Below, piece after piece: positions 1 to 64,000 of a stretch of 64,000 bases of DNA. The DNA lies in contig NZ_CP043653.1 in NCBI RefSeq assembly GCF_014217685.1, positions 2,174,419 to 2,238,418 on the forward strand, given 5' to 3'. Every line of letters begins with the position of its first letter. The first letter of the stretch is position 1. The notes under the pieces are model-generated. The model ran no database searches, was not told where the DNA came from, and saw only the letters and a program-made list of their open reading frames with translations. This stretch comes from Glaciihabitans sp. INWT7 (GTDB taxonomy: Bacteria; Actinomycetota; Actinomycetes; Actinomycetales; Microbacteriaceae). The translations under genes were made by a program, and so were the position numbers.

Positions 1-429
1 TGGCTTGACCACCGAGTCGAGGTGGCCGGCGATCACCGCCGGTCCGATGCGGCCGGGTAGCACTCCCCCGGAGAACCAACCGGCGCGATCGAAATCGGTC
101 GGAGGATGAAGAACGCCGCTCGAATCGACCGCGAGGGATTCGAGATCGGTCGACACCCCGATCGCCGGAATGTCGAGGTGCGTCGCCACGATGCCGGCCC
201 GGGGCGGAGCATCCGTCGTTGCGATGGGATCCTGGAGGGGCGCGGACCCGGTCGAGTCGGCGAGCGGCTTCTGGATCTCGCCCGCACCGCTGATGTGGGC
301 GGCGGCGACCGGCCCGACACCCTGGACTCCGGCAATGACCAGCGCGGCCGAGAGCCCGAGAGCGGTTCCCCCCGCGAGGATGCCCGCGACCCAGGGTGCG
401 CGCCTGACCCGTGCGTGGCGGCCGCTCAT
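1..429 (-). CDS. class F sortase, C-terminus cut by window edge
   Basis: The visible 143 residues begin with a short basic stretch and one hydrophobic segment (about residues 14-34, signal anchor), then a linker and the start of a sortase beta-barrel. GIVATHLDIPAIGV and the AGHLDS motif near the right end are typical of class F sortases; H136 is the expected catalytic histidine. The catalytic Cys and Arg would lie beyond base 1. Such enzymes sit outside the membrane and attach or process surface proteins by transpeptidation at a sorting motif. The ATG at 429 overlaps the TGA of the DUF4397 gene (ATGA), so the two are translationally coupled. Family call is firm from motifs and context; completeness cannot be judged. 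Confidence 0.85.
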   Translation of the reverse strand, partial: MSGRHARVRRAPWVAGILAGGTALGLSAALVIAGVQGVGPVAAAHISGAGEIQKPLADSTGSAPLQDPIATTDAPPRAGIVATHLDIPAIGVSTDLESLAVDSSGVLHPPTDFDRAGWFSGGVLPGRIGPAVIAGHLDSVVKP

Positions 430-1262
430 CGGCGCATCTCCGGCGCCGTGCTGCCCAGGATCCTACCCATCGTCGCGCTGGCTGGCGAGGTATCGCGAGC
501 GAGGAATCCACCACCCGTCTGCACGGCGCCGACCGGAATCTGCTGCGCTGCAGCGCTGTCGACGATCGGGCGGGCGGTGAGAGCGCCCCGCGCGGTATCG
601 AGCACAACCAGGGTGGTGACCGAGCCGGGAACCAAGGACACCGTGGTGCTGAAGTCCCGTGACTTCGCCTGGAGCAAGAGCGTCCAGGTGCCCGCGGGCA
701 CGTCGATGTAGCCCGTCGCCGTGCCGCCGCGAGCCTGAGTGGCGATCGTCGTGCCCGTGGAAGTGACGACCGAGACGGTGGGCACCGTAGCGGAGGCCTG
801 GAGCAGACGGATGCGGGCGATGCCCGCTGCCGGGGTCGCGAGCTCGTCGGGGAAAGCCTTGAGGCGCAGGCGCGCGTTTCGTCCGTAGGCGGCGACGGTG
901 GTGCTCTTCCCCTCCACAACGGTCACGGAGGAGCGGGCGACGGGAGTGCTCGAGGCTCGCGAGCCGGCGCGAGTCATGGTGACGAGGTAGGTGCCGGGTG
1001 AGAGCGGCTGGTAGGCGGAGATTGCGCCGTATGCGACGGAATCGAGCCGCACTACGGCGGAGTCCCGACCCAGCTGGGTGAGGCGCACATCCACGGACCG
1101 GGTGTCGGGCGAAAGGTGCGCGACGCGCACCCATCCCGTCTGCGGCGCGGGGGCCGCGAGGGCCGGACTCGCTCCGGCGATGCTGGTGAGCGCGATGATC
1201 GCGAAAGCAACCATCGCAGGCACGAGGCGCCGGTTTTTCGGGCGGGTATTCGACTGTGGCAT
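426..1262 (-). CDS. DUF4397 domain secreted protein
   Basis: 278 residues. A Sec signal peptide ends near residue 37 (hydrophobic run, then SPALAAPAP). The rest reads as two beta-rich halves of the DUF4397 type, with WVRVAHLSPDTRSVDVRL at the start of the first and IARIRLLQASATVPTVSVV in the second. The start is the ATG at 1262 because GGAGG lies nine bases upstream; an earlier in-frame start at 1310 has no such site. It is followed directly by the sortase with a four-base overlap, a pairing I recall from other actinobacteria, so it may be a sortase partner or substrate, although no clear C-terminal sorting signal is visible. Function is otherwise unknown. Confidence 0.85.
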   Translation of the reverse strand: MPQSNTRPKNRRLVPAMVAFAIIALTSIAGASPALAAPAPQTGWVRVAHLSPDTRSVDVRLTQLGRDSAVVRLDSVAYGAISAYQPLSPGTYLVTMTRAGSRASSTPVARSSVTVVEGKSTTVAAYGRNARLRLKAFPDELATPAAGIARIRLLQASATVPTVSVVTSTGTTIATQARGGTATGYIDVPAGTWTLLLQAKSRDFSTTVSLVPGSVTTLVVLDTARGALTARPIVDSAAAQQIPVGAVQTGGGFLARDTSPASATMGRILGSTAPEMRR

Positions 1263-1285
1263 GGGTAAGTCCTCCACGTCGCCGC

Positions 1286-1321
1286 ATGTCGGGTCGAGAT
1301 TTCGGGTCACGATGTCGGGTC
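1286..1321. repeat. three 13-bp iterons upstream of DUF4397 gene
   Basis: ATGTCGGGTC, ATTTCGGGTC and ATGTCGGGTC start at 1286, 1299 and 1312, separated by three bases each. They lie 24 bases upstream of the DUF4397 start codon, in the divergent region shared with the MmyB-like regulator. They could be binding sites for a regulator of either gene; the regular period is seen directly and the role is inferred. Confidence 0.6.
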
Positions 1322-1412
1322 AAAGCGGTTCGGGTGCTACGACGACGTATTCCGGTTATTCGGAGCGGCTTCGAAGATCGGATTGGTGGGGCTCTCGAGA
1401 TCTGTTCGCCGG

Positions 1413-1442
1413 GTGACCAGCCTCCCCCTTTCTGCGTAGGGT
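1413..1442 (+). promoter_or_regulatory. leaderless promoter of HTH regulator gene
   Basis: TAGGGT at 1437-1442 ends six bases before the ATG at 1449, placing the transcription start on the start codon. GTGACC at 1413-1418 is a possible -35 box 18 bases upstream. No Shine-Dalgarno sequence precedes the ATG. Confidence 0.5.
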
Positions 1443-1448
1443 GGACAC

Positions 1449-2351
1449 ATGCAACCAGGCAACCAGTTCGGCGAATTCTTGCGCGCCCGGCGCGAACTAC
1501 TCACCCCTGAAGACGTGGGGTTGCCCGCCACCGGCCGAAGACGCATTCAGGGCCTCCGTCGGGAAGAAGCGGCCCTCGTATCCGGGATCTCGCCCGAGGA
1601 TTACCTCCGCCTGGAACAGGGAGTCGAGCAGAATCCGACCGACGACGTTCTCGACGCCCTGACCAGGGCGCTCAAGCTCGACGATGACGCGGCCGCCAGC
1701 CTGCGCGACCTCGCTCGTCCCGCCCTTATCGAGCGGGATTCCCGGCCGATCGCCCCGGACGAAGCGCCGGAGGGGCTCGCCGGTCTCATCGACGCCTGGC
1801 CCCACCAGGTCGCCTGGATCGAGGGAAGGCTCACCGAGGTACTCTCGGCCAACCCGCTCGCCCGCGCCCTCTCCCCGCGCTTCACCCCCGGCACCAACCT
1901 CATGCGCTCGGTGTTCCTCGATCCGGCCTCCCGCGAGCTCTATCCCCAGTGGGACCGGATGCTCGTAGCCACCGTCGCACGCCTGCGCACTCTCATCGGC
2001 CCGGATATCGACGATCCGGCCCTCACCCAGCTCGTGGGCGAACTCTCCGTTCGCAGCGGCGAATTCCGCGCCCTCTGGGGAGCGGCGGAGCTGCCAGCAG
2101 AGGTCGATTCGATCACCCGGATCACCCACCCGCAGGTGGGAGCGCTCGAACTGGAGACGGAACGACTGGCCATCGGCTCTCCCGGGGGGTCCGACACGCG
2201 ATCGTTGGTCATCCTGCACGCCCGGCCCGGTTCGGAGTCGGAGACGGCCCTGCGCCGGCTCGCTGCGATTGCCTCCGGAACCTCGCCGGCGGAAGCTCAG
2301 CGCATCCTGCCCGCGCCCGTGCCGATCGAATCGAAGCGCCGCCTCCCGTGA
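1449..2351 (+). CDS. MmyB-like helix-turn-helix transcriptional regulator
   Basis: 300 residues. Residues 1-75 form an Xre-type helix-turn-helix (FGEFLRARRELLTPEDVGL, then RRIQGLRREEAALVSGISPE and YLRLEQG), and the remainder matches the MmyB-type ligand-binding domain found in many actinobacterial regulators (PHQVAWIEGRLTEVLSANPLA; VGELSVRSGEFRALW). The ligand is unknown. It overlaps the next gene by four bases (GTGA), so it is co-translated with an alpha/beta hydrolase, a frequent arrangement in which the regulator controls its neighbouring enzyme. It is divergent from the DUF4397/sortase pair. Confidence 0.9.
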   Translation: MQPGNQFGEFLRARRELLTPEDVGLPATGRRRIQGLRREEAALVSGISPEDYLRLEQGVEQNPTDDVLDALTRALKLDDDAAASLRDLARPALIERDSRPIAPDEAPEGLAGLIDAWPHQVAWIEGRLTEVLSANPLARALSPRFTPGTNLMRSVFLDPASRELYPQWDRMLVATVARLRTLIGPDIDDPALTQLVGELSVRSGEFRALWGAAELPAEVDSITRITHPQVGALELETERLAIGSPGGSDTRSLVILHARPGSESETALRRLAAIASGTSPAEAQRILPAPVPIESKRRLP

Positions 2352-3127
2352 GCCGGAACTCCGCCGCGGGAGCGCCGGGCGGCACTCCCGTCGGCCGCCG
2401 CATCGCCCAGATCCTCATCGCCATTCTGCTGGTCTTCGTGCTCGCGATCGTCGCCCTTCTCACCTGGGCGAACATCGTGATGCAGGGAGAACGCGCGCCG
2501 GCGCTCGCTGCGTGGCGCGACAGCCGGATCTCGATCACCTCGACCGATCATTCGGTGATCCTCACGCCGAAGGGCGGAGCCACTGGCACCGGGCTGGTCT
2601 TCATCCCCGGTGCGAAAGTCGATCCCTACGCCTACCTGTACAAGCTCTCCGGCATCGTGGAGCAGGGCGTGACCGTCGTGATCACCAAGCCGACCCTCAA
2701 CCTCGCGTTCTTCGACCAGCGACCTCTTGCCACCTTCACGGCAGACACCAGCGGGGTGACCCGGTGGTTCGTCGGCGGACACTCTCTCGGCGGCGTTCGG
2801 GCCTGCATGCTGGCCGATTCGAACGAGGCACCCGCCGTCGCGGGCCTCGTGCTCTTCGGCAGCTACTGCGCGAACGACCTCTCGCGCACCGATCTCAGCG
2901 TGCTCAGCATCGGCGGGGAGCGGGACGGCTTGAGCACTCCGGCGAAGATCGCCGCGGGCAAGAGCCTGCTACCGGCATCCGCGGTGTTCGTGGAGATCCC
3001 GGGCAGCAATCACGCGCGCTTCGGCGACTACGGCGTGCAGCCGGGTGACGGCACCGCGACGATCTCCAGTGAAGAGGCCCGCTCTGAGATCACCGCGGCC
3101 CTCGCCGGGGTTCTCACCGACGGGTAG
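2348..3127 (+). CDS. membrane-anchored alpha/beta hydrolase
   Basis: 259 residues. One N-terminal transmembrane helix (about residues 15-37, ILIAILLVFVLAIVALL) anchors an alpha/beta hydrolase domain facing outside. The nucleophile elbow is GGHSLGG; an acidic residue follows in SIGGERDG and the catalytic histidine is in IPGSNHARFGDYG. The GTG at 2348 is chosen because it overlaps the stop of the regulator gene (GTGA); a longer open frame upstream is only a shadow of that gene. Substrate is unknown. Confidence 0.85.
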   Translation: MSRNSAAGAPGGTPVGRRIAQILIAILLVFVLAIVALLTWANIVMQGERAPALAAWRDSRISITSTDHSVILTPKGGATGTGLVFIPGAKVDPYAYLYKLSGIVEQGVTVVITKPTLNLAFFDQRPLATFTADTSGVTRWFVGGHSLGGVRACMLADSNEAPAVAGLVLFGSYCANDLSRTDLSVLSIGGERDGLSTPAKIAAGKSLLPASAVFVEIPGSNHARFGDYGVQPGDGTATISSEEARSEITAALAGVLTDG

Positions 3128-3167
3128 CCCGTCGCCGGACGCCGCGTCGAACGCCGCGGCAGAACAA

Positions 3168-3231
3168 GGGGAAAAACGGCGAGTGCGGCCTGTCCGTGCC
3201 GTGATGCCGACCCGGAAAGACCGCACTCGCC
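3168..3231 (-). terminator. terminator downstream of csbD
   Basis: An 11-bp perfect inverted repeat (3178-3188 and 3221-3231, GGCGAGTGCGG) with a 32-base loop is followed on the minus strand by GTTTTTCCCC. It lies 12 bases past the csbD stop. The loop is long for a rho-independent terminator. Confidence 0.5.
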
Positions 3232-3242
3232 CGATCATGGCG

Positions 3243-3422
3243 CTACTTGTCGTCGGTCAGCGCCTCCTTCACGTTCTCGCCAGCCTTCTTCACCGAGGCC
3301 TTCGCCTGGTCGGCCTTGCCTTCGGCTACGAGGCTGTCGTTGTCGGTGACCTTTCCGAGCGCTTCCTTCCCCTTGCCGAGAAGGTCCTGCGCGGTGTTCT
3401 TGATGTCGTTGTCTGCACTCAT
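3243..3422 (-). CDS. CsbD family stress protein
   Basis: 59 residues, small, acidic and lysine-rich, with the family pattern NTAQDLLGKGKEALGKVTDN followed by VAEGKADQAKASVKKAGENV. CsbD proteins are general stress proteins of unknown biochemical role, induced by the SigB regulon in Bacillus. GGAG lies seven bases before the ATG at 3422. It is transcribed away from the ECF sigma/Asp23 operon across a 113-bp gap, which suggests a shared stress function. Confidence 0.85.
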   Translation of the reverse strand: MSADNDIKNTAQDLLGKGKEALGKVTDNDSLVAEGKADQAKASVKKAGENVKEALTDDK

Positions 3423-3455
3423 GTGAGAACTCCATTTCTGGTTCGGTTTGCACTG

Positions 3456-3477
3456 GTTTTCATGACTGGGACGGGTA
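3456..3477 (+). promoter_or_regulatory. possible SigB/SigF-like promoter before sigma gene
   Basis: GTTT at 3456-3459 and GGGTA at 3473-3477 resemble the SigB/SigF promoter form, but the 13-base spacer is shorter than usual. It points towards the ECF sigma gene 59 bases downstream. Weak evidence. Confidence 0.25.
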
Positions 3478-3535
3478 CTGTGAGCAATTCGTCACGCTCT
3501 GGGGCGAAATTTTTCTGAGAGAGAACGGATGGCGG

Positions 3536-4081
3536 GTGATCGATCTCTCCTCGGCCTCGGACGGCATCCTCGCCGAGCGGTCGGCCGACGGCGACACGAA
3601 CGCCTTCTCGGTGCTGGTGAGGCGTCACGCTCCGTACCTTCGCGCCTTCGCCCAGCGCCTCACCGGCTCTGCGGCGGATGCCGACGACGCGGTGCAGGAA
3701 GCCCTGATCTCGGCGTGGAAACAGCTTCCCGCGCTGCAGGACCCGAGCAAGGTGCGCTCCTGGCTGACCAGCATCGTCAGCCGGAAGGCCACCGACCGGA
3801 TCCGCAGCAGGCGGCCGACGGGCGAGCTGGACGACGAGCTCGTGGCCGAGCACGGTTCCGGTCCAGAGCAGCGCGCCATCGCGACCTCGCGCATGGAGGC
3901 GCTCACCCGCGTGCTCGACGAGCTGCCCGAAGGCCAGCGCCAGTGTTGGGTGCTGAAAGAGGTGGGCGGATACTCCTATGACGAGATCGCCGAACGGCTC
4001 GACCTCAGCGTGACCACCGTGCGGGGAAAGCTCGCGCGCGCCCGACAGACTGTAGTGAGAGAGATGGAGGTGTGGCGATGA
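3536..4081 (+). CDS. ECF RNA polymerase sigma factor
   Basis: 181 residues. Region 2 includes ADADDAVQEALISAWK (about residues 47-62) and region 4 a helix-turn-helix YSYDEIAERLDLSVTTVRG (about 147-164). No C-terminal extension and no separate transmembrane anti-sigma gene are present; the next gene encodes an Asp23/Gls24 protein instead. The GTG at 3536 gives a normal ECF length. The stop overlaps the next ATG (ATGA). Likely directs transcription of an envelope-stress regulon, possibly including its own operon; the inducing signal cannot be read from sequence. Confidence 0.9.
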   Translation: MIDLSSASDGILAERSADGDTNAFSVLVRRHAPYLRAFAQRLTGSAADADDAVQEALISAWKQLPALQDPSKVRSWLTSIVSRKATDRIRSRRPTGELDDELVAEHGSGPEQRAIATSRMEALTRVLDELPEGQRQCWVLKEVGGYSYDEIAERLDLSVTTVRGKLARARQTVVREMEVWR

Positions 4082-4680
4082 CCGAAGCCTCTGCCAGCGA
4101 CGACGTCGGTGGTTCCGGATTCTCGCTCGACGATCTCAGCGACTATCTGGACCGCGGGCGCGAGCCCGCCATCGCCGCCATCGACGGCAATGCCGAATGC
4201 CAGGCGATGCTCGCGAGCCTCGAACGCGTCGGAGCGCTCTCGCGGGACCTCGTGGTGCGGGATGCCCGGGACAACCCCGGGATCGAGGAGGGCTGGTTGC
4301 GGGGAGTGCTCACCGCGATCTCACGCGAAGTGCGGGCGGGGCGGGACATCCCGCTCAGCAGCTCCGAACCGAACACTCGCCTCACCATCACCGAAGGGGC
4401 CGTGCACGAGCTCGTGAGAGCGGCTGGCGACTCCGTGGAGGGAGTGCTCGTGGGGCGCTGCACCCTCGACGGCGAGCTCGACGATCCCGATGCTCCCGTG
4501 CGCGTCGCTGTGACGATCAGCGTCGTGCTCAGCGCGCCCATCGTCGATCTGGCCGACGCCGTTCGCGAGCGCGTCTATTCCGAGCTGCTGAAACACACCG
4601 AACTCACCATCGAGAGCGTGGATGTCACCGTGACAGATGCCCACACCCTGGAACGCCCCGTCGAGGAGGACGAAGCATGA
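4078..4680 (+). CDS. Asp23/Gls24 family envelope stress protein
   Basis: 200 residues. The C-terminal half carries the Asp23/Gls24 fold (ITEGAVHELVRAAGDSVEGV, then VRVAVTISVVLSAPIVDLAD). The N-terminal 75 residues (FSLDDLSDYLDRGREPAI...) resemble the zinc-less N-terminal region of anti-sigma factors, so it may take that role next to the ECF gene; this is inference. GGAGG lies seven bases before the ATG at 4078; the GTG two codons earlier is less well placed. Overlaps the sigma gene and the next gene by four bases each, so all three are coupled. Confidence 0.8.
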   Translation: MTEASASDDVGGSGFSLDDLSDYLDRGREPAIAAIDGNAECQAMLASLERVGALSRDLVVRDARDNPGIEEGWLRGVLTAISREVRAGRDIPLSSSEPNTRLTITEGAVHELVRAAGDSVEGVLVGRCTLDGELDDPDAPVRVAVTISVVLSAPIVDLADAVRERVYSELLKHTELTIESVDVTVTDAHTLERPVEEDEA

Positions 4681-4994
4681 CCGACGAACTCACCTCCCTC
4701 GCCGCTCAGCTCGACGCCGTCGTGCGTTCGGTGCCCTCGGTTGCCGCGCTATACGCCGCGGAACCGAGCCTGTTGCGGTCGGTACGAGAATTGACGACCG
4801 GGCCCGACACTCCGATCGCGTTGGTCTCGGTGCGTCGTGTGGACGAGGGGCTGGCGATCGTGGCGAGCGTGGCTGCCTCCGGCCGGCAGCAGGCCCCCGT
4901 GACCGCGCTCGCCGTGTCGACGGCGATCCGCTCCGTGCTCGCTCCGGGCGTCGAGGCGGAGATCCTGGTGCGAGTGAGCCGCATCGAGGGCTGA
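4677..4994 (+). CDS. small protein of sigma/Asp23 operon
   Basis: 105 residues with no signal peptide or membrane helix. The central part (TPIALVSVRRVDEGLAIVAS, then a helix ending in ILVRVSRIE) has a beta-beta-alpha-beta order like half of an Asp23/Gls24 domain, so it may be a degenerate Asp23-like partner. I do not recognise a named family. The ATG overlaps the stop of the Asp23 gene (ATGA). It ends eight bases from the stop of the convergent antiporter gene. Confidence 0.7.
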   Translation: MTDELTSLAAQLDAVVRSVPSVAALYAAEPSLLRSVRELTTGPDTPIALVSVRRVDEGLAIVASVAASGRQQAPVTALAVSTAIRSVLAPGVEAEILVRVSRIEG

Positions 4995-5008
4995 CGGAGC
5001 CGTCAGCC
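4989..5008. terminator. hairpin covering both convergent stop codons
   Basis: GGCTGACG at 4989-4996 and CGTCAGCC at 5001-5008 form a perfect 8-bp stem (9 bp if the loop shrinks). It contains the TGA of the small operon gene and the TCA (stop) of the antiporter, so it can end transcripts from both sides. There is no T-run. Confidence 0.5.
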
Positions 5009-6589
5009 GTCGTTGCGATTGTTGTGGCGGATGAACCGCACGGCGATCTCCTCCGCATCGATCGACGCGAGGATGGCACGCACCGCCGGCTCCTGATAGC
5101 GCCCCTCACGCCGGGCCTCGAGCACCGCGGCGCGCTCTGCCTCGATCATCGCGAGCCGGAGTCGGCCGAAGACCGCCTGCGCGGGCTCCACCCCGTCCTC
5201 GACCGGATTGAGGAGGGATTCGCCGAGCAGGGTGGCATCGTTGCGGAGACGTTCGACCACGGCCGCGTCATCCGCCTCCATCCTCTCCGCGTCGAGTCTG
5301 ACGACCCCGGCTGCCCGGGCCTCCGCCATCAGCATCTGCGCCTCCACGAGCTCCTGGTCCGCATTCGGCGGGGGAAGCTTCAAGCGGCGGATGATCCACG
5401 GCAGCGCGAGTCCCTGCACCAGCGTGCCCACGACCACCGCGAAGGCGAGGAACTGGAGAAACGATTTCTGCGGGGTGGCATCGGGCAGGAGGAAGACCGC
5501 CGCGAGTGTGACAACCCCGCGCATGCCGGAGAACCCGATCGCCACGGTGGCTTTGCCGCTCCAGCTGCGCTCGCGGAAGCGCTTCGGACCGACCCGGTAG
5601 AACCCGCTCACCGCCAGGATCCACGCGAACCGCGCCGCGATGAGGAACACCAGCATCCCGACACAGATGAGAACGACCTGGGCGATGCCGAACCCGGAGT
5701 CGGCGACACCGCGCAAGATGCCCTTGAGGTTGAGGCCGATGAACAGGAACACGGAATTCTCGAGGAGGAACCGGATGGTGCGCCAATTCACGGAATCCGC
5801 GATGCGCGCCTGTGCGGACTGCACCACCGGCGCCTGGGTCCCGATGATGAGACCGGCGATCACCACGGCGAGCACCCCCGACCCGTGAAGCAGTTGGGTG
5901 GGGATGAACGCCACGAAGGGTGTCGCGAGCGACAGACTCGTGTCGAGCACCGGCGCCTTGAGCCTCTTACGAATGGCGGAGAGTCCGAATCCGGCGGCAA
6001 GGCCGAAACCCACCCCCACCACCACGGCGAGCACGAAATCCGCGGCGACGGCCCACGGGTTGAGGGTGCCGACGATGGCCGCCATGGCGGCGGAGAGGGC
6101 GACAAGAGCCGCAGCGTCGTTGAACAGGCTCTCCCCCTCGAGCACGGTCACGACCCGGCGGGGCAGCCTGAGGCGACCGGAGATGGAGGTGATGGCCACC
6201 GCATCCGTCGGAGCGACGACCGCGGCGAACGCAAAACCCGTCGCGAGGGTGATCGCCGGCACGATCAGCCAGGTGAAGAAGCCCACGACCACGACAGTGA
6301 AGAGCACGAGGCCGACCGAGAGGGTGAGGATGCTGTCCCGCCTGGCCCGCACGTCTACCAGGGAAGTGCGGATGGCCGCGGCGAAGAGCAACGGCGGCAA
6401 CAGGCCGTAGAGCACCAACTCCGGCTGCACCTCGATCTTCGGCAGCCAGGGCAGGAACGACGCGACCGCACCGACAGCCACGAGCGTGACGGGCGCCGAC
6501 CAGCCCACACGTCGCGACAACCCCGTGACCGCGACGGTCACGAGCACGAACGACACGATCCAGATGATCGTCAAGACCGAGCCGTCCAT
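5003..6589 (-). CDS. Na+/H+ antiporter, CPA1 family
   Basis: 528 residues with about twelve transmembrane segments in the first 400 residues and a cytoplasmic tail of about 130. The ion-binding core is visible: FAAVVAPTDAVAITSI (TDAV motif) and LEGESLFNDAAALV (ND pair). Similar CPA1 proteins exchange sodium for protons to control pH and salt. GGAAGGA stands nine bases before the ATG at 6589. Monocistronic; convergent with the sigma/Asp23 operon, which fits a stress neighbourhood but proves nothing about co-regulation. Confidence 0.92.
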   Translation of the reverse strand: MDGSVLTIIWIVSFVLVTVAVTGLSRRVGWSAPVTLVAVGAVASFLPWLPKIEVQPELVLYGLLPPLLFAAAIRTSLVDVRARRDSILTLSVGLVLFTVVVVGFFTWLIVPAITLATGFAFAAVVAPTDAVAITSISGRLRLPRRVVTVLEGESLFNDAAALVALSAAMAAIVGTLNPWAVAADFVLAVVVGVGFGLAAGFGLSAIRKRLKAPVLDTSLSLATPFVAFIPTQLLHGSGVLAVVIAGLIIGTQAPVVQSAQARIADSVNWRTIRFLLENSVFLFIGLNLKGILRGVADSGFGIAQVVLICVGMLVFLIAARFAWILAVSGFYRVGPKRFRERSWSGKATVAIGFSGMRGVVTLAAVFLLPDATPQKSFLQFLAFAVVVGTLVQGLALPWIIRRLKLPPPNADQELVEAQMLMAEARAAGVVRLDAERMEADDAAVVERLRNDATLLGESLLNPVEDGVEPAQAVFGRLRLAMIEAERAAVLEARREGRYQEPAVRAILASIDAEEIAVRFIRHNNRNDG

Positions 6590-6648
6590 GCCGCATTCCT
6601 TCCCGCGTTGTTATCCGAGGGTAGAGGACTCGCGCAGACGACGAGTGC

Positions 6649-8340
6649 CTAGGGTGCCGACAACTGCTCGCGCACGACCCGTCGCAGCACCTTCCCCACG
6701 ATATTGCGGGGCAATTCGTCGACGACCTCGATGCGTCTCGGCACCTTGTAGGCCGCCATCCGCTGTTTCAGGTGCTCGCGAATCGCGGGCACATCCAGGC
6801 TGGCCCCCGCGCTGAGCACGACGGCGGCGACGACATCCTCTCCGCCCTGCGGAGTGCGGATGCCCACGACGGCAGCGTCCGCGATGTCCGGATGCGAGAT
6901 CAACGCCTCCTCTACCTCGGTCGGCGCCACGTTGAATCCCCCCGTGATGATGAGCTCCTTGATGCGGTCGACGACGGTCACGAAGCCGTCGGCGGAGACG
7001 GTCACGATGTCGCCGGTGCGCAGCCATCCCCCGGGGAGCAGCGTCTCCGCCGTCTCGGTCGGGCGGTTCCAGTAGCCGCTGAAGACCTGTGGTCCGCGCA
7101 CGAGCAATTCGCCCTCTTCGTTCACCCCGCGGTCGATCGAGGGATCGTCGGGATCCACCACCCGGATGTCCGTGCTGGGGAAAGGCACGCCGACCGTGCC
7201 GGGGCGCCGCGAGGGTCCCATCGGGTTGCCGACCACGATCGGGGATGACTCGGTCATTCCGTAGCCCTCGACGAGCAGGCCGCCGGTGGCCTGTTCCCAG
7301 AGCTCGACGATGCGGGTGGGCAGGTTCATCGCTCCCGAGATCGCAAACCGGATGCCGCGAAGGCTCACTCCCCGGTCCGCGGCCGCGCCGACCAGGCGTT
7401 CGTAGATCGGCGGCACGGCGGGCAGGAAGGTGGCGGGCGTCTTGCGGAACGCGTCGAGCACGAGTTGTTCATCGAATTTGGGGAACAGCACGAGTCGGGC
7501 CCCGATACTGAGCGCGAAGCTGAGGCAGAGGGTGAGACCGTAGGCGTGGAACAGGGGCAGTACGCCGTAGACGACCTCGCGGCCGGCGCGGAGTCCGGGG
7601 ATCCAGGCCTCTCCCTGCATGGCGTTTGCGCGCAGATTGCGGTGCGACAGGATGGCACCCTTCGGAGTGCCTGTCGTGCCGCTGGTGTACTGCAGAACCG
7701 CGGTGTCATCGAGAGCCGGACCGGGGAATCGGCGGGGAAGCGGTCGGGACGACTCGAGGTCGCGCCATTCGATCGAGCCTCGCACACGACGTCCGCTGGT
7801 CAGCGCGGCTCGCGAAAGACGGGCCTTCTTCACCGGGAGCCGCAGGGCGACCCGGGTGCGCAGCGGCATCGCCCGGGTCACGTCGACCGAGACCACGGTC
7901 TGCAGACCCAGGTCTTCGGGCATGTTGAGAAGAGTCGGCACCGTCTTGTCCCACGCGATCGCCACCTTCGCCCCGTGATCCTCGAACTGGTGGCGGAGTT
8001 CCCGCTCGGTGTAAAGCGGGTTGTGTTCCACCACGATAGCTCCGAGCCGCAGCACCGCGTAGAAGGCGATCACGTGCTGCGGACTGTTCGGCAGCACGAG
8101 CGCGACACGATCCCCCTTCCCCACTCCCCGGGCGCGAAGCCCGTTCGCGAAGTGCGAGATCCGGTCGCCGAGTTCGCCGTAGGTCATGGTCGCGCCGAAG
8201 AACTGCAGGGCGATGTTCCGCCGGTATTTCCGGGCCGAGCTCGACAGCATCTGGCTGAGAGTCTCGGTGGGCTCCGCGATATCGCGAGGCACGCGCAGCG
8301 CATAGGAGTCGAGCCAGGGTCGGTCGGAGAATGGGGTCAT
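6649..8340 (-). CDS. long-chain acyl-CoA synthetase (FadD-like)
   Basis: 563 residues, an adenylate-forming enzyme that activates fatty acids with ATP and CoA. The P-loop YTSGTTGTPKGAILSH, the motif VEGYGMTESSP, the hinge GWLRTGDIVTV and the C-terminal lysine motif PRNIVGKVLRR are all present. The start at 8340 (MTPFSDRPWL) is preferred to an in-frame start at 8436 because the extra 32 residues look non-coding and the conserved N-terminus begins here; a GAGG lies just upstream. Divergent from the DUF427 gene. Chain-length specificity cannot be read. Confidence 0.92.
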   Translation of the reverse strand: MTPFSDRPWLDSYALRVPRDIAEPTETLSQMLSSSARKYRRNIALQFFGATMTYGELGDRISHFANGLRARGVGKGDRVALVLPNSPQHVIAFYAVLRLGAIVVEHNPLYTERELRHQFEDHGAKVAIAWDKTVPTLLNMPEDLGLQTVVSVDVTRAMPLRTRVALRLPVKKARLSRAALTSGRRVRGSIEWRDLESSRPLPRRFPGPALDDTAVLQYTSGTTGTPKGAILSHRNLRANAMQGEAWIPGLRAGREVVYGVLPLFHAYGLTLCLSFALSIGARLVLFPKFDEQLVLDAFRKTPATFLPAVPPIYERLVGAAADRGVSLRGIRFAISGAMNLPTRIVELWEQATGGLLVEGYGMTESSPIVVGNPMGPSRRPGTVGVPFPSTDIRVVDPDDPSIDRGVNEEGELLVRGPQVFSGYWNRPTETAETLLPGGWLRTGDIVTVSADGFVTVVDRIKELIITGGFNVAPTEVEEALISHPDIADAAVVGIRTPQGGEDVVAAVVLSAGASLDVPAIREHLKQRMAAYKVPRRIEVVDELPRNIVGKVLRRVVREQLSAP

Positions 8341-8441
8341 GTTTGCCTCGGTGGTCGAACGGTGTTCATCGGGAGCTGCGTGCTGTCGTACTAGTTCGGA
8401 GCCACCGGCCGGGAGGAATGGTCGGGGGACTTCCAAGCTAA

Positions 8442-8459
8442 GGGGAGCAAGATCTCCCC
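8442..8459 (+). promoter_or_regulatory. leaderless promoter with inverted repeat, DUF427 gene
   Basis: CAAGAT (8448-8453) ends six bases before the ATG at 8460. It is flanked exactly by GGGGAG (8442-8447) and CTCCCC (8454-8459), a perfect 6-bp inverted repeat. A repressor binding here would cover the -10 box. Confidence 0.4.
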
Positions 8460-8960
8460 ATGCGCAATGATGTCACTCCCCTCACCCCCGGCCCTGGACA
8501 GGAGTCGGTGTGGGACTATCCCCGGCCGCCCAGAGTCGAAGCCACCACCGACCGCATCCGCATCCGTCTCGGCGGCGAGACGATAGTCGACACGACGGAT
8601 GCCGTGAGAGTGCTCGAGACGAGCCATCCGCCGGTCTACTACCTGCCCCGCTCCGCGTTTCCCGAGGGTGCCCTCGAGAAGGCGCCGGGGGCGAGTTTCT
8701 GTGAGTTCAAGGGCGCGGCGAAGTACGTGACCGTGCGTGGGGGTTCGGCGCGCGCCGAATCCGCCGGCTGGTATTACCCCACTCCGAGCCCGGGCTACGA
8801 GCTGCTCATCGACCGGGTGGCGGTGTATCCCTCGGCGATGGACTCGTGCGAAGTCGCCGGAGAGACCGTGACGGCGCAGGCCGGAGACTTCTACGGTGGC
8901 TGGATCACCTCGCGCGTGGTCGGCCCGTTCAAGGGCGAACCGGGCACGATGGGCTGGTAG
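8460..8960 (+). CDS. DUF427 domain protein
   Basis: 166 residues covering one DUF427 domain: RIRLGGETIVDTTDAVRVLE, then PPVYYLPRSAFPEG and CEFKGAAKYVTVRG, with YPSAMDSCEVAG near the end. The domain is common in actinobacteria and its function is not established. The start is taken at the ATG immediately after the leaderless-type promoter. Divergent from the acyl-CoA synthetase and convergent with carD. Confidence 0.9.
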   Translation: MRNDVTPLTPGPGQESVWDYPRPPRVEATTDRIRIRLGGETIVDTTDAVRVLETSHPPVYYLPRSAFPEGALEKAPGASFCEFKGAAKYVTVRGGSARAESAGWYYPTPSPGYELLIDRVAVYPSAMDSCEVAGETVTAQAGDFYGGWITSRVVGPFKGEPGTMGW

Positions 8961-8968
8961 GCATCGAT

Positions 8969-9006
8969 GCGCTCCCTACTCGACCCGCGGAGTTCGAGTA
9001 GAGCGC
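8969..9006. terminator. hairpin between convergent DUF427 and carD genes
   Basis: GCGCTC-cc-TACTCG (8969-8982) pairs with CGAGTAGAGCGC (8995-9006), giving a 12-bp stem with a 2-base bulge. It lies centrally in the 72-bp convergent gap and has no T-run, as is usual in this group. Confidence 0.5.
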
Positions 9007-9032
9007 TCAGCGCCCGTATCGAGACCGGAAGG

Positions 9033-9524
9033 TCAGACCGAGACGGTCGCGAGCACCTCGTCGAGCACGGCGGAGGCCTCTTCGTCGGTGGAGTTCTGGG
9101 CGAGGGCGAGCTCTGAGATCAGAATCTGGCGGGCCTTGAGCAGCATCCGCTTCTCTCCGGCCGAGACACCGTGGTCCTGGTCGCGACGCCACAGGTCACG
9201 AACGACCTCGCTGACGCGGTAGACGCTTCCGCTGCCCATCTTCTCGGTGTTGGCCTTGAACCGGCGAGACCAGTTGCCCGGCTCCTCGACCATGTCACTG
9301 CGAAGCACATCGAAGACGGCCTCGACACCGGCGCTGTCGATGACGTCGCGCACTCCGATGAGCTCGACGTTCTCGATCGGCAATTCGATGGTCAGGTCCG
9401 TGGCGTGCACGTTGAGAGTGATGTACTCCTTCGGCTCACCCTTGATCGTGCGGGTCTTCACCGCGGTGATCGTGGCAGCGCCGTGGTGGGGGTAGACGAC
9501 AGTCTCTCCGACTTGGAAAATCAT
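9033..9524 (-). CDS. carD: CarD family RNA polymerase-binding regulator
   Basis: 163 residues. The N-terminal Tudor-like RNA-polymerase-interacting domain starts [20 protein letters not shown], and the helical DNA-binding domain follows ([20 protein letters not shown], with the conserved Trp). CarD stabilises the open promoter complex on rRNA and many other promoters and is essential in mycobacteria. GAAGG lies upstream of the ATG at 9524. It is not followed by ispD or ispF in this window, unlike many actinobacteria where those genes are downstream. Confidence 0.95.
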
Positions 9525-9711
9525 GCGGTAATGCCTTCAATCGTTGATTCTGTATCGCAGGGGCCTATCGCTCGCGACGAGAGCGCGATGGGAGCGGGTG
9601 GCTGCCTGGAGGGACATCGAGCGGTTCCACGTCCGAGACCGTATACAGGATAACGCGTACGGGCACCATTAAATTGCCAAACGGCCGGTCGGAGGCTGAT
9701 CTGGCCGGGCG

Positions 9712-9717
9712 TAGCCT
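9712..9717 (+). promoter_or_regulatory. leaderless -10 box of SDR gene
   Basis: TAGCCT at 9712-9717 ends six bases before the ATG at 9724; there is no Shine-Dalgarno sequence. Confidence 0.45.
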
Positions 9718-9723
9718 TCGATC

Positions 9724-10668
9724 ATGACTCGAAACCTGCCCGATATCGACGTGCCCGACCTCTCCGGACGACTTGCGATCGTCACCGGCGCGAACAGCGG
9801 CCTCGGCTTCGCGCTCACCTCTCGACTGGCGGCCGCCGGTGCCGAAGTGGTGCTCGCGGTGCGCAACCGGGCCAAGGGAGAGGAGGCGATCGCCCGCATT
9901 CGCGCGGACGTGCCGACGGCGCGACTGAGGATGCTGCCCCTCGACCTGTCCTCGCTCAGCAACATCTCCACTTTCGCGGCCATGTTCACGGCGGAGGGCC
10001 GCGCCCTCGACCTCTTGATCAACAACGCGGGGGTGATGATGCCGCCGAAGCGCGGGACGACCGAAGACGGCTTCGAGCTGCAGTTCGGAAGCAACTATCT
10101 CGGGCACTTCGCTCTCACCGCGCACCTGCTTCCCCAGCTGCGCGCCGCCGGGAGTGCCCGCGTCGTCTCCCTCAGCAGCATCCTCGCCCGCGCCGGTCGC
10201 TTCGACTGGGACGACCTCCAGGCCGAGAAGCACTACAGCCCGCAGGGCTCCTACGGCCTCTCAAAGCTGTCGATGCTGGTCTTCGCCCGCGAACTCCAGC
10301 GTCGAAGCGATGCCGCCGGGTGGGGCATCCGCAGCCTCGCCGCTCACCCCGGATCGACCCTCACCAACCTCCAGGTCACCGGTCCGCAGTCGGGCGGCAC
10401 GGGTGGCGGGGCGATGACCGCGTACCTGAAACTGACTTCGGGCGTCCCGTGGCTGTGGCAGCAAGCACCCCAGGGCATCCTTCCCGCTCTGTATGCCGCT
10501 ACGAGCATGGATGCGGTGGGCGGTGCGTACTACGGTCCGGGAGGATTCGCCGAACTCACCGGCGCCCCGAAGCTCGCCGCCATTCCGAAACGGGCTCTCT
10601 CGACCGCGGATCCCACCCACCTGTGGACGGTGTCGGAGGAGCTCACCGGGGTGCCATTCCCCGGCTGA
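9724..10668 (+). CDS. short-chain dehydrogenase/reductase
   Basis: 314 residues with an NAD(P)-binding Rossmann fold: cofactor motif [10 protein letters not shown] near residue 25, NNAGVMMPP, the catalytic serine in SLSSIL and the Tyr-x3-Lys pair in SYGLSKL. The sequence resembles the retinol dehydrogenase/WWOX-like SDR group that takes lipophilic alcohols or ketones, but the substrate is unknown. It stands alone, divergent from carD and convergent with the sugar transporter. Confidence 0.9.
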
Positions 10669-10730
10669 TCCCGCGGTGAAACGTCACAGGGTGTCGTCTC
10701 GGGCCCAATAAGACGCATCTTCTGACGGCC

Positions 10731-10765
10731 CGCGCGGGAAAGCGGCGGGTCGCGCGGGAAAGCGG
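10731..10765. repeat. 15-bp direct repeat with 20-bp period
   Basis: CGCGCGGGAAAGCGG occurs at 10731-10745 and 10751-10765, in the gap between the convergent SDR and sugar-porter genes and just before the latter's stop codon. Function unknown. Confidence 0.55.
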
Positions 10766-10766
10766 G

Positions 10767-12233
10767 TCAGCCGCGGGCGGGATCCTTCCGCGCCGCTGCC
10801 CCGCCGGTCTTGGCGCTGCCCTTCTGCGGCAGCAGTGTGTTCGCCTCTTCGAGCGACATTCCATTCGTCTCGGGGATGAAGCGGGAGACGAACAGGAACG
10901 AGAGCAGCGCCATCGCGGCATAGAGCCCGTAGGTGAGCACGAGGGAGACCGCCGCCAGGGGCGGGAACGACACCGTCACGAGGAAGTTGGCGATCCACTG
11001 GGCCGCCGCGGCGACCCCTAGCGCCCGAGCCCGGATGCGGGTGGGGAAGATCTCGCCGAGCAGCACCCACACCACCGGACCCCAGGACGCGCCGAAGCTC
11101 ACGACGAACACGTTGGCGGCCACGAGCGCGATCGGGCCCCAGGCGCCCGGGAGCGAGGGAGCACCCTTCACGATATCGGCCTGGCTGAAGGCGATAGCCA
11201 TGGTGGCGAGAGACACGGTCATGCCGGCCGATCCAAACAGCAGGATCGGGCGGCGGCCCACCCGGTCGACGAGCGCGATCGCCACAAAGGTGACCGCGAT
11301 GTTGGTGACGGCCGTGATCACCGAGATCGTGAACGAGTCCTTCTCCTGGAATCCGACCGACTTCCACAGGGTGGTCGAATAGTAGAAGATCACATTGATG
11401 CCCACGAATTGCTGGAAGATCGACAGGACGATGCCGATCCAGACGATCGGTTTGAGTCCGAAGCGATCGCCTCTGAGAGCCCCCTTCTTCGACCCCTCCT
11501 CATCGGTGTGGATCGCATCTCTCATATCACGGATGGCCCGCTCCACATCGTCATCCGGCCAGATCCGGGCGAAGATCGCGCGAACATCGTCGTCCCGCTT
11601 CTTGAGCACGAGGAATCTCGGGGACTCGGGGAGGAAGAACGCGATCGCGCCGTAGACGACGGCCGGCACGACGCCCGCGAGGAACATCCACCGCCAGGCC
11701 TCCAGTCCGAGCCAGAACGTGGCGTCGGCCGCCCCGGCGGCGTTCGCGAACAGCGTGTCGGAGAGCAGCGCAGCGAAGATTCCGACGGTGATGGCGAGCT
11801 GTTGAAGGGAGCCGAGCCGCCCGCGCAACTGGCGAGGTGAGATCTCCGCGATGTAGGCCGGTGCGATCACCGATGCGATGCCGATGCCGAGCCCTCCGAC
11901 GAGGCGCCAGACCACGAGGTCCCAGACTCCGATCGACAGCCCACAGCCGATCGCGCTGGCGAGGAAGAGGACGGCCCCGACGATCATCGCCGGGATGCGT
12001 CCGAAGCGGTCGGCGAGCCGACCGGCGAGGTAGGCGCCGACCGCGCATCCGATCAGGGCACTCGCCACCGCGAAACCGGTGAGGGATGCGCCGAGCGAGA
12101 ACTGCTTCTGCACGGCGTCGACGGCCCCGTTGACGACGGAGGAATCGAAGCCGAAGAGGAAGCCGCCGACCGCGCCGGCGACCGCGAGGGCGATGACTTT
12201 GACGTTGGTGCGGGGGCTCGAGGTGTCTGACAT
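10767..12233 (-). CDS. sugar porter family MFS transporter
   Basis: 488 residues with twelve transmembrane segments. Sugar-porter signatures are present: GYCxG-like FGFDSSVVNGAV in helix 1, GRLADRFGRIP after helix 2, LPESPRFLVLKKRDDD at the end of helix 6, VDRVGRRPIL and PETNGMSLEEAN after helix 12. Proteins of this kind import hexoses or pentoses with protons. GAAGG precedes the ATG at 12233. Monocistronic, divergent from the phosphopantetheinyl transferase gene; the substrate cannot be named from sequence. Confidence 0.92.
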   Translation of the reverse strand: MSDTSSPRTNVKVIALAVAGAVGGFLFGFDSSVVNGAVDAVQKQFSLGASLTGFAVASALIGCAVGAYLAGRLADRFGRIPAMIVGAVLFLASAIGCGLSIGVWDLVVWRLVGGLGIGIASVIAPAYIAEISPRQLRGRLGSLQQLAITVGIFAALLSDTLFANAAGAADATFWLGLEAWRWMFLAGVVPAVVYGAIAFFLPESPRFLVLKKRDDDVRAIFARIWPDDDVERAIRDMRDAIHTDEEGSKKGALRGDRFGLKPIVWIGIVLSIFQQFVGINVIFYYSTTLWKSVGFQEKDSFTISVITAVTNIAVTFVAIALVDRVGRRPILLFGSAGMTVSLATMAIAFSQADIVKGAPSLPGAWGPIALVAANVFVVSFGASWGPVVWVLLGEIFPTRIRARALGVAAAAQWIANFLVTVSFPPLAAVSLVLTYGLYAAMALLSFLFVSRFIPETNGMSLEEANTLLPQKGSAKTGGAAARKDPARG

Positions 12234-12273
12234 GGCTGGCCTTCGAAGTGAGAGTGGAGGGGTTCATTCACCC

Positions 12274-12279
12274 TACGCT
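12274..12279 (+). promoter_or_regulatory. leaderless -10 box of phosphopantetheinyl transferase gene
   Basis: TACGCT at 12274-12279 ends six bases before the GTG at 12286, supporting that start. A second possible start, GTG 12313, has GGAG eight bases upstream. Confidence 0.4.
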
Positions 12280-12285
12280 CGGGTT

Positions 12286-12888
12286 GTGCGACTACTTCAG
12301 GGAGTGAACGACGTGCGCGTCGGCATCCATCCCTCGACCGGCGACCGGATGCGCGACCGCGACATCCTGGCTGCCGCCGTCTCTGCTGCGGTGCCCGGAC
12401 TCGGTGCCGCGACCCTCAGCCGGCGCTGCGCCGATTGCTGCGGCGATCACGGACAGCCCCGGGTCGCCGGGGACCTGGCGTGGGCGAGCCTTGCGCGGGC
12501 CGGCGGATTCCTCGCTGTAGCCGTCAGCACCGTCGGTCCGGTCGGAATCGACCTTGAGGACCCCGCGGCGGTGGCTAGGGCGCCACTCGATGCGTTCACT
12601 GCAGAGGAGCTGCGGTTCATCCGCGGCGGGGCGGATGCGGCACGCACCGCGACAGAGTTCTGGACGGCCAAGGAGGCGATCCTGAAGGCCGATGGACGCG
12701 GGTTGCGGTGTGATCCCCGCGACCTGCAACTGGGGGGCGACCCTCTTCGCCTGGTGGCCTGGCCCGAGTGCCCGATCGCGCTCACCGCCGTGAGGCTCGA
12801 TGGTTTCGATGGGCCGAACGGGCTCGTCGGCGCGGTCGCGACCTTCAGGCGAGGCGGGGAAGGGCCTTCGAATACACCCAGCGGTTGA
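12286..12888 (+). CDS. 4'-phosphopantetheinyl transferase
   Basis: About 200 residues. The diagnostic motifs are VGPVGIDLED (magnesium-binding Asp) and EFWTAKEAILKADGRG (the KE...K signature). The enzyme transfers phosphopantetheine from CoA to the carrier-domain serine of a synthase. It is convergent with the M1 peptidase and its last 44 bases overlap that gene's end. Placed at the end of the Pls-type synthetase locus, it is the obvious candidate to prime that enzyme's carrier domain. The start is GTG 12286 (leaderless promoter) or GTG 12313 (ribosome binding site). Confidence 0.88.
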   Translation: MRLLQGVNDVRVGIHPSTGDRMRDRDILAAAVSAAVPGLGAATLSRRCADCCGDHGQPRVAGDLAWASLARAGGFLAVAVSTVGPVGIDLEDPAAVARAPLDAFTAEELRFIRGGADAARTATEFWTAKEAILKADGRGLRCDPRDLQLGGDPLRLVAWPECPIALTAVRLDGFDGPNGLVGAVATFRRGGEGPSNTPSG

Positions 12889-14173
12889 TGATGCCCTCGA
12901 TCGCCGTCGAATGGCTCAACTCCGCGAAAGTGTCGATGACGTCGGAGGGCATGATGTGCCCGAATCGCAAGCGTGACCCGAGGTCGCGCAAGGAGTCGAA
13001 AAAGGCCTCGTCCCCGATCGCTCGGCGCACCACATGGAGGGCGAGCGCCCCGCGCTTGTAGACCCGATCGTCGAAGAGGAGCTTCGTGCCCGGATCTCCG
13101 ACGACGATGTCCTTGGACTGGTCGTTCACCAGGTCCCAGTGCGAACGGGCGCACTCGGAGGCGGTGGGGCCGCCGCTGGCCTCCGACCACAGCCACTCCG
13201 CGTAGCAGGCGAATCCCTCGTGAAGCCAGATGTCTTTCCAGCGGTTCACGGTGAGGGAGTTGCCGAACCACTGGTGGGCGAGTTCGTGGGCGATGAGCCG
13301 GTCGCAGCCATGGGTGCCGTCGATGTGATTGCGGCCGAAGATGGCGAGTCCGTGAGCTTCGAGCGGGATCTCCAGCTCATCCGCTGTCACGATCACGCCG
13401 TAGGCGGGGAAGGGGTATGGCCCGAATCTGTCTGAGAACAGCGCGATCATCTCCCCGAGTCGGCTGAAGTCCTCGGTGACCTCTGTGCTCAGGGCGCTCG
13501 GATAGGAGATGGTGGTCGGCACCCCGGCATCCACCGCAAGAGCGCGGTAGCGCCCGATCTGCACGGTCGCGAGGTAGGTGGCCATCGGCTCCGCCACCTC
13601 GAACTCCCAGCGCGCGCGACCGGCGCGACTGGTGCGGGAGACCTGCTCGCCGTTGGAGATCACCTGGTACACCGACTCGCACGACACCACGATGCGGAAT
13701 CTCGCCTTATTGCTCGGGTGGTCGTTGCAGGGAAACCACGATGATGCCCCGTTCGGCTGGCTCGCCACGAGTGCGCCGTCGGCGAGCTCCTCCCAGCCGA
13801 CCTCACCCCACTCCGAACGGATCGGATGCGGTGCGCCCCGGTAGCGCACCGTCACGGTGAACTCCTCCCCCGCGGTGATCGCCGCAAGCGGGGTGATCAC
13901 GAGTTTGCGTGCGGTCTGCGTGACCTTGCGGGGGCGTTCGCCCCCGATGGTGACCTTCTCCACGACCAGCCCGGCGAGGTCGAGGCTGAAACGATCGAGG
14001 TCTTCCGTGGCCCGGGCGGAGATGACGGTGCTGGCGATCAGCCGGTTCGTCTCGACGCGATAGTCGAGATCGATGTCGTAGCGATCGACGAGGTAGCCGC
14101 CGTTTCCGCTCGCGGGCAGGTAGTCGTCGCCCGCGGAGGGGGAACCGAGGGACGGGCGCGAAGTCTGGGGCAT
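12845..14173 (-). CDS. M1 family zinc metallopeptidase, short form
   Basis: 442 residues: beta-sandwich N-domain then thermolysin-like catalytic domain. The zinc site is HELAH (residues 296-300) with E319 in WLHEGFACYAEW. The usual GxMEN substrate motif is replaced by EIPLEAHGLAIF, and the long C-terminal helical domain of aminopeptidase N is missing, so specificity may differ from the classic enzymes. The ATG overlaps the stop of the Pls-type synthetase (TGATG), so the two are coupled. It probably trims or degrades the product of that synthetase, or protects the cell from it; this is inferred from context only. Confidence 0.88.
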   Translation of the reverse strand: MPQTSRPSLGSPSAGDDYLPASGNGGYLVDRYDIDLDYRVETNRLIASTVISARATEDLDRFSLDLAGLVVEKVTIGGERPRKVTQTARKLVITPLAAITAGEEFTVTVRYRGAPHPIRSEWGEVGWEELADGALVASQPNGASSWFPCNDHPSNKARFRIVVSCESVYQVISNGEQVSRTSRAGRARWEFEVAEPMATYLATVQIGRYRALAVDAGVPTTISYPSALSTEVTEDFSRLGEMIALFSDRFGPYPFPAYGVIVTADELEIPLEAHGLAIFGRNHIDGTHGCDRLIAHELAHQWFGNSLTVNRWKDIWLHEGFACYAEWLWSEASGGPTASECARSHWDLVNDQSKDIVVGDPGTKLLFDDRVYKRGALALHVVRRAIGDEAFFDSLRDLGSRLRFGHIMPSDVIDTFAELSHSTAIEGIINRWVYSKALPRLA

Positions 14174-17100
14174 CAGTGCGCTCCAGTATTCCACGGCGCA
14201 GAAAGCGATGACTCCCAGGGCGCAATCGGGTTGCCAGACCACAGGGTGCCCTCCGGCACCCGTTCCCCTCTCATGACCAGGGATGCAGGCCCGACTGTCG
14301 CCCTCCGGTCGATGGATGCTGCGGGCAGGATCACGCTGTGCGGTCCGAGAGTCGATCCTTCGGCGAGGTTCACGGAGTCGAGTTGCATGATGCGGTCGTG
14401 GAAGAGGTGGGTCTGCACGACGCATCCGCGATTCACGGTGGAGCCGTCGCCGAGGGCGACGAGGTCGGCCTCTGGCAGCCAATAGGACTCGCACCAGACC
14501 CCCCTGCCGATCGAGGCTCCCAACGTGCGCAGCCACACGGCGAGCGCCGGCGTGCCGGCGGCGCTCGCGGCGAACCACGGCCGAGCCACCATCTCGACGA
14601 AGGTGTCGGAGACCTCGTTGCGCCACACGAACGTCGACCAGAGCGGATGCTCCCGGGCGGCGATCCTGCCGGCGAAGGCCCACTTCGCCGCGGTCGTGAT
14701 GCCGGCGGCCACCGCCCCGGCGAGCAGCAGCACCACGCCGGAGAGCAGGATCGCGGCACCGACACCGACGGCGAGCCACAGCCCCTCGAGCGCCCCGAGC
14801 ACGGCGAGCGCGATCCAGGCGGTCACGAAGACGGGGACGATGCGCAGCACCTCCCAGGCGGCACGCGCGATCCGCAGACGCAGCGGCGGCTCGAAGGTGC
14901 GCGCCTCGTCGATGTCGCTGACGGTGCGACGGAGGCGGGAGGGCGGGTTGCCCAGCCAGGACGATCCGCGTTTGGCCTTGCGCGGGGTCGCCGAGAGCAC
15001 GGCCACCAGCGCGTTGCGTGGCACGGAGCGACCGGGGCCCGTGATCCCACTGTTGCCGAGAAAGGCGCGGCGACCGATCTTCGCCCGGCCGATGCGCATC
15101 CAGCCGCCGCCCAGTTCGTAGGTGGCCACCATGGTGTCGTCGGCGAGGAATGCACCGGGGGCGATGGTGGTGAGCCGCGGGATCAGCAGCACCGTGGATG
15201 CCTCGACGCCCGCGCCGACGGTGGCACCGAGCATGCGCAGCCAGACCGGGGTGAAGAGGCTCGCGTAGAGCGGGAAGAGCAGCGTCCGTGCGCTGTCCAG
15301 AAGTCGCTCCGTGCTCCACGCCTGCCAGCCGACACGGCTGCGCACGGGATGGTGCCCTCCGTCAGTCCGAGCCCCAAGAGCCGCACCGCCACGACGACGA
15401 GTGCGGCGTAAGCCAGTCCCGCCACGATCACCGCCAGCGGAACGGCGAGCGCCCCGCGGCCGAGCGCCTCTCCGATGCTGACCGCCGCACCGATGGCCGC
15501 GCCGACGACGAGCGCCCCGAGAGCGACCGCGACCGCGGGGATGGCCGAGAGGGCGAGCGAGCCGAGTGCGTAGACGACCAGCCACCGCGTGCCTCTCGGA
15601 GGGCGCGACGGCGGCCAGGCGTGCCGGGCGGAGCCGACCCGTTCTGCCGGGGATCCCGCCCATCTCTCCCCCGCGGGAACACGGCTCGAGACCGCGGCCC
15701 CCGCCTCGATCTCGGCGCCGCCCCCCACGCTGGCACCGCCGAGCATCGTGCTTCGCGTGCCGATGACGGCTCCCGCCCCGATGTGGACGGCACCGAGACG
15801 CAGGATGTCGCCGTCGACCCAGTACCCCGAGAGATCCACCTCGGGTTCGATGGCCGCCCGCGGCCCGATCGACAGCATGCCGGTGACGGGCGGAAGCGTG
15901 TGAAGATCGACACCCTCCCCGATCTTCGCGCCGAGCGCGCGGGCGTAATAACTGATCCAGGGCGCACCGGCGAGACTTGCTCCGCCCACGAGGTGCGCCA
16001 CCTGCTCGGCCAGCCAGAGGCGCAGGTGCACCGACCCGCCGCGCGGGTAGTCGCCCGGTCGCACACCGGCGAGCAGGAGGCGGGCAGCCACCACGGTGAC
16101 CGTCATCTTGCCGAGAGGTGAGACAAAGAGAACGAGCCCGGCGGCGATCCACCACCAGGAGAGAGTGGGCGCGAAACTCGCGCCGGTCAGGGCGTGGAGC
16201 AGATTGTTGGCCGCGGCGAGGTAGACCAGGTAGCGCATTCCCACCAGCGCGTGCAGAGGCACCCCGAGGATCGTCTGGACTACCTGGCTGCGCAGGGGGG
16301 TCGGCCCGACCGTTCGCAGCGTCTGCTTCTCAGACGGCGCTCGCGCGTCGAGTTCATCCGCGAGCGAGCCGATGCGCGGATGGTCGTAGATGTCCGACAC
16401 CCGCGTCTGCGGATACCGCACCCGGATGGCCGAGACCAGTTGCGCGGCAGTGAGGGACCCGCCGCCCTGAGCGAAGAAGTCGTCGTCTGAGCCCTGCACC
16501 GGCGTGCCGAGGATGGCCGACCATTGCCCCGCGATCCAGGCCGTGGTCTCCGAAAGAGTGCCGGCACGATCTCCGCTGACCGCGGGAAGGGGCCAGGGCA
16601 GCGCCGCCCGGTCCACCTTGCCGGAGGTGCGGGTGGGCAGGGAATCCACCACGGCGAGCAACGGCACGAGTGCCGCCGGAAGCTCGGCGCGCAGCAGTTC
16701 TGTCGCACCGGTCCGATCGAACTCCGTCGTACTGTCGGCGACGGCGAGGTAGCCCACCAACACGTGGTTGCCCGCGGGGGTCGTCTGCACGACGGCGGCG
16801 GCACCGGCCACTCCAGGGAGGCCCTGGAGCGCGGCATCGACCTCGCCGAGTTCGATGCGGCGACCCCCCAGCTTCACCTGGTCGTCCGCGCGCCCCACGA
16901 AGATCAGGCCGGCCGGGTCGTAGCGCACGAGATCGCCGCTCCGATAGGCCCGATCCCACCCGAGTTCGGTGAAGGGCGCATACTTCTCGGCGTCTTTGGC
17001 CGCATCGAGGTAGCGGGCGAGCCCGACCCCACCGATGATCAGTTCGCCGACCTCTCCGGCCGCGACCCGTGCGCCGGCCGAGTCGACGACCGCGAGATTC

Positions 17101-18140
17101 CAGCCGTCGAGCGGCAGGCCGATGCGAACCGGGCCGGCACCGTCGAGCAGTGAAGCGCAGGCGACCACCGTCGCTTCGGTGGGGCCGTAGGTGTTCCACA
17201 CCTCGCGTCCGCGGGAGACGATCCGGGAGACCAGCTCCGGCGGGCAGGCCTCACCCCCGAAGATGACCAGGCGCACGAGTTCGAGGGACTCCTCCGGCCA
17301 GAGGGCCGCGAGCGTGGGCACCGTGGAGACGATCGTGATGCCGTGCGCGATCAGCCAGGGGCCGAGGTCGACCCCCGAGCGCACCAGCGATCGCGGTGCC
17401 GGCACCAGGCAGGCTCCGTTGCGCCAGGCCAGCCACATCTCCTCGCACGAAGCGTCGAACGCCACGGAGAGGCCGGCGAGCACCCTGTCGCCGACCCCGA
17501 TCGGCTCGGCGGCGAGGAAGAGCCGGGCCTCCGCATCCACGAAGGCCGCCGCAGAGCGATGGGTGACCGCCACGCCCTTTGGTAGTCCGGTGGACCCCGA
17601 CGTGAAGATGACCCAGGCGTCGTCATCCGGTGTCGGCGGGTCGACCACGGTGAGCGTGCCGGTCTCGGGAGCGGGCGGCGGGCTCGCACTGAGCCCGCCC
17701 CTCGCTTCGCCGGCGGCGGCGAAGACACCGCCGGCGCCGATCACCCCCACCACCGCGGCCTCGGAGAACACGAGTTGCACCCGCCCCTCCGGATCGTCGG
17801 CGTCCACCGGCACATAAGACGCCCCCGCCGCCAGAGTCGCGAGAATCGAGACATACAGCTCGCGCGTGCCCGAGGGGATGCGGATGCCCACTCGGTCGCC
17901 CCGCGTCACGCCGAGCGCGATCAGCTGCGCCGCCTGCGCGTTCACCAGTCGCACGAGCCGCCGGTAGCTGATCGCGCCGAAAGGATCCTCCAGCGCGAGA
18001 GCGTCCGGTGTCGCTGCCGCCGTCGCCACCAGAATGTCGATCAGTGTGCGTGGCGGAGTCCTCCGATCGCCCGCGAGAAGAGGGGACTGCCGAGGACTGG
18101 GTTCGGGACGATTGGGCGTGTCGTCCGATTGGGGCGTCAC
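14173..18140 (-). pseudogene. Pls/PosA-type non-ribosomal peptide synthetase, frameshifted
   Basis: Intact, this would be about 1320 residues in the Pls order. Adenylation domain: VIFTSGSTGLPKGVAVTH, FDASCEEMW, NTYGPTEATV, YRSGDLVRYD, GRADDQVKLGGRRIELGE, TRTSGKVDRAALP. Carrier domain: DDDFFAQGGGSLTAAQL. Then transmembrane helices alternating with three hexapeptide-repeat (left-handed beta-helix) domains. There is no condensation or thioesterase domain. Such enzymes, e.g. epsilon-poly-lysine synthetase, polymerise one amino acid at the membrane. The frame from GTG 18140 (GGAGGA just upstream; ATG 18191 is an alternative) runs to a stop at 15183. Its homology ends after LGLGLTEG near 15354 and resumes one frame over with HHPVRSRVGW, continuing to 14173. 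One base is missing. Confidence 0.85.
15352..15357 (-). other. single-base deletion site in Pls-type synthetase
   Basis: After codons for Glu (15359-15357) only two bases, GG, remain before the CAC CAT CCC GTG codons of the conserved continuation. One inserted base restores a single frame of about 1320 residues. The site is a GGAGGG run. Confidence 0.8.
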
Positions 18141-18269
18141 TCGTCCTCCAAGGCTCTGGTCGGTAGGCGGGGCCAGCCGAGGTTGCCCCATCGTCGCAGA
18201 CGGTATTGCGTCGTGGTGACCAGCAGGTGAACATCCCGATCACCAGAGGCGTGCCCGGAGAGCTGGCGC

Positions 18270-18311
18270 AACCGCGGTCACGGCGGTTTTTTGGCTGATC
18301 GTCGACCGCCG
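18270..18311 (+). promoter_or_regulatory. possible attenuator in polysialyltransferase-like gene leader
   Basis: AACCGC (18270-18275) and GCGGTT (18283-18288) form a stem followed by T residues to 18292, a terminator pointing towards the gene at 18399. CGGCGG (18281-18286) can instead pair with CCGCCG (18306-18311), which would undo the terminator. No gene ends just upstream on this strand, so it is either an attenuator or the end of a short RNA. Confidence 0.35.
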
Positions 18312-18398
18312 TTAAGCTGTGCGCCACCCGCAGCGGCGAGGCTGGGACCATGATCGCGATCCCGCTGATGCCCGGCCTCGGCTTGACGAGGGGCCGTG

Positions 18399-19322
18399 AT
18401 GCGCTCGGCTGAGTCCGCGCAGTCCCCCGCCGTCGCCTGGGTCGAGTCTCCGCTGCAGTTGGTCGCCGCCGCAGAGTGGGCCGAGACCCAACCGCACCGC
18501 ATCGTCGTGGCCCTGCGCGTGACGAGCCCGCAGATGCCGGCGACGGCCGCAGAGCTCCTTTCGCGGGGTGCCCGGTTCGGCGAGTGCGTGCCGTTCTTCG
18601 GCATCCCGTGGCAGTTGCTCTCCCGCCACCGCTCCTGGGCAGTGGGTGACGCCTTCTCCGGCCAGTTCCGACTCGCCTCCGCTGTGCGCCCGCCGCTCTC
18701 CCTCACTCTTCTCGACGACGGATCCCAGGCCAGCGCGATCGTCGACGCCCTCGTCGGTCGCACCAGCTTCGCGCGCCCGCACCAGCGCGAGTCGACCGCA
18801 CTCACCACTCTCGGCATCCTGGCTCGCGACCGGATGCTCGCGCTCGCAGCGCGCGACCGCCTCGAGATCGCCACCGCCTTCGAGTTCGGCGCGGTGCGCA
18901 CCGTGCTGCTGAGCGACCAGCGCATCCCCGTCACCTCGCATCGTTTCGACTGGGTGCGTCGCACCGCGCGGCCGATCGCCGTTCCCGGCAACCGCGTGCT
19001 GCTCGGCAGCGCCCTGCCCACGGACGGACGGATGCCGGTGGACCGCTACCTGCGCTGGGTGCGGTCTGAGGCGGCCGACTCCCCCCTCATCTATCTGCCT
19101 CATCGTCGGGAGACCGCTGCGGTCCGTGACGCGGTGGCCGCCATCGCTGGCGTGCGCGTCTTCGACTCCGGCTTGCCGGTCGAGCTGGTACTCGCCGGCG
19201 CGCAGGAGCCGCTAGAGGTCATCACCCTTCCGACGAGCGCGCGCACCACGCTCACCCACGTTCTCGAGGGCACCGGCAGCAGCATCCGCACGCGCTCCCT
19301 GCACCGCGAATCGATCCGATGA
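18399..19322 (+). CDS. polysialyltransferase-like (GT52-type) protein
   Basis: 307 residues. Three features match the bacterial polysialyltransferase/GT52 fold: the opening AVAWVESPLQLVAAAEW (ESPLQ motif), the late LIYLPHRRE motif (compare YxPHPRE), and a final LPVELVLAG...TLPTSARTTL, where these enzymes carry a PxE and an S/T-rich segment. Overall similarity is low, and the donor and acceptor are unknown. No signal peptide. GAGG lies seven bases before ATG 18399. The TGA overlaps the ATG of the next small gene. Divergent from the Pls-type locus. It could alternatively be a non-catalytic relative. Confidence 0.55.
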   Translation: MRSAESAQSPAVAWVESPLQLVAAAEWAETQPHRIVVALRVTSPQMPATAAELLSRGARFGECVPFFGIPWQLLSRHRSWAVGDAFSGQFRLASAVRPPLSLTLLDDGSQASAIVDALVGRTSFARPHQRESTALTTLGILARDRMLALAARDRLEIATAFEFGAVRTVLLSDQRIPVTSHRFDWVRRTARPIAVPGNRVLLGSALPTDGRMPVDRYLRWVRSEAADSPLIYLPHRRETAAVRDAVAAIAGVRVFDSGLPVELVLAGAQEPLEVITLPTSARTTLTHVLEGTGSSIRTRSLHRESIR

Positions 19323-19531
19323 GTGTGGCGACGGTGAGTCACGCAGAGTGGTTTCTCGTGGAGTCGGGCGGACTGTGCCGGTGGACCATCCGGCACCAGG
19401 TCACGGGTGAGCTGGCCGGCACGGTCCTCCGCACCCCTGCCGGCTATGTGCTCACCGACGACCAGTCGCAGCGGATCGGTAGCTTCCCCTCGCTCGAGCG
19501 GGCACTCGACGGGCTCTACGACTTCGTCTGA
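19319..19531 (+). CDS. small protein coupled to polysialyltransferase-like gene
   Basis: 70 residues, no signal or membrane helix. Its start overlaps the preceding stop (GATGA), so it is translated with the polysialyltransferase-like protein. It is clearly related to the convergent 75-residue protein encoded at 19557-19784: both share VE(S/A)G, a Trp then His (RWTIRH / RWDVQH), AG-V--RT--G(Y/F)-L, IG-F-S-E-AL. Likely one compact beta-sheet domain. No named family recognised. Confidence 0.75.
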   Translation: MSVATVSHAEWFLVESGGLCRWTIRHQVTGELAGTVLRTPAGYVLTDDQSQRIGSFPSLERALDGLYDFV

Positions 19532-19556
19532 GCCTCGCCCGCGAGAGCATGCGGGG

Positions 19557-19784
19557 TCAGGAGGCCTCTCGGCGGAGCGTTCGATCGAGGGTGGACGTCA
19601 ACAGGAACCGCAGCGCGTCTTCGACGGACGCGAAGTGGCCGATGGGCCGATCCAGCCAATCCAGCAGCTCGAAACCGTCGGTCGTGCGCCAGACCTGTCC
19701 CGCGATCAGGAGGGTGCCGTGATGCTGCACGTCCCAGCGTCCCTGACCCGCCTCGACGAGGTCGAATGCCTCCGCATAATTCAT
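19557..19784 (-). CDS. small paralogue of the 70-residue protein
   Basis: 75 residues. AAGGAG stands eight bases before the ATG at 19784, which selects this start over a longer frame. The alignment with the protein encoded at 19319-19531 is end to end apart from a charged tail (STLDRTLRREAS). The two genes are convergent with a 25-bp gap, an arrangement that suggests duplication with inversion or an inverted pair kept for a reason. No known domain seen. Confidence 0.75.
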   Translation of the reverse strand: MNYAEAFDLVEAGQGRWDVQHHGTLLIAGQVWRTTDGFELLDWLDRPIGHFASVEDALRFLLTSTLDRTLRREAS

Positions 19785-19901
19785 GTCCTGAGCTCCTTCC
19801 GACGGTAGAGCGCACCTTCGATCACGCCACGGTAGGCGACCTGCGTGAACGCCGGTCGACCGGCGGGTTAAGACATCGCGCGGGTTCGCCGAGGGTGCGC
19901 A

Positions 19902-19930
19902 TTGACGCGCCGTGCTGCACGGCGCACACT
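19902..19930 (+). promoter_or_regulatory. leaderless promoter with palindromic spacer
   Basis: TTGACG (19902-19907) and CACACT (19925-19930) are 17 bases apart, and the -10 box ends six bases before ATG 19937. A 19-bp palindrome, GCGCCGTGC-T-GCACGGCGC (19907-19925), fills the spacer and would block RNA polymerase if bound by a repressor. Confidence 0.5.
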
Positions 19931-19936
19931 TGCGAT

Positions 19937-20176
19937 ATGCCCCCACTGTCTACGGATGCCGCTGTCGGAAAAATCGTCGACCGCCTTGTGCTCCGATTTC
20001 CGAGCACCCAGCGGGATCACATCGCGTCCACCGTCGCCGAGGAATACGCTGCCCTCTCCGGCAGCCGCATCACCACCTACATCCCGAACCTCGTGGAACA
20101 CGGCGCACGATCGCGCTTGCAGCACGAGGTTCACCCCCTCCGCCCGGACCTCCGTCCGCTCGCGCCGGCCGCCTGA
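19937..20176 (+). CDS. three-helix bundle dimerization domain protein
   Basis: 79 residues, almost entirely one helical domain: VGKIVDRLVLRFPSTQRDHI, then VAEEYAALSGSRITTYIPNL and VEHGARSRLQHE. This domain is otherwise known attached to the N-terminus of actinobacterial arsenate-reductase/phosphatase-like proteins and as short stand-alone proteins. It is a paralogue of the protein encoded at 20409-20636 (VIDRLVERFP and PVLVERSARDQL align). There is no DNA-binding motif, so it probably forms dimers or hetero-oligomers. Leaderless start at ATG 19937. Confidence 0.75.
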   Translation: MPPLSTDAAVGKIVDRLVLRFPSTQRDHIASTVAEEYAALSGSRITTYIPNLVEHGARSRLQHEVHPLRPDLRPLAPAA

Positions 20177-20237
20177 CGCGCTCGCCTGACACCGCTCGCC
20201 TGACACCGCTCGCCTGACACAGCAGCCTGACACCGCC
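20171..20237. repeat. five imperfect 13-14-bp tandem repeats
   Basis: GCCTGACACCGCTC-like units start at 20171, 20184, 20198, 20212 and 20225. The first unit contains the final Ala codon and the TGA of the upstream gene, so the array grows from the stop codon. Units two and three are identical. Confidence 0.7.
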
Positions 20238-20372
20238 GCCTACTCCCGACAGCTCGAAGCTCCAGAGTCCCCATCGCCGGTCATCCGGAGGCCAGGCACC
20301 GGGATGCCGGCACCTGGTCCGCCAGCGCCAGCGAGGGTGAACAGCGAGCGAATGTCAGCTGAACGCTGCAGG

Positions 20373-20402
20373 TTGACGGCCCGGCTCTCCGGGCGCAACA
20401 AT
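20373..20402 (+). promoter_or_regulatory. second leaderless promoter with palindromic spacer
   Basis: TTGACG (20373-20378) and AACAAT (20397-20402) are 18 bases apart and the -10 box ends six bases before ATG 20409. The spacer holds GCCCGG-ctct-CCGGGC (20379-20394). The design matches that of the paralogous gene at 19937. Confidence 0.5.
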
Positions 20403-20408
20403 CGACCC

Positions 20409-20636
20409 ATGGATCAGGTGCAGGAGGATCAGGGCATCGCCAAGGTCATCGACCGGTTGGTGGAACGTTTTCCGGCCCTCGGCCGCGCACGGGTCGAGCA
20501 GGTGGTCGCGAACACCCGCGCCATGCTCGACGGCAACCCGATCCGGGACTACGTTCCGGTGCTCGTCGAACGCTCCGCGAGAGACCAGCTCCGCCGCATC
20601 GAGGCCGGCGATCCGGCCCTGGCACTGATCCGCTGA
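20409..20636 (+). CDS. three-helix bundle dimerization domain protein
   Basis: 75 residues, a single helical domain (AKVIDRLVERFPALGRARVE, ANTRAMLDGNPIRDYVPVLV, ERSARDQLRR). Closely related to the 79-residue protein encoded at 19937-20176 and under a promoter of the same layout. Leaderless start; no Shine-Dalgarno site before ATG 20409. The 210-bp gap that follows (20637-20846) is pyrimidine-rich and holds no gene I can support. Confidence 0.75.
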   Translation: MDQVQEDQGIAKVIDRLVERFPALGRARVEQVVANTRAMLDGNPIRDYVPVLVERSARDQLRRIEAGDPALALIR

Positions 20637-20846
20637 TCCCTTCTCAGACCTTTCCTCTTGTCGGGGGAATACTGCAGACTGTCAGAATGCTCTCCTAAAG
20701 TTCGCTCGGCTCGCTCTACCGGGTTTCGCAGCGTCCAGCATCCCCCTCCACTCAGCATCTCCCCTCAACTCCGGGCACCGCGGCCCTCTCGCTCCCCTCT
20801 GCGCCGCGACCCCACCCACGTCCACCCTCTTCCGACGGGAATCCCG

Positions 20847-22328
20847 ATGACCAGCACCGTCTCCACCGAATCCGCCGCAGTCCACGACGAGCCTGCTTCC
20901 GCTCTCGGAGCCCGCAATCGCCTCGTGATCTTCCTGCTGTTGATCTCCGTGTTCGTCATGATCCTCAACGAGACGATCATGGGGGTCGCGCTTCCCACGC
21001 TCACCAAGGACCTCGGCATCACCCCGAGCGCTGCACAGTGGCTCACGGCGGCGTTCCTGCTCACGATGGCCGTCATCATCCCGATCACGGGCTTCCTGCT
21101 TCAGCGCTTTCACACCAGACCGCTCTTCATCGCGGCCATGGGGCTCTTCACACTCGGCACGCTGATCGCGGCGGTCGCTCCCGGTTTCGAAATCCTGCTC
21201 GTCGCCCGCATCGTGCAGGCGAGCGGAACCGCGATCATGTTCCCGCTGCTGATGACCACCGTGATGAGCCTGGTCCCCGCTGCCACCCGTGGCCAGATGA
21301 TGGGCAACATCTCGATCGTCATCTCTGTCGCGCCGGCCATCGGACCCACGATCTCGGGCCTCATCCTCAGCGTGCTCGACTGGCGGTTCATGTTCATCCT
21401 GGTGCTGCCGATCGCGATCGCGGCCCTCATCGTCGGCGCGAGCCTCATCACCAATGTGACCGAACCGGCTGCCACCCGCATCGACCTTCTCTCGGTATTG
21501 CTCTCCGCCCTCGGTTTCGGCGGGCTGGTCTTCGGCCTCAGCAATCTCGGCACCGCGACCACCCCGCTCGAGACCTGGCTGCCGCTGGCCATCGGCGCTG
21601 CCGCGCTCGCCAGCTTCATCCTGCGCCAAGTGCGCCTTCAGCGGAGCAACCGTGCGCTGCTCGACCTTCGCACGTTCAAGACCCGCGACTTCACGTTCTC
21701 GATCGTGATGTTCGCGATCAGCATGATGGCCATGTTCGGCGCCATCGTGCTGTTGCCGTTCTATCTCGTCGGGGTGCTGCACGTGCCGGTGATCACCGTC
21801 GGCCTGCTCTTGCTTCCGGGAGGCCTCATCATGGGCCTCCTCGCCCCCATCGTCGGCCGCATCTACGATCGCGTCGGCCCGACCGTGCTGCTCATCGTTG
21901 GTTCCAGCATCGTGAGTGGCGACCTCTGGGCGATGAGGATGCTCGACGAGAACAGCTCTTTCCTCTGGGTGCTCGCGGCCCATGTCGCGCTGAGCATCGG
22001 CCTTGCGCTGCTCTTCACTCCCCTGTTCACCGCGAGTCTCGGCTCTCTCAAGCCGGAGTTGTACTCGCACGGCAGCGCCATCGTCGGCACCGTGCAACAG
22101 CTCGCCGGGGCGGCCGGAACCGCTCTCTTCGTGACGGTGATGTCCGCGCAGGCGGCCACGCTGATGGCAGCCGGCGCGTCCTCGGAGTCGGCGACCGCGT
22201 CCGGCATCCGCATCGCCTTCACCTATGGCGCCGTCATCTCGCTGTTCGCGATTCCCGCCGCTTTCTTCGTGCGCAAGCAGCGCACCGATGAAAGCTCCGG
22301 CGCCCCCGCGCAGCTCGCCTCGCACTGA
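20847..22328 (+). CDS. DHA2-type MFS multidrug transporter
   Basis: 493 residues with fourteen predicted transmembrane segments. DHA2 drug:proton antiporter features: LNETIMGVALPTLTKDLGI in helix 1, QWLTAAFLLTMAVIIPITG in helix 2, and the antiporter motif region APAIGPTISGLIL in helix 5. The closest relatives by appearance are LmrB/Mdr-like efflux pumps. The start is ATG 20847, since the upstream part of the open frame is low-complexity and non-coding in appearance. No regulator gene is adjacent. A hairpin follows the stop. Confidence 0.9.
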   Translation: MTSTVSTESAAVHDEPASALGARNRLVIFLLLISVFVMILNETIMGVALPTLTKDLGITPSAAQWLTAAFLLTMAVIIPITGFLLQRFHTRPLFIAAMGLFTLGTLIAAVAPGFEILLVARIVQASGTAIMFPLLMTTVMSLVPAATRGQMMGNISIVISVAPAIGPTISGLILSVLDWRFMFILVLPIAIAALIVGASLITNVTEPAATRIDLLSVLLSALGFGGLVFGLSNLGTATTPLETWLPLAIGAAALASFILRQVRLQRSNRALLDLRTFKTRDFTFSIVMFAISMMAMFGAIVLLPFYLVGVLHVPVITVGLLLLPGGLIMGLLAPIVGRIYDRVGPTVLLIVGSSIVSGDLWAMRMLDENSSFLWVLAAHVALSIGLALLFTPLFTASLGSLKPELYSHGSAIVGTVQQLAGAAGTALFVTVMSAQAATLMAAGASSESATASGIRIAFTYGAVISLFAIPAAFFVRKQRTDESSGAPAQLASH

Positions 22329-22335
22329 TCACCTG

Positions 22336-22351
22336 CGGCGCGAATGCGCCG
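22336..22351 (+). terminator. hairpin after MFS transporter
   Basis: CGGCGC-gaat-GCGCCG (22336-22351), seven bases after the stop codon. No T-run follows. Confidence 0.45.
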
Positions 22352-22400
22352 AGATCCTCCGATACAGTACTCACAGAACCTCGAGGAGAATACGCGCAGC

Positions 22401-22715
22401 ATGGGCAGTCTGGTGTACGGAAATTCCACCATCGAGGTGGCTTTCGACGATCGAGCGCTCATGCACCTGCAGATCGTGATCACCAACAAGCTCCGGCGCA
22501 ACGAGAGCTTCATCTTCACCTGGGTGAATGCTCCCGAACTCGGCAGCGGCCGCAGCACCATCTGGCTCGATCCGAGCAGCACCATCTTCTACCGCTACTC
22601 CGGGAGCCGCATCCCGAGCATCAACCGCGAGTGGATCGAGGTGCTCATGCTCTCGGCCAATAGCGCGAGCGGCCTGTTCTTCACTCCCGAACCTCCGAGC
22701 GGAATGAGCTCATGA
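22401..22715 (+). CDS. DUF7882 family protein
   Basis: 104 residues matching a family seen mainly in Microbacteriaceae: MGSLVYGNSTIEVAFDDRAL, a central LQIVITNKLRRNESFIFTW, then SRIPSINREWIEVLMLSANS. Relatives have been mislabelled as ATP-dependent DNA ligase because some ligases carry the domain; this protein is far too short to be a ligase. Function unknown. AGGAG lies ten bases before ATG 22401. Located between the efflux pump and the rhodopsin. Confidence 0.85.
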   Translation: MGSLVYGNSTIEVAFDDRALMHLQIVITNKLRRNESFIFTWVNAPELGSGRSTIWLDPSSTIFYRYSGSRIPSINREWIEVLMLSANSASGLFFTPEPPSGMSS

Positions 22716-22803
22716 CCCCGAGCGCGCCAACCGCCTCTCACTTTTCCCGCCCGATCGCAAGGCCCTCCCGAAGCGTCCTGACCGCGGCGCACACTGGAGA
22801 GTG

Positions 22804-23769
22804 ATGATCCACGCAAGCACCGCGCCCTGGAACGCGACCCTCACCCAGCCGGAGTACCTGCTGTCGCTGTATTTCCTGGTGATCGCCGGCCTGGCACTGT
22901 TCGCGGGCTTCCTTCGCACCTGGACGACCCGCAACGAGGTGGGCTCGCGATATCGGGGTGCTGTCGTCGCACGCCTGAGCATCACCATCGTCGCCAGCCT
23001 CAGCTACGTGCTCATCGTCGTGGAGTTCTTGCGGGGGTACGACGTCACGGGCAACGGCTATCGCCCCAACGCCCAGGCGATCCTGGCGTTCGCGCCGCGC
23101 TTCATGGACTGGTCGATCACGGTGCCTCTCCTCACTGTCGAACTGCTCGCCGTCAGCACCCTCGTAGGCGCCACTGCACGCCGCACGCAGTGGCTTGCGG
23201 GGGGCGGCGCCTTCCTCATGATCTTCACCGGATTCCTCGGGACATTCATCATCGGAGGGGGTGAGGATACCGCTCAACTCCTGCTGTGGGGCGGGATCAG
23301 CGGGGTCTTCTGGATCTTCACCTCGGTCGTTCTCATCCGGTCGGTGCGGGTATCCGCCAGAGACCTCACCACCGAGGCGGCGCAGCTGCTTCGCCAGGCC
23401 ACCGCCCTTCTGCTCGGCGGGTGGGCGATCTATCCGCTGGTCTTCCTCATCCACATCTTCGCCTTCGGTGGCGGCTGGACCACGACCATGCAGGTCGCGC
23501 TGTGCGCCACCGACGTCGTGGTGAAGATCGGATTCGGCGGTCTGGTTCATCGAATCGCGAAACTGCGGACCGCAGAAGATGTGCGGGCGGGCGATGACGT
23601 TCACCCCGAATCCATCTGGATCTCCTCCGTCAAACAGTCCGATGCCGGCGCGGCTCGCGAGGTCTATCTCTCCGAGGGGGCCATCATCCACCCCCGCCGA
23701 AGCCGCCCCCCGTCGAACTCCGCCGTTGCCGCGGTGCCGGATCCGGAAGTTCTCGATCTCGACGACTGA
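22804..23769 (+). CDS. microbial rhodopsin, likely outward proton pump
   Basis: 321 residues with seven transmembrane helices in the first 250. The retinal Schiff-base lysine is K241 with counterion D237 (ATDVVVKIGFG). Helix C reads RFMDWSITVPLLTVELL, giving R99, D102 (proton acceptor), T106 and E113 (proton donor), the D-T-E pattern of proteorhodopsin/xanthorhodopsin-type proton pumps. LLWGG in helix E puts Gly163 where xanthorhodopsin-like proteins have the opening for a carotenoid antenna. About 70 extra residues form a charged C-terminal tail. No retinal or carotenoid gene is in the window. Start is ATG 22804 or the adjoining GTG 22801. Confidence 0.93.
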   Translation: MIHASTAPWNATLTQPEYLLSLYFLVIAGLALFAGFLRTWTTRNEVGSRYRGAVVARLSITIVASLSYVLIVVEFLRGYDVTGNGYRPNAQAILAFAPRFMDWSITVPLLTVELLAVSTLVGATARRTQWLAGGGAFLMIFTGFLGTFIIGGGEDTAQLLLWGGISGVFWIFTSVVLIRSVRVSARDLTTEAAQLLRQATALLLGGWAIYPLVFLIHIFAFGGGWTTTMQVALCATDVVVKIGFGGLVHRIAKLRTAEDVRAGDDVHPESIWISSVKQSDAGAAREVYLSEGAIIHPRRSRPPSNSAVAAVPDPEVLDLDD

Positions 23770-23806
23770 ACCGGCGGTTCGGGGCCCACACTGCTCCGGG
23801 GAGGCG

Positions 23807-23832
23807 AAAAATCGCCTGTGACCTCACAGGCG
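23807..23832 (-). terminator. strong hairpin with T-run, minus direction
   Basis: CGCCTGTGA-cc-TCACAGGCG (23813-23832) is a perfect 9-bp stem, followed on the minus strand by ATTTTT. It lies in the 290-bp gap between the convergent rhodopsin and patatin genes and would stop transcripts from the patatin side. The rest of this gap (23833-24059) holds A/T-rich patches but no gene I can support. Confidence 0.55.
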
Positions 23833-24059
23833 CATTGGTCAGAGGTGCTGGCGGCGCCCACCCTCCACACGAGGGTCGCATTTCGATAAAGAAACGTGCG
23901 AGGTGCTGGCCAGATGAGCATGATAAGCCGCGTCCGTTCGCCCCGGCAACCGGTCGAGAAAGCGCCAGTTATTTCTTAAACTCACGGGCGCGGCGGCTTT
24001 TTCCATTGCGGATGATGGCTATTTTTTTGCGCCTCCATGCGGAATGAGGAGCGGCGAAA

Positions 24060-24902
24060 CTAGCCGAGGAACGCCGCGATGTCCGCGGCGACACGTCTGC
24101 CCTGTTCTCTGCCCGCGAGCGCCGAGCCAGATGCCGTGGCGGGGTCGAGGGGGTTCGTGCCGAAGGCCACGAGCGAAGCCTCATCCGCGCCGATCACGTG
24201 CACCCTCGCGGGTGCGAGCGCGGCGAGTTCGTGAGCCGGAATAGCGAGGGGCACGTTCGCCTCGGCGAGAGGAGCGAGAATGAGCACCGGGTCCGAGCCC
24301 GCGGCGAGATCGGAGTTCGCGATAGTGCGTACTCCGCCGTCGGTGTAGCGCTGACCATCGATCTCGACCGTCGGCCAGATCCCGGGCACCGCACAACTCG
24401 CGGAGACGGCGTCGATCAGGTCGACACCGGAGTCCCGGTCGAAGACACGCAACTCGCCGGTCTCGGCATTCACCGCGGTCACCAGCAGGCGCCGCTCTGG
24501 CCAGTCTTGCGCGATCAGCCGGGCGCTGATGATGGCGCGTCGGTCACCGGACGGCACTGTAGCGGCATCCAGGGCGAACCGGCCGACCCGCCGACGCCCC
24601 TCCTCGGCGGAGGTGACCCCGTCGAGAAGGCGCGCGAGGGTCTCCTGGAATTCCTGCACATCGAAAGTCGCGCCCACCTCTGCGCTGTGCTGCTCCAACT
24701 GCTGATCGAACAGCGTGCGCAGAGAAACTCCCCCGGCGACCTGGGATGCCACGACGGAGCCAGCAGAGGTGCCTACGAAGGTGGAATCGGCGGCGAAGAG
24801 TCGTGCGGCTGCGGTGGGCTGCTGCTCCTCGATGCCGAAGAGCACGCCCACCTCCCACGCGATTCCCGCGATTCCGCCGCCCGCGAGAACGAGTGCTCCC
24901 AC
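24060..24902 (-). CDS. patatin-like phospholipase family protein
   Basis: 280 residues. Oxyanion-hole glycines in LAGGGIAGIAWEVGVL (residues 5-20), nucleophile serine in VGTSAGSVVA (GxSxG) and the catalytic Asp in RYTDGGVRT (DGG). These form the Ser-Asp dyad of patatin lipid acyl hydrolases. No signal peptide, so it acts in the cytoplasm or at the membrane face. Begins two bases after the stop of the aldo/keto reductase gene, so the two are one operon. Substrate lipid unknown. Confidence 0.9.
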   Translation of the reverse strand: MGALVLAGGGIAGIAWEVGVLFGIEEQQPTAAARLFAADSTFVGTSAGSVVASQVAGGVSLRTLFDQQLEQHSAEVGATFDVQEFQETLARLLDGVTSAEEGRRRVGRFALDAATVPSGDRRAIISARLIAQDWPERRLLVTAVNAETGELRVFDRDSGVDLIDAVSASCAVPGIWPTVEIDGQRYTDGGVRTIANSDLAAGSDPVLILAPLAEANVPLAIPAHELAALAPARVHVIGADEASLVAFGTNPLDPATASGSALAGREQGRRVAADIAAFLG

Positions 24903-24904
24903 GA

Positions 24905-25744
24905 TCAGGCCTTCGGCACGTAGTCGAAGGTGTCGGGGTCGGGACCGGTGCGCTCGTTGCGGTCCAGCTCGGTGATCGACTGGATGTCGTCATCCGACAG
25001 CTCGAAGTCGAAGAGCGCGAAGTTCTCCTCGACGCGGGAGCGGGTCACCGACTTGGGGAAGACGATGTCGCCGCGCTGGATGTGCCAGCGGAGGGTGACC
25101 TGCGCCGGAGTCTTGCCGACCTTTTCGGCGATCGAGACGATGACCTCGTCATCGAGCACCTTGCCCTGGGCGATGGGTGACCATGCCTCGGTCGCGATGC
25201 CGTGTGCCTCGTCGAAGGCGCGCAGGCTGTCCTGCACGAGGTAGGGGTGAACCTCGATCTGGTTCACGGCGGGCACGATGCTCGTCTCGTCGAAGAGTCG
25301 CTGCAGGTGTGCCTGCTGGAAATTGGAGACGCCGATCGCCTTCACGCGCCCCGACTCGTACATCTCCTGCATCGCCTTCCACGTCTCGACGAAGTCGCCG
25401 ATCGTCGGCAGCGGCCAGTGGATGAGGAACAGGTCGAGGTAGTCGAACCCGAGGGCGTCGAGGGTGCCGTCGAAAGCGCTGAGTGCGGCATCCCGTGCGT
25501 GGAATCCGTTATTGAGCTTGCTGGTCACGAAGATCTCGGAGCGGTCGATGCCGGATGCCGCCACCGCTTCGCCGACCTGCTTCTCGCTGCCGTACATCTC
25601 CGCGGTGTCGATGTGACGGTAGCCTACCTCGAGGGCGTCGAGGGTTGCCTGCTTCGCGTCGTCCGGAGTTATCTGATAGGTGCCGAATCCGAGCTGCGGG
25701 ATGACGACCCCGTTGTTCAGGGTGATGGTGGGAACGTGAGTCAT
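24905..25744 (-). CDS. aldo/keto reductase
   Basis: 279 residues, a TIM-barrel NADPH-dependent carbonyl reductase similar to 2,5-diketo-D-gluconate reductases. Catalytic tetrad: Asp and Tyr in DTAEMYGSEKQVGEAV, Lys in IFVTSKLNN, His in LFLIHWPLP. The NADP-binding end shows FPKSVTRSRVEEN. AGGAG is placed nine bases before ATG 25744. Forms an operon with the patatin gene. Confidence 0.93.
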   Translation of the reverse strand: MTHVPTITLNNGVVIPQLGFGTYQITPDDAKQATLDALEVGYRHIDTAEMYGSEKQVGEAVAASGIDRSEIFVTSKLNNGFHARDAALSAFDGTLDALGFDYLDLFLIHWPLPTIGDFVETWKAMQEMYESGRVKAIGVSNFQQAHLQRLFDETSIVPAVNQIEVHPYLVQDSLRAFDEAHGIATEAWSPIAQGKVLDDEVIVSIAEKVGKTPAQVTLRWHIQRGDIVFPKSVTRSRVEENFALFDFELSDDDIQSITELDRNERTGPDPDTFDYVPKA

Positions 25745-25856
25745 TGTGCGTATCTCCTAGCGTTTCGTTGCATGTCCATTGGAGGCCAACATCGAGCGTG
25801 GCCCGAGTATGCCCAGCGATTACCCAGAAATCGAGCTTCCCGAGATCGGTGCGGGA

Positions 25857-26888
25857 TCAGCTGCCGCTCGTGACATCGATGAGTACCTTGCCCACGGTGT
25901 CGGCCTCCACCGCAGCGTGGGCGAGGGCGGTGTCGGCGAGCGAGAAGCGGTGCAGCGGAAGCCCGGCATCGTCGCCGATGGGGAGCGCACCGTCGACGAT
26001 GGCCGCGTTGATGTCCTCGGCGGCAGCATCGCGCACATCCTGCCCCTGCGTGTAGAGCAGCTGAAACTGGTAGCGCACGTTGAGCGTCATGAGCACCCGG
26101 ATGTCGAGCACCAGCGGTTCGCCGGTGCTCGCGTAGACGGCGATCGAGCCGCGATTGCGGATCACCTTGCCGCCGAGCCCGGCATTCGCGTCGGGCGCGA
26201 CCTCGACGATCAGGTCGACGCCGTCCGGCGCGAGTCGGCGGATCTCGAGGGCGGCGTCCGATTCGCGGTAGTTCACCACGTGGTGGGCGCCAGCCGCGCC
26301 GGCGAGCTCCGCTTTCGCCGGCGAGCTGATGGTCGTGACGACGGTGGCTCCGGCCCAGCGGGCGAGTTGGATGGCGGCGTGCCCGACGGCTCCGGCCCCG
26401 CCCGCGACCAGAACGGTCTTGCCCGAGAGTGCACCGGGCGACAGCCGGGATGGCCCGTCCTCGGCGACGGTGAGAGCACGATGCGCGGTCATGGCGGGCA
26501 CGCCGAGGGCGGCACCGAGATCGAAGCTGGCGACATCCGGAAGCGGATAGACGCGGTCTTCCGGCAGCACGCAGAACTCCTGCGCTGTTCCACCACTGGC
26601 GCTCTGGAAGGCCGCGATCGCCGTCCAGACCCGGTCTCCCACGGCGAAACGGTGCACGCCGGCGCCGACAGCGTCGATGACCCCGGCACCGTCCTGGTTC
26701 GGCACGACCTCAGCGAAGTCAAGTGCCTCCCCCGGCTTCGATCCCCGTCGCGACTTCCAGTCCGTGGGGTTGACCCCGGAGACGACGATCCGGATCCGCA
26801 CCTCCCCGGCTTCGGGATGAGGGAGCGCTCGCTCCACGAGCCGAAGGACAGAAGGGGCGCCGGTTTCGCTGTAGACGATCGCTTTCAT
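25857..26888 (-). CDS. NADPH:quinone reductase-like MDR oxidoreductase
   Basis: 343 residues: GroES-like domain (MKAIVYSETGAPSVLRLVER; GVNPTDWKSRRG; PNQDGAGVIDAVG) followed by a Rossmann domain (VLVAGGAGAVGHAAIQLARW). No zinc-binding cysteines, as in quinone oxidoreductases. GGGAG lies upstream of ATG 26888; the GTG-proximal start four codons earlier is less likely. It reduces quinones or enones; specificity unknown. Monocistronic in appearance. Confidence 0.9.
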   Translation of the reverse strand: MKAIVYSETGAPSVLRLVERALPHPEAGEVRIRIVVSGVNPTDWKSRRGSKPGEALDFAEVVPNQDGAGVIDAVGAGVHRFAVGDRVWTAIAAFQSASGGTAQEFCVLPEDRVYPLPDVASFDLGAALGVPAMTAHRALTVAEDGPSRLSPGALSGKTVLVAGGAGAVGHAAIQLARWAGATVVTTISSPAKAELAGAAGAHHVVNYRESDAALEIRRLAPDGVDLIVEVAPDANAGLGGKVIRNRGSIAVYASTGEPLVLDIRVLMTLNVRYQFQLLYTQGQDVRDAAAEDINAAIVDGALPIGDDAGLPLHRFSLADTALAHAAVEADTVGKVLIDVTSGS

Positions 26889-27019
26889 GGTGTCTCCCAC
26901 GCTACGCGCCCCAGGGTCCTCCCGGTATCACCCGGCCGTCCCTGTTCCACCGGCGCTACCGGGCGTCACCCCAGCACCTGGCGCAGCCGAGCCTTTGCGA
27001 CGGCTAAGAGCTGAAGAAC

Positions 27020-27799
27020 CTAAGAGCTGAAGAACTCGGAGAGGATCGGTGCGAGCACCGTCTGGTCGACCGCGTGGTTCTCGCCTTCGACGGTGAGCCG
27101 AGTGCCGCTGCCGACCGCGGACGCGATGCCCATCGCTGCTCGAGCGGCCCACTCCGGGCTGTTGCCACCATCCATCGCCAGCACGGGAACCCCGACGGCG
27201 GCGAGCCGACCCTCGGGAATCCGTCCGTCGCCCGTGAGCGCCATGTCGTGAGGGAGGGTGAGGGCCGTCGTGATCATGCCGCCCCACCAGGGCGCAGCGC
27301 TCATTCCGGCAACGGCGCCCGAGGGCATCCCGGTGATCTGGAGGAAGGCCCGAGCCGCCGCATCGTGATCCCCGGCGGCGATCGCCGCCGGGAATCCGAA
27401 GTCGTCTCCGGGTTCCGGGTGTTGCGGATCGAAGCTGTACGGCGGCTCGTAGACCGCGATGCTCGTCATCGGTACGCCAGCCATCGCCGCCTCGAGGGTG
27501 AGGATCGCCCCAGAGGAGTGCCCGTAGACCCCCGCGGCACCCCCCGCTGCCGCGACCACAGCGGCGAGATCCTCCACCTCCCGCGCCACGCTGTCGGTAT
27601 CCTCGGCCGCCGAGCCGCTGTCTCCCCGTCCGCGCCGGTCGTAGCTGTAGACGGTGAACCGTTCCGAGAGCAGGGTCACGAGCGGATAGGGCGAGAGCCG
27701 AGTGTTGAATGCTCCGCCTACGACCACGAGGGCCGGCCCCCGGCCCACCCGGTCGAACGCGATGGTCGTGCCATCGGCGGATTCCGCGAACTCAGGCAT
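27020..27799 (-). CDS. alpha/beta hydrolase
   Basis: 259 residues. Oxyanion region VVVGGAFNTRL, strand motif YSYDRRGRGDSG, nucleophile elbow YGHSSGAIL, an Asp in VLAMDGGNSPEW and a His in VEGENHAVDQTVL. This matches the HAE/esterase-like group of small actinobacterial alpha/beta hydrolases. GGGAG sits before ATG 27799, preferred to ATG 27832. The 63 bases upstream separate it from the MATE gene, in the same direction. Confidence 0.88.
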   Translation of the reverse strand: MPEFAESADGTTIAFDRVGRGPALVVVGGAFNTRLSPYPLVTLLSERFTVYSYDRRGRGDSGSAAEDTDSVAREVEDLAAVVAAAGGAAGVYGHSSGAILTLEAAMAGVPMTSIAVYEPPYSFDPQHPEPGDDFGFPAAIAAGDHDAAARAFLQITGMPSGAVAGMSAAPWWGGMITTALTLPHDMALTGDGRIPEGRLAAVGVPVLAMDGGNSPEWAARAAMGIASAVGSGTRLTVEGENHAVDQTVLAPILSEFFSS

Positions 27800-27862
27800 T
27801 GGCGCTCCCTCGGCTGTTCTCCGGTGCAACACTCGCAGCAGCGACGGCGTCGAGTCAACCCT

Positions 27863-29179
27863 CTACGGGAGGGCGGGAGCGGGTCTGCCCAGCCAGGCAG
27901 TTCCCCTCACCCGCAGCCCGAGCGCCAGCGCCCGTGCCCCGATGTAACCGAGCCCGAATACGCACCACACCGCAAGCACACTGTGCTGCTGGCCGGCAAG
28001 CACGAGCAGCGGAAGGTAGACGGCCAGGGTGAGGATGCCGCTGAGCGCGAGGTACCGCCCGTCGCCCGCCCCGATCAAGACCCCGTCGAGCACGAAGACG
28101 AAACCCGCGAGTGGCACTCCCACGGCCATGACCAGAAGCACCGGCCACAGCGCCACAAGCACGCCGTCATCGCTCGTGAAGACCCGCCCGAGCACCGGTG
28201 ACACGGCGGCGATCAGGGCTCCGATGAGCAGGCCGCAGAGCACCCCGAATCGCATCAGGCGGATTGCCACGATTTTCACCCGCTCGCGCTGGGCGGCTCC
28301 GAGGCCATGCCCGATCATCGCCTGCCCCGCGATCGCGAGCGAATCGAGCACGAAGGCGAGCACGGAGAACACGGCGAGCGCCACCTGAAGGGTCGCGAGC
28401 GCGGTGACTCCGACCAGGCTCGCCGCGAAGACGGTCGCGAGCATCGCCGCCCGCAGCGAGACGGTGCGCAGCAACAACCAGCCACCGGATGCCGCGGCGA
28501 CGGACAGACCGGCCAATCCGGGCCTGAGCGGCGCCCCGGTCGCCCGGGCGGCTCGCACCACCGAGACGGCGAAGAGCACCGCCATTCCCCACTGGGCGAC
28601 AACGGTGCCGGTGGCCGAACCGGCGATGCCCCAGCCGAGTCCGTAGATGAAGCAGGCGTTGAGAATGGCATTTGCCGCGAAGCCGAGGGTCACGATCACC
28701 AGCGGGGTGCGGGTGTCTTGAAGGCCGCGGAGCAGGCCGGTGGCAGCCAGCACGAACAGCATCGCGGGAAGCCCCCAGACCGAGATCCCGAGGTAGCGCA
28801 GAGCTTCGGCGGAGACCTGCGGGGAAACGCCGAAAGCCGAGACGACCGCCGGAGCGAAGAGCAGCCCCGCAACGAGAAGCACTGAGCCCACGGCGAGGGC
28901 GAGCCACGCACCATCCACTCCCGCTCGCACTGCAGCCCGGCGGTCCCCGGCTCCGAGCAGTCGTGCGACGGCGGGGGTCGTCGCGTAGGCGAGGAAGACG
29001 AGCAGGCCCACAGCGGTCTGCAGCACCACGCTCGCGATGCCGAGGGCGGCGAGGGGCACGCTGCCGAGATGCCCGACGAGCGCGGTGTCGACGAGAAGGA
29101 ACAGTGGCTCCGCGACGAGCGCAGCGAGGGTGGGGAGAGCAAGACGCAGGATCTCGCGGTCGAGCGGGAGGACTCTCAC
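27863..29179 (-). CDS. MATE family efflux transporter (DinF-like)
   Basis: 438 residues, twelve transmembrane segments in two related halves. First-half signature EPLFLLVDTALVGHLGSVPL and second-half segment LDSLAIAGQAMIGHGLGAAQ are typical of MATE/DinF proteins, which export cationic drugs or metabolites using sodium or proton gradients. GTG 29179 is chosen because TAGGCT ends six bases upstream (leaderless). Substrate unknown. Confidence 0.92.
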   Translation of the reverse strand: MRVLPLDREILRLALPTLAALVAEPLFLLVDTALVGHLGSVPLAALGIASVVLQTAVGLLVFLAYATTPAVARLLGAGDRRAAVRAGVDGAWLALAVGSVLLVAGLLFAPAVVSAFGVSPQVSAEALRYLGISVWGLPAMLFVLAATGLLRGLQDTRTPLVIVTLGFAANAILNACFIYGLGWGIAGSATGTVVAQWGMAVLFAVSVVRAARATGAPLRPGLAGLSVAAASGGWLLLRTVSLRAAMLATVFAASLVGVTALATLQVALAVFSVLAFVLDSLAIAGQAMIGHGLGAAQRERVKIVAIRLMRFGVLCGLLIGALIAAVSPVLGRVFTSDDGVLVALWPVLLVMAVGVPLAGFVFVLDGVLIGAGDGRYLALSGILTLAVYLPLLVLAGQQHSVLAVWCVFGLGYIGARALALGLRVRGTAWLGRPAPALP

Positions 29180-29185
29180 CCCGCC

Positions 29186-29191
29186 AGCCTA
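29186..29191 (-). promoter_or_regulatory. leaderless -10 box of MATE gene
   Basis: TAGGCT on the minus strand (29191-29186), six bases before GTG 29179. Confidence 0.45.
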
Positions 29192-29210
29192 GGGCCGGCG
29201 TGCGGAGCGG

Positions 29211-29693
29211 CTATCGGCGCGAGCGTTCGATCTCGGCGACGATACCCGGGAGCACGCGCGCCATGTACGGGCCCCAGAGGAACTTGATGATCGCCGCGAG
29301 CGGGATGCCGTATCCCGCCTTCGAATGGAAGGTGTAGCGCCACCGGATGAGAGTCCCGTTGGGAGCCTGGGTGAAGGTCCATTCCGCTCGGGCACTCTCC
29401 ACCATCCCACCGAAGACCTTTTGGAAGTCGGTGAGGTTGTAGGCGAAGAATTCCAGCCGATCCACATTCGTCGTGTGCTCGATCACACTTCCACCGTCGG
29501 AGAGCATGAGCTGCCGGGTCTGGCCGACGCCATCCCAGTCACCGGTCTGGTCGCGCACCTCGACCACGGCGGGCAGCAGGCCGGCCCGCGGATAGAGGCC
29601 GACCGGCGTGTGCATCGTCGCGACGTCCCAGGTGTGATCGAGGGTGGCAGTAGCCAGAAGTTCAGTGACGGCGGTGGCGCTGCGTCCGGACAT
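29211..29693 (-). CDS. SRPBCC family protein
   Basis: 160 residues with the START/Bet v1-like helix-grip fold of polyketide cyclase/dehydrase proteins: ATLDHTWDVATMHTPVG, GVGQTRQLMLSDGGSVIEHT, ARAEWTFTQAPNGTLIRWRY and a long C-terminal helix. Such proteins bind hydrophobic ligands in a central cavity; ligand unknown. AAGAGG precedes ATG 29693. Divergent from the lone secreted-type protein gene at 29899. Confidence 0.85.
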   Translation of the reverse strand: MSGRSATAVTELLATATLDHTWDVATMHTPVGLYPRAGLLPAVVEVRDQTGDWDGVGQTRQLMLSDGGSVIEHTTNVDRLEFFAYNLTDFQKVFGGMVESARAEWTFTQAPNGTLIRWRYTFHSKAGYGIPLAAIIKFLWGPYMARVLPGIVAEIERSRR

Positions 29694-29898
29694 CGAATGC
29701 CTCTTTCTTGATCGTGTCAGATTGTTCGGAGCGAACAGCCTGTCGGTTTGTCTGGTGCGGGCTGACGCTGTTGCCACGCTACGGGACGAAGGCACGATCG
29801 CCCCGGCTGTTTAACGAGGAGGCGATAGCGCCCAGTCGCCCTTGGCTGCAAAGATATGGCAACCCGTACGCACTATCGCCCTCCGATGGAGCATTCCC

Positions 29899-30816
29899 AT
29901 GACCGACCCGAAGTCTCGCCTGCCGTCACAGCCCGCAAAGCCCCCGCGGCGAGTGCCGGTCGGCGCGATACTCGGAGCGATTGCGAGCGTCGTCACCATC
30001 GCCGGCTTCGCCTTCTTCATCGTCGATCGGCTCGATGCCGCCACGCCGAACTCGGCGACGCCGCGACCGGCGGAGAGCAGCTCGTCACCGAGCCCCGCCC
30101 GGACGACGCCGATCCAGGAGCCGCTGCTGTCAGTGCACACGGGATACCCGGTGCAGAAGGCGATCGAGGCAGCCGGGAGCCCGATGTCCACCCGAGCGAT
30201 CCCGGGAGCGCCCGAATGGAGTGAGCAACTCTTCGTTCGCGGAAGCTATGCCGCCACTGTCCTCGTGAGCCCGGACGACACCATCGCGCTGTACTCGGTG
30301 CTGGTGTGCGATCCCTCCCTCGCCCCGAGCTTCACCACTCCATCGCAAACGCGGGTCACGCTGATGGCCACGCCGATCTCCCGTGCCGAGCAGTCGACCT
30401 CCGGGGACGCGGCTCGGAACGATCGGCCGCTCTTCTACCTCGACGGAGGCACCGGCAGCAGCCTCGGCCAACTCATCGAGGTCTCCAGAGATCAGCCGCG
30501 CAGCGGCAACGGCAACCGCGGGTACCTCATCGGCATCAATCGCGCGTGCGGAGACACAGTTTTCCGCACCCCGGCCACTCCCGACAATCGCGAATATCGG
30601 GGAAGCGTCGGTGACGCGCCGGCAGACCTTCTCACGTTCCGGGAGCGGACTCCCGCAAATTTCTATGCCGAAGTCGCTGGAGACTTCTCCATCAATGAAG
30701 ACGGAACAGTGGACATCCGCCCATCGGACAGCGGTGAAACGGTCGTGGGCGTGCTGGCGAGTCCGTTCATCCAGGATCTTCCCGAAGACTTCCTGGCCGG
30801 CGCCCGCATCCCGTGA
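29899..30816 (+). CDS. hypothetical protein with one N-terminal membrane helix
   Basis: 305 residues. A basic N-terminus, one transmembrane helix (VPVGAILGAIASVVTIAGFA, about residues 20-43), a Pro/Ser-rich linker (to about 75), then a soluble outer domain with mixed sheets (SYAATVLVSPDDTIALYSVL). GGAG lies eight bases before ATG 29899. I do not recognise a family. It stands alone between divergent and convergent neighbours. Confidence 0.75.
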   Translation: MTDPKSRLPSQPAKPPRRVPVGAILGAIASVVTIAGFAFFIVDRLDAATPNSATPRPAESSSSPSPARTTPIQEPLLSVHTGYPVQKAIEAAGSPMSTRAIPGAPEWSEQLFVRGSYAATVLVSPDDTIALYSVLVCDPSLAPSFTTPSQTRVTLMATPISRAEQSTSGDAARNDRPLFYLDGGTGSSLGQLIEVSRDQPRSGNGNRGYLIGINRACGDTVFRTPATPDNREYRGSVGDAPADLLTFRERTPANFYAEVAGDFSINEDGTVDIRPSDSGETVVGVLASPFIQDLPEDFLAGARIP

Positions 30817-30834
30817 CCTCTCATCGACGACAGG

Positions 30835-31770
30835 CTAGGGGATGAGGGCGAGCTTGCCGCCCGGATGCCCGGCCGAGAGCAGCGTGAGGGCGTCGACCGC
30901 CTCGGAGAGCGGGAATGTCCTCGCCAGCGGCACCTCGAGCTTGCCCTCCCCGGCGAGTGCGATCAGCTCGGCGCGCACCGCGTCGCGATAGGCCGCGCTC
31001 GCCGGAATCGCCCCCATGATCACGCGGATGCCGGCCCCCTCCGCGCGCTGCATGGCGGCTATCGTGACGATCCGGCTGCGGTCCTCGACCAGCGCGAGGG
31101 AGACATCCACCGCCTCATCGGTGCCGACGTTGTCGAGAGCGGCGGCGATACCTTCGGGCGCTAGGTCGCGCACTCGCTGCTCGAGGCCCTCACCGTAGGC
31201 CACCGGGATCGCGCCGAATCGCTCGAGCACCGGGAAGCTGCTCTCACTCGCCGTGCCGATCACGCGAATCCCCTTCAGCACTGCCTGCTGGATGACGCTC
31301 ACGCCCACCGCCCCGGACGCGCCGTGCACGAGCACGGTCTCCCCGGACACGACGCCGGTGACGTGAAGCATCTCCGACGCGGTGGTCGCCGCGAGAAGCA
31401 GGTTCGCCGCTTCCGGGAAGCCGAGCGACGGCGGTTTGGCGAACACGTCCTTCGCTGCGACGGTGATCGCCGAGGCATAGCCCCCCTGCACCCGGAAGGC
31501 GATCACCTCGTCACCGATCGCTCCGCCTCCGGAGGCGATCATCGTGTCCGCGCCCATCGCGGTGATGACTCCCGCGACCTCATAGCCGACCGCGATGGGA
31601 AGCAGACTGCGGTCGGTCCCCCTCGCGATGTGTTTGAAATCGGCCGGGTTCATCCCCGCGGCGCGAACCTGGATGGTGACCTCCCCCACCCGCGGCCGTG
31701 GCACGGCGACGGCCTCCTCGTGGAAGACCTCGAGTCCACCGAAGTCGGTGGCGATCCAGTGCATGTCCAT
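30835..31770 (-). CDS. NADP-dependent MDR oxidoreductase
   Basis: 311 residues, quinone-oxidoreductase type: GroES-like domain (VTIQVRAAGMNPADFKH; AVGYEVAGVITAMG) and Rossmann motif VLVHGASGAVGVSVIQQAV. No zinc ligands are visible. It is a second member of the family also seen at 25857-26888, from a different subgroup. ATG 31770 or ATG 31764 may be used; GGGAG is upstream of both. Substrate unknown. Confidence 0.88.
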   Translation of the reverse strand: MDMHWIATDFGGLEVFHEEAVAVPRPRVGEVTIQVRAAGMNPADFKHIARGTDRSLLPIAVGYEVAGVITAMGADTMIASGGGAIGDEVIAFRVQGGYASAITVAAKDVFAKPPSLGFPEAANLLLAATTASEMLHVTGVVSGETVLVHGASGAVGVSVIQQAVLKGIRVIGTASESSFPVLERFGAIPVAYGEGLEQRVRDLAPEGIAAALDNVGTDEAVDVSLALVEDRSRIVTIAAMQRAEGAGIRVIMGAIPASAAYRDAVRAELIALAGEGKLEVPLARTFPLSEAVDALTLLSAGHPGGKLALIP

Positions 31771-31915
31771 GTGACTCCCTGCTCGTGAGATACCCCATTC
31801 ACCGTACGCCCATCCGGCGAGCACGCGGCTGGACGAGCGCGCGGCCGGACGAGCACGCGGCTGGACGAGCACGGTGCTCTCGGATCGCCACCCTGGCCCC
31901 CAGTCTCCGGACCCG

Positions 31916-33430
31916 TCAGCCCTGCCCCGGTGTGTCGGCCGCGATTCGGCGACGGCGGGTCGCTCGCAGGTCGAGCAGGCCGAGGGCGAGGGCCGCGAGG
32001 GAGAACACGATGGCGGCCATGACCCCGGCCACGAAAGCGGTCGAGAAGTCCTGCGGATGCGCGGCAGGTGTGCCCGTCGCCGTGGAAGCCGCGCTGCCTG
32101 CGACGACCGCGAAGAACACCGCCCCGATGGCTGCCTGCCCGATCGCCGCACCGACGCGCTGGGAGGTCTGGAGAACGCCGCCGGCCGATCCTCCGATGCG
32201 CCTGTCGACATCGGCGAGGGAGAGGGTCTGGTTCGGCGTGATCACAGCGCCTCCTCCGACCCCGATGAGGAAGAGCGGAAAAGCCAGTCGCAGGATGATC
32301 GCGCCGGGATCCGTGAGCGCGGGAGCGGCCGCCACCACGATCGCGATCCAGACCGCCCCGATGATGAACAGGGTGACTCCGAGCACCACGAGCGGGCGCC
32401 CGATACGCGGCACCAGTCGGCCGGCGATGGGCGCGGATACCGCGGAACCCACGGCGAGCGAGGTCACGGCGAGCGCCGCCTGCAGCGGCTCGAAACCGAT
32501 CCCCTGCTGCAGGTAGAGCGTCAGCACGAGGGGAAGGCCGGTGGAACCGCAGAAATACAACAGGATGAAGGTGACCCCGATCGTGAACGACGGCTGTCGG
32601 AAGAGTCGCAGATCGAGCAGCGGCGACGCCTCTGCCGAGGTGAGCCGAGCCTCTCGGCGGAGGAACAGCGCGGCGAAGGCGGCCCCCGGCAGGAGTAGCA
32701 AGAAGATCCACCCGGAGCGGAAGGTGCTGAATTCCACGATGGGGAAGAGCACGCAGAGGATGGCGATCCCGAGCAGGATGGCGCCGGGCACGTCGAGGCT
32801 CTGGCGCCGCGTCGACGAGGGCTTTCGTGCCTCCGTCACCCAGGCGAGGGCGAGCACGATGGCCGTGATCCCGATCGGCAGGTTGATGAAGAAGACGAGC
32901 CGCCAGCCGAACTCCGGTCCGCCGAGCGCGATGAGCAGACCTCCGACGACGGGGCCGAGGGCGGTGGCCACCGCGAGGGCCAGCCCGAGCCGCCCGAATG
33001 CACGGCCGCGCTCCGCCCGGGGGAAGGCGTTCTGGATGTATCCCGACACCTGGGGTCCGAGCACGCCCCCGAAGAGCCCCTGGATGACACGGGCCACGAT
33101 GATGAACACGGGATCGGGGGACAGACCCACCGCAGCGCTCGAGACGACGAATCCGACCAGACCGACGATGAAGATTCGGCGACGGCCCCCGATGTCACCG
33201 AGTCGTCCACCGATGATCGGCATGAGGCCGAAGGCCAACACGTAGCCGGTGACGATCCACTGCAGCTCCGACGGGGTGGACCCGGTGGAGCGCCCGATCG
33301 ACGGAAGGGCGACATTGGTGACGCTCACATCGAGCAGAGCGGCGAACTGGCCGAGCAGCAGCACCCAGAGCCCGCGCCAGCGACGGGGATCGGGGGACGT
33401 CTCGCTTTCCCCTACCCGTGCATCCGTCAT
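31916..33430 (-). CDS. DHA2-type MFS transporter
   Basis: 504 residues, fourteen transmembrane segments. LDVSVTNVALPSIG in helix 1, ELQWIVTGYVLAFG in helix 2, GRLGDIGGRRRIFIVG between helices 2 and 3, and ALGPVVGGLLIALGG in helix 5 (antiporter motif) define the drug:proton antiporter group. Comparable to the pump encoded at 20847-22328 but clearly a different lineage. Ends with a basic tail. Divergent from the NYN gene. Confidence 0.92.
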   Translation of the reverse strand: MTDARVGESETSPDPRRWRGLWVLLLGQFAALLDVSVTNVALPSIGRSTGSTPSELQWIVTGYVLAFGLMPIIGGRLGDIGGRRRIFIVGLVGFVVSSAAVGLSPDPVFIIVARVIQGLFGGVLGPQVSGYIQNAFPRAERGRAFGRLGLALAVATALGPVVGGLLIALGGPEFGWRLVFFINLPIGITAIVLALAWVTEARKPSSTRRQSLDVPGAILLGIAILCVLFPIVEFSTFRSGWIFLLLLPGAAFAALFLRREARLTSAEASPLLDLRLFRQPSFTIGVTFILLYFCGSTGLPLVLTLYLQQGIGFEPLQAALAVTSLAVGSAVSAPIAGRLVPRIGRPLVVLGVTLFIIGAVWIAIVVAAAPALTDPGAIILRLAFPLFLIGVGGGAVITPNQTLSLADVDRRIGGSAGGVLQTSQRVGAAIGQAAIGAVFFAVVAGSAASTATGTPAAHPQDFSTAFVAGVMAAIVFSLAALALGLLDLRATRRRRIAADTPGQG

Positions 33431-33552
33431 CCCGTGCTCCCTCTCTCCCCCAGTAGATCAGAACACAGGGCGCGCGCGGACCGGCCGCGGGGCGGATGCT
33501 CACGTGACCTGTGGCCTGAGAGACTGGTGCGCACCGAACCGAGAGGCGCCGC

Positions 33553-34545
33553 ATGCCTGAACCGACCGACACCCGAGTTGCCGTCTATATCGATTTCGAC
33601 AACATCGTCGTCTCGAGATACAACCAGCTTCACGGAGCGCGCCGGTTCAGCACCGACGGCGCTCGCAACTTCGGACCAGACAGCGCCGCCGTCGCCGGCG
33701 CTGCCGGGGTCATCGGCACCAGGCTCCGGGAGGCCACCGTCGACTTCGGCGCGGTGCTCGACTACGCCTCGTCCTTCGGGCCGATCGTCATCAGCCGCGC
33801 CTATGCAGACTGGTCGGCGAAGGCGAACGCCAGCTACCAGAAGCAGCTCATCGACCGGGCCGTCGACCTCACCCAGCTCTTTCCCACCACGCAGGCGATG
33901 AAGAACGGCGCCGACATCCGCCTCGCCGTCGACGTGGTCGAAGACCTCTTTCGTCTCGACGATCTCACCCACGTGGTGATCGTCGCCGGGGACTCCGACT
34001 ACATCGCCCTCGCGCAGCGGTGCAAGCGGCTCGGGCGCTACGTGGTGGGCATCGGCGTCGCCGGTGCGACCAGCCGGTCCCTCGTCGCCGCCTGCGATGA
34101 GTTCCAGGACTACGACGACCTGCCCGGCCTCGTGAGTCCCGGGGAGGACGACTCGGCCGCGCTGGTCGATCCGCCCGCGGAGGTCGCCGTGACGGCATCC
34201 GAACCTCCGCCGAAGACGCCGCGCAAACAGCCTGCCGCCGATCGGACCAAGGCTCCGGCGGCGGACGACGACGAGCCGATCAAGCTCTCCCCGCGCGCCG
34301 CCACGAACCTCATGATTCGGGCACTCCGGCTGGGGATCGCCAAGAGCGACAGCGAGTGGATGCCGAGCTCAGAGGTGAAGAAGCAGATGCGGCGCATGGA
34401 CCCCGCATTCAGCGAGTCTGCCCTGGGCTACAAGACCTTCACCGACTTCGTGAAGTCGCGAAGCGGCCAGGTGGAGATGGACGACGGCGGGGCGAACAAC
34501 TCTCGTCGCATCCGACTGAGGGCGGCAGCCTCGCCGACCGGCTGA
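33553..34545 (+). CDS. NYN nuclease domain protein with LOTUS/OST-HTH domain
   Basis: 330 residues. The N-terminal NYN (PIN-like) domain shows its acidic site residues: YIDFDNIVV near residue 12, NGADIRLAVDVVEDL, and VIVAGDSDYIALAQRCKRLG. A disordered Pro/Ala/Lys-rich linker (about 195-235) leads to a C-terminal LOTUS (OST-HTH) domain (AATNLMIRALRLGIAKSDSE, then ALGYKTFTDFVKSR). Proteins of this type are thought to cut or process RNA. GAGAGG precedes ATG 33553. Confidence 0.88.
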   Translation: MPEPTDTRVAVYIDFDNIVVSRYNQLHGARRFSTDGARNFGPDSAAVAGAAGVIGTRLREATVDFGAVLDYASSFGPIVISRAYADWSAKANASYQKQLIDRAVDLTQLFPTTQAMKNGADIRLAVDVVEDLFRLDDLTHVVIVAGDSDYIALAQRCKRLGRYVVGIGVAGATSRSLVAACDEFQDYDDLPGLVSPGEDDSAALVDPPAEVAVTASEPPPKTPRKQPAADRTKAPAADDDEPIKLSPRAATNLMIRALRLGIAKSDSEWMPSSEVKKQMRRMDPAFSESALGYKTFTDFVKSRSGQVEMDDGGANNSRRIRLRAAASPTG

Positions 34546-34568
34546 CCGCTTCGAGGGCGTACCGGCGG

Positions 34569-34574
34569 CAGAAT
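34569..34574 (+). promoter_or_regulatory. leaderless -10 box of serine hydrolase gene
   Basis: CAGAAT at 34569-34574 ends six bases before ATG 34581; no ribosome binding site. Confidence 0.35.
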
Positions 34575-34580
34575 GGTGCC

Positions 34581-35963
34581 ATGACGCTCCCCCGCAGCAC
34601 CCCGGAGGCCGAGGGCCTGTCCTCGTCCGCGATCCTCGACTTCATCCGCGCCGCCGATACCGGCCTCGACAGCCTGCACAGCATGATGATCGTGCGGCAC
34701 GGTCGGGTGATCGCGGAGGGGTGGTGGGCACCCTATGCGGCGGGGCACCCCCACATGATGTTCTCGGTGAGCAAGAGCTTCACTGCAACGGCCGTCGGGC
34801 TCGCGATCAACGAAGGCCTCCTCACCCTCGACGACCGTGTCGTCGACCTGCTGCCCGAGGATCTTCCGGCCGAGATCGACGCCCGCCTCGCGGCCCTGAC
34901 CGTGCGCCACCTGCTCACGATGACGACCGGGCATGCCGTCGACACCGTCTCGCTCGCAGACAGCACCCACGGCGACAACTGGGCCCGCGCGATCCTCGCC
35001 CAGCCGCTCGAGTTCGAGCCGGGCACGCACTACCTGTACAACAGCGGCGCGACCCATGTGCTCTCGGCGATCGTGCAGCGCCTCACCGCCCAGCGCCTGC
35101 TCGACTACCTCGGTCCACGTCTGTTCGAGCCGCTCGGGATCACGGATGCCACCTGGGAGAGTTCCCCGCAGGGCATCGACGCCGGAGGGTGGGGGCTCAG
35201 CATCACGACCGAACAGCTCGCGACCTTCGGCCAGCTCCTCCTGCAGCGGGGGCAGTGGAACGGCAGCCAACTCGTGCCGGCCGAGTGGATCGACGAGGCC
35301 ACCTCCCTTCAGGTGGTCACCGCTGCGGCCGACCATGATCTCGACGGCCGCCAGGGCTACGGCTTCCAGTTCTGGCGCAACCGGCTCGCAGGCTATCGTG
35401 CCGACGGGGCCTTCGGCCAGTTCTGCATCGTGCTGCCGGAGCAGGATGCGGTCGTGGTGCTCACCTCCGCGCTTCCGGTCGCGCAGCTCGCGCTCGACCT
35501 CGTGTGGGAGCACCTGCTCCCTGCTTTCGGCAACTCGGCGCTTCCGCCCGTGGAGAGCCCGCTTACGGCGCTGCTCGCCGGCCTCAGCCTCCCGACCATT
35601 GCCGGCGACGCGACGGCCGCGATGGCGGAGCAGGTCTACGGAGTGCGCTTCACTTTCGAGCACCCGGCGATCTCGGCGGTGACGGTGGAGCCTGGGCGGA
35701 TCATGGTCGACGAGAACGGCGCGATCACCGAGCTCGCTTTCGAACACGGCCGGTGGTCGGCTTCCGCCGATTCTCGGGTGAGTGCCAGCGGCGCCTGGGT
35801 CTCCCCCGACACCCTCGTCGTGCGGGCCCATGATGTCGTGACGCCGTATTCGCGCACAGTGACTCTGACCTTCGCGAACGACACCGTGACCCTCGATATC
35901 GCACAGAACGTGGCCTTCGGCGACCTGCCACACACCCACGCGGTGTCGCTGCCGCGCCGCTGA
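34581..35963 (+). CDS. serine hydrolase, beta-lactamase (class C-like) family
   Basis: 460 residues. The Ser-x-x-Lys pair is in FSVSKSFTATA and the Tyr-x-Asn motif in YLYNSGATH. A C-terminal beta domain of about 115 residues follows the catalytic domain, as in esterases and D-peptidases of this superfamily. There is no signal peptide, so it is probably cytoplasmic. The function could be an esterase or peptidase; the sequence does not decide. Leaderless start at ATG 34581; a frame reaching upstream overlaps the NYN gene and is not real. Confidence 0.88.
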   Translation: MTLPRSTPEAEGLSSSAILDFIRAADTGLDSLHSMMIVRHGRVIAEGWWAPYAAGHPHMMFSVSKSFTATAVGLAINEGLLTLDDRVVDLLPEDLPAEIDARLAALTVRHLLTMTTGHAVDTVSLADSTHGDNWARAILAQPLEFEPGTHYLYNSGATHVLSAIVQRLTAQRLLDYLGPRLFEPLGITDATWESSPQGIDAGGWGLSITTEQLATFGQLLLQRGQWNGSQLVPAEWIDEATSLQVVTAAADHDLDGRQGYGFQFWRNRLAGYRADGAFGQFCIVLPEQDAVVVLTSALPVAQLALDLVWEHLLPAFGNSALPPVESPLTALLAGLSLPTIAGDATAAMAEQVYGVRFTFEHPAISAVTVEPGRIMVDENGAITELAFEHGRWSASADSRVSASGAWVSPDTLVVRAHDVVTPYSRTVTLTFANDTVTLDIAQNVAFGDLPHTHAVSLPRR

Positions 35964-35979
35964 GCCGGGCAGCTCGGTC

Positions 35980-35994
35980 GGCGGGCAACCCGCC
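35980..35994 (+). terminator. hairpin after serine hydrolase gene
   Basis: GGCGGG-caa-CCCGCC (35980-35994) starts 17 bases past the stop. No T-run. The remaining gap to 36120 shows no further gene. Confidence 0.4.
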
Positions 35995-36120
35995 AGTTGA
36001 CCTGATGTTCAGGCGACACTGTCGCGCAATTTACTGTCTGTCCAACTCGCCTCGCGAAGGTGGTCTCGCTACGGAGCAACGCTCCGGAGCGAGGCTCCTC
36101 CTTCCGCGAAAGAGGTCGCA

Positions 36121-37845
36121 GTGCCAGACGTCACCCGTCGCTCACTCCTGCTCTCCGGGGCCGGTGGGCTCGCGCTCCTCTCACTCGGTGGCCTCTCGGC
36201 ACAAGCCGAGGGTCGCATCACCCGCCTGACCGATTCCCGGGCTTTCACCACGGCGGGTACGACACTCGAACAGACGGCGAGCGCTTCCGCGACCAGCGGA
36301 TATCGTCGCCTGGTCGCGGGGCCGGGCTTTGCGCTGGTCGTGCGAGAGGAACTCGCGGCCTCACGGCGCGGGCGGGATGACCGCCGCTCGGCGCTGGCCT
36401 CGATCGTGCATCTCACCGACCTGCACATCATCGATGCCCAGTCGCCGATGCGCTTCGAGTTCATGGCAGAGTCCTGCCCGTCCTTCTTCCGCCCTCAGGA
36501 GGCCCTCGGAACCCACGCGGCAGCACAGCTCATTACGCGGATCAACCAGCTCGCGACAGGACCATTCAGCGGCCGGGCGTTCGACTGTGTCGTCTCGACC
36601 GGCGACAACTCCGACAACAACGAAGAGCTCGAGATGCAGTGGTTCCTTAGGGTGATGAGCGGCGGGGCGATCGTGGCGAATTCCGGTGCCGAGACCGAGT
36701 GGGAGGGCGTGCAGCACTCGGGCGATCCGCTCTACTACAACCCGGAACTCGCCGTGATGGACCGCTACAAGAAGGCCGGATTCCCGCGCATCGAGGGGTT
36801 CTTCGACCGGGTGATCCGCGAGCACGACAGCGACGGGGTGAAGACGCCGTGGTACTCGGTGTTCGGCAACCACGACGACTCGATCGGCGGCACGATCCCC
36901 GCGAACTGGACGCCGCTCGAGGAGCTCTACACCGGCCCCACCAAGTTCACCGGTTTCACGACGGAGGCCGCCAACGCGACGCTGGCCGCGGGCCTCACCG
37001 GAGACCGGTCCGCACGTCTCGGTCGAGAGGTGCGAGCAGAGCGACGCTGGGAGGTGACTGCCGACCACCGGCGCAAGCCATTCTCGCCGCGGGGGTTCAT
37101 GGCCGCCCATCTCGACCCATCAGCGACCGGTGCCGGTCCGGTCGGACACGGTTTCACGCCGAAGGCGGCGGACGAGGGCATCGCGTATTACAGCTTCGAG
37201 ATCTCGCCCGGAGTCACCGGCATCGCCCTCGATTCGACCCATCATGGTGGATGGACCCGCGGGTCGGTGGGACACGCCCAGTTCCTCTGGCTGGAGAGGA
37301 TGCTGCGCTCGGGAAGCAGCACCTCCTACGACGAGAGCGGCGCGAGGGTGATGCGCCAAGCCGATGACCGCCTTTTCGTGCTGTTCAGCCATCACACCAG
37401 TAGGTCCATGGACAACCTCGCGCGGGATCCGGCCGACCCCGACGAGAAGAGGCACCCCGGGGGCGAGATCGTCGCCCTCCTGCAGCGCTATCCGAATGTC
37501 CTCGCCTGGGTGAACGGTCACTCCCACACCAACGCGATCACGCCGCACCCAGGGCCGTCCCCCGAACGCGGCTTCTGGGAGATCAACACCGCGTCCCATA
37601 TCGAGTTCCCCCAGCAGGCGCGGATCATCGATGTCTGCGACAACCAGGACGGAACGCTCTCGCTGTTCACGACGCTGATCGAGTCGGCGGCGCCGTACCA
37701 GAGCTCCTACGGGGATGGCGACCAGGCCGCCCTCGCTTCGCTGTATCGCGAATTCTCCCTCAACGATCTCCACTACACCGGGGCACACGAGGGGCTGCCG
37801 AAAGACCACAACACCGAGTTGCTGTTGCCCCATCCGCTTCACTGA
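36121..37845 (+). CDS. TIGR03767-type metallophosphoesterase, Tat-exported
   Basis: 574 residues. The N-terminus TRRSLLLSGAGGLALLSLGG is a twin-arginine signal. Metal-binding motifs follow in order: HLTDLHIIDAQ, STGDNSDNNEE, GNHDDSIGG, LFSHHTSRSM and WVNGHSHTN. The length and motif spacing fit the actinobacterial TIGR03767 group. It probably hydrolyses a phosphate ester outside the cell; substrate unknown. Start GTG 36121 with AGAGG upstream. Confidence 0.88.
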   Translation: MPDVTRRSLLLSGAGGLALLSLGGLSAQAEGRITRLTDSRAFTTAGTTLEQTASASATSGYRRLVAGPGFALVVREELAASRRGRDDRRSALASIVHLTDLHIIDAQSPMRFEFMAESCPSFFRPQEALGTHAAAQLITRINQLATGPFSGRAFDCVVSTGDNSDNNEELEMQWFLRVMSGGAIVANSGAETEWEGVQHSGDPLYYNPELAVMDRYKKAGFPRIEGFFDRVIREHDSDGVKTPWYSVFGNHDDSIGGTIPANWTPLEELYTGPTKFTGFTTEAANATLAAGLTGDRSARLGREVRAERRWEVTADHRRKPFSPRGFMAAHLDPSATGAGPVGHGFTPKAADEGIAYYSFEISPGVTGIALDSTHHGGWTRGSVGHAQFLWLERMLRSGSSTSYDESGARVMRQADDRLFVLFSHHTSRSMDNLARDPADPDEKRHPGGEIVALLQRYPNVLAWVNGHSHTNAITPHPGPSPERGFWEINTASHIEFPQQARIIDVCDNQDGTLSLFTTLIESAAPYQSSYGDGDQAALASLYREFSLNDLHYTGAHEGLPKDHNTELLLPHPLH

Positions 37846-37868
37846 CGGAGCTCCTCCGAAGGCTCGCC

Positions 37869-39800
37869 CTACGAGAGCGTGAGCCGCGGCACATCCGGCG
37901 GGTCGAAGCCCAACACCTGGCCGTAGAAAGAGAGTTCGCTCTCGGTGGCGTCGATGATCGTCTCCGCCCGCCGGAACCCGTGGGATTCACCCTCGTAGGC
38001 CAGGTAGGCGTGCGGCAGCCCCTTCGCCGCGAGCGCATCACGAAACAGCTCGGACTGGGCCGGGGGCACGATCTCGTCGTCGAGCCCCTGCAGCAGCAGC
38101 ACCGGTGTTGTCAGGTCGTTGACGTGGGTGATGGGCGATCGTTCCGTATAGAGGGCGGATGCCTCGGGCAACGGGCCCACCAGGCCGTCGGTGTAGCGGG
38201 ACTCGAAGTCGTGGGTCTCGGCGGCGAGCGTGGCGAGGTCGGAGACGCCGTAGTACGAGGCTCCCGCCGCGAAGACGGCAGATCGGGTGAGCGCCGCGAG
38301 CACCGTGAAGCCACCGGCGGACCCCCCGCGGATCGCGACGCGGGCGGCATCGGCGAGACCGGCATCCGCGATTCCGCGCACCGCGGCGATGACATCTTCC
38401 ACGTCGACGACGCCCCACTGGCCTCGAAGCCGGTTGCGGTATTCGCGCCCGTAGCCCGAGGATCCGCCGTAGTTCACGTCGATGATGCCGATCCCGCGGC
38501 TGGTGAAGTAGCTGTAGATGGGCGAGTATCCGCCGGAGCTGTGCCCGGTGGGACCGCCATGGACGACCGCGATATAGGGGGGCTTCTCCCCGGCCGGAGC
38601 GTCGTAGTCGTCGTTGCGCGGCGGGTAGACGAAACTGTGGACATCGCGCGCACCGTGGAAGGTCCGCGCCTCTGCGATCGGCACGTATGCCGCATCCGGC
38701 ATGCTATCGACGTCGCGGCGCACATCGGTGAGCGTGCCATCGTCGAGATCGAGCATGCGGAGCCCTCCGCAGAGAGCCGAGCTACCTCCGGTGAGCAGCA
38801 CCCGGCTGCCGTTACGGGCACCGAGTCGGATACCGGTCAATGGCAGATCGACGGTGCGCGCGGTGCCATCGACGGGGTCGACGATCACGAGACCGTCCGC
38901 TCCGAGAGTGCGAACCGCGAGAATCCTCCCATCATCGAGCGGGTCGTAGAAGCGGTTGCCGAGTTGCCAGAGCGGGCCGCCGAAGTCGGCGTCCTCCCGA
39001 TGGAGTGTGGCAACCTCGCCGTGAACGGTCACCGAGTAGAGATTCCACCAGCCACTCCGGTCGCTCACTATCGAGAGCGTCGCATCGTCGATCCACTCCG
39101 GTTGCAGCACGCTCTCGGTGACCGAACCCGCGAGGGTCTCGACTCTTCCGCTCTCCAGTTCGGTCACGCGGAGTTCTGTGCCGTCCCACGGCATCTGGGG
39201 ATGTTCCCATCCGATCCAGGCGAGCCTCGCACCGTCAGGCGAGAACCGCGGGAACGCGAGAAAGTGCGACCCGGAGGCCAGCGAACGGATGCCCGGGTCT
39301 TCGACCGCCGCTGTACTGTCGAATGACGCTGTGCTGTCGACCGCCCCCGTGCCATCGAGCTGCACGGCCACGATGTCCCGGGTGACCGCGCCGTCCGCGT
39401 GGATCTCGCGGACGGCGATCACCTCCGACCCCCGAATACTGATGTCGCCGAAGCGGAAGCCGCGGCCCGCGGGCGTGAGCGGCACGGGAATCGAGCCACC
39501 GTCGTCCAGCCGGTACAACCGCTGGTCGCTGAATTCGACGAAGACGAGCGCCCGATCCGCGGTCACGGCCCAGGCGCCTCCCCCGTACTCGTGCACGCGG
39601 CTGCGGGCATTCCAGGGGCCGGGCAGCACGTCGCCCCCGGCATTCGCCACGACGTAGCGACCGCCCTCCTCAGGTCGCCCCTCGCACCACCACGGCTGGT
39701 CACCGACCCAGCATCCGCCCTGCACCGGATGCCCACCCGCGGCGATGTCGCGGGCAGAGATCGGAGAGCGCCAGGTTCCGTAGGGAGAGATGGTGGTCAT
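37869..39800 (-). CDS. S9 family prolyl oligopeptidase-like peptidase
   Basis: 643 residues: a beta-propeller N-domain (to about 380) then an alpha/beta hydrolase domain. Catalytic triad: Ser in RGGSAGGFTVLA, Asp in LLQGLDDEIVPPAQS and His in AYEGESHGFRRA. No signal peptide, so cytoplasmic; it likely cleaves small peptides as dipeptidyl or acylaminoacyl peptidases do. ATG 39800 is preceded by CAGAAT six bases upstream (leaderless). Divergent from the PLP decarboxylase. Confidence 0.9.
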   Translation of the reverse strand: MTTISPYGTWRSPISARDIAAGGHPVQGGCWVGDQPWWCEGRPEEGGRYVVANAGGDVLPGPWNARSRVHEYGGGAWAVTADRALVFVEFSDQRLYRLDDGGSIPVPLTPAGRGFRFGDISIRGSEVIAVREIHADGAVTRDIVAVQLDGTGAVDSTASFDSTAAVEDPGIRSLASGSHFLAFPRFSPDGARLAWIGWEHPQMPWDGTELRVTELESGRVETLAGSVTESVLQPEWIDDATLSIVSDRSGWWNLYSVTVHGEVATLHREDADFGGPLWQLGNRFYDPLDDGRILAVRTLGADGLVIVDPVDGTARTVDLPLTGIRLGARNGSRVLLTGGSSALCGGLRMLDLDDGTLTDVRRDVDSMPDAAYVPIAEARTFHGARDVHSFVYPPRNDDYDAPAGEKPPYIAVVHGGPTGHSSGGYSPIYSYFTSRGIGIIDVNYGGSSGYGREYRNRLRGQWGVVDVEDVIAAVRGIADAGLADAARVAIRGGSAGGFTVLAALTRSAVFAAGASYYGVSDLATLAAETHDFESRYTDGLVGPLPEASALYTERSPITHVNDLTTPVLLLQGLDDEIVPPAQSELFRDALAAKGLPHAYLAYEGESHGFRRAETIIDATESELSFYGQVLGFDPPDVPRLTLS

Positions 39801-39806
39801 CGTCTC

Positions 39807-39812
39807 ATTCTG
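39807..39812 (-). promoter_or_regulatory. leaderless -10 box of S9 peptidase gene
   Basis: CAGAAT on the minus strand (39812-39807), six bases before ATG 39800. Confidence 0.4.
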
Positions 39813-39863
39813 CCCGCTGGAGGGTGGGGGAATTCCACCCTTCCGCGATCGATCCGGCGGGTC

Positions 39864-39869
39864 TAGCCT
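39864..39869 (+). promoter_or_regulatory. leaderless -10 box of PLP decarboxylase gene
   Basis: TAGCCT at 39864-39869, six bases before GTG 39876. Confidence 0.45.
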
Positions 39870-39875
39870 CATACC

Positions 39876-41256
39876 GTGACGGCCGACCCGGATGCCTACA
39901 GAGAGCCCCTCGAGCGCGCCCATGCCCATGCCAGGGAATGGCTCGAATCCATCCCCACCCGACCGGTACCTCCGCGGCTGACGGCCGATCAGGTGGCTGC
40001 GAACCTGGCCCGGCCCCTCGCCGAGCACGGTCGAGATGCAGCCGAGGTCGTCGATTCACTCTCCGCGATAGTCGAGCCCGGCCTGATGGCAGTGCCCTCC
40101 GGTCGATTCTTCGGTTGGGTCATGGGCGGCACGCTCCCCTCGGCGATGGCGGCCGACTGGCTCGTGAGCGCCTGGGACCAGAACGCCGGGATGCGCTTCG
40201 CCACCCCGGGTGTGGCCGCGATCGAGGAGGCAGCCGGTGCCGAGCTCCTCGACCTGCTCGGACTCCCGGCCGGGTCGGATGTCGGATTCACGACCGGGGG
40301 CACCACGGCAAATTTCGTGGGAATCGCCGCCGGGCGCCAGCACGTGCTCGACCGCGTCGGCTGGAATCTCTCGGAGGACGGGCTGAGCGGCGCACCGCGG
40401 ATCGCCGTCTTCGCCGGACGTGAGCGACACGCCTCGGTCGATCTCGCCCTGCGCTACCTCGGCCTCGGACTGCCGATCGAGGTGGATGCCGACCGCGAGG
40501 GACGCATCATCCCCGCGGCTCTCGCCGAAGCGATGCGCGACGTCGACGGGCCGGCGATCCTCTGCCTTCAGGCCGGCAACCTGCACTCCGGCGCCTTCGA
40601 CCCGATGCGCGAGACGATCGAGATCGCGCATCACCATGGTGCGTGGGTACACGTGGACGGCGCCTTCGGACTGTGGGCTGCGGCGAGTCCGCTCTATCGC
40701 ACGCACCTCGACGGTCTCGAAACTGCTGATTCCTGGGCGACGGATGCGCACAAGACTCTCAATGTGCCCTACGACTGTGGAATCGCGGCCGTCGCCCATC
40801 CGGAAGCGGTGAGATCGGCCTTCGCTGTGCACACCAGCTATCTCATCAATGCCACCGAGGGTCCGGGCGACCCCTTCGACAAGGTGCCGGAGCTGTCTCG
40901 CCGGGCGCGGGGGGGTTCCGGTGTGGGCCGCCCTGCAGGAGCTCGGACGCGCGGGGGTGATTGCGCTCGTCGAGCGTCTCGCCGCGAACGCCCGCGCTCT
41001 CGCCGAGGGCCTCTCGTCTCTCCCCGGTGTCGAGGTGCTCAATGATGTCGTCTTCACGCAGGTGAGCCTCGCCTTCGGGGATGACGAGAACACCCGCCGG
41101 GTCACCAAGAACCTCATCGCCGATGGTGCGGTCTGGATGAGCGGATCGCGGTGGCAGGACCGCGACATCCTGCGGATCTCGGTGAGCAACTGGTCGACGG
41201 ATGACGCGGACCTGGCCATCGCGATCGACGCGGTGCGACGGGCGATGGCCGGCTAG
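39876..41256 (+). pseudogene. PLP-dependent group II decarboxylase, frameshifted
   Basis: Intact, about 459 residues. Pyridoxal-phosphate enzyme of the group II (aromatic/2,4-diaminobutyrate decarboxylase-like) family: FTTGGTTANFVGIAAGR, HVDGAFGLWAA and the PLP lysine in ATDAHKTLNVPYDCG. The frame from GTG 39876 is homologous up to ELSRRARG and then goes astray to a stop at 41045. The family sequence continues one frame over with VPVWAALQELGRAGV to 41256. The shift lies in a run of seven Gs (40909-40915); six Gs would restore the gene. It could be a real mutation, a reversible tract or a read error. Substrate not assigned. Confidence 0.82.
40909..40915 (+). other. G7 tract causing frameshift in PLP decarboxylase
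   Basis: Seven consecutive Gs where six would keep the conserved frame (RRARG-VPVW). An extra base is the simplest reading. Confidence 0.8.
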
Positions 41257-41272
41257 CGCCGGAGCGGACCGT

Positions 41273-41857
41273 CTACAGGGAGAGCGTGCCCCACGCGCGA
41301 CTGCCCCGGGAGGCGCGATCGTCGAGAGCGCCGTAGACCGCTGACCAGCCCGCCTCGAACTGCACCGGGGTGAGTCGGCCGGCGCGGTATTCGGCATCCA
41401 GTTGCTCCAGGCGCTCGAGACTGCGACGAAACAGCTCGGGCTGGCCGACGAGCCGGGTCTCCCCCGCCAGACAGGTCACGATCGCCGACACGACGCGGAG
41501 TTCGCCGCGCAGACGGCGAGCGAGGGTACGGGTGATGAGCAGGCCGGCCGCATAGACGACCCCGAGCATCAGAAGGGGGGCGAAGGATCGAAGATCGGCG
41601 AGCGCGACAGCGCCGATGAGCGCGACGGCGAATCCCCAACCGCTCCACGACTGTGAAAGGGCGAGAGTGCGTCGTTCCGAATCGTTGGTGCCGGGTGGGA
41701 AGACGGTGAGTCGATAGCGACCCCACCCCCTGCGATGCACGTCGGCGAGATTCGGGAGCTCGACCCGGCCCCATTCGTGATGGCTATCCAGGGGGATCCG
41801 CGTGACGCTTCTCGATGACAGGGACTTCTTCGCCCGGGACTCTGTTGACACAGCCAC
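41273..41857 (-). CDS. DUF6611-like membrane protein
   Basis: 194 residues. A basic N-terminal region includes RRGWGRYRLTVFPPGTND, two close transmembrane helices follow (WGFAVALIGAVALA and LLMLGVVYAAGLLI), then a helical cytoplasmic tail (ELFRRSLERLEQLDAEYR). I associate the RRGWGRYRLTV stretch with DUF6611, from memory. The start is uncertain: GTG 41857 and GTG 41851 are both possible and neither has a clear ribosome binding site. Confidence 0.65.
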   Translation of the reverse strand: MAVSTESRAKKSLSSRSVTRIPLDSHHEWGRVELPNLADVHRRGWGRYRLTVFPPGTNDSERRTLALSQSWSGWGFAVALIGAVALADLRSFAPLLMLGVVYAAGLLITRTLARRLRGELRVVSAIVTCLAGETRLVGQPELFRRSLERLEQLDAEYRAGRLTPVQFEAGWSAVYGALDDRASRGSRAWGTLSL

Positions 41858-41929
41858 AGGTCTACGCCCGCATCCGCTGCCGCTCGGGCATCCTTACGAA
41901 ACCTCTACGAGATCCTCACGGCGAGGCTC

Positions 41930-41963
41930 GGCGAGGCCGTCAGACAGGCGAGGCCGTCAGACA
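41930..41963. repeat. perfect 17-bp tandem duplication
   Basis: GGCGAGGCCGTCAGACA occurs twice without a gap (41930-41946, 41947-41963), in the 147-bp region between the YidC stop and the DUF6611 gene. Confidence 0.75.
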
Positions 41964-42004
41964 GCCGAGGCGGCCCGGCGGGCTTCGCCGAGCCGCGGCC
42001 GTCG

Positions 42005-42775
42005 TCAGCTCATCGCGGGAGCAAGAGGCGAATCCTCTTCCCCGTCCCGCCAATAGCGGCGCCGCAGGAGCGCCCGTTCGCCGAGGGTCCACGCGGTCGT
42101 CGCCGAGAGATAGATCGTGGCAGCGAGGGGAACGAATGCCGCGAAGACGATGGTGAGGAACGGCATCCAACTGAGAACCCGCACGATCGTGGCAGCCGAC
42201 TCCGGCGCATCCGGATTCGGAAGGGTGAGCCGCAGTGCGACTCTCCGGGACAGCCAGGCGACGCCGGCCATCATCGCGAAGAGCACGAGGTAGACGGCGA
42301 TGCCGGCAGCCCCGGTCGTGGCGAGGTGCACGAAGGTGGTGCCGAGCGGCACCCCGAACAGACGCTCGGTCAGGAGCGCATTCGGGTGCCCGTCCACGGT
42401 GGTGCGGATGAAGAGGGCGTAGACGAGAGAGAGAACCGGCGCCTGTGCGAGGGCGGGCAGGAACCCCGCGAATTGCGAGGTGTTCTCTGCCTTGTACAGC
42501 GCCGCCGTCTTCTGTTGAAGCAGCAGCGGATCCTTCTTGTGTCGCCGTTGCAGGGCGAGGATCTGTGGGTGGAGGCGACGGCGAGTGCCCTCGGCCTTCA
42601 CCTGCGAGACGCCGACCGGGATGAGCAGCGTGCGCACGATCGCGGTGAGCAGGATGATGGCGAGGGTGGCGCTGGCCGCGCCGGCGAGCGGAGACACGAG
42701 GGTCGCGAGACCCTCGACGAGGGAGTAGGCCAGGTCGAGAAGAGTGGCTATGGGGGCAAAGGAAAAGAGGTCCAC
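42005..42775 (-). CDS. YidC/Oxa1 family membrane protein insertase
   Basis: 256 residues, five transmembrane segments. The first helix region (DLFSFAPIATLLDLAYSLVE), the positive loop GTRRRLHPQILALQRRHKKD, and AGFLPALAQAPVLSLVYALF are characteristic. It inserts membrane proteins alone or with Sec. It is a shorter, probably second copy: the housekeeping yidC lies by the replication origin in actinobacteria, and no rpmH, rnpA or jag is present here. GTG 42775 has AAGGA 12 bases upstream. Follows a DUF6412 gene in the same direction. Confidence 0.85.
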   Translation of the reverse strand: MDLFSFAPIATLLDLAYSLVEGLATLVSPLAGAASATLAIILLTAIVRTLLIPVGVSQVKAEGTRRRLHPQILALQRRHKKDPLLLQQKTAALYKAENTSQFAGFLPALAQAPVLSLVYALFIRTTVDGHPNALLTERLFGVPLGTTFVHLATTGAAGIAVYLVLFAMMAGVAWLSRRVALRLTLPNPDAPESAATIVRVLSWMPFLTIVFAAFVPLAATIYLSATTAWTLGERALLRRRYWRDGEEDSPLAPAMS

Positions 42776-42849
42776 GATAAGAGTCCTTGCAGTCGAAACG
42801 GATGCGTGACCGAGAGTGGCCACGCGGCATCCGCTTGCGCGGGGCTCTG

Positions 42850-43191
42850 CTAGGTGGCCGGGATCGGCTGCGAGGGCGCCCTGGTACGCGGGCGGCCGGG
42901 GGTGGTCGGATGCTGCGGGGCGGGCCTGCCGAGGGCGACCGAGCGCCGCGCCTGCGCTCGCGCGCCGACCGTCATCTCTGAGGATCCCACGAGCACGAGG
43001 GAATAGCCGATTGCTGCTGCACTCGCCACCGTCACAGCGGCGATGCCGAGAACGGTCAGCGAACCGTGGCTGCCATCCGATACCGCGTAAGACACGAGCA
43101 GAAGCGCCGCGAATCCGCCCGGAAGCATGGCCGCAAGGGCATTCAGAAGCCGGGTCGCGACCGCGACTGGCTGCGCCTTCGACGTACTCAC
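42850..43191 (-). CDS. DUF6412-like small membrane protein
   Basis: 113 residues: two transmembrane helices (LLNALAAMLPGGFAALLLVS; LTVLGIAAVTVASAAAIGYS) and a basic proline-rich cytoplasmic tail. Proteins of this form are often encoded next to a second YidC, as here, so it may assist or be inserted by that protein. The DUF6412 name is from memory. GTG 43191 is preceded by a leaderless-type box. Confidence 0.65.
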   Translation of the reverse strand: MSTSKAQPVAVATRLLNALAAMLPGGFAALLLVSYAVSDGSHGSLTVLGIAAVTVASAAAIGYSLVLVGSSEMTVGARAQARRSVALGRPAPQHPTTPGRPRTRAPSQPIPAT

Positions 43192-43197
43192 CCGGCA

Positions 43198-43203
43198 ACC
43201 GTA
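43198..43203 (-). promoter_or_regulatory. leaderless -10 box of DUF6412/YidC operon
   Basis: TACGGT on the minus strand (43203-43198), six bases before GTG 43191. Confidence 0.45.
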
Positions 43204-43262
43204 CCCCGCCGAGTGGCCGGAGACCATACTCCGCCGGGCGTAGTCGCCCCGGCGCGAACGCA

Positions 43263-43302
43263 CCGAAGGCCGGATCCCACCGCAGTGGGACCCGGCCTTC
43301 GG
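43263..43302. terminator. long stem-loop after padR gene
   Basis: CCGAAGGCCGG-a-TCCCAC (43263-43280), loop CGCA, then GTGGGA-c-CCGGCCTTCGG (43285-43302): 17 paired bases with one mismatch. It lies 19 bases past the PadR stop and is a very stable terminator, with no long T-run. Confidence 0.7.
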
Positions 43303-43320
43303 GGTGATCGCGTTCTGTTG

Positions 43321-43959
43321 TCAGTCCGCCAGGATCAGATAGAGGGCGCGGCGCGCCTCATCCAGCTTCTCGATCGCGGCCGCGCGTTGGGCGTCCGTCG
43401 CCGAGTGACGGAACTGCTGGGCTACGCCCATCAGCTTTCCGACGCTCTCGAAGAAGGCGCCAGCCTGTTCGGAGCGACCGGGGGTCGCCTCCCACGCCTT
43501 GGCGAAGTCATCCGCATGCTCACTGACGTAGGTCTTGCCGGCGTCGGTGAGTTCGAATTCGGTCTTGCGACCGTCGCCGACGGAGACGATGAGGTCCTCG
43601 TCGACGAGCTGCTGCAGCGTGGGATACACCGAGCCGGGGCTCGGGCGCCAGGCACCACTGGTCTTGTCGGCGATCGCCTTGATCAGGCCATAGCCGTTGG
43701 ACGGGCCCTCGGCCAGCAGGGAGAGGATGACAGAGCGCACATCGCCCTTGCCTGCCCTGCGCGGACCGCGAGGACCGAAGCCCGGTCCGCCGAACCCGGA
43801 GCCGAAGCCCGGTCCGCCGAAGCCCGGTCCGCCGAAGCCCCCGAATCCGGGGCCGCGACCGCGGCCTTCGCCGGAACCGGCGGATTCGTGATTGAACCGA
43901 ATGGGGTGATGGTCGGAGTTGCGGAAGTTTCTGTTGTGAATATCGTGATTGCGTTTCAT
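43321..43959 (-). CDS. PadR family transcriptional regulator
   Basis: 212 residues. A His/Asn-rich leader and a Gly/Phe/Pro repeat linker (GPGFGGFGGPGFGG, about residues 30-65) precede a winged helix: VRSVILSLLAEGPSNGYGLI, SGAWRPSPGSVYPTLQQLVD, then DGRKTEFELTDAGKTYVSEH. The C-terminal helix mediates dimers. PadR proteins repress efflux or stress genes and often themselves. AAGGA lies nine bases before ATG 43959. The long glycine linker is typical of the actinobacterial subgroup. A strong dyad sits upstream. Confidence 0.9.
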   Translation of the reverse strand: MKRNHDIHNRNFRNSDHHPIRFNHESAGSGEGRGRGPGFGGFGGPGFGGPGFGSGFGGPGFGPRGPRRAGKGDVRSVILSLLAEGPSNGYGLIKAIADKTSGAWRPSPGSVYPTLQQLVDEDLIVSVGDGRKTEFELTDAGKTYVSEHADDFAKAWEATPGRSEQAGAFFESVGKLMGVAQQFRHSATDAQRAAAIEKLDEARRALYLILAD

Positions 43960-44001
43960 GATCGCATGTCCTTTCGTTCGCCCAGCTACGTGATACTTTG
44001 C

Positions 44002-44032
44002 TGAGCCATCGCAGAGTTTCTGCGATGGCTCA
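44002..44032. promoter_or_regulatory. perfect 14-bp inverted repeat upstream of padR
   Basis: TGAGCCATCGCAGA-gtt-TCTGCGATGGCTCA. It lies 43 bases upstream of the padR start and 141 bases past the ABC-F stop. Adjacent is ATATATCGTTGACTATCG, which resembles sites I associate with PadR proteins. No T-run on either side, so an operator or RNA hairpin is more likely than a terminator. Confidence 0.5.
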
Positions 44033-44172
44033 AAGATATATCGTTGACTATCGCAATGCAAGTCCCATTCCTGGCAATGTGTTGAGTGTGGACGGCGCGA
44101 CCCTCGAGCTCGTTGTGAGTCACCCCCCTCTCGCGTTGACGAACGCCCGCCCCCTCGCCAGCCGCTCCATCG

Positions 44173-45726
44173 TCACGACCCCCCGGACCCGTCGATCCGC
44201 GAGAGATGGCCACCCTGCTCCATCCGGTACCAGGCGTCGACACCGAGCCGACGGAGGAAATCCAGGTCGTGGCTGACAACGAGCACCGCCCCACGAAACC
44301 CCTGCAGCGCATCCACCAGCTGCGTGACGCTCTGGACATCCAGGTTGTTGGTCGGCTCGTCGAGCACGAGGAGACGGGGCGGCGGGTCCGCGAGTAGCAG
44401 CCTCGCCAGAGCGACGCGAAAGCGCTCACCCCCCGACAGGGTCGCGATGGTGCGCCCGACCGAGTCGCCACGGAACAGGAAGCGAGCGAGCCGATTGCGG
44501 AGTTCTCCGTCGGTGACCGTGCCGCTGCGCACGCTCTCGAGCACCGTCGCAGAGTCGTCCAGACCGCCGAGACGCTGACTGAGGTAGCCGACCCGATCGC
44601 CGCTGTCCCGCACGATCGCCTCGAGCAGCGTCGTCTTGCCGACGCCATTCGGCCCGATGATCGCCACCCGCTCCGGCCCCTGGATGATCACGCCACGAAA
44701 CTCGGCGATCCGGCGCGACGCCGGCACTCCCGGGTCGGGGAGGTCGATGTGGATGGATGCATCGTGCCGCACCCGATCGGACGCCGCATCCAGGGCCTCC
44801 CGAGCCCCGAGCACCCGGTCATCGGCCGCTCCGCGGAGCTTGCCCGCCGATGCCTCCCCCGCAGAACGGCGGGCGTTGAACAGGATCTTCGGCATGCTCC
44901 CGCGATCCTTCTCCCCCGACCGGGCGCTGCGAGCGATCTTCGTCTCGGCCTCCATGCGCTGCCGCTTCTCCACCCGAACCGCCTGCTCCGCGGCCCGTTC
45001 GGCCTGTCGAGCGGCGGCCTGCTCCCGCTCCACGCGCTCGAGATAGCTGCTGTAAGGGCCGCCGAAAATCCCGAGTTGTCCTTCTCTCAGCTCGGCCGTG
45101 TCGTCCATCAGCTCGAGCAGGGTTATGTCGTGGCTCACGACGATCAGGGTGCCACGCCATCCGCGCACCAGGCCCGCCAAGCGCTCGCGGGCGCCGCTGT
45201 CGAGGTTGTTCGTCGGCTCGTCGAGCAGCACCATGGGAGTGCCGGCAAGCCGCAACCCTGCGATCGCGACGAGCATCGCCTCTCCACCCGAGAGCGAACC
45301 GACCGTGCGATCGAGGCTGACGGTGAGACCGGCATCGCGAAGCGCCTGGGCGGCTTCGATCTCGATATCCCACCTCTCGCCCAGTTCCTCGAATCGCTGT
45401 GACGAAACGTCACCGCCCTCTATAGCGCGCAGGGCGTCCACCTGCCGGCGCACGCCGAGCAGCTCGGCCACGCTGCTGTCGACCTGGAGTGGCACATCCT
45501 GGGCAAGACAGCCGACGGCTCCGGATGTCGCGATGGTGCCAGAGGTCGGCACGAGAGCGCCGGAGATCAGCTTGAGAAGCGTGGACTTGCCGGAGCCGTT
45601 GAGCCCGACGAGCCCGGTGCGTCCGCTACCGAAGGCGGCGGAGATGCCCCGGAGGGCGACGGCCCCGTCGGGCCAGGTCAGCCCGACTTCGCTGAGGACG
45701 ATGGATGAAGAAGATTGCGCAGACAT
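44173..45726 (-). CDS. ABC-F family ATP-binding protein
   Basis: 517 residues with two ATP-binding domains and no membrane part. Walker A motifs GLNGSGKSTLLK and GPNGVGKTTLLE; signatures SLSGGEAML and TLSGGERFRV; Walker B LLDEPTNNLDS and VLDEPTNNLDV. The basic helical interdomain linker (about residues 235-300) carries many Arg/Lys residues. ABC-F proteins act on the ribosome; several actinobacterial ones protect it from antibiotics. GGGAG precedes ATG 45726, with a hairpin directly upstream of it. Confidence 0.9.
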   Translation of the reverse strand: MSAQSSSSIVLSEVGLTWPDGAVALRGISAAFGSGRTGLVGLNGSGKSTLLKLISGALVPTSGTIATSGAVGCLAQDVPLQVDSSVAELLGVRRQVDALRAIEGGDVSSQRFEELGERWDIEIEAAQALRDAGLTVSLDRTVGSLSGGEAMLVAIAGLRLAGTPMVLLDEPTNNLDSGARERLAGLVRGWRGTLIVVSHDITLLELMDDTAELREGQLGIFGGPYSSYLERVEREQAAARQAERAAEQAVRVEKRQRMEAETKIARSARSGEKDRGSMPKILFNARRSAGEASAGKLRGAADDRVLGAREALDAASDRVRHDASIHIDLPDPGVPASRRIAEFRGVIIQGPERVAIIGPNGVGKTTLLEAIVRDSGDRVGYLSQRLGGLDDSATVLESVRSGTVTDGELRNRLARFLFRGDSVGRTIATLSGGERFRVALARLLLADPPPRLLVLDEPTNNLDVQSVTQLVDALQGFRGAVLVVSHDLDFLRRLGVDAWYRMEQGGHLSRIDGSGGS

Positions 45727-45740
45727 GCGGCTCCCGAGTG

Positions 45741-45758
45741 GTCAGTGACTGCACTGAC
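45741..45758 (-). promoter_or_regulatory. hairpin before ABC-F ribosome binding site
   Basis: GTCAGTG-actg-CACTGAC (45741-45758), a perfect 7-bp stem located just upstream of the ABC-F Shine-Dalgarno sequence. It could take part in translation control or attenuation. Confidence 0.35.
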
Positions 45759-45867
45759 TCCGGCGTCGCGAATGCGGCGGGTCGTCAGCGCCTGGACGCG
45801 GGAGCGATCTTCAACGGAATTGTTCCTTCGGTGGGGAGTACTTCAGTCTCTCAGGATGACCGAGCAC

Positions 45868-46245
45868 TCACAAGACGGTGGTCAAAACCGTGAGTACCGG
45901 CGGGCCGGCGAGAATCGTGCCCAGGTTCGATGCTCCATCGCCCGCGCGCCAGGCACGGTACGCGGCATCGGCCTCGAGGGATTCCCACCGTTCGAGCACC
46001 ACGATGTGAAGCGGGTTCGCCACATCGACGAGTACTTCGACACCCTCGTTGCCGGCAAACGCCCGCGTCGCGGCGAGCACCTCGTGGATCACCTCGTGCG
46101 CGACATCGGCCGACTCGGGGGCGATGGACAGGTCGAGTGTTGCGGTGACGGGTATTCCCGTGGCTCCAGTCTGTTCGGTTCGGCTTCGGTGTTTTCCGCT
46201 ATTGCTTGGCGCGCTCCAGCACGAGTTCGCGCACGCGGGCGGCAT
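45868..46245 (-). CDS. antibiotic biosynthesis monooxygenase (ABM) domain protein
   Basis: Up to 125 residues. The ferredoxin-like ABM fold is visible: [40 protein letters not shown], then [20 protein letters not shown]. Such small dimers act as cofactor-free monooxygenases or dimeric sensors. The only in-frame ATG (46245, with GAAGGG upstream) overlaps the end of gatB by 47 bases, so the first 30 residues may not be conserved. Role unknown. Confidence 0.7.
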
Positions 46246-47698
46246 CCGCCGTGCCCTTCATCGCCTTCATCACCGCACCGATCACAGCGCCGGCGGCCTG
46301 CACCTTGCCGTCGCGGATCTTCTCGAGCACGTCGGGCTGGGCCGCGAGAGCCTCGTCGATCGCAGCGATGAGGGCACCGTCATCCGACACCACCTTGAGG
46401 CCGCGCGATTCGACGACCGCGGCGGGGGAACCTTCGCCGGCGATGACGCCTTCGAGTACCTGGCGCGCCAGGCGGTCGGTGAGTTCGCCGTCTTCGATGA
46501 GGGCGATCAGCTCGCTGACATGCAGTGGCGAGACGAGGGACGACGCGTCCACGTCTGCGGCGTTGGCCAGGCGCGCGATCTCGCCGGTCCACCACTTGCG
46601 GGCCTGCGCGGCAGACGCACCGGCAGCCGTGGTCTCCTCGATCTCGACGAGAAGGCCGGAGTTCGCGACATCCTGGAACTCCAGGTCGGTGAATCCCCAG
46701 GCCTCCTTGAGCCGACGGCGACGGACGGCCGGTGCCTCGGGCAATGCGGCGCGCAGCTCCTCGATGAGTTCGAGCGACGGCTCGACCGGGAGGAGGTCGG
46801 GCTCGGGAAAGTAGCGGTAATCGTCGGCGTCGCTCTTGGGCCGGCCGGCGGACGTCACGCCGGTGTCCTCGTGCCAGTGGCGGGTCTCCTGGATGATCGT
46901 GCCACCGTCGGCGAGGATCGCCGCCTGACGCTGGATCTCATAGCGGATGGCGCGCTCGACGCTTCGCAGGGAGTTGACATTCTTTGTCTCGGTGCGAGTG
47001 CCGAGCGTGCCGGACCCGCGCGGGGAGAGCGAGATGTTCGCGTCGCAACGAAGGTTGCCGCGCTCCATCTTGGCGTCGCTGATCCCGAGGGAGCGCACGA
47101 TGTCGCGGATGGTCGAGACGTAGGCCTTGGCGAGCTCCGGGGCATCCCGCTCTGCGCCGTAGATGATGTTGGTGACGATCTCGACCAGGGGCACTCCGGC
47201 GCGGTTGTAATCGACGAGCGAGTACTCCGCGCCCTGGATGCGCCCGGTGGCGCCTCCGACGTGCGTGAGCTTTCCGGCGTCTTCTTCCATGTGCGCACGC
47301 TCGATGGGGATCTGGAAGGTTCGGCCATCTTCGAGCTCCACTTCGACGCTGCCATCGAAGGCGATCGGCTCGTCGAACTGGCTGATCTGGTAGTTCTTCG
47401 CCAGGTCGGGGTAGAAGTAGTTCTTGCGCGCGAAGCGGCTCGAGGGGCGGATGCTGCACCCCAGGGCAAGCCCGAGGCTGATCGAGTACTTCACCGCCTG
47501 CTCGTTCACCACCGGGAGGCTGCCCGGAAGTCCGAGGTCCACGGGCGTGACGTTCGTGTTCGGCTCGCCGCCGAAGAAGTTCGGCGCATCGCTGAACATC
47601 TTGGTCTTCGTGTTCAGTTCGACGTGCACCTCGAAACCGAGCACCGGCTCGAAGAGCTCGATCGCACGGTCGTAGTCCATCAGTTCAGCTTTAGCCAC
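46199..47698 (-). CDS. gatB: aspartyl/glutamyl-tRNA amidotransferase subunit B
   Basis: 499 residues, normal length. Catalytic kinase-like core: [54 protein letters not shown] and [16 protein letters not shown], followed by the helical and YqeY tail domains ([20 protein letters not shown]). With GatA and GatC it converts Glu-tRNA(Gln) and Asp-tRNA(Asn) to the amidated forms. GTG 47698 overlaps the end of the EamA gene by eight bases. It is separated from gatA by two unrelated genes. Confidence 0.97.
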
Positions 47699-48701
47699 CA
47701 GACGATTCTACGGGCGTGGCGAGGGGAGGATCTTCGGACGGCGAAGGCTCAACGACCGGCTCGGTATTCGCGCCTGCTTCGAGCATCGTCGCGGCACCCC
47801 TCTTCTCGGCGCGGACGAAGGCGATGCCGGCCAGGATGAGAGCTCCCCCGATCAACTGCGGCACCGTGAGGTCCTCCCCCAGCAGGATCCACGCGTAGAG
47901 CGCTGCCGCGATGACCTCGAGCAGGCCGGCGAAGGATGCCAGCCGGGAGCCGAGCATCTCGGTGGCGGTGATGCTGCTGGCGTAAGCCACTGCCGTGGCG
48001 AATACGCCGACGACGATCAGAGGCACCCACCAGCTCACTGTCGTGCCGAGCAGATGCACCGTCGTGAACGTCGCCGCGAAGGGAACGAGACCGGTGAGGC
48101 CAGCGATCCCGAGCACAAGGCCGCCGAGCACGAGCCCGCTCGCCGCGAGCGCGACCGGTGGAAGGCCGTCGCTCGGCCGTGCCGCGACCACGTAATAGAT
48201 CGCGCACCCCACCGTCGCGAGCGTGGCGAAGCCGAGCCCCACCAGGTCGAAACCGCCTCCGCCTCGCGGCGAGACGACGAGAACGAGGCCCGCGACCGCC
48301 ACGACCGAGCCGATGAGAACGACGACAGAGGGCATCCGCCGACTGGTCACCCAGACGAACCCGACCAGCAGCAGCGGCGCCATGTATTCGATGAGGATCG
48401 CGGTGTTCACGGGAATCCGCTGCAGCGCGGCGAAGTAGACCAGTTGAGTGCCGGCCACGCCGATGAGCCCCATCGCCACGATGCGCCAACGGGCGCGCCA
48501 GAGCACTACCCAGCTGCCTCGGAGCGAGAACAGGGCGAGCGGCGCGAGCACGAGTCCGCCGATGAGCGCCCTTGCCGTCACCGCGGCCGCAGGGCTCCAG
48601 CCCGCCTCGAGAAGGGGCTTGATGAATGCCCCCGACATTCCGAAGGTCGCGGCGGCGATCACGGCGATGACCAGGCCGAGCGAGGTGGACGAAGGCTTCA
48701 T
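47691..48701 (-). CDS. EamA family (DMT) transporter
   Basis: 336 residues, ten transmembrane helices in two EamA repeats. [40 protein letters not shown] and the second-repeat [20 protein letters not shown] fit a drug/metabolite exporter. A charged tail of about 35 residues follows. It is the first gene of a transcript that continues into gatB, so its promoter may drive gatB. Substrate unknown. Confidence 0.9.
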
Positions 48702-48708
48702 TCTGCTG

Positions 48709-48738
48709 ACGGTAGTCTGGGGGAAAGTAAGGAGTCAA
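48709..48738 (-). promoter_or_regulatory. promoter of EamA-gatB unit
   Basis: TTGACT (48738-48733) and TACCGT (48714-48709), 18 bases apart on the minus strand, seven bases before ATG 48701. It overlaps the ribosome binding site of the divergent CGNR gene. Confidence 0.6.
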
Positions 48739-48739
48739 A

Positions 48740-49303
48740 TTGCTTGTTGCCCCTGACACCGTGGAGACTCTCGAGTTCACCGTCGCGTTGGCGAACACGC
48801 ATCCGCTCGCCTCCCGAAGCGGGTCGGACGAGCTCACCACAACCGGTGATCTCGACGCGATTCTCGCCCGTTTCCGCTACTCCGGCCGCATCGATCACGA
48901 CGAGGCGGAGCGCGCCCAGGTCGCGCTCACGCGGCAGCGGCTGCGAGCCATCTGGGACCTCGGGCGAGACGGCGCCGTCACCGAGGTGAACGCGATGCTG
49001 GCGGAAGCGGACGCCCTGCCCCAACTCACCCGGCACGACGAATCGGGATGGCATTGGCACGCGACGGCAGCCGATGCTCCCCTTGCCGAGCGCATGCGGG
49101 TCGAGGTCGCCCTCGCCCTGGCCGATGTCATCCGCATGGACGCCATGGACCGGCTCCGCACCTGCGACGCACCCGACTGCTCCGGAGTGCTCGTGGACCT
49201 CTCACGCAACGGGTCGAAACGGTACTGCAGCGTGCGCTGCGGCAACCGGATGAACATGGTCGCGTTCCGCGAGCGCTCCGCCGACGGGATCTCGAGCCGG
49301 TGA
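48740..49303 (+). CDS. CGNR zinc finger protein (ABATE domain)
   Basis: 187 residues. The C-terminal zinc finger has Cys residues in CDAPDCSGVLVD and RYCSVRCGNRMN, with the CGNR motif itself. The N-terminal helical part is the stress-response ABATE-like domain (TLEFTVALANTHP; LTRQRLRAIWDLGRDG). Thought to be DNA-binding regulators. TTG 48740 is the start, because AAGGAG lies five bases upstream. Divergent from EamA with 38 bases between, so it may control that transporter. Confidence 0.88.
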   Translation: MLVAPDTVETLEFTVALANTHPLASRSGSDELTTTGDLDAILARFRYSGRIDHDEAERAQVALTRQRLRAIWDLGRDGAVTEVNAMLAEADALPQLTRHDESGWHWHATAADAPLAERMRVEVALALADVIRMDAMDRLRTCDAPDCSGVLVDLSRNGSKRYCSVRCGNRMNMVAFRERSADGISSR

Positions 49304-49333
49304 CGACTCCGCGAGCGGTACTGCCGCCCAGCG

Positions 49334-50863
49334 CTAGCGCGTGGCCAGCTCCGGTGCCTGGCTGATCAGCGTGCCGCCCCAGCTGTCTTCGAGCAACGCT
49401 TCGATGACGGCACCGTGCTCGTAGAGCCGAGCATCCGCGCGTGCCGGCGCCATGAGCTGGAGCCCGGTGGGCAGCCCGTCCTCCGGGGCGAGCCCCATCG
49501 GCAGTCCCATGCCGGGGATGCCCGCGAGGTTCGCCGGGATGGTCGTCACGTCGTTCAGATACATCGCGAGCGGATCGTCGATCTTCTCGCCGATCCGGAA
49601 CGCGGTGGTCGGCGCTGCCGGACTGATCAGGATGTCCGCCTTCTCGAAAGCCGCGGCGAAGTCGCGCTGGATGAGCGTGCGCACCTTCTGCGCGCTGCCG
49701 TAGTAGGCGTCGTAATAGCCCGCGCTGAGGGCATAGGTGCCGAGGATGATGCGGCGCTTGACCTCCGGACCGAAACCGGCCTCCCGGGTCGCGGCCATCA
49801 CATCCTCGACAGTCCCTCCCCCCACAGGGTTCACTCGGAGGCCGAATCGCACAGAATCGAATTTCGCGAGGTTGCTCGACGCCTCGGCCGGAAGGATCAG
49901 GTAGTAGGCGGCGACGGCGTACTCGAAGTTCGGGGCGCTGACCTCGACGATCTCTGCTCCGTTGGAGGCGAGCAGGTCGAGGGTCTCGTGGAACCGCTGG
50001 CTGACCCCGGCCTGGAAGCCCGGTGCGTCGAGCTCCTTCACCACGCCGACGCGCACACCGTTGAGGTTGCGCTTCAGCTGTCCGGCTTTCGCGGCCGCCG
50101 CGAAGCTCGGCCATTCGTCCCGCAGAGAGGTGGAATCCCGTGGATCGTGACCACCGATCACGTCGTGCAGCAACGCGGCGTCGAGAACCGTGCGGGAGAC
50201 GGGACCCACCTGATCGAGCGAGCTCGCCAGCGCGATGGCGCCATACCGGCTCACCCCGCCATACGTGGGCTTGACCCCGACCGATCCCGTGACCGCCGCG
50301 GGTTGGCGGATCGAGCCACCCGTGTCCGAGCCGAGTGCAAGCGGTGCTTCGAACGCGGCTACTGCCGCCGCGCTGCCTCCGCCCGATCCGCCGGGGATGC
50401 GATCCAGGTCCCAGGGGTTATGGGTCACGCCATACGCCGAGAACTCGGTCGAAGATCCCATGGCGAATTCGTCCATGTTCGTCTTGCCGAGCGGCACGAG
50501 GAAGGCTTCGCGGAGCTTGCGCACCACCGTGGCGTCGTAGGGAGGTATCCAACCCTCGAGGATCTTGCTGCCCGCGGTGGAGGGCATGTCCAGCGTGCAG
50601 AGCACGTCCTTGATGGCGATCGGGATGCCGGCGAGCGGCGGAAGCCGGTCACCGCTGCGGCGCAGCACATCGACGCCCTCCGCGGTGTCGATGGCGTCCT
50701 TCGAGACATGGAGGAAGGCGTGCACATCGCCATCGACCGCGGCGATGCGGTCGAGGTGTGCCCTGGTCACCTCGACGCTCGAGACCTCGCGCGCCTGGAG
50801 GAGTTCGCTCAGCGAGGCCGCGCTGAGGCGGGTGAGATCGGCGGTGCCGTCGACATGGGACAT
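49334..50863 (-). CDS. gatA: aspartyl/glutamyl-tRNA amidotransferase subunit A
   Basis: 509 residues. Amidase-signature enzyme with the Ser-cisSer-Lys triad: Lys in [12 protein letters not shown], glycine/serine region [14 protein letters not shown], and nucleophile serine in [13 protein letters not shown]. It releases ammonia from glutamine for transamidation. The ATG overlaps the gatC stop (TAATG), so they are coupled. It ends 31 bases from the convergent CGNR gene; gatB is not directly downstream, unlike the usual order. Confidence 0.97.
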
Positions 50864-51186
50864 TACTGCTCCTCCCCCAGGATTGCAGAGACTTTGAACC
50901 GGCTTCCGTCGTGCTCCGGGGCGCCGCTGAGGGCTTCCTCCTGCGAGAGCGTCTCGCCAATCACGTCGGGGCGGAACACATTGGTGAGCGGAATCGGATG
51001 ACTCGTGGCCGGAACATCCGCCGTCGCGACCTCGGAGACCTTCGCGATGGAGTCGATGATCACGCCCAGTTCGCCGGTGAGCTTCTCGATCTCGGCTGGT
51101 GTGAGCGCGATGCGGGCGAGGTTGGCGAGATGAGCGACCTGATCGGTGGTGATGCGGCCGTCGGACTCAGCAGGATTTTCAGACAT
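50863..51186 (-). CDS. gatC: aspartyl/glutamyl-tRNA amidotransferase subunit C
   Basis: 107 residues. [20 protein letters not shown] at the start and a C-terminal [20 protein letters not shown] are the family's hallmarks. GatC wraps around GatA and stabilises the complex. GGAG precedes ATG 51186. The 89 bases upstream, after the alpha/beta hydrolase gene, are free for a promoter. Confidence 0.96.
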
Positions 51187-51275
51187 GGAACTCCGTGCGT
51201 TGGATCGCTTGGGGGGACACCCGATTCTATTCGCACCGGCGTCAACGTCGATCCGTTCCGGCAGACGGGCGCCGC

Positions 51276-52733
51276 TCAGCGACCGTCCGCGAGCGTGCGG
51301 GCCGCATCCTCCGGGGAACCGGTGGAGACCAGGGCGCCCTGGTCGAGTCCGATCAGCGCAAGGTTGCGCATCGCCGTGGTGCCGGTGTCGAAGTACCCGA
51401 GGTGGCCAACCGCGGCGGCGAGCGGCTTGTGCGTTATCGGATCGGTCTCGGCCGCGACATCCATCTTTCTCGCGCCGAAGCTGGGCGCGCCGGGGTCGCT
51501 GCCGTAGAAGGCGGTGTTCACGATCGGGTCCCAGGCCGCTTCGCCGACGAAGACGTTGCCCTTGGTCACCGCAAGGGCCGAAGCCGACTGAGCGGCAGAC
51601 CCGGGGGAACCGATGATGGCGAGCGCATCGACGGACATGCCGCCCTTCGCGAGTTCCATCATCGCGGCGGTGGACCCGTAGGAGTGTGTCACCAGACTGA
51701 CAAAGGGCGGCGTATCCGCCCGTGCCGCGCGGAGCCCCTGGATGGCGTGCCCGAGAAAACTGGCGCCGCTCTGTGCTCGATCCAGCGAGGCGATGTCGAG
51801 CACGCCCGGTGTCTGGTAGCCGATCCAGGCCACGGTGGCGGCGGTCTTCCCGACCAGTGCGGGATCGCCGGTCGACAGGGTCTTCAACCACCCGGCCTGC
51901 TGCGTCTGCAGGTCTTGGGCGATCACGGTCCAGTCGTACATCTGCCCCTGCACGGTGAAGAACATGCCGGGCACGAGATAACTCACGTAGTCCGCGGTGC
52001 TGAGGTCGCCAACAACCACGGCGGCTCGCACCTCGCCCGACGTGTCGAGCGTGAGTAGCTGTCGTTTCGATTCGCTTTTCGTGCGCTGCAGGGTCTTCTT
52101 CACCTGCTCCAGGATGTCGAGGTGATGGCGCTTCTCGACGAGCTTCGCGCGCCCCGCACCGGTCGCGATCGATGCCTCGAGCTGGGCGACCGAGCGGGTG
52201 AGGGTGAGACGGTTGGCCCGGTCGCGCACGGCGAAGGGCACTCCGTCCAGATTGCCGACCACCTCGGGCGCTTGTGTCGAGAGGGTCTTCTTCCCCGACG
52301 TCGGCAGGGATCCCCACCAGGCCGCCACAGAACTGGCGCGCGGCGGACTCACCAGCAGTTTCTGCACCGCCGAGGGGTTGCGGGAGACGAAGGCCGCAAT
52401 ATCCGACCCGGAAAGCACCGTCAGTCGGTCGAGGGTCTCGCTGCCACTGCTTCGGGGAAGAAGGGAGGGGTCGACGGGCGTCGAGAGGGTGCTCGCTTGG
52501 GTCACATCCGAGGGCCGGGGGCCGCCAGAAGACAGCATGCCCGCACCGGAGCCGACCGGGGAGAACAGCCCTCCGAACAGCGACTGATCCTGGGCCGACG
52601 GGTCGACCGACACCACGATCGCGGAGATCTGGCGGCTGATTTCGTGTACGCCGAATGCCTCTGCTACCCCACCGAGCGCGCCGGAGGGCGAGAGGACTGC
52701 TGCAACGTCGAACAGCAAAAGGTCTGTATCCAA
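51276..52733 (-). CDS. alpha/beta hydrolase, DUF1023 type
   Basis: About 485 residues. The C-terminal half holds an alpha/beta hydrolase of the DUF1023 type: AWIGYQTPGVLDIASLDRAQ, nucleophile motif VTHSYGSTAAMMELA, IIGSPGSAAQSASAL and HLGYFDTGTTAM. The first 200 residues form a helical segment. The start is unclear: TTG 52733 is used, but the frame opens back to TTG 52793, where a TACTAT -10-like box overlaps. It may be secreted, but no good signal peptide is visible. Substrate unknown. Confidence 0.75.
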   Translation of the reverse strand: MDTDLLLFDVAAVLSPSGALGGVAEAFGVHEISRQISAIVVSVDPSAQDQSLFGGLFSPVGSGAGMLSSGGPRPSDVTQASTLSTPVDPSLLPRSSGSETLDRLTVLSGSDIAAFVSRNPSAVQKLLVSPPRASSVAAWWGSLPTSGKKTLSTQAPEVVGNLDGVPFAVRDRANRLTLTRSVAQLEASIATGAGRAKLVEKRHHLDILEQVKKTLQRTKSESKRQLLTLDTSGEVRAAVVVGDLSTADYVSYLVPGMFFTVQGQMYDWTVIAQDLQTQQAGWLKTLSTGDPALVGKTAATVAWIGYQTPGVLDIASLDRAQSGASFLGHAIQGLRAARADTPPFVSLVTHSYGSTAAMMELAKGGMSVDALAIIGSPGSAAQSASALAVTKGNVFVGEAAWDPIVNTAFYGSDPGAPSFGARKMDVAAETDPITHKPLAAAVGHLGYFDTGTTAMRNLALIGLDQGALVSTGSPEDAARTLADGR

Positions 52734-52841
52734 TCGTTGGATCCGGCATTCGGGGGAACACCGTGAGCAACGGGAATCTGTTTCTACCCCCAATAGTAGG
52801 GTCGAATATGCCTCTGACCTAGGTTTTTGCTGAGCGGCACC

Positions 52842-52876
52842 AGATAGTCACGCGGTGTTTACACGCGAGACTATCT
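52842..52876. terminator. hairpin after ligA
   Basis: AGATAGTC at 52842-52849 pairs with GACTATCT at 52869-52876, and the interior continues with CGC/GCG and GTGT/ACAC around one bulge. It lies seven bases past the ligA stop and 66 bases before the highest candidate start of the hydrolase gene. No T-run. Confidence 0.5.
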
Positions 52877-52882
52877 CGGGAA

Positions 52883-55174
<2,292 letters not shown>

Positions 55175-55251
55175 GGTTCGACCGCCGACCTCCCGCACTC
55201 CCGGTGCCGCCGCCTGCCCGAGCACGCGGCATCCGTCCCCCGAGTGGTGCG

Positions 55252-55351
55252 CATCATTCAGGAAGGTGTGATGCGGATGATGCGGGAGCCCCCTTGCGGG
55301 ACCCCGCCCAGTCACTCCTGCCCCGTCAGCCCCGCACCTTCCTGAATGATG
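55252..55351. repeat. 100-bp dyad element between mnmA and ligA
   Basis: CATCATTCAGGAAGGTG (55252-55268) is repeated inverted at 55335-55351, a perfect 17-bp match enclosing 66 GC-rich bases. It fills most of the 208-bp gap and has no coding potential that I would trust. A REP-like intergenic element or structured RNA is possible. Confidence 0.6.
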
Positions 55352-55370
55352 AAAGGGCAGAACGGGGGAA

Positions 55371-56480
55371 TCAGCGGGCGGGCAGGGGAACCGCGGACAC
55401 CGTGCGGTCGATGGTGCACTGGCCAAGGACGCGGGTGCCGAGGTAGAGCACGGCGGTCTGGCCGGGCGCGACACCGTTGAGAGGCACATCCGGACGGATG
55501 ACGAGCTCGCCATCCCGAAGCACGGCAACGGCCGGCACCGGGTCGGCGTGGGCACGGATCTGCACGTGGCAGGCGAACTCGGTGAACGGATCGGCCGGGG
55601 CGAGCCCCGCCCAGCTGAACTTGCCCCCGGCGACCTCGGCGAGATCGAGGGCCTCCTTCGGGCCGACGACCACCGTGTTGCTCGACGGCCGCACCTCGAG
55701 CACGAACCGGGGACGGCCGTCCGGTGAGGGCACACCGAGGTGCAAACCCTTGCGCTGGCCGACGGTGAAGGCCGCAGCCCCCTCGTGACTGCCGACCACG
55801 GAACCATCCCGCTCCAGGATGACGCCCTCCTCGGCTCCCACGCGATCCGCGAGCCAGCCGCGGGTGTCGCCGTCGGGGATGAAACAGATGTCATGGCTGT
55901 CGGGCTTCGTCGCGACGCTGAACCCGCGCTCTGCGGCCTCCGCGCGCACCTCAGCCTTCGACGGCGTCGCACCGAGAGGGAACATGCTGTGCGCGAGCTG
56001 CTCCGCGGTGAGCACCCCGAGCACGTAGGACTGGTCCTTCGCCCAGGCCGCGGCCCGGTGCAGTTCGCGATTGCCCTCGTCGTCGGTGAGGATCGTCGCG
56101 TAATGCCCCGTGGCGACCGCGTCGAAGCCGAGGTCGAGCGCCTTCTCGAGCACGGCCGCGAACTTGATGCGCTCGTTGCAGCGCATGCAGGGGTTGGGGG
56201 TGCGTCCGGCCGAGTATTCGGCCACGAAGTCGTCCACGACGTCGAGAGCGAAACGCTCCGAGAAATCCCAGACGTAGTAGGGGATGCCGATGATGTTGGC
56301 CGCCCGCTGGGCGTCCATCGAGTCCTCGATGGTGCAGCATCCGCGGGCCCCTGTGCGCAACGTGCCTGGCATGCGGCTGAGCGCCAGATGCACGCCGACC
56401 ACCTCGTGACCGGCCTCGACGGCGCGCGCGGCCGCGACGGCGGAGTCCACTCCGCCACTCATCGCCGCCAGTACCTTCAT
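55371..56480 (-). CDS. mnmA: tRNA 2-thiouridine(34) synthase MnmA
   Basis: 369 residues. The PP-loop ATP-binding motif [15 protein letters not shown] starts the protein, the first catalytic cysteine is in [14 protein letters not shown], and the second in [13 protein letters not shown]. MnmA adenylates U34 of tRNA(Glu/Gln/Lys) and inserts sulfur, received from a cysteine desulfurase. That enzyme is encoded two genes upstream on the same strand (57181-58365). ATG 56480 is preferred to a start 33 bases earlier; TACACT lies seven bases upstream. Confidence 0.96.
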
Positions 56481-56487
56481 GACTTCC

Positions 56488-56493
56488 AGTGTA
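56488..56493 (-). promoter_or_regulatory. -10 box of mnmA, near-leaderless
   Basis: TACACT on the minus strand (56493-56488), seven bases before ATG 56480. Confidence 0.4.
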
Positions 56494-56510
56494 GGCGCGG
56501 CTCCCCTCGT

Positions 56511-56600
56511 CATAACTCCGGCAGATCGCCGGCGGCCGAGCAGGGGTTGCCCGAAACCCGGGAGCCGCCGAAACCTGCCCGGCAGATTGCAGGAGTTATG
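56511..56600. repeat. 90-bp dyad element upstream of mnmA
   Basis: CATAACTCCGGCA (56511-56523) faces TGCAGGAGTTATG (56588-56600), 13 bases with one mismatch. Inside each end GGCAGAT also occurs in direct orientation (56520-56526, 56581-56587). It fills the gap between the lipoprotein gene and mnmA and resembles in layout the element downstream of mnmA. Confidence 0.55.
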
Positions 56601-56645
56601 CAGGATGGCGGGGCGGGGCGGGGCGGGTCGCGCGGTACGAGAGGC

Positions 56646-57188
56646 TCAGCCGGGCAGGTCCGGACTGGCCAGCTGCAGTTGGATCACCGACTGCCCGGAG
56701 ACCCGGGGATCCCCGCTCAGCTGCAGCAGCCAGGAGATGTTCGGCTTGCGATTGCTCGTGAGCGTCACGAGGTGCACCCCCGTCGCGTCATCGGACGACT
56801 GTCGTTCCGTCCATCCGGAGGCTTCGATCTTCTGCACCATCGCCTTCGAGATGGCGACCGGATCGTTGGAGGGGTCGAGCGAGATGATGCGCAGCACTCC
56901 GTAGTACGACCCGGAGGATGCCGTCGCCGGCACGAGCTGGTCGGTACTGTCCACGTGCACGACGATCGACGCGGGCAACAGAGCCACGATGGCATCCGCG
57001 AGTCGCACGGTCTCGGTCTTCGCTGCCTCGCCGGTGAAGTCGTCGGGGAACACGGAGGTGAGAGCCGGATCCGCCGGAACACTCTCGGTCGGGCTCGGAG
57101 TCGGCGCCGGGGACGCGGTACAGCCGGTCATCGCGAGCATCAGTACGAGCAATGCGGCAGCGATCGCCGAAGAGCGTCGCCTAGGCAT
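56646..57188 (-). CDS. hypothetical lipoprotein
   Basis: 180 residues. Basic N-terminus, hydrophobic stretch, then a lipobox MTGC with the cysteine at about residue 22, followed by a Pro/Ser/Thr-rich linker. The mature domain (VRLADAIVALLPASIVVHVD; LQLSGDPRVSGQSVIQLQLA) is not one I recognise. It overlaps the end of the cysteine desulfurase gene by eight bases, so is co-transcribed with it, though no shared function is evident. Confidence 0.8.
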   Translation of the reverse strand: MPRRRSSAIAAALLVLMLAMTGCTASPAPTPSPTESVPADPALTSVFPDDFTGEAAKTETVRLADAIVALLPASIVVHVDSTDQLVPATASSGSYYGVLRIISLDPSNDPVAISKAMVQKIEASGWTERQSSDDATGVHLVTLTSNRKPNISWLLQLSGDPRVSGQSVIQLQLASPDLPG

Positions 57189-58365
57189 CGACGCTGTCGA
57201 CCCGCGCCGCGACATCCCGGTCGTTGAGGCCCGCTCTCGTTGCTCGCTCCACAGCGGCGGGCAGTGCTTGCAGGAACGCGTCGACGTCGGCCTCTGTGGT
57301 GGTGTGCCCGACGGTGATGCGCAGGGCTCCGCGAGCATCGGCCACGCTGAGCCCCATGCCGAGTAGCACGTGGGATGCCTCGGGGATTCCGGCGCGGCAG
57401 GCCGAGCCGGTGCTCACCGACACCCCCGCGGCATCGAGCAGAAACAGGAGGGAGTCGCCCTCGCAGCCGGGGAAGGTGAAGTGGGCGTTGTTGTCGAGGC
57501 GCGCATCGAGATCGGGGTCGCCGCGCAGCACGGCCGACGGCACGGCCGCCCGGACGCCGGCGATGATGCGGTCCCGCAAAGGCGCGAACGAGGTCACCGG
57601 ATGTTGCGCCGCGACCCCGAACGAGATGGCGGCCGGCACATCCTGGGTACCAGACCGCACATCGCGCTGCTGCCCTCCCCCGTGGATCAGCGGCACGACA
57701 ACGGCGGAGCGGTCGAGAACGAGGGCTCCGATGCCGAGCGGTCCGCCGAACTTGTGCGCCGACACCGACAGTGCCGCAAGACCGGTGGCGGCGAAGTCGA
57801 TCGGCACGTGACGGTAGGCGGAGATCGCGTCGGCATGCACCGGAACTCCGTGACGGGCGGCGAGCGCGGCGATCTCAGCGATCGGCTGAACGGTGCCCAC
57901 CTCGTTGTTGGCCCAGAGCAGGGTCACCAGGGCGACGTCGTCATGCTGCTCGAGGAGCTCGGCGAGCTCGTCCACCCGCACGCGGCCCAGTTCGTCGATC
58001 GGCACCCAGTCGATGATGGCGCCTTCGTAACGCTCGAGCCATTCGACGGTGTCGATGGTGGCATGGTGCTCGCCGCGCGGCACGAGGATCCGCGCACGGG
58101 TACCGCTCGCGTTCCGCGCCCAGAACAGCCCCTTCACGGCGAGGTTGACCGACTCCGTTCCGCCGGAGGTGAAGACGACCTCGATCGGATCACAGCCCAG
58201 GGACTCCGCGACGCTCTCCCGAGCCTCCTCGAGCATCCGCTTGGCGTTCTGGCCCTGGGAGTGGATGGAGGAGGGGTTGCCGACGATGCCGAGAGCCTCG
58301 GTGTAGGCCGCGATCGCCTCGGGAAGCATCGGGGTCGTGGCGGCATGGTCGAGATACACGGGCAC
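57181..58365 (-). CDS. cysteine desulfurase
   Basis: 394 residues, PLP-dependent NifS/IscS-like. VYLDHAATTPMLPEAIAAYT opens the protein; the PLP lysine is in SVSAHKFGGPLGIGAL; the persulfide cysteine is in STGSACRAGIPEASHVLL. It takes sulfur from cysteine and hands it to acceptors such as MnmA, encoded nearby on the same strand. Start is GTG 58365 because GGAGG lies eight bases upstream; the extra 13 residues to 58404 are unlikely. Divergent from glgX. Confidence 0.94.
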   Translation of the reverse strand: MPVYLDHAATTPMLPEAIAAYTEALGIVGNPSSIHSQGQNAKRMLEEARESVAESLGCDPIEVVFTSGGTESVNLAVKGLFWARNASGTRARILVPRGEHHATIDTVEWLERYEGAIIDWVPIDELGRVRVDELAELLEQHDDVALVTLLWANNEVGTVQPIAEIAALAARHGVPVHADAISAYRHVPIDFAATGLAALSVSAHKFGGPLGIGALVLDRSAVVVPLIHGGGQQRDVRSGTQDVPAAISFGVAAQHPVTSFAPLRDRIIAGVRAAVPSAVLRGDPDLDARLDNNAHFTFPGCEGDSLLFLLDAAGVSVSTGSACRAGIPEASHVLLGMGLSVADARGALRITVGHTTTEADVDAFLQALPAAVERATRAGLNDRDVAARVDSVDA

Positions 58366-58419
58366 GGATGACACCTCCAGTTGCGCACACGCCGTAACCT
58401 GCACGACTCACGGAGTCTC

Positions 58420-58425
58420 TACTCT
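58420..58425 (+). promoter_or_regulatory. -10 box of glgX, near-leaderless
   Basis: TACTCT at 58420-58425, seven bases before ATG 58433; no ribosome binding site. Confidence 0.4.
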
Positions 58426-58432
58426 AGAACGC

Positions 58433-60523
58433 ATGCCTGTGACCGATCCGACCGTCGACTCGTTGATCTCGACGGTCGCGCCCCTCTCAGATCCGCTGCG
58501 AGACCTCGGCGTGCGCACGACCCCCACCGGCGGCGAGCTGCGGGTCTGGTCGGCCAGTGCCACCGCCATCGAACTCTGCATCTACGGAAGCAAAGATCCG
58601 AATTGGGTCGCCGAGAGCATCCAGTTGCAGAAGGATGACGGCGACGTCTGGTGCGGCACCTCGCCCAACCTTGTGGCCGGCACCCGATACTCACTGCGGG
58701 CGACCGGACCGACCGGACCGACCCACCGCTTCGATCCCGCCATGCACCTCATCGACCCCTACGCCCGCGGCCTTGCCCGCACGGCATCCGGGGACTGGCG
58801 CTCGTACGTGCAAGACGACGATTTCGACTGGAACGGTACCACCAAACCGCAGGTGCCGCTCGACCACACCGTGCTGTACGAAGCGCACGCCCGCGGCATC
58901 TCGAAGCTCAACCCGGCAGTCCCCGAGGAGCTTCGCGGCACCTATGCCGGGCTCGCGCACGACACGGCCATCAGCTATCTCAAGGACCTCGGCGTCACGA
59001 CGATCCAGTTGCTGCCCGTGCACCAGTTCGTGAGCGAACAGCGGCTCATCAAACAGGGCCTCAGCAACTACTGGGGCTACAACACCCTCAACTTCTTCAC
59101 ACCCCACGCGCAATACGCCTCGCGCGAGGCCCAGTTCGGCGGCACCGGCGCGGTGTTGCGCGAGTTCAAGGGCATGGTGAAACTGCTTCACGAAGCCGGC
59201 CTCGAGGTCGTGCTCGACGTGGTCTACAACCACACAGCCGAGGAGGGCAAGGAGGGCCCGACCACGTCCCTTCGCGGCCTCGACAACGCGTCGTACTATC
59301 GCCAGGACGCCAAGGGCAACTACATCGACGTCACCGGATGCGGCAACACCGTGAATTTCGCCCAGCCCGCCGCCCAGCGGCTCGTGCTCGATTCGCTGCG
59401 CTACTGGGCCAACGAGGTGCAGATCGACGGCTTCCGGTTCGACCTCGCTGCGACCCTCGGTCGTGACGAACGCGTGGAGTTCGATCCGCACCATCCGCTC
59501 ATCGAGGCGATAGTCACCGACCCGGAGCTGCAGGGCGTGAAGATGATCGCCGAGCCCTGGGACGTGGGAATGGGCGGCTGGCAGGTCGGCAATTTCCCCG
59601 AGCCGTGGTCGGAGTGGAACGACGACTACCGCGACCGCACCCGCAACTTCTGGCTGACCGACATCGGAGCGGCACGGGCCGACGGTGTCGCCCCGATCGG
59701 GATCGGCCAGCTCGCGTCGAAGCTCTCCGGCTCGAAGGGGGTCTTCGCCCAGGAGCGCGGCCCGCTCGCCTCCGTCAACTTCGTCACCGCGCACGACGGC
59801 TTCACCCTCGCGGACCTCACCGCCTACAACCAGAAGCACAATCTGGGAAATGGCGAGAACAACCGCGACGGCACGGACAACAACCACTCCTTCAACTACG
59901 GCGTCGAGGGGCCGACCCATGACGCGACGATCCTCTCGGCTCGCGAGAAGGCGATCCGCAACCTGCTCGGCACCCTGCTGCTCTCGGCCGGCCTGCCGAT
60001 GATCACGGCCGGCGACGAATTCGGTCGCAGCCAGCGGGGCAACAACAACGCCTACTGTCATGACAGCGAGCTGACATGGCTTCCCTGGGAGCACGAGGAC
60101 TGGCAGGACGAGCTGCTGCTGGTCTCCCAGAAGCTGCTCCGGCTGCGCCGGGCGAACCCGGCTCTGCGGCCGATCCGCTTCGGGATCTTCGGGGAGACCG
60201 TGCCTTCGGCGACCCAGATGGACTGGTTCAACAAAGAGGGACTCTCGATGTCGATCGAGGACTGGGACTCCCCGACGGAACGCACCCTTCAGTACCTGGC
60301 GGCCTCCACTCCCGAGTTCGAGGAATTCAACCGCATCCTGCTCATCGTGCACGGGCTGGAGGCTCCGGAGACGGTCTGCCTGCCCGAGCACGAAGGCGTG
60401 GAATCCTACGAACTGCTCTGGAACAGTGCGGACGACCACGCCGAGGGCGAGACCCACGCCCCCGGCTCGGAATTGACACTGGCCCCCGCTTCGATGCAGT
60501 TGTTCCTCGCACACTCGTCATGA
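58433..60523 (+). CDS. glgX: glycogen debranching enzyme GlgX/TreX-type
   Basis: 696 residues: N-terminal CBM48 domain (GELRVWSASATAIELCIYG), then a GH13 barrel. Regions: EVVLDVVYNHTAEE (region I), DGFRFDLAATLGRD (nucleophile Asp, region II), MIAEPWDVG (acid/base Glu, region III) and FVTAHDGFTLADL (region IV). It hydrolyses alpha-1,6 branches of glycogen or phosphorylase limit dextrin. ATG 58433 is used; upstream codons are unlikely. The stop overlaps the ybaK start (ATGA). Confidence 0.93.
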   Translation: MPVTDPTVDSLISTVAPLSDPLRDLGVRTTPTGGELRVWSASATAIELCIYGSKDPNWVAESIQLQKDDGDVWCGTSPNLVAGTRYSLRATGPTGPTHRFDPAMHLIDPYARGLARTASGDWRSYVQDDDFDWNGTTKPQVPLDHTVLYEAHARGISKLNPAVPEELRGTYAGLAHDTAISYLKDLGVTTIQLLPVHQFVSEQRLIKQGLSNYWGYNTLNFFTPHAQYASREAQFGGTGAVLREFKGMVKLLHEAGLEVVLDVVYNHTAEEGKEGPTTSLRGLDNASYYRQDAKGNYIDVTGCGNTVNFAQPAAQRLVLDSLRYWANEVQIDGFRFDLAATLGRDERVEFDPHHPLIEAIVTDPELQGVKMIAEPWDVGMGGWQVGNFPEPWSEWNDDYRDRTRNFWLTDIGAARADGVAPIGIGQLASKLSGSKGVFAQERGPLASVNFVTAHDGFTLADLTAYNQKHNLGNGENNRDGTDNNHSFNYGVEGPTHDATILSAREKAIRNLLGTLLLSAGLPMITAGDEFGRSQRGNNNAYCHDSELTWLPWEHEDWQDELLLVSQKLLRLRRANPALRPIRFGIFGETVPSATQMDWFNKEGLSMSIEDWDSPTERTLQYLAASTPEFEEFNRILLIVHGLEAPETVCLPEHEGVESYELLWNSADDHAEGETHAPGSELTLAPASMQLFLAHSS

Positions 60524-60993
60524 CCGCGACCCCCGCGACGTCGGCCCTCTCGGCTCTCGGGATCCCGTTCATCGAGCACGAGTATGCCCACGATTCCGCC
60601 AACACCTCATTCGGGCTCGAGGCCGCCGCGGTGCTCGGACTGGAGCCGGAGCGGGTATTCAAGACCCTGCTCGCGGATGTCGATGGCGGCCTCGCCGTCG
60701 CGATCGTGCCGGTCTCGGGCAAACTCGATCTCAAAGCCCTCGCCAGCGCGCTCGGCGCGAAGAAGGCGACGATGGCCGACCCAGCACTGGCCGAGAAGCG
60801 CACGGGCTACGTGGTCGGCGGCATCAGCCCGATCGGTCAGAAGACCGCTCTGCGCACGGTGCTCGACGAGACGGCTGAGCTCTTCGACACGATCTTCGTC
60901 TCCGGTGGCCGCCGCGGCTTCGACCTCGAGCTCGCACCGCAAGACCTGGTGCGCGCGACGGCCGGTTTTCTGGCGCCGATCGCCCGCGCCTGA
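60520..60993 (+). CDS. ybaK: Cys-tRNA(Pro)/Cys-tRNA(Cys) deacylase YbaK-like
   Basis: 157 residues. YbaK/ProX fold: TSALSALGIPFIEHEYAHD, ERVFKTLLADVDGGLAVAIV (conserved K in VFKTL), GAKKATMADP, then RTGYVVGGISPIGQKTALRT. It removes mis-attached cysteine from tRNA(Pro). The ATG overlaps the glgX TGA, so the two are translationally coupled despite unrelated roles. Ends one base from the convergent signal peptidase gene. Confidence 0.93.
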   Translation: MTATPATSALSALGIPFIEHEYAHDSANTSFGLEAAAVLGLEPERVFKTLLADVDGGLAVAIVPVSGKLDLKALASALGAKKATMADPALAEKRTGYVVGGISPIGQKTALRTVLDETAELFDTIFVSGGRRGFDLELAPQDLVRATAGFLAPIARA

Positions 60994-60994
60994 G

Positions 60995-61651
60995 TCACTG
61001 CGCGGCGGGGGGCGAGGATGCCGTGCGGCGCGCCCGCCGGCGCTTCTGCCGACGCGCTGCGGAGATCGCCGTCGCCACCGTGTAGGCCGCGTAGGCGAAG
61101 AGCAGTCCGGCGACCACCGGCACGATCCAGGTCCTGTTCTCCCCATTGACCGCGTTATTGACGTACCCGATGTAGGGCAGCGAATACCAGACCCGGCCCT
61201 TCACCTGTTCGGCGAGGATCTCCCCCGGATCGGGCTGGCTGTTGTTGTCGCCCTTGAACTGGAAGGCGCGGGTGCCGTTGGAATCGTTGTGGATGGCGAT
61301 AATGCGGTGCGTGATCACGCCCGGCTTGCCCGACACGATCTGGTAGGTCGCGACGTCCCCGACCCTCAGCTCGTCGGTTTTCACCGGTACGTCCACGATC
61401 AGGGTGCCCGGCGGAAGTCCCGGAATCATCGAGCTCGTCAGAACGGTGAGCGGGATGCCTCCGGCCACTTTCGGGATGACGACGACCAGCGCCGCGAGCG
61501 CCAGAACGAGAATGAGCACCGCACCGCTCAGCGCGAGGCCGAGGTAATGGCCGAGGCCCTTGTCTCGATCGGCACGACGCGGACCGGAGCGGGGCCGCCG
61601 CGGCGGATCGCCGGCGGCAGATTCGCCGTCGGGGATCGAGTGGTCAGTCAT
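60995..61651 (-). CDS. signal peptidase I, Ser/His (SipW/archaeal) type
   Basis: 218 residues. N-terminal cytoplasmic part, transmembrane helix (about 36-60), catalytic core with S74 in VLTSSMIPGLPP and H115 in GVITHRIIAIH where bacterial-type enzymes carry lysine, RVGDVATYQ, and a second C-terminal helix with an Arg/Lys-rich tail. The Ser/His dyad marks the SipW/ER-archaeal group, which often processes TasA/camelysin-type precursors. The genes upstream encode such precursors. ATG 61651 overlaps the preceding gene by eight bases. Confidence 0.92.
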   Translation of the reverse strand: MTDHSIPDGESAAGDPPRRPRSGPRRADRDKGLGHYLGLALSGAVLILVLALAALVVVIPKVAGGIPLTVLTSSMIPGLPPGTLIVDVPVKTDELRVGDVATYQIVSGKPGVITHRIIAIHNDSNGTRAFQFKGDNNSQPDPGEILAEQVKGRVWYSLPYIGYVNNAVNGENRTWIVPVVAGLLFAYAAYTVATAISAARRQKRRRARRTASSPPAAQ

Positions 61652-62342
61652 CCTCTGATTGTCGCCCACGACGGGCCACGATCAGGAACATCCCCACTCC
61701 GAGCAGCAGACCGCCACCCACGATCAGTGGCACGGGCAGGGAACCTCCCGTGAAGGCGACAGTGCGGAAGCTGCCGGTGTTGGCGAGCAGAGTGCCGTCG
61801 TCGCGGCACGCCGATCCGGAGAACACCCCTGCCGCGGCATCCCGCATCGCCACCATCAGGTCGAGGGATGCCCGGTCCGATTGCGCCACGCTGGCGGTGA
61901 GATCCGCCATGGTGAAGGTGAGTGTGAGTTTCACCGTGTCCCCCGTGGCAATGGACGCGGCGTTGCTCACCACCTCGCAGGGCGAGAGGGTCGAGAGAGC
62001 CTGGGATACCGGCGTCAAACCGGGCACCGAATCGACAGTGCTCAGACTCACCCCCTGGGCGAAAACCGTCGAGGTCGAGTCGAGGTTTCGGATGCTCACC
62101 CGCAGCGCGGCCGCGGAGCCGGAGGGATTCCGGATGTACAGCGAGCGGCTCACGGACTGCCCCGGAATGAGCATCCCGACCCCGTCGAAGAGCCCGCCGT
62201 CGAGTGTCGGGGCGAAGGTCACCCCATCCCGACTCACCAGTACGCTGTCCGTGGCGGCGGACGCCGGGGCGACAGTTCCCCCGAGCACCAGGGCGGATGC
62301 GACGGCGACCATCGCCGCCACTGCTGCGATCCGCGAGCGCAT
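61644..62342 (-). CDS. secreted surface protein with C-terminal membrane anchor
   Basis: 232 residues. Signal peptide (to about APASA, residue 29), beta-rich domain (SVSRSLYIRNPSGSAAALRV, a TasA-like fold is possible), then LLANTGS and AFTGG sorting-like motifs, a hydrophobic segment (VPLIVGGGLLLGVGMFLIVA) and an RRGRQ tail. This is the order of sortase substrates or cell-wall anchored proteins; LAxTG-type motifs fit class E sortases. The stop overlaps the signal peptidase start. The ATG overlaps the lectin-domain gene's stop (TGATG). Confidence 0.78.
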   Translation of the reverse strand: MRSRIAAVAAMVAVASALVLGGTVAPASAATDSVLVSRDGVTFAPTLDGGLFDGVGMLIPGQSVSRSLYIRNPSGSAAALRVSIRNLDSTSTVFAQGVSLSTVDSVPGLTPVSQALSTLSPCEVVSNAASIATGDTVKLTLTFTMADLTASVAQSDRASLDLMVAMRDAAAGVFSGSACRDDGTLLANTGSFRTVAFTGGSLPVPLIVGGGLLLGVGMFLIVARRGRQSEDD

Positions 62343-63652
62343 CACGGCACCTGCGTGAGGGTGAAGGACTGGGTGGCAGTGCCATCGCAGGTGTACTGCT
62401 GCACCTGGGTACCGGCGTTGTTGCTCTTGAGGGTCAGGCACTTCGTGCTGTTGACGCTGGCGACGTGCACCTTCCCGTTGCCCTCGGAGGTGATGTTCCA
62501 GAGTTGGTTGTTGTTGCCCGACCAGTTCCAGGTGATTGCCGACGAGCCATCGGTAGTGCTCGCCCCGCTGATGTCCCAGACGAGATTCGGAGTCGCGGTG
62601 GAGAAGATCTTGTAATCGGCGCCCGACACGTTCACAAACTGCCAGGTCTGGCTGCGACCGGTCTGGCAGGCCAGGGTCACGAGATTGTTCCCGTTCGCGC
62701 CGGGTGAGACGCCACCGTCGATGCACAGGTTCGCAGAGGTGAACTTGATCTGGTAGTTGACCGAGGTGTCGAACGCCGTCGTGGTGACACTCCGTGAAGA
62801 GGATGCCGCCGAGACGTTGTTCGCCGCATCCCGCGCCTTCACCGTGTACGCGTAGGTCGTCCCCCCGGTGAGGCCCGTGTCGGTGTAGGAGACGGCCGGT
62901 GCCGCGACCGAGCCGACGAGTGTGCCGCCGCGGTAGATGTCATAGCTCGTGACGGCGACGTTGTCGGTCGAGGCCGCCCAGGTGAGGGTGGTCCTCGCCG
63001 CGGAGGTCGCGGACGCCGCGGGTCGCCCTGGCGCCCTCGGCGCTACGGTATCGGCCACGGTCTGGGTAGCCGTGGCCGAGGAGGTGCCGTTCCACGAACC
63101 CTGGGAGTAGGTGAGGGTCACCGTCGGAATCGATGCCGGTCCCACCGTCGTGGCATAGCTCGCGGGGATCGTGGTTCGCACGCAGAAGATGTCGACGGCA
63201 CCGACGGGCACGGCGTCTGTCGTCGAGAGCCCGGTGGAGAGCACAGCGCTGCCGGACTGGGCTCCGACGGCGGAGCTCGCGGTGCACTGCGAGGCGGACG
63301 CGACGATCCAGCCGGTGAGGGTCGTCGCGTTAGAGAGCCCGTTCGCGGCGGCCTTCACCTCGACCGTGTAGTTGGCCGGCACATTGCCGGAGTTGGTGAC
63401 TGACACGGCGGCGGTGTCGGAGAGCACCGCGGGCGAGTAGGTCGCGTTCAGGTTGGCGACATCCGCCGGCGTGATGGTGACGGACAGGGTTCCGGCCGAC
63501 ACGGTGCCGCCGAGCGACGATGACGCGGAGGTCCAGACCGCGGCCGCGATGCCGGTGCTGGCGAGAACGAGAAACGCCGTGAGCCCCGCGATGATCGCCC
63601 CGCGTGGCACCCGGATGCGCGTCGCGCGTCGTGGAGCGCCTGGCGTACTCAA
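62342..63652 (-). CDS. SipW-type exported protein with fibronectin III and ricin-B lectin domains
   Basis: 436 residues. The N-terminus (VPRGAIIAGLTAFLVLASTG, then AAAVWTSASSSLGGTVSAGT) is a SipW-dependent signal peptide followed by a TasA/camelysin-like domain (to about 200). Then a fibronectin type III domain (about 205-295, TSYDIYRGGTLVGSV) and a ricin-type beta-trefoil (about 300-436, three QxW-like repeats: SQTWQFVN, NNQLWNIT, TQSFTLTQ). The lectin may bind surface sugars. TTG 63652 overlaps the preceding stop (TTGA); GTG 63610 is an alternative. Coupled to its neighbours on both sides. Confidence 0.82.
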   Translation of the reverse strand: MSTPGAPRRATRIRVPRGAIIAGLTAFLVLASTGIAAAVWTSASSSLGGTVSAGTLSVTITPADVANLNATYSPAVLSDTAAVSVTNSGNVPANYTVEVKAAANGLSNATTLTGWIVASASQCTASSAVGAQSGSAVLSTGLSTTDAVPVGAVDIFCVRTTIPASYATTVGPASIPTVTLTYSQGSWNGTSSATATQTVADTVAPRAPGRPAASATSAARTTLTWAASTDNVAVTSYDIYRGGTLVGSVAAPAVSYTDTGLTGGTTYAYTVKARDAANNVSAASSSRSVTTTAFDTSVNYQIKFTSANLCIDGGVSPGANGNNLVTLACQTGRSQTWQFVNVSGADYKIFSTATPNLVWDISGASTTDGSSAITWNWSGNNNQLWNITSEGNGKVHVASVNSTKCLTLKSNNAGTQVQQYTCDGTATQSFTLTQVP

Positions 63653-64000
63653 TTCTGGATCCCGTCGATGGTGGCCGTGAAGTTCAGAGCGCTCTGCCCC
63701 TGCGCGGAGTTCGCGGGTGAACCCGAGAACTTCACGGAGACGCAGAGGACCGACGACTGGCCGACGGGGAGTGCTGTTCCGATGGTAGCAACCGAGGGGG
63801 CCGCGAAGGTGCTGTAGACCCAGGCGGAGGTCACTGTTCCCGCGCTGCAGTTCGCCGCGGTCGATGCCGTGGCGAATCCGAAGCTGAGTGACTGCGTGAA
63901 CGCGTTGGAGGTCGGCACTACGAGGCCGCTGGTGCGAAGGGTGAGGGGGATCGTTCCCGTGTTGGTCAGCACGGCCGAACCGTAGAGCACCTCGCCCGGG
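63649..64000 (-). CDS. exported TasA/SipW-type protein, N-terminus cut by window edge
   Basis: 117 residues visible, the frame continuing past base 64000. Segments such as VLTNTGTIPLTLRTSGLVVP and CVSVKFSGSPANSAQGQSAL match the C-terminal beta-sandwich of TasA/camelysin-like secreted proteins (LxNTGT is characteristic). The stop overlaps the TTG of the lectin-domain gene. It is the first visible gene of a four-gene exported-protein operon. Confidence 0.75.
   Translation of the reverse strand, partial: PGEVLYGSAVLTNTGTIPLTLRTSGLVVPTSNAFTQSLSFGFATASTAANCSAGTVTSAWVYSTFAAPSVATIGTALPVGQSSVLCVSVKFSGSPANSAQGQSALNFTATIDGIQN

Follow-up and report, generated by a model that had tools for sequence, protein, structure and literature searches.

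The DNA analysed here, a 64,000-nucleotide stretch that we call the window, carries a synthetase gene beside genes for an M1 peptidase and a phosphopantetheinyl transferase (PPTase), and raises the question of which polymer such a group of genes would make and whether the synthetase could make it as sequenced. An earlier note had read the locus as a Pls-type poly-amino-acid synthetase with a peptidase that degrades its product, and as a family assignment this was right. The locus is an epsilon-poly-L-lysine (e-PL) synthetase operon, pls–pldII, joined by a convergent PPTase gene (Table 1). e-PL is a natural antimicrobial, and the gene pair for its synthesis and breakdown is widespread in actinobacteria. 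The locus is of a known kind, as this type of operon has already been described in the literature (PMC8117764, PMC9223678, PMC4361855), and what is new lies in small details: a break in the pls reading frame, a corrected peptidase motif, a three-gene islet and a PPTase neighbour restricted to certain families. The host genome is from the genus that includes Lacisediminihabitans profunda (Microbacteriaceae) and whose type species was described as an isolate from freshwater sediment (PMC7033078).

Table 1. Features of the pls locus, in window coordinates
Feature	Position	Strand	Details
pls, e-PL synthetase gene, broken frame	14173..18140	-	GTG 18140, TGA 14175-14173; TIGR02353 pieces over both frames
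pls 5' part: A domain, carrier domain, TM1-4, C1	15183..18140	-	985 aa, frame-shifted stop at 15183
Frame break	15345..15360	-	lacks one base present in intact relatives; follows directly on the predicted fourth long membrane helix
pls 3' part, second frame: C2, TM5-6, C3	14173..15357	-	394 aa, TIGR02353 positions 310-695
M1 metallopeptidase, PldII-like	12845..14173	-	442 aa; HELAHQWFG, WLHEGFACY, IPLEAHG; ATG overlaps the pls stop
Sfp-type phosphopantetheinyl transferase	12286..12888	+	200 aa, convergent with the M1 gene; PF01648
Islet, approximate limits	12240..18280	.	absent at the syntenic site in G012 (G003: weaker right-hand match)

Domains, substrate and partner enzymes

The Pfam matches in the 5' part of pls were limited to PF00501 and PF00550, in agreement with the adenylation and carrier domains noted earlier, and its domain layout was assigned by analogy with a structural model of the intact L. 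profunda protein (L069). No Pfam family matched the 3' part (C2-C3), and neither part gave a thioesterase-type Pfam match. The Pls/PosA family model of NCBIfam, TIGR02353, matches pls above its cut-off in two pieces (1-313 and 310-695), and a GGAGG resembling a ribosome-binding site precedes the GTG start codon. The absence of a condensation domain, also noted earlier, extends to the whole genome (no PF00668 match at E <= 0.001). A condensation domain encoded near pls in relatives, which the earlier note would have taken as evidence against its reading, was found neither in the window genome nor close to pls in 13 pls-bearing relatives; 11 of these have none at all, and those of the other two (G044 and G047) lie on another contig or 240 kb away. 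A condensation domain was consequently rejected as the polymerizing partner.

The six transmembrane helices and three hexapeptide-type domains of the terminal region are all encoded in the window, but not in one polypeptide. The earlier claim of three hexapeptide-repeat domains is borne out in the model of the close relative L069, in which the terminal domain forms a single polypeptide, but the window protein itself is divided between two frames. The L069 model (residues 575-1300) had a pLDDT of 82.2 and a pTM of 0.86, and, at an E cut-off of 0.001, a Foldseek search with it returned 89 PDB chains, hexapeptide acyltransferases first; among the best 50 of these 89 chains the matches were partial, with TM scores of 0.15 or less by query length and about 0.5 at best by target length. 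Sequence searches identified no solved structure for the terminal domain, only weak matches to hexapeptide proteins. A model with six membrane helices topped by three left-handed beta-helices of five turns each has already been published (PMC10522769), and our predicted fold is a confirmation of that model, not a new one.

The adenylation domain could be compared with that of Streptomyces albulus Pls (7wew), our source of S. albulus sequence, to which it is identical at 314 of 492 aligned residues (64%). The ten pocket residues, DAESIGTVVK, located in columns that we take to form the pocket from GrsA numbering, are all identical to those of 7wew. The comparison with a characterised Pls proposed in the earlier note thus ended in a match to an enzyme that makes a homopolymer. 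The same ten residues are common to all 92 relative rows (91 distinct, as L035 and L069 are one genome), of which 79 were retrieved by two peptide patterns (ASCEEMW and REVWNTYG) that already dictate some of the pocket residues, and 13 by a whole-protein search free of that selection. The latter 13 are matches of 55% identity or more, a limit below which fell a G046 match, full-length at 36%, and many weaker matches to adenylation domains. The string FDASCEEMW, singled out by the earlier note as deserving a specificity study, is present but not distinctive; it is an ordinary family motif, because the lysine-type pocket code is shared by all 92 rows. The pocket identity, together with the 64% identity over the domain, leads us to conclude that L-lysine is very probably the substrate. 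The wider Pls/PosA family does include enzymes that make other isopeptide polymers, from diaminobutyrate, diaminopropionate or ornithine, according to PMC10522769 and PMC8117764. That the window synthetase is one of them is unlikely in the extreme, as its pocket is that of a lysine Pls with Ala at position 2, the residue described as going with lysine, and not Met, which goes with ornithine, or Phe, which goes with shorter diamino acids (PMC10522769); moreover, a peptidase operon is a context unlike that of the three other synthetases compared in PMC8117764.

The peptidase gene is coupled to pls as the earlier note had claimed, its ATG (14173-14171) overlapping the pls TGA (14175-14173) in the sequence TGATG, and PF01433 confirms the M1 family; the protein also contains PF17900. 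Its best solved relative is 6a8z, followed by ERAP1. Like the window protein, 6a8z is a short M1 zinc metallopeptidase (a 474-aa chain) without a long C-terminal part; we take it to be M1dr of Deinococcus and know of no link between it and Pls. The earlier reading of EAHG in place of the GxMEN exopeptidase motif arose from a misalignment: HMMER places IPLEAHG on GAMENWG of ERAP1, so that the Glu is retained and the Gly, Met and Asn are changed. This Glu is kept in all 92 M1 rows, window included, and IP[LIV]EA occurs in 83 of them. Conservation is likewise complete (92/92 rows) for the HExxH of HELAHQWFG and the Glu of WLHEGFACY, and the YKRGA of YKRGALALH is present in each of the rows listed for it, 86 of the 92. 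With the roles that these motifs, and the exopeptidase Glu, have in M1 peptidases, the protein thus fits an HEXXH-(18)-E zinc site with a catalytic Tyr. By eye, no obvious export signal was seen in the first 45 residues of the window protein, and no signal peptide in the 12 N-termini inspected.

The third gene was correctly recognized as a PPTase (PF01648, 42.8 bits against a cut-off of 25), but it is not coupled to the other two genes, since it lies on the opposite strand from pls and the M1 gene and therefore cannot be on the same transcript. The one other PF01648 match in the genome is an open frame of 131 aa, the size of AcpS, so the PPTase of the cassette is apparently the only one of Sfp type in this genome.

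Interruption of the pls frame

The synthetase had been described as one open frame, which the sequence contradicts: the frame that opens at GTG 18140 stops at 15183, and the residues of C2-TM5-6-C3 go on in another frame of the same strand. Relative to the intact L035 protein, one window frame corresponds to residues 3-917 and the other to residues 905-1300. Nucleotide alignment with 8 relatives (the motif used to find the junction missed the other five of the 13 from the whole-protein search) revealed that the window has one base fewer near 15,350. The break separates A-T-C1 from C2-C3 and falls, in the L069 model, after the fourth long helix and before the second beta-helix. In all 13 relatives from the whole-protein search pls is one frame of 1290-1459 aa, and among the 93 loci that have such a frame only three have one below 1,200 aa, namely the window, L072 (Cryobacterium ruanii) and L131 (Tsukamurella sp. 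PLM1), each broken at a different place. These three loci serve as a warning that a pls gene in a public genome may have a broken frame.

Both halves of the gene are under similar purifying selection. For the window against L035, L036 and L066, dN/dS was 0.20, 0.16 and 0.20 in the 3' part and 0.19, 0.20 and 0.23 in the 5' part, and the control pairs L035-L036 and L035-L066 gave 0.16 and 0.27 (3') and 0.21 and 0.27 (5'). Decay of the 3' part was therefore not seen, its ratios being like those of the 5' part and of the intact controls. When the window was scanned for coding frame, 25 changes of frame on the same strand were flagged, in three of which the 5' frame stops more than 100 bases past the change: pls itself and sites at 25.7 kb and 40.9 kb. 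The first of the other two sites was dismissed, as it consists of two normal genes; at the second, a decarboxylase-like gene breaks in a run of 7 G. The latter gene (40086-41253, + strand, break near 40,910) was named by eye as PLP-dependent, and DNA matching it over about 1.1 kb occurs in 10 of 12 congeners. The one relative seen at its break site, L161, has a shorter G run there.

We attribute the break to a recent lesion or to an error in the assembly. We consider it slightly better than an even chance that it is a sequencing or assembly error and that the pls operon of the strain is normal and functional. An error is slightly the more likely cause because a second gene in the 64-kb window, the decarboxylase-like one, also breaks, in its case at a 7-G run, and the dN/dS of C2-C3 (0.16-0.20, as compared to 0.19-0.23 for the N-terminal part and 0.16-0.27 for intact controls) and the location of the breaks of the two other records elsewhere in the gene are consistent with it. 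Against an error, no homopolymer of more than three bases lies at the pls break, and the genome, in 2 contigs, is 100% complete. The chance falls a little short of even that the break is instead real and recent, a natural null allele which leaves the strain with its degrading peptidase and PPTase intact and the synthetase lost. A recent break would show no decay, as observed, the M1 and PPTase frames are intact, and the patchy occurrence of the islet within the genus makes gain and loss look common; an indel of the sequencing-error type elsewhere in the same window argues the other way. The two frames meet at the very point where relatives read through in one, as would also be expected if programmed frameshifting joined them, but we reject such frameshifting as highly improbable, since the 13 relatives from the whole-protein search have a single uninterrupted frame, frames below 1,200 aa are confined to three of 93 loci with the other two breaks at other places, and no slippery run was seen at the break site.

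Gene order in relatives and the islet

A genome scan that reported at least 589 relatives supplied 80 loci for counts of gene order, and all of these but L071, a contig of 3 kb, have a pls frame (79 loci). The earlier note had asked whether the order PPTase-M1-Pls is conserved, and for pls and the M1 gene it is: an M1 gene lies downstream on the same strand as pls in 78 of the 79 listed loci (the one exception lies at the end of a contig) and in all 13 relatives from the whole-protein search. It starts within 200 nt of the end of the pls frame in 72 of the 79. The seven exceptions are L072 (frame-broken), L088 (contig end), L113, L119, L129, L131 and L137; the last five, from Tsukamurella and Williamsia, have a gap of 0.6-2.1 kb and no overlap, and L131 is the one among them with a broken pls. 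For the PPTase the order mostly holds in Microbacteriaceae and Micrococcaceae and fails in Mycobacteriales. Among the loci listed, with families assigned by genus name and a PPTase profile trained on hits from the same loci that it counted, a PPTase gene follows downstream in most Microbacteriaceae (25 of 30) and Micrococcaceae (11 of 13, convergent in 10), in none of 30 Mycobacteriales and in one of 6 other loci. It is nearby in 7 of the 13 whole-protein-search relatives, including one in which it lies upstream of the synthetase gene. In the available text of open-licence papers on Pls and PPTases we found no description of this neighbourhood. An actinobacterial-type pls-M1-PPTase locus was also seen in L092, recorded as Planococcus sp. 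APC 4015, with a Pls 62% identical to that of the window; the record name looks wrong for its content. A tree built from 39 of the 93 rows places the window together with G011 (82/87), within a group of nine Microbacteriaceae that has full support.

The three genes form an islet of about 6 kb that, as judged from flanking sequence, is absent at the same site in sister species. The flanks are 211 bp apart in G012 as compared to 6,057 bp in the window, and 162 bp apart in G003 as compared to 6,029, the right-hand match in G003 being weak (99 bases). In G006, G011, G004 and G008 the left flank is kept with no islet behind it, but with other differences. Within the genus, pls was found in 3 of 13 genomes (G000, G007 and G011), the other ten being 64-99% complete. 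The pls sequence of G007 is that of L069, the L. profunda record. In the 19-kb stretches compared, neither G007 nor G011 had a DNA match to the window beyond pls-M1, by which a chromosomal site shared with these pls-bearing congeners was rejected. The islet has a G+C content of 70.0%, against 67.5% for the rest of the window. When 270-base stretches at the two edges were compared, a single direct match of 9 bases came up, and inverted matches of at least this length were absent; with no clear edge repeats, we propose no mobile-element mechanism.

At the right edge lies a conserved gene (18396-19319, + strand) with 77% DNA identity in G012 and no Pfam or NCBIfam match. A DHA2-type efflux MFS gene (20847-22325, + strand) follows about 2.5 kb beyond the islet; we place it outside the locus, because matching DNA follows the pls-free site in congeners too.

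Proposed function and comparison with known systems

An e-PL locus is, with high confidence, the best overall explanation of these genes. Homologues are the guide to its product, polymerization, export, peptidase activity and PPTase-Pls pairing, and suggest the following route. The neighbouring Sfp-type PPTase would convert Pls to the holo form, the adenylation domain would activate L-lysine and load it on the carrier, and the membrane-embedded terminal domain, with its three left-handed beta-helices, would join lysines by isopeptide bonds between alpha-carboxyl and epsilon-amino groups, the chain probably being released outside the cell. The translationally coupled M1 enzyme would hydrolyse e-PL, and may thereby limit chain length and protect the producer. 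In S. albulus, PldII is reported to be located at the outer face of the membrane, and its repression to lengthen e-PL and lower tolerance; the enzyme is termed endo-type, yet cutting from the N-terminus is also described (PMC9223678). Three points weigh against the e-PL explanation. The synthetase frame is broken as sequenced, and a pls read in this way, interrupted before C2, would yield no polymer and would impair translation of the coupled M1 gene; the window M1 protein has no obvious export signal, in contrast to the outside location described for PldII (PMC9223678); and Corynebacterium variabile itself had no detectable e-PL under the published conditions in the available text of PMC8117764, so that the presence of pls is not the same as production.

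With this locus the antimicrobial pathway, which is in commercial use, gains a further genus of carriers. The islet also shows that synthetase, peptidase and PPTase are gained or lost jointly, as a unit of about 6 kb that is handy for heterologous production. If the break is genuine, the strain keeps the e-PL peptidase and PPTase of the islet and could cleave the polymer of neighbouring producers. It is a doubtful, speculative extension that the strain is a natural 'degrader without synthetase' beside e-PL producers and that e-PL synthesis in Microbacteriaceae and Micrococcaceae would be a self-contained cassette with its own PPTase.

Among known systems, PosA, the delta-poly-L-ornithine synthetase of Acinetobacter, has the same architecture of adenylation, carrier and terminal domains (TIGR02353), but differs from the window Pls in having Met at pocket position 2 and, as described in PMC10522769, a single-gene operon. 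Closer are the actinobacterial pls genes of C. variabile and Microbacterium, with pockets reported as identical or very similar to those of confirmed Pls enzymes. The C. variabile Pls, which has a peptidase in its operon as in the window, makes e-PL in S. coelicolor, and Microbacterium, of the same family as the window genome, is listed among the pls carriers (PMC8117764). Compared with both, the window represents a new genus and a new islet position, and the words phosphopantetheinyl transferase occur 0 times in the text of PMC8117764. The domain order of the window synthetase is that of S. albulus as described in the same paper, and the S. albulus pls-pldII pair further resembles the window in its pocket code, in the 64% identity of the adenylation domain and in the overlap of the pls stop with the start of a degrading peptidase, although this overlap is of 4 bp within one operon in S. 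albulus (PMC4361855) and of 1 base in the window. Unlike the S. albulus pair, the window has a frame-broken pls and an adjoining, convergent PPTase gene.
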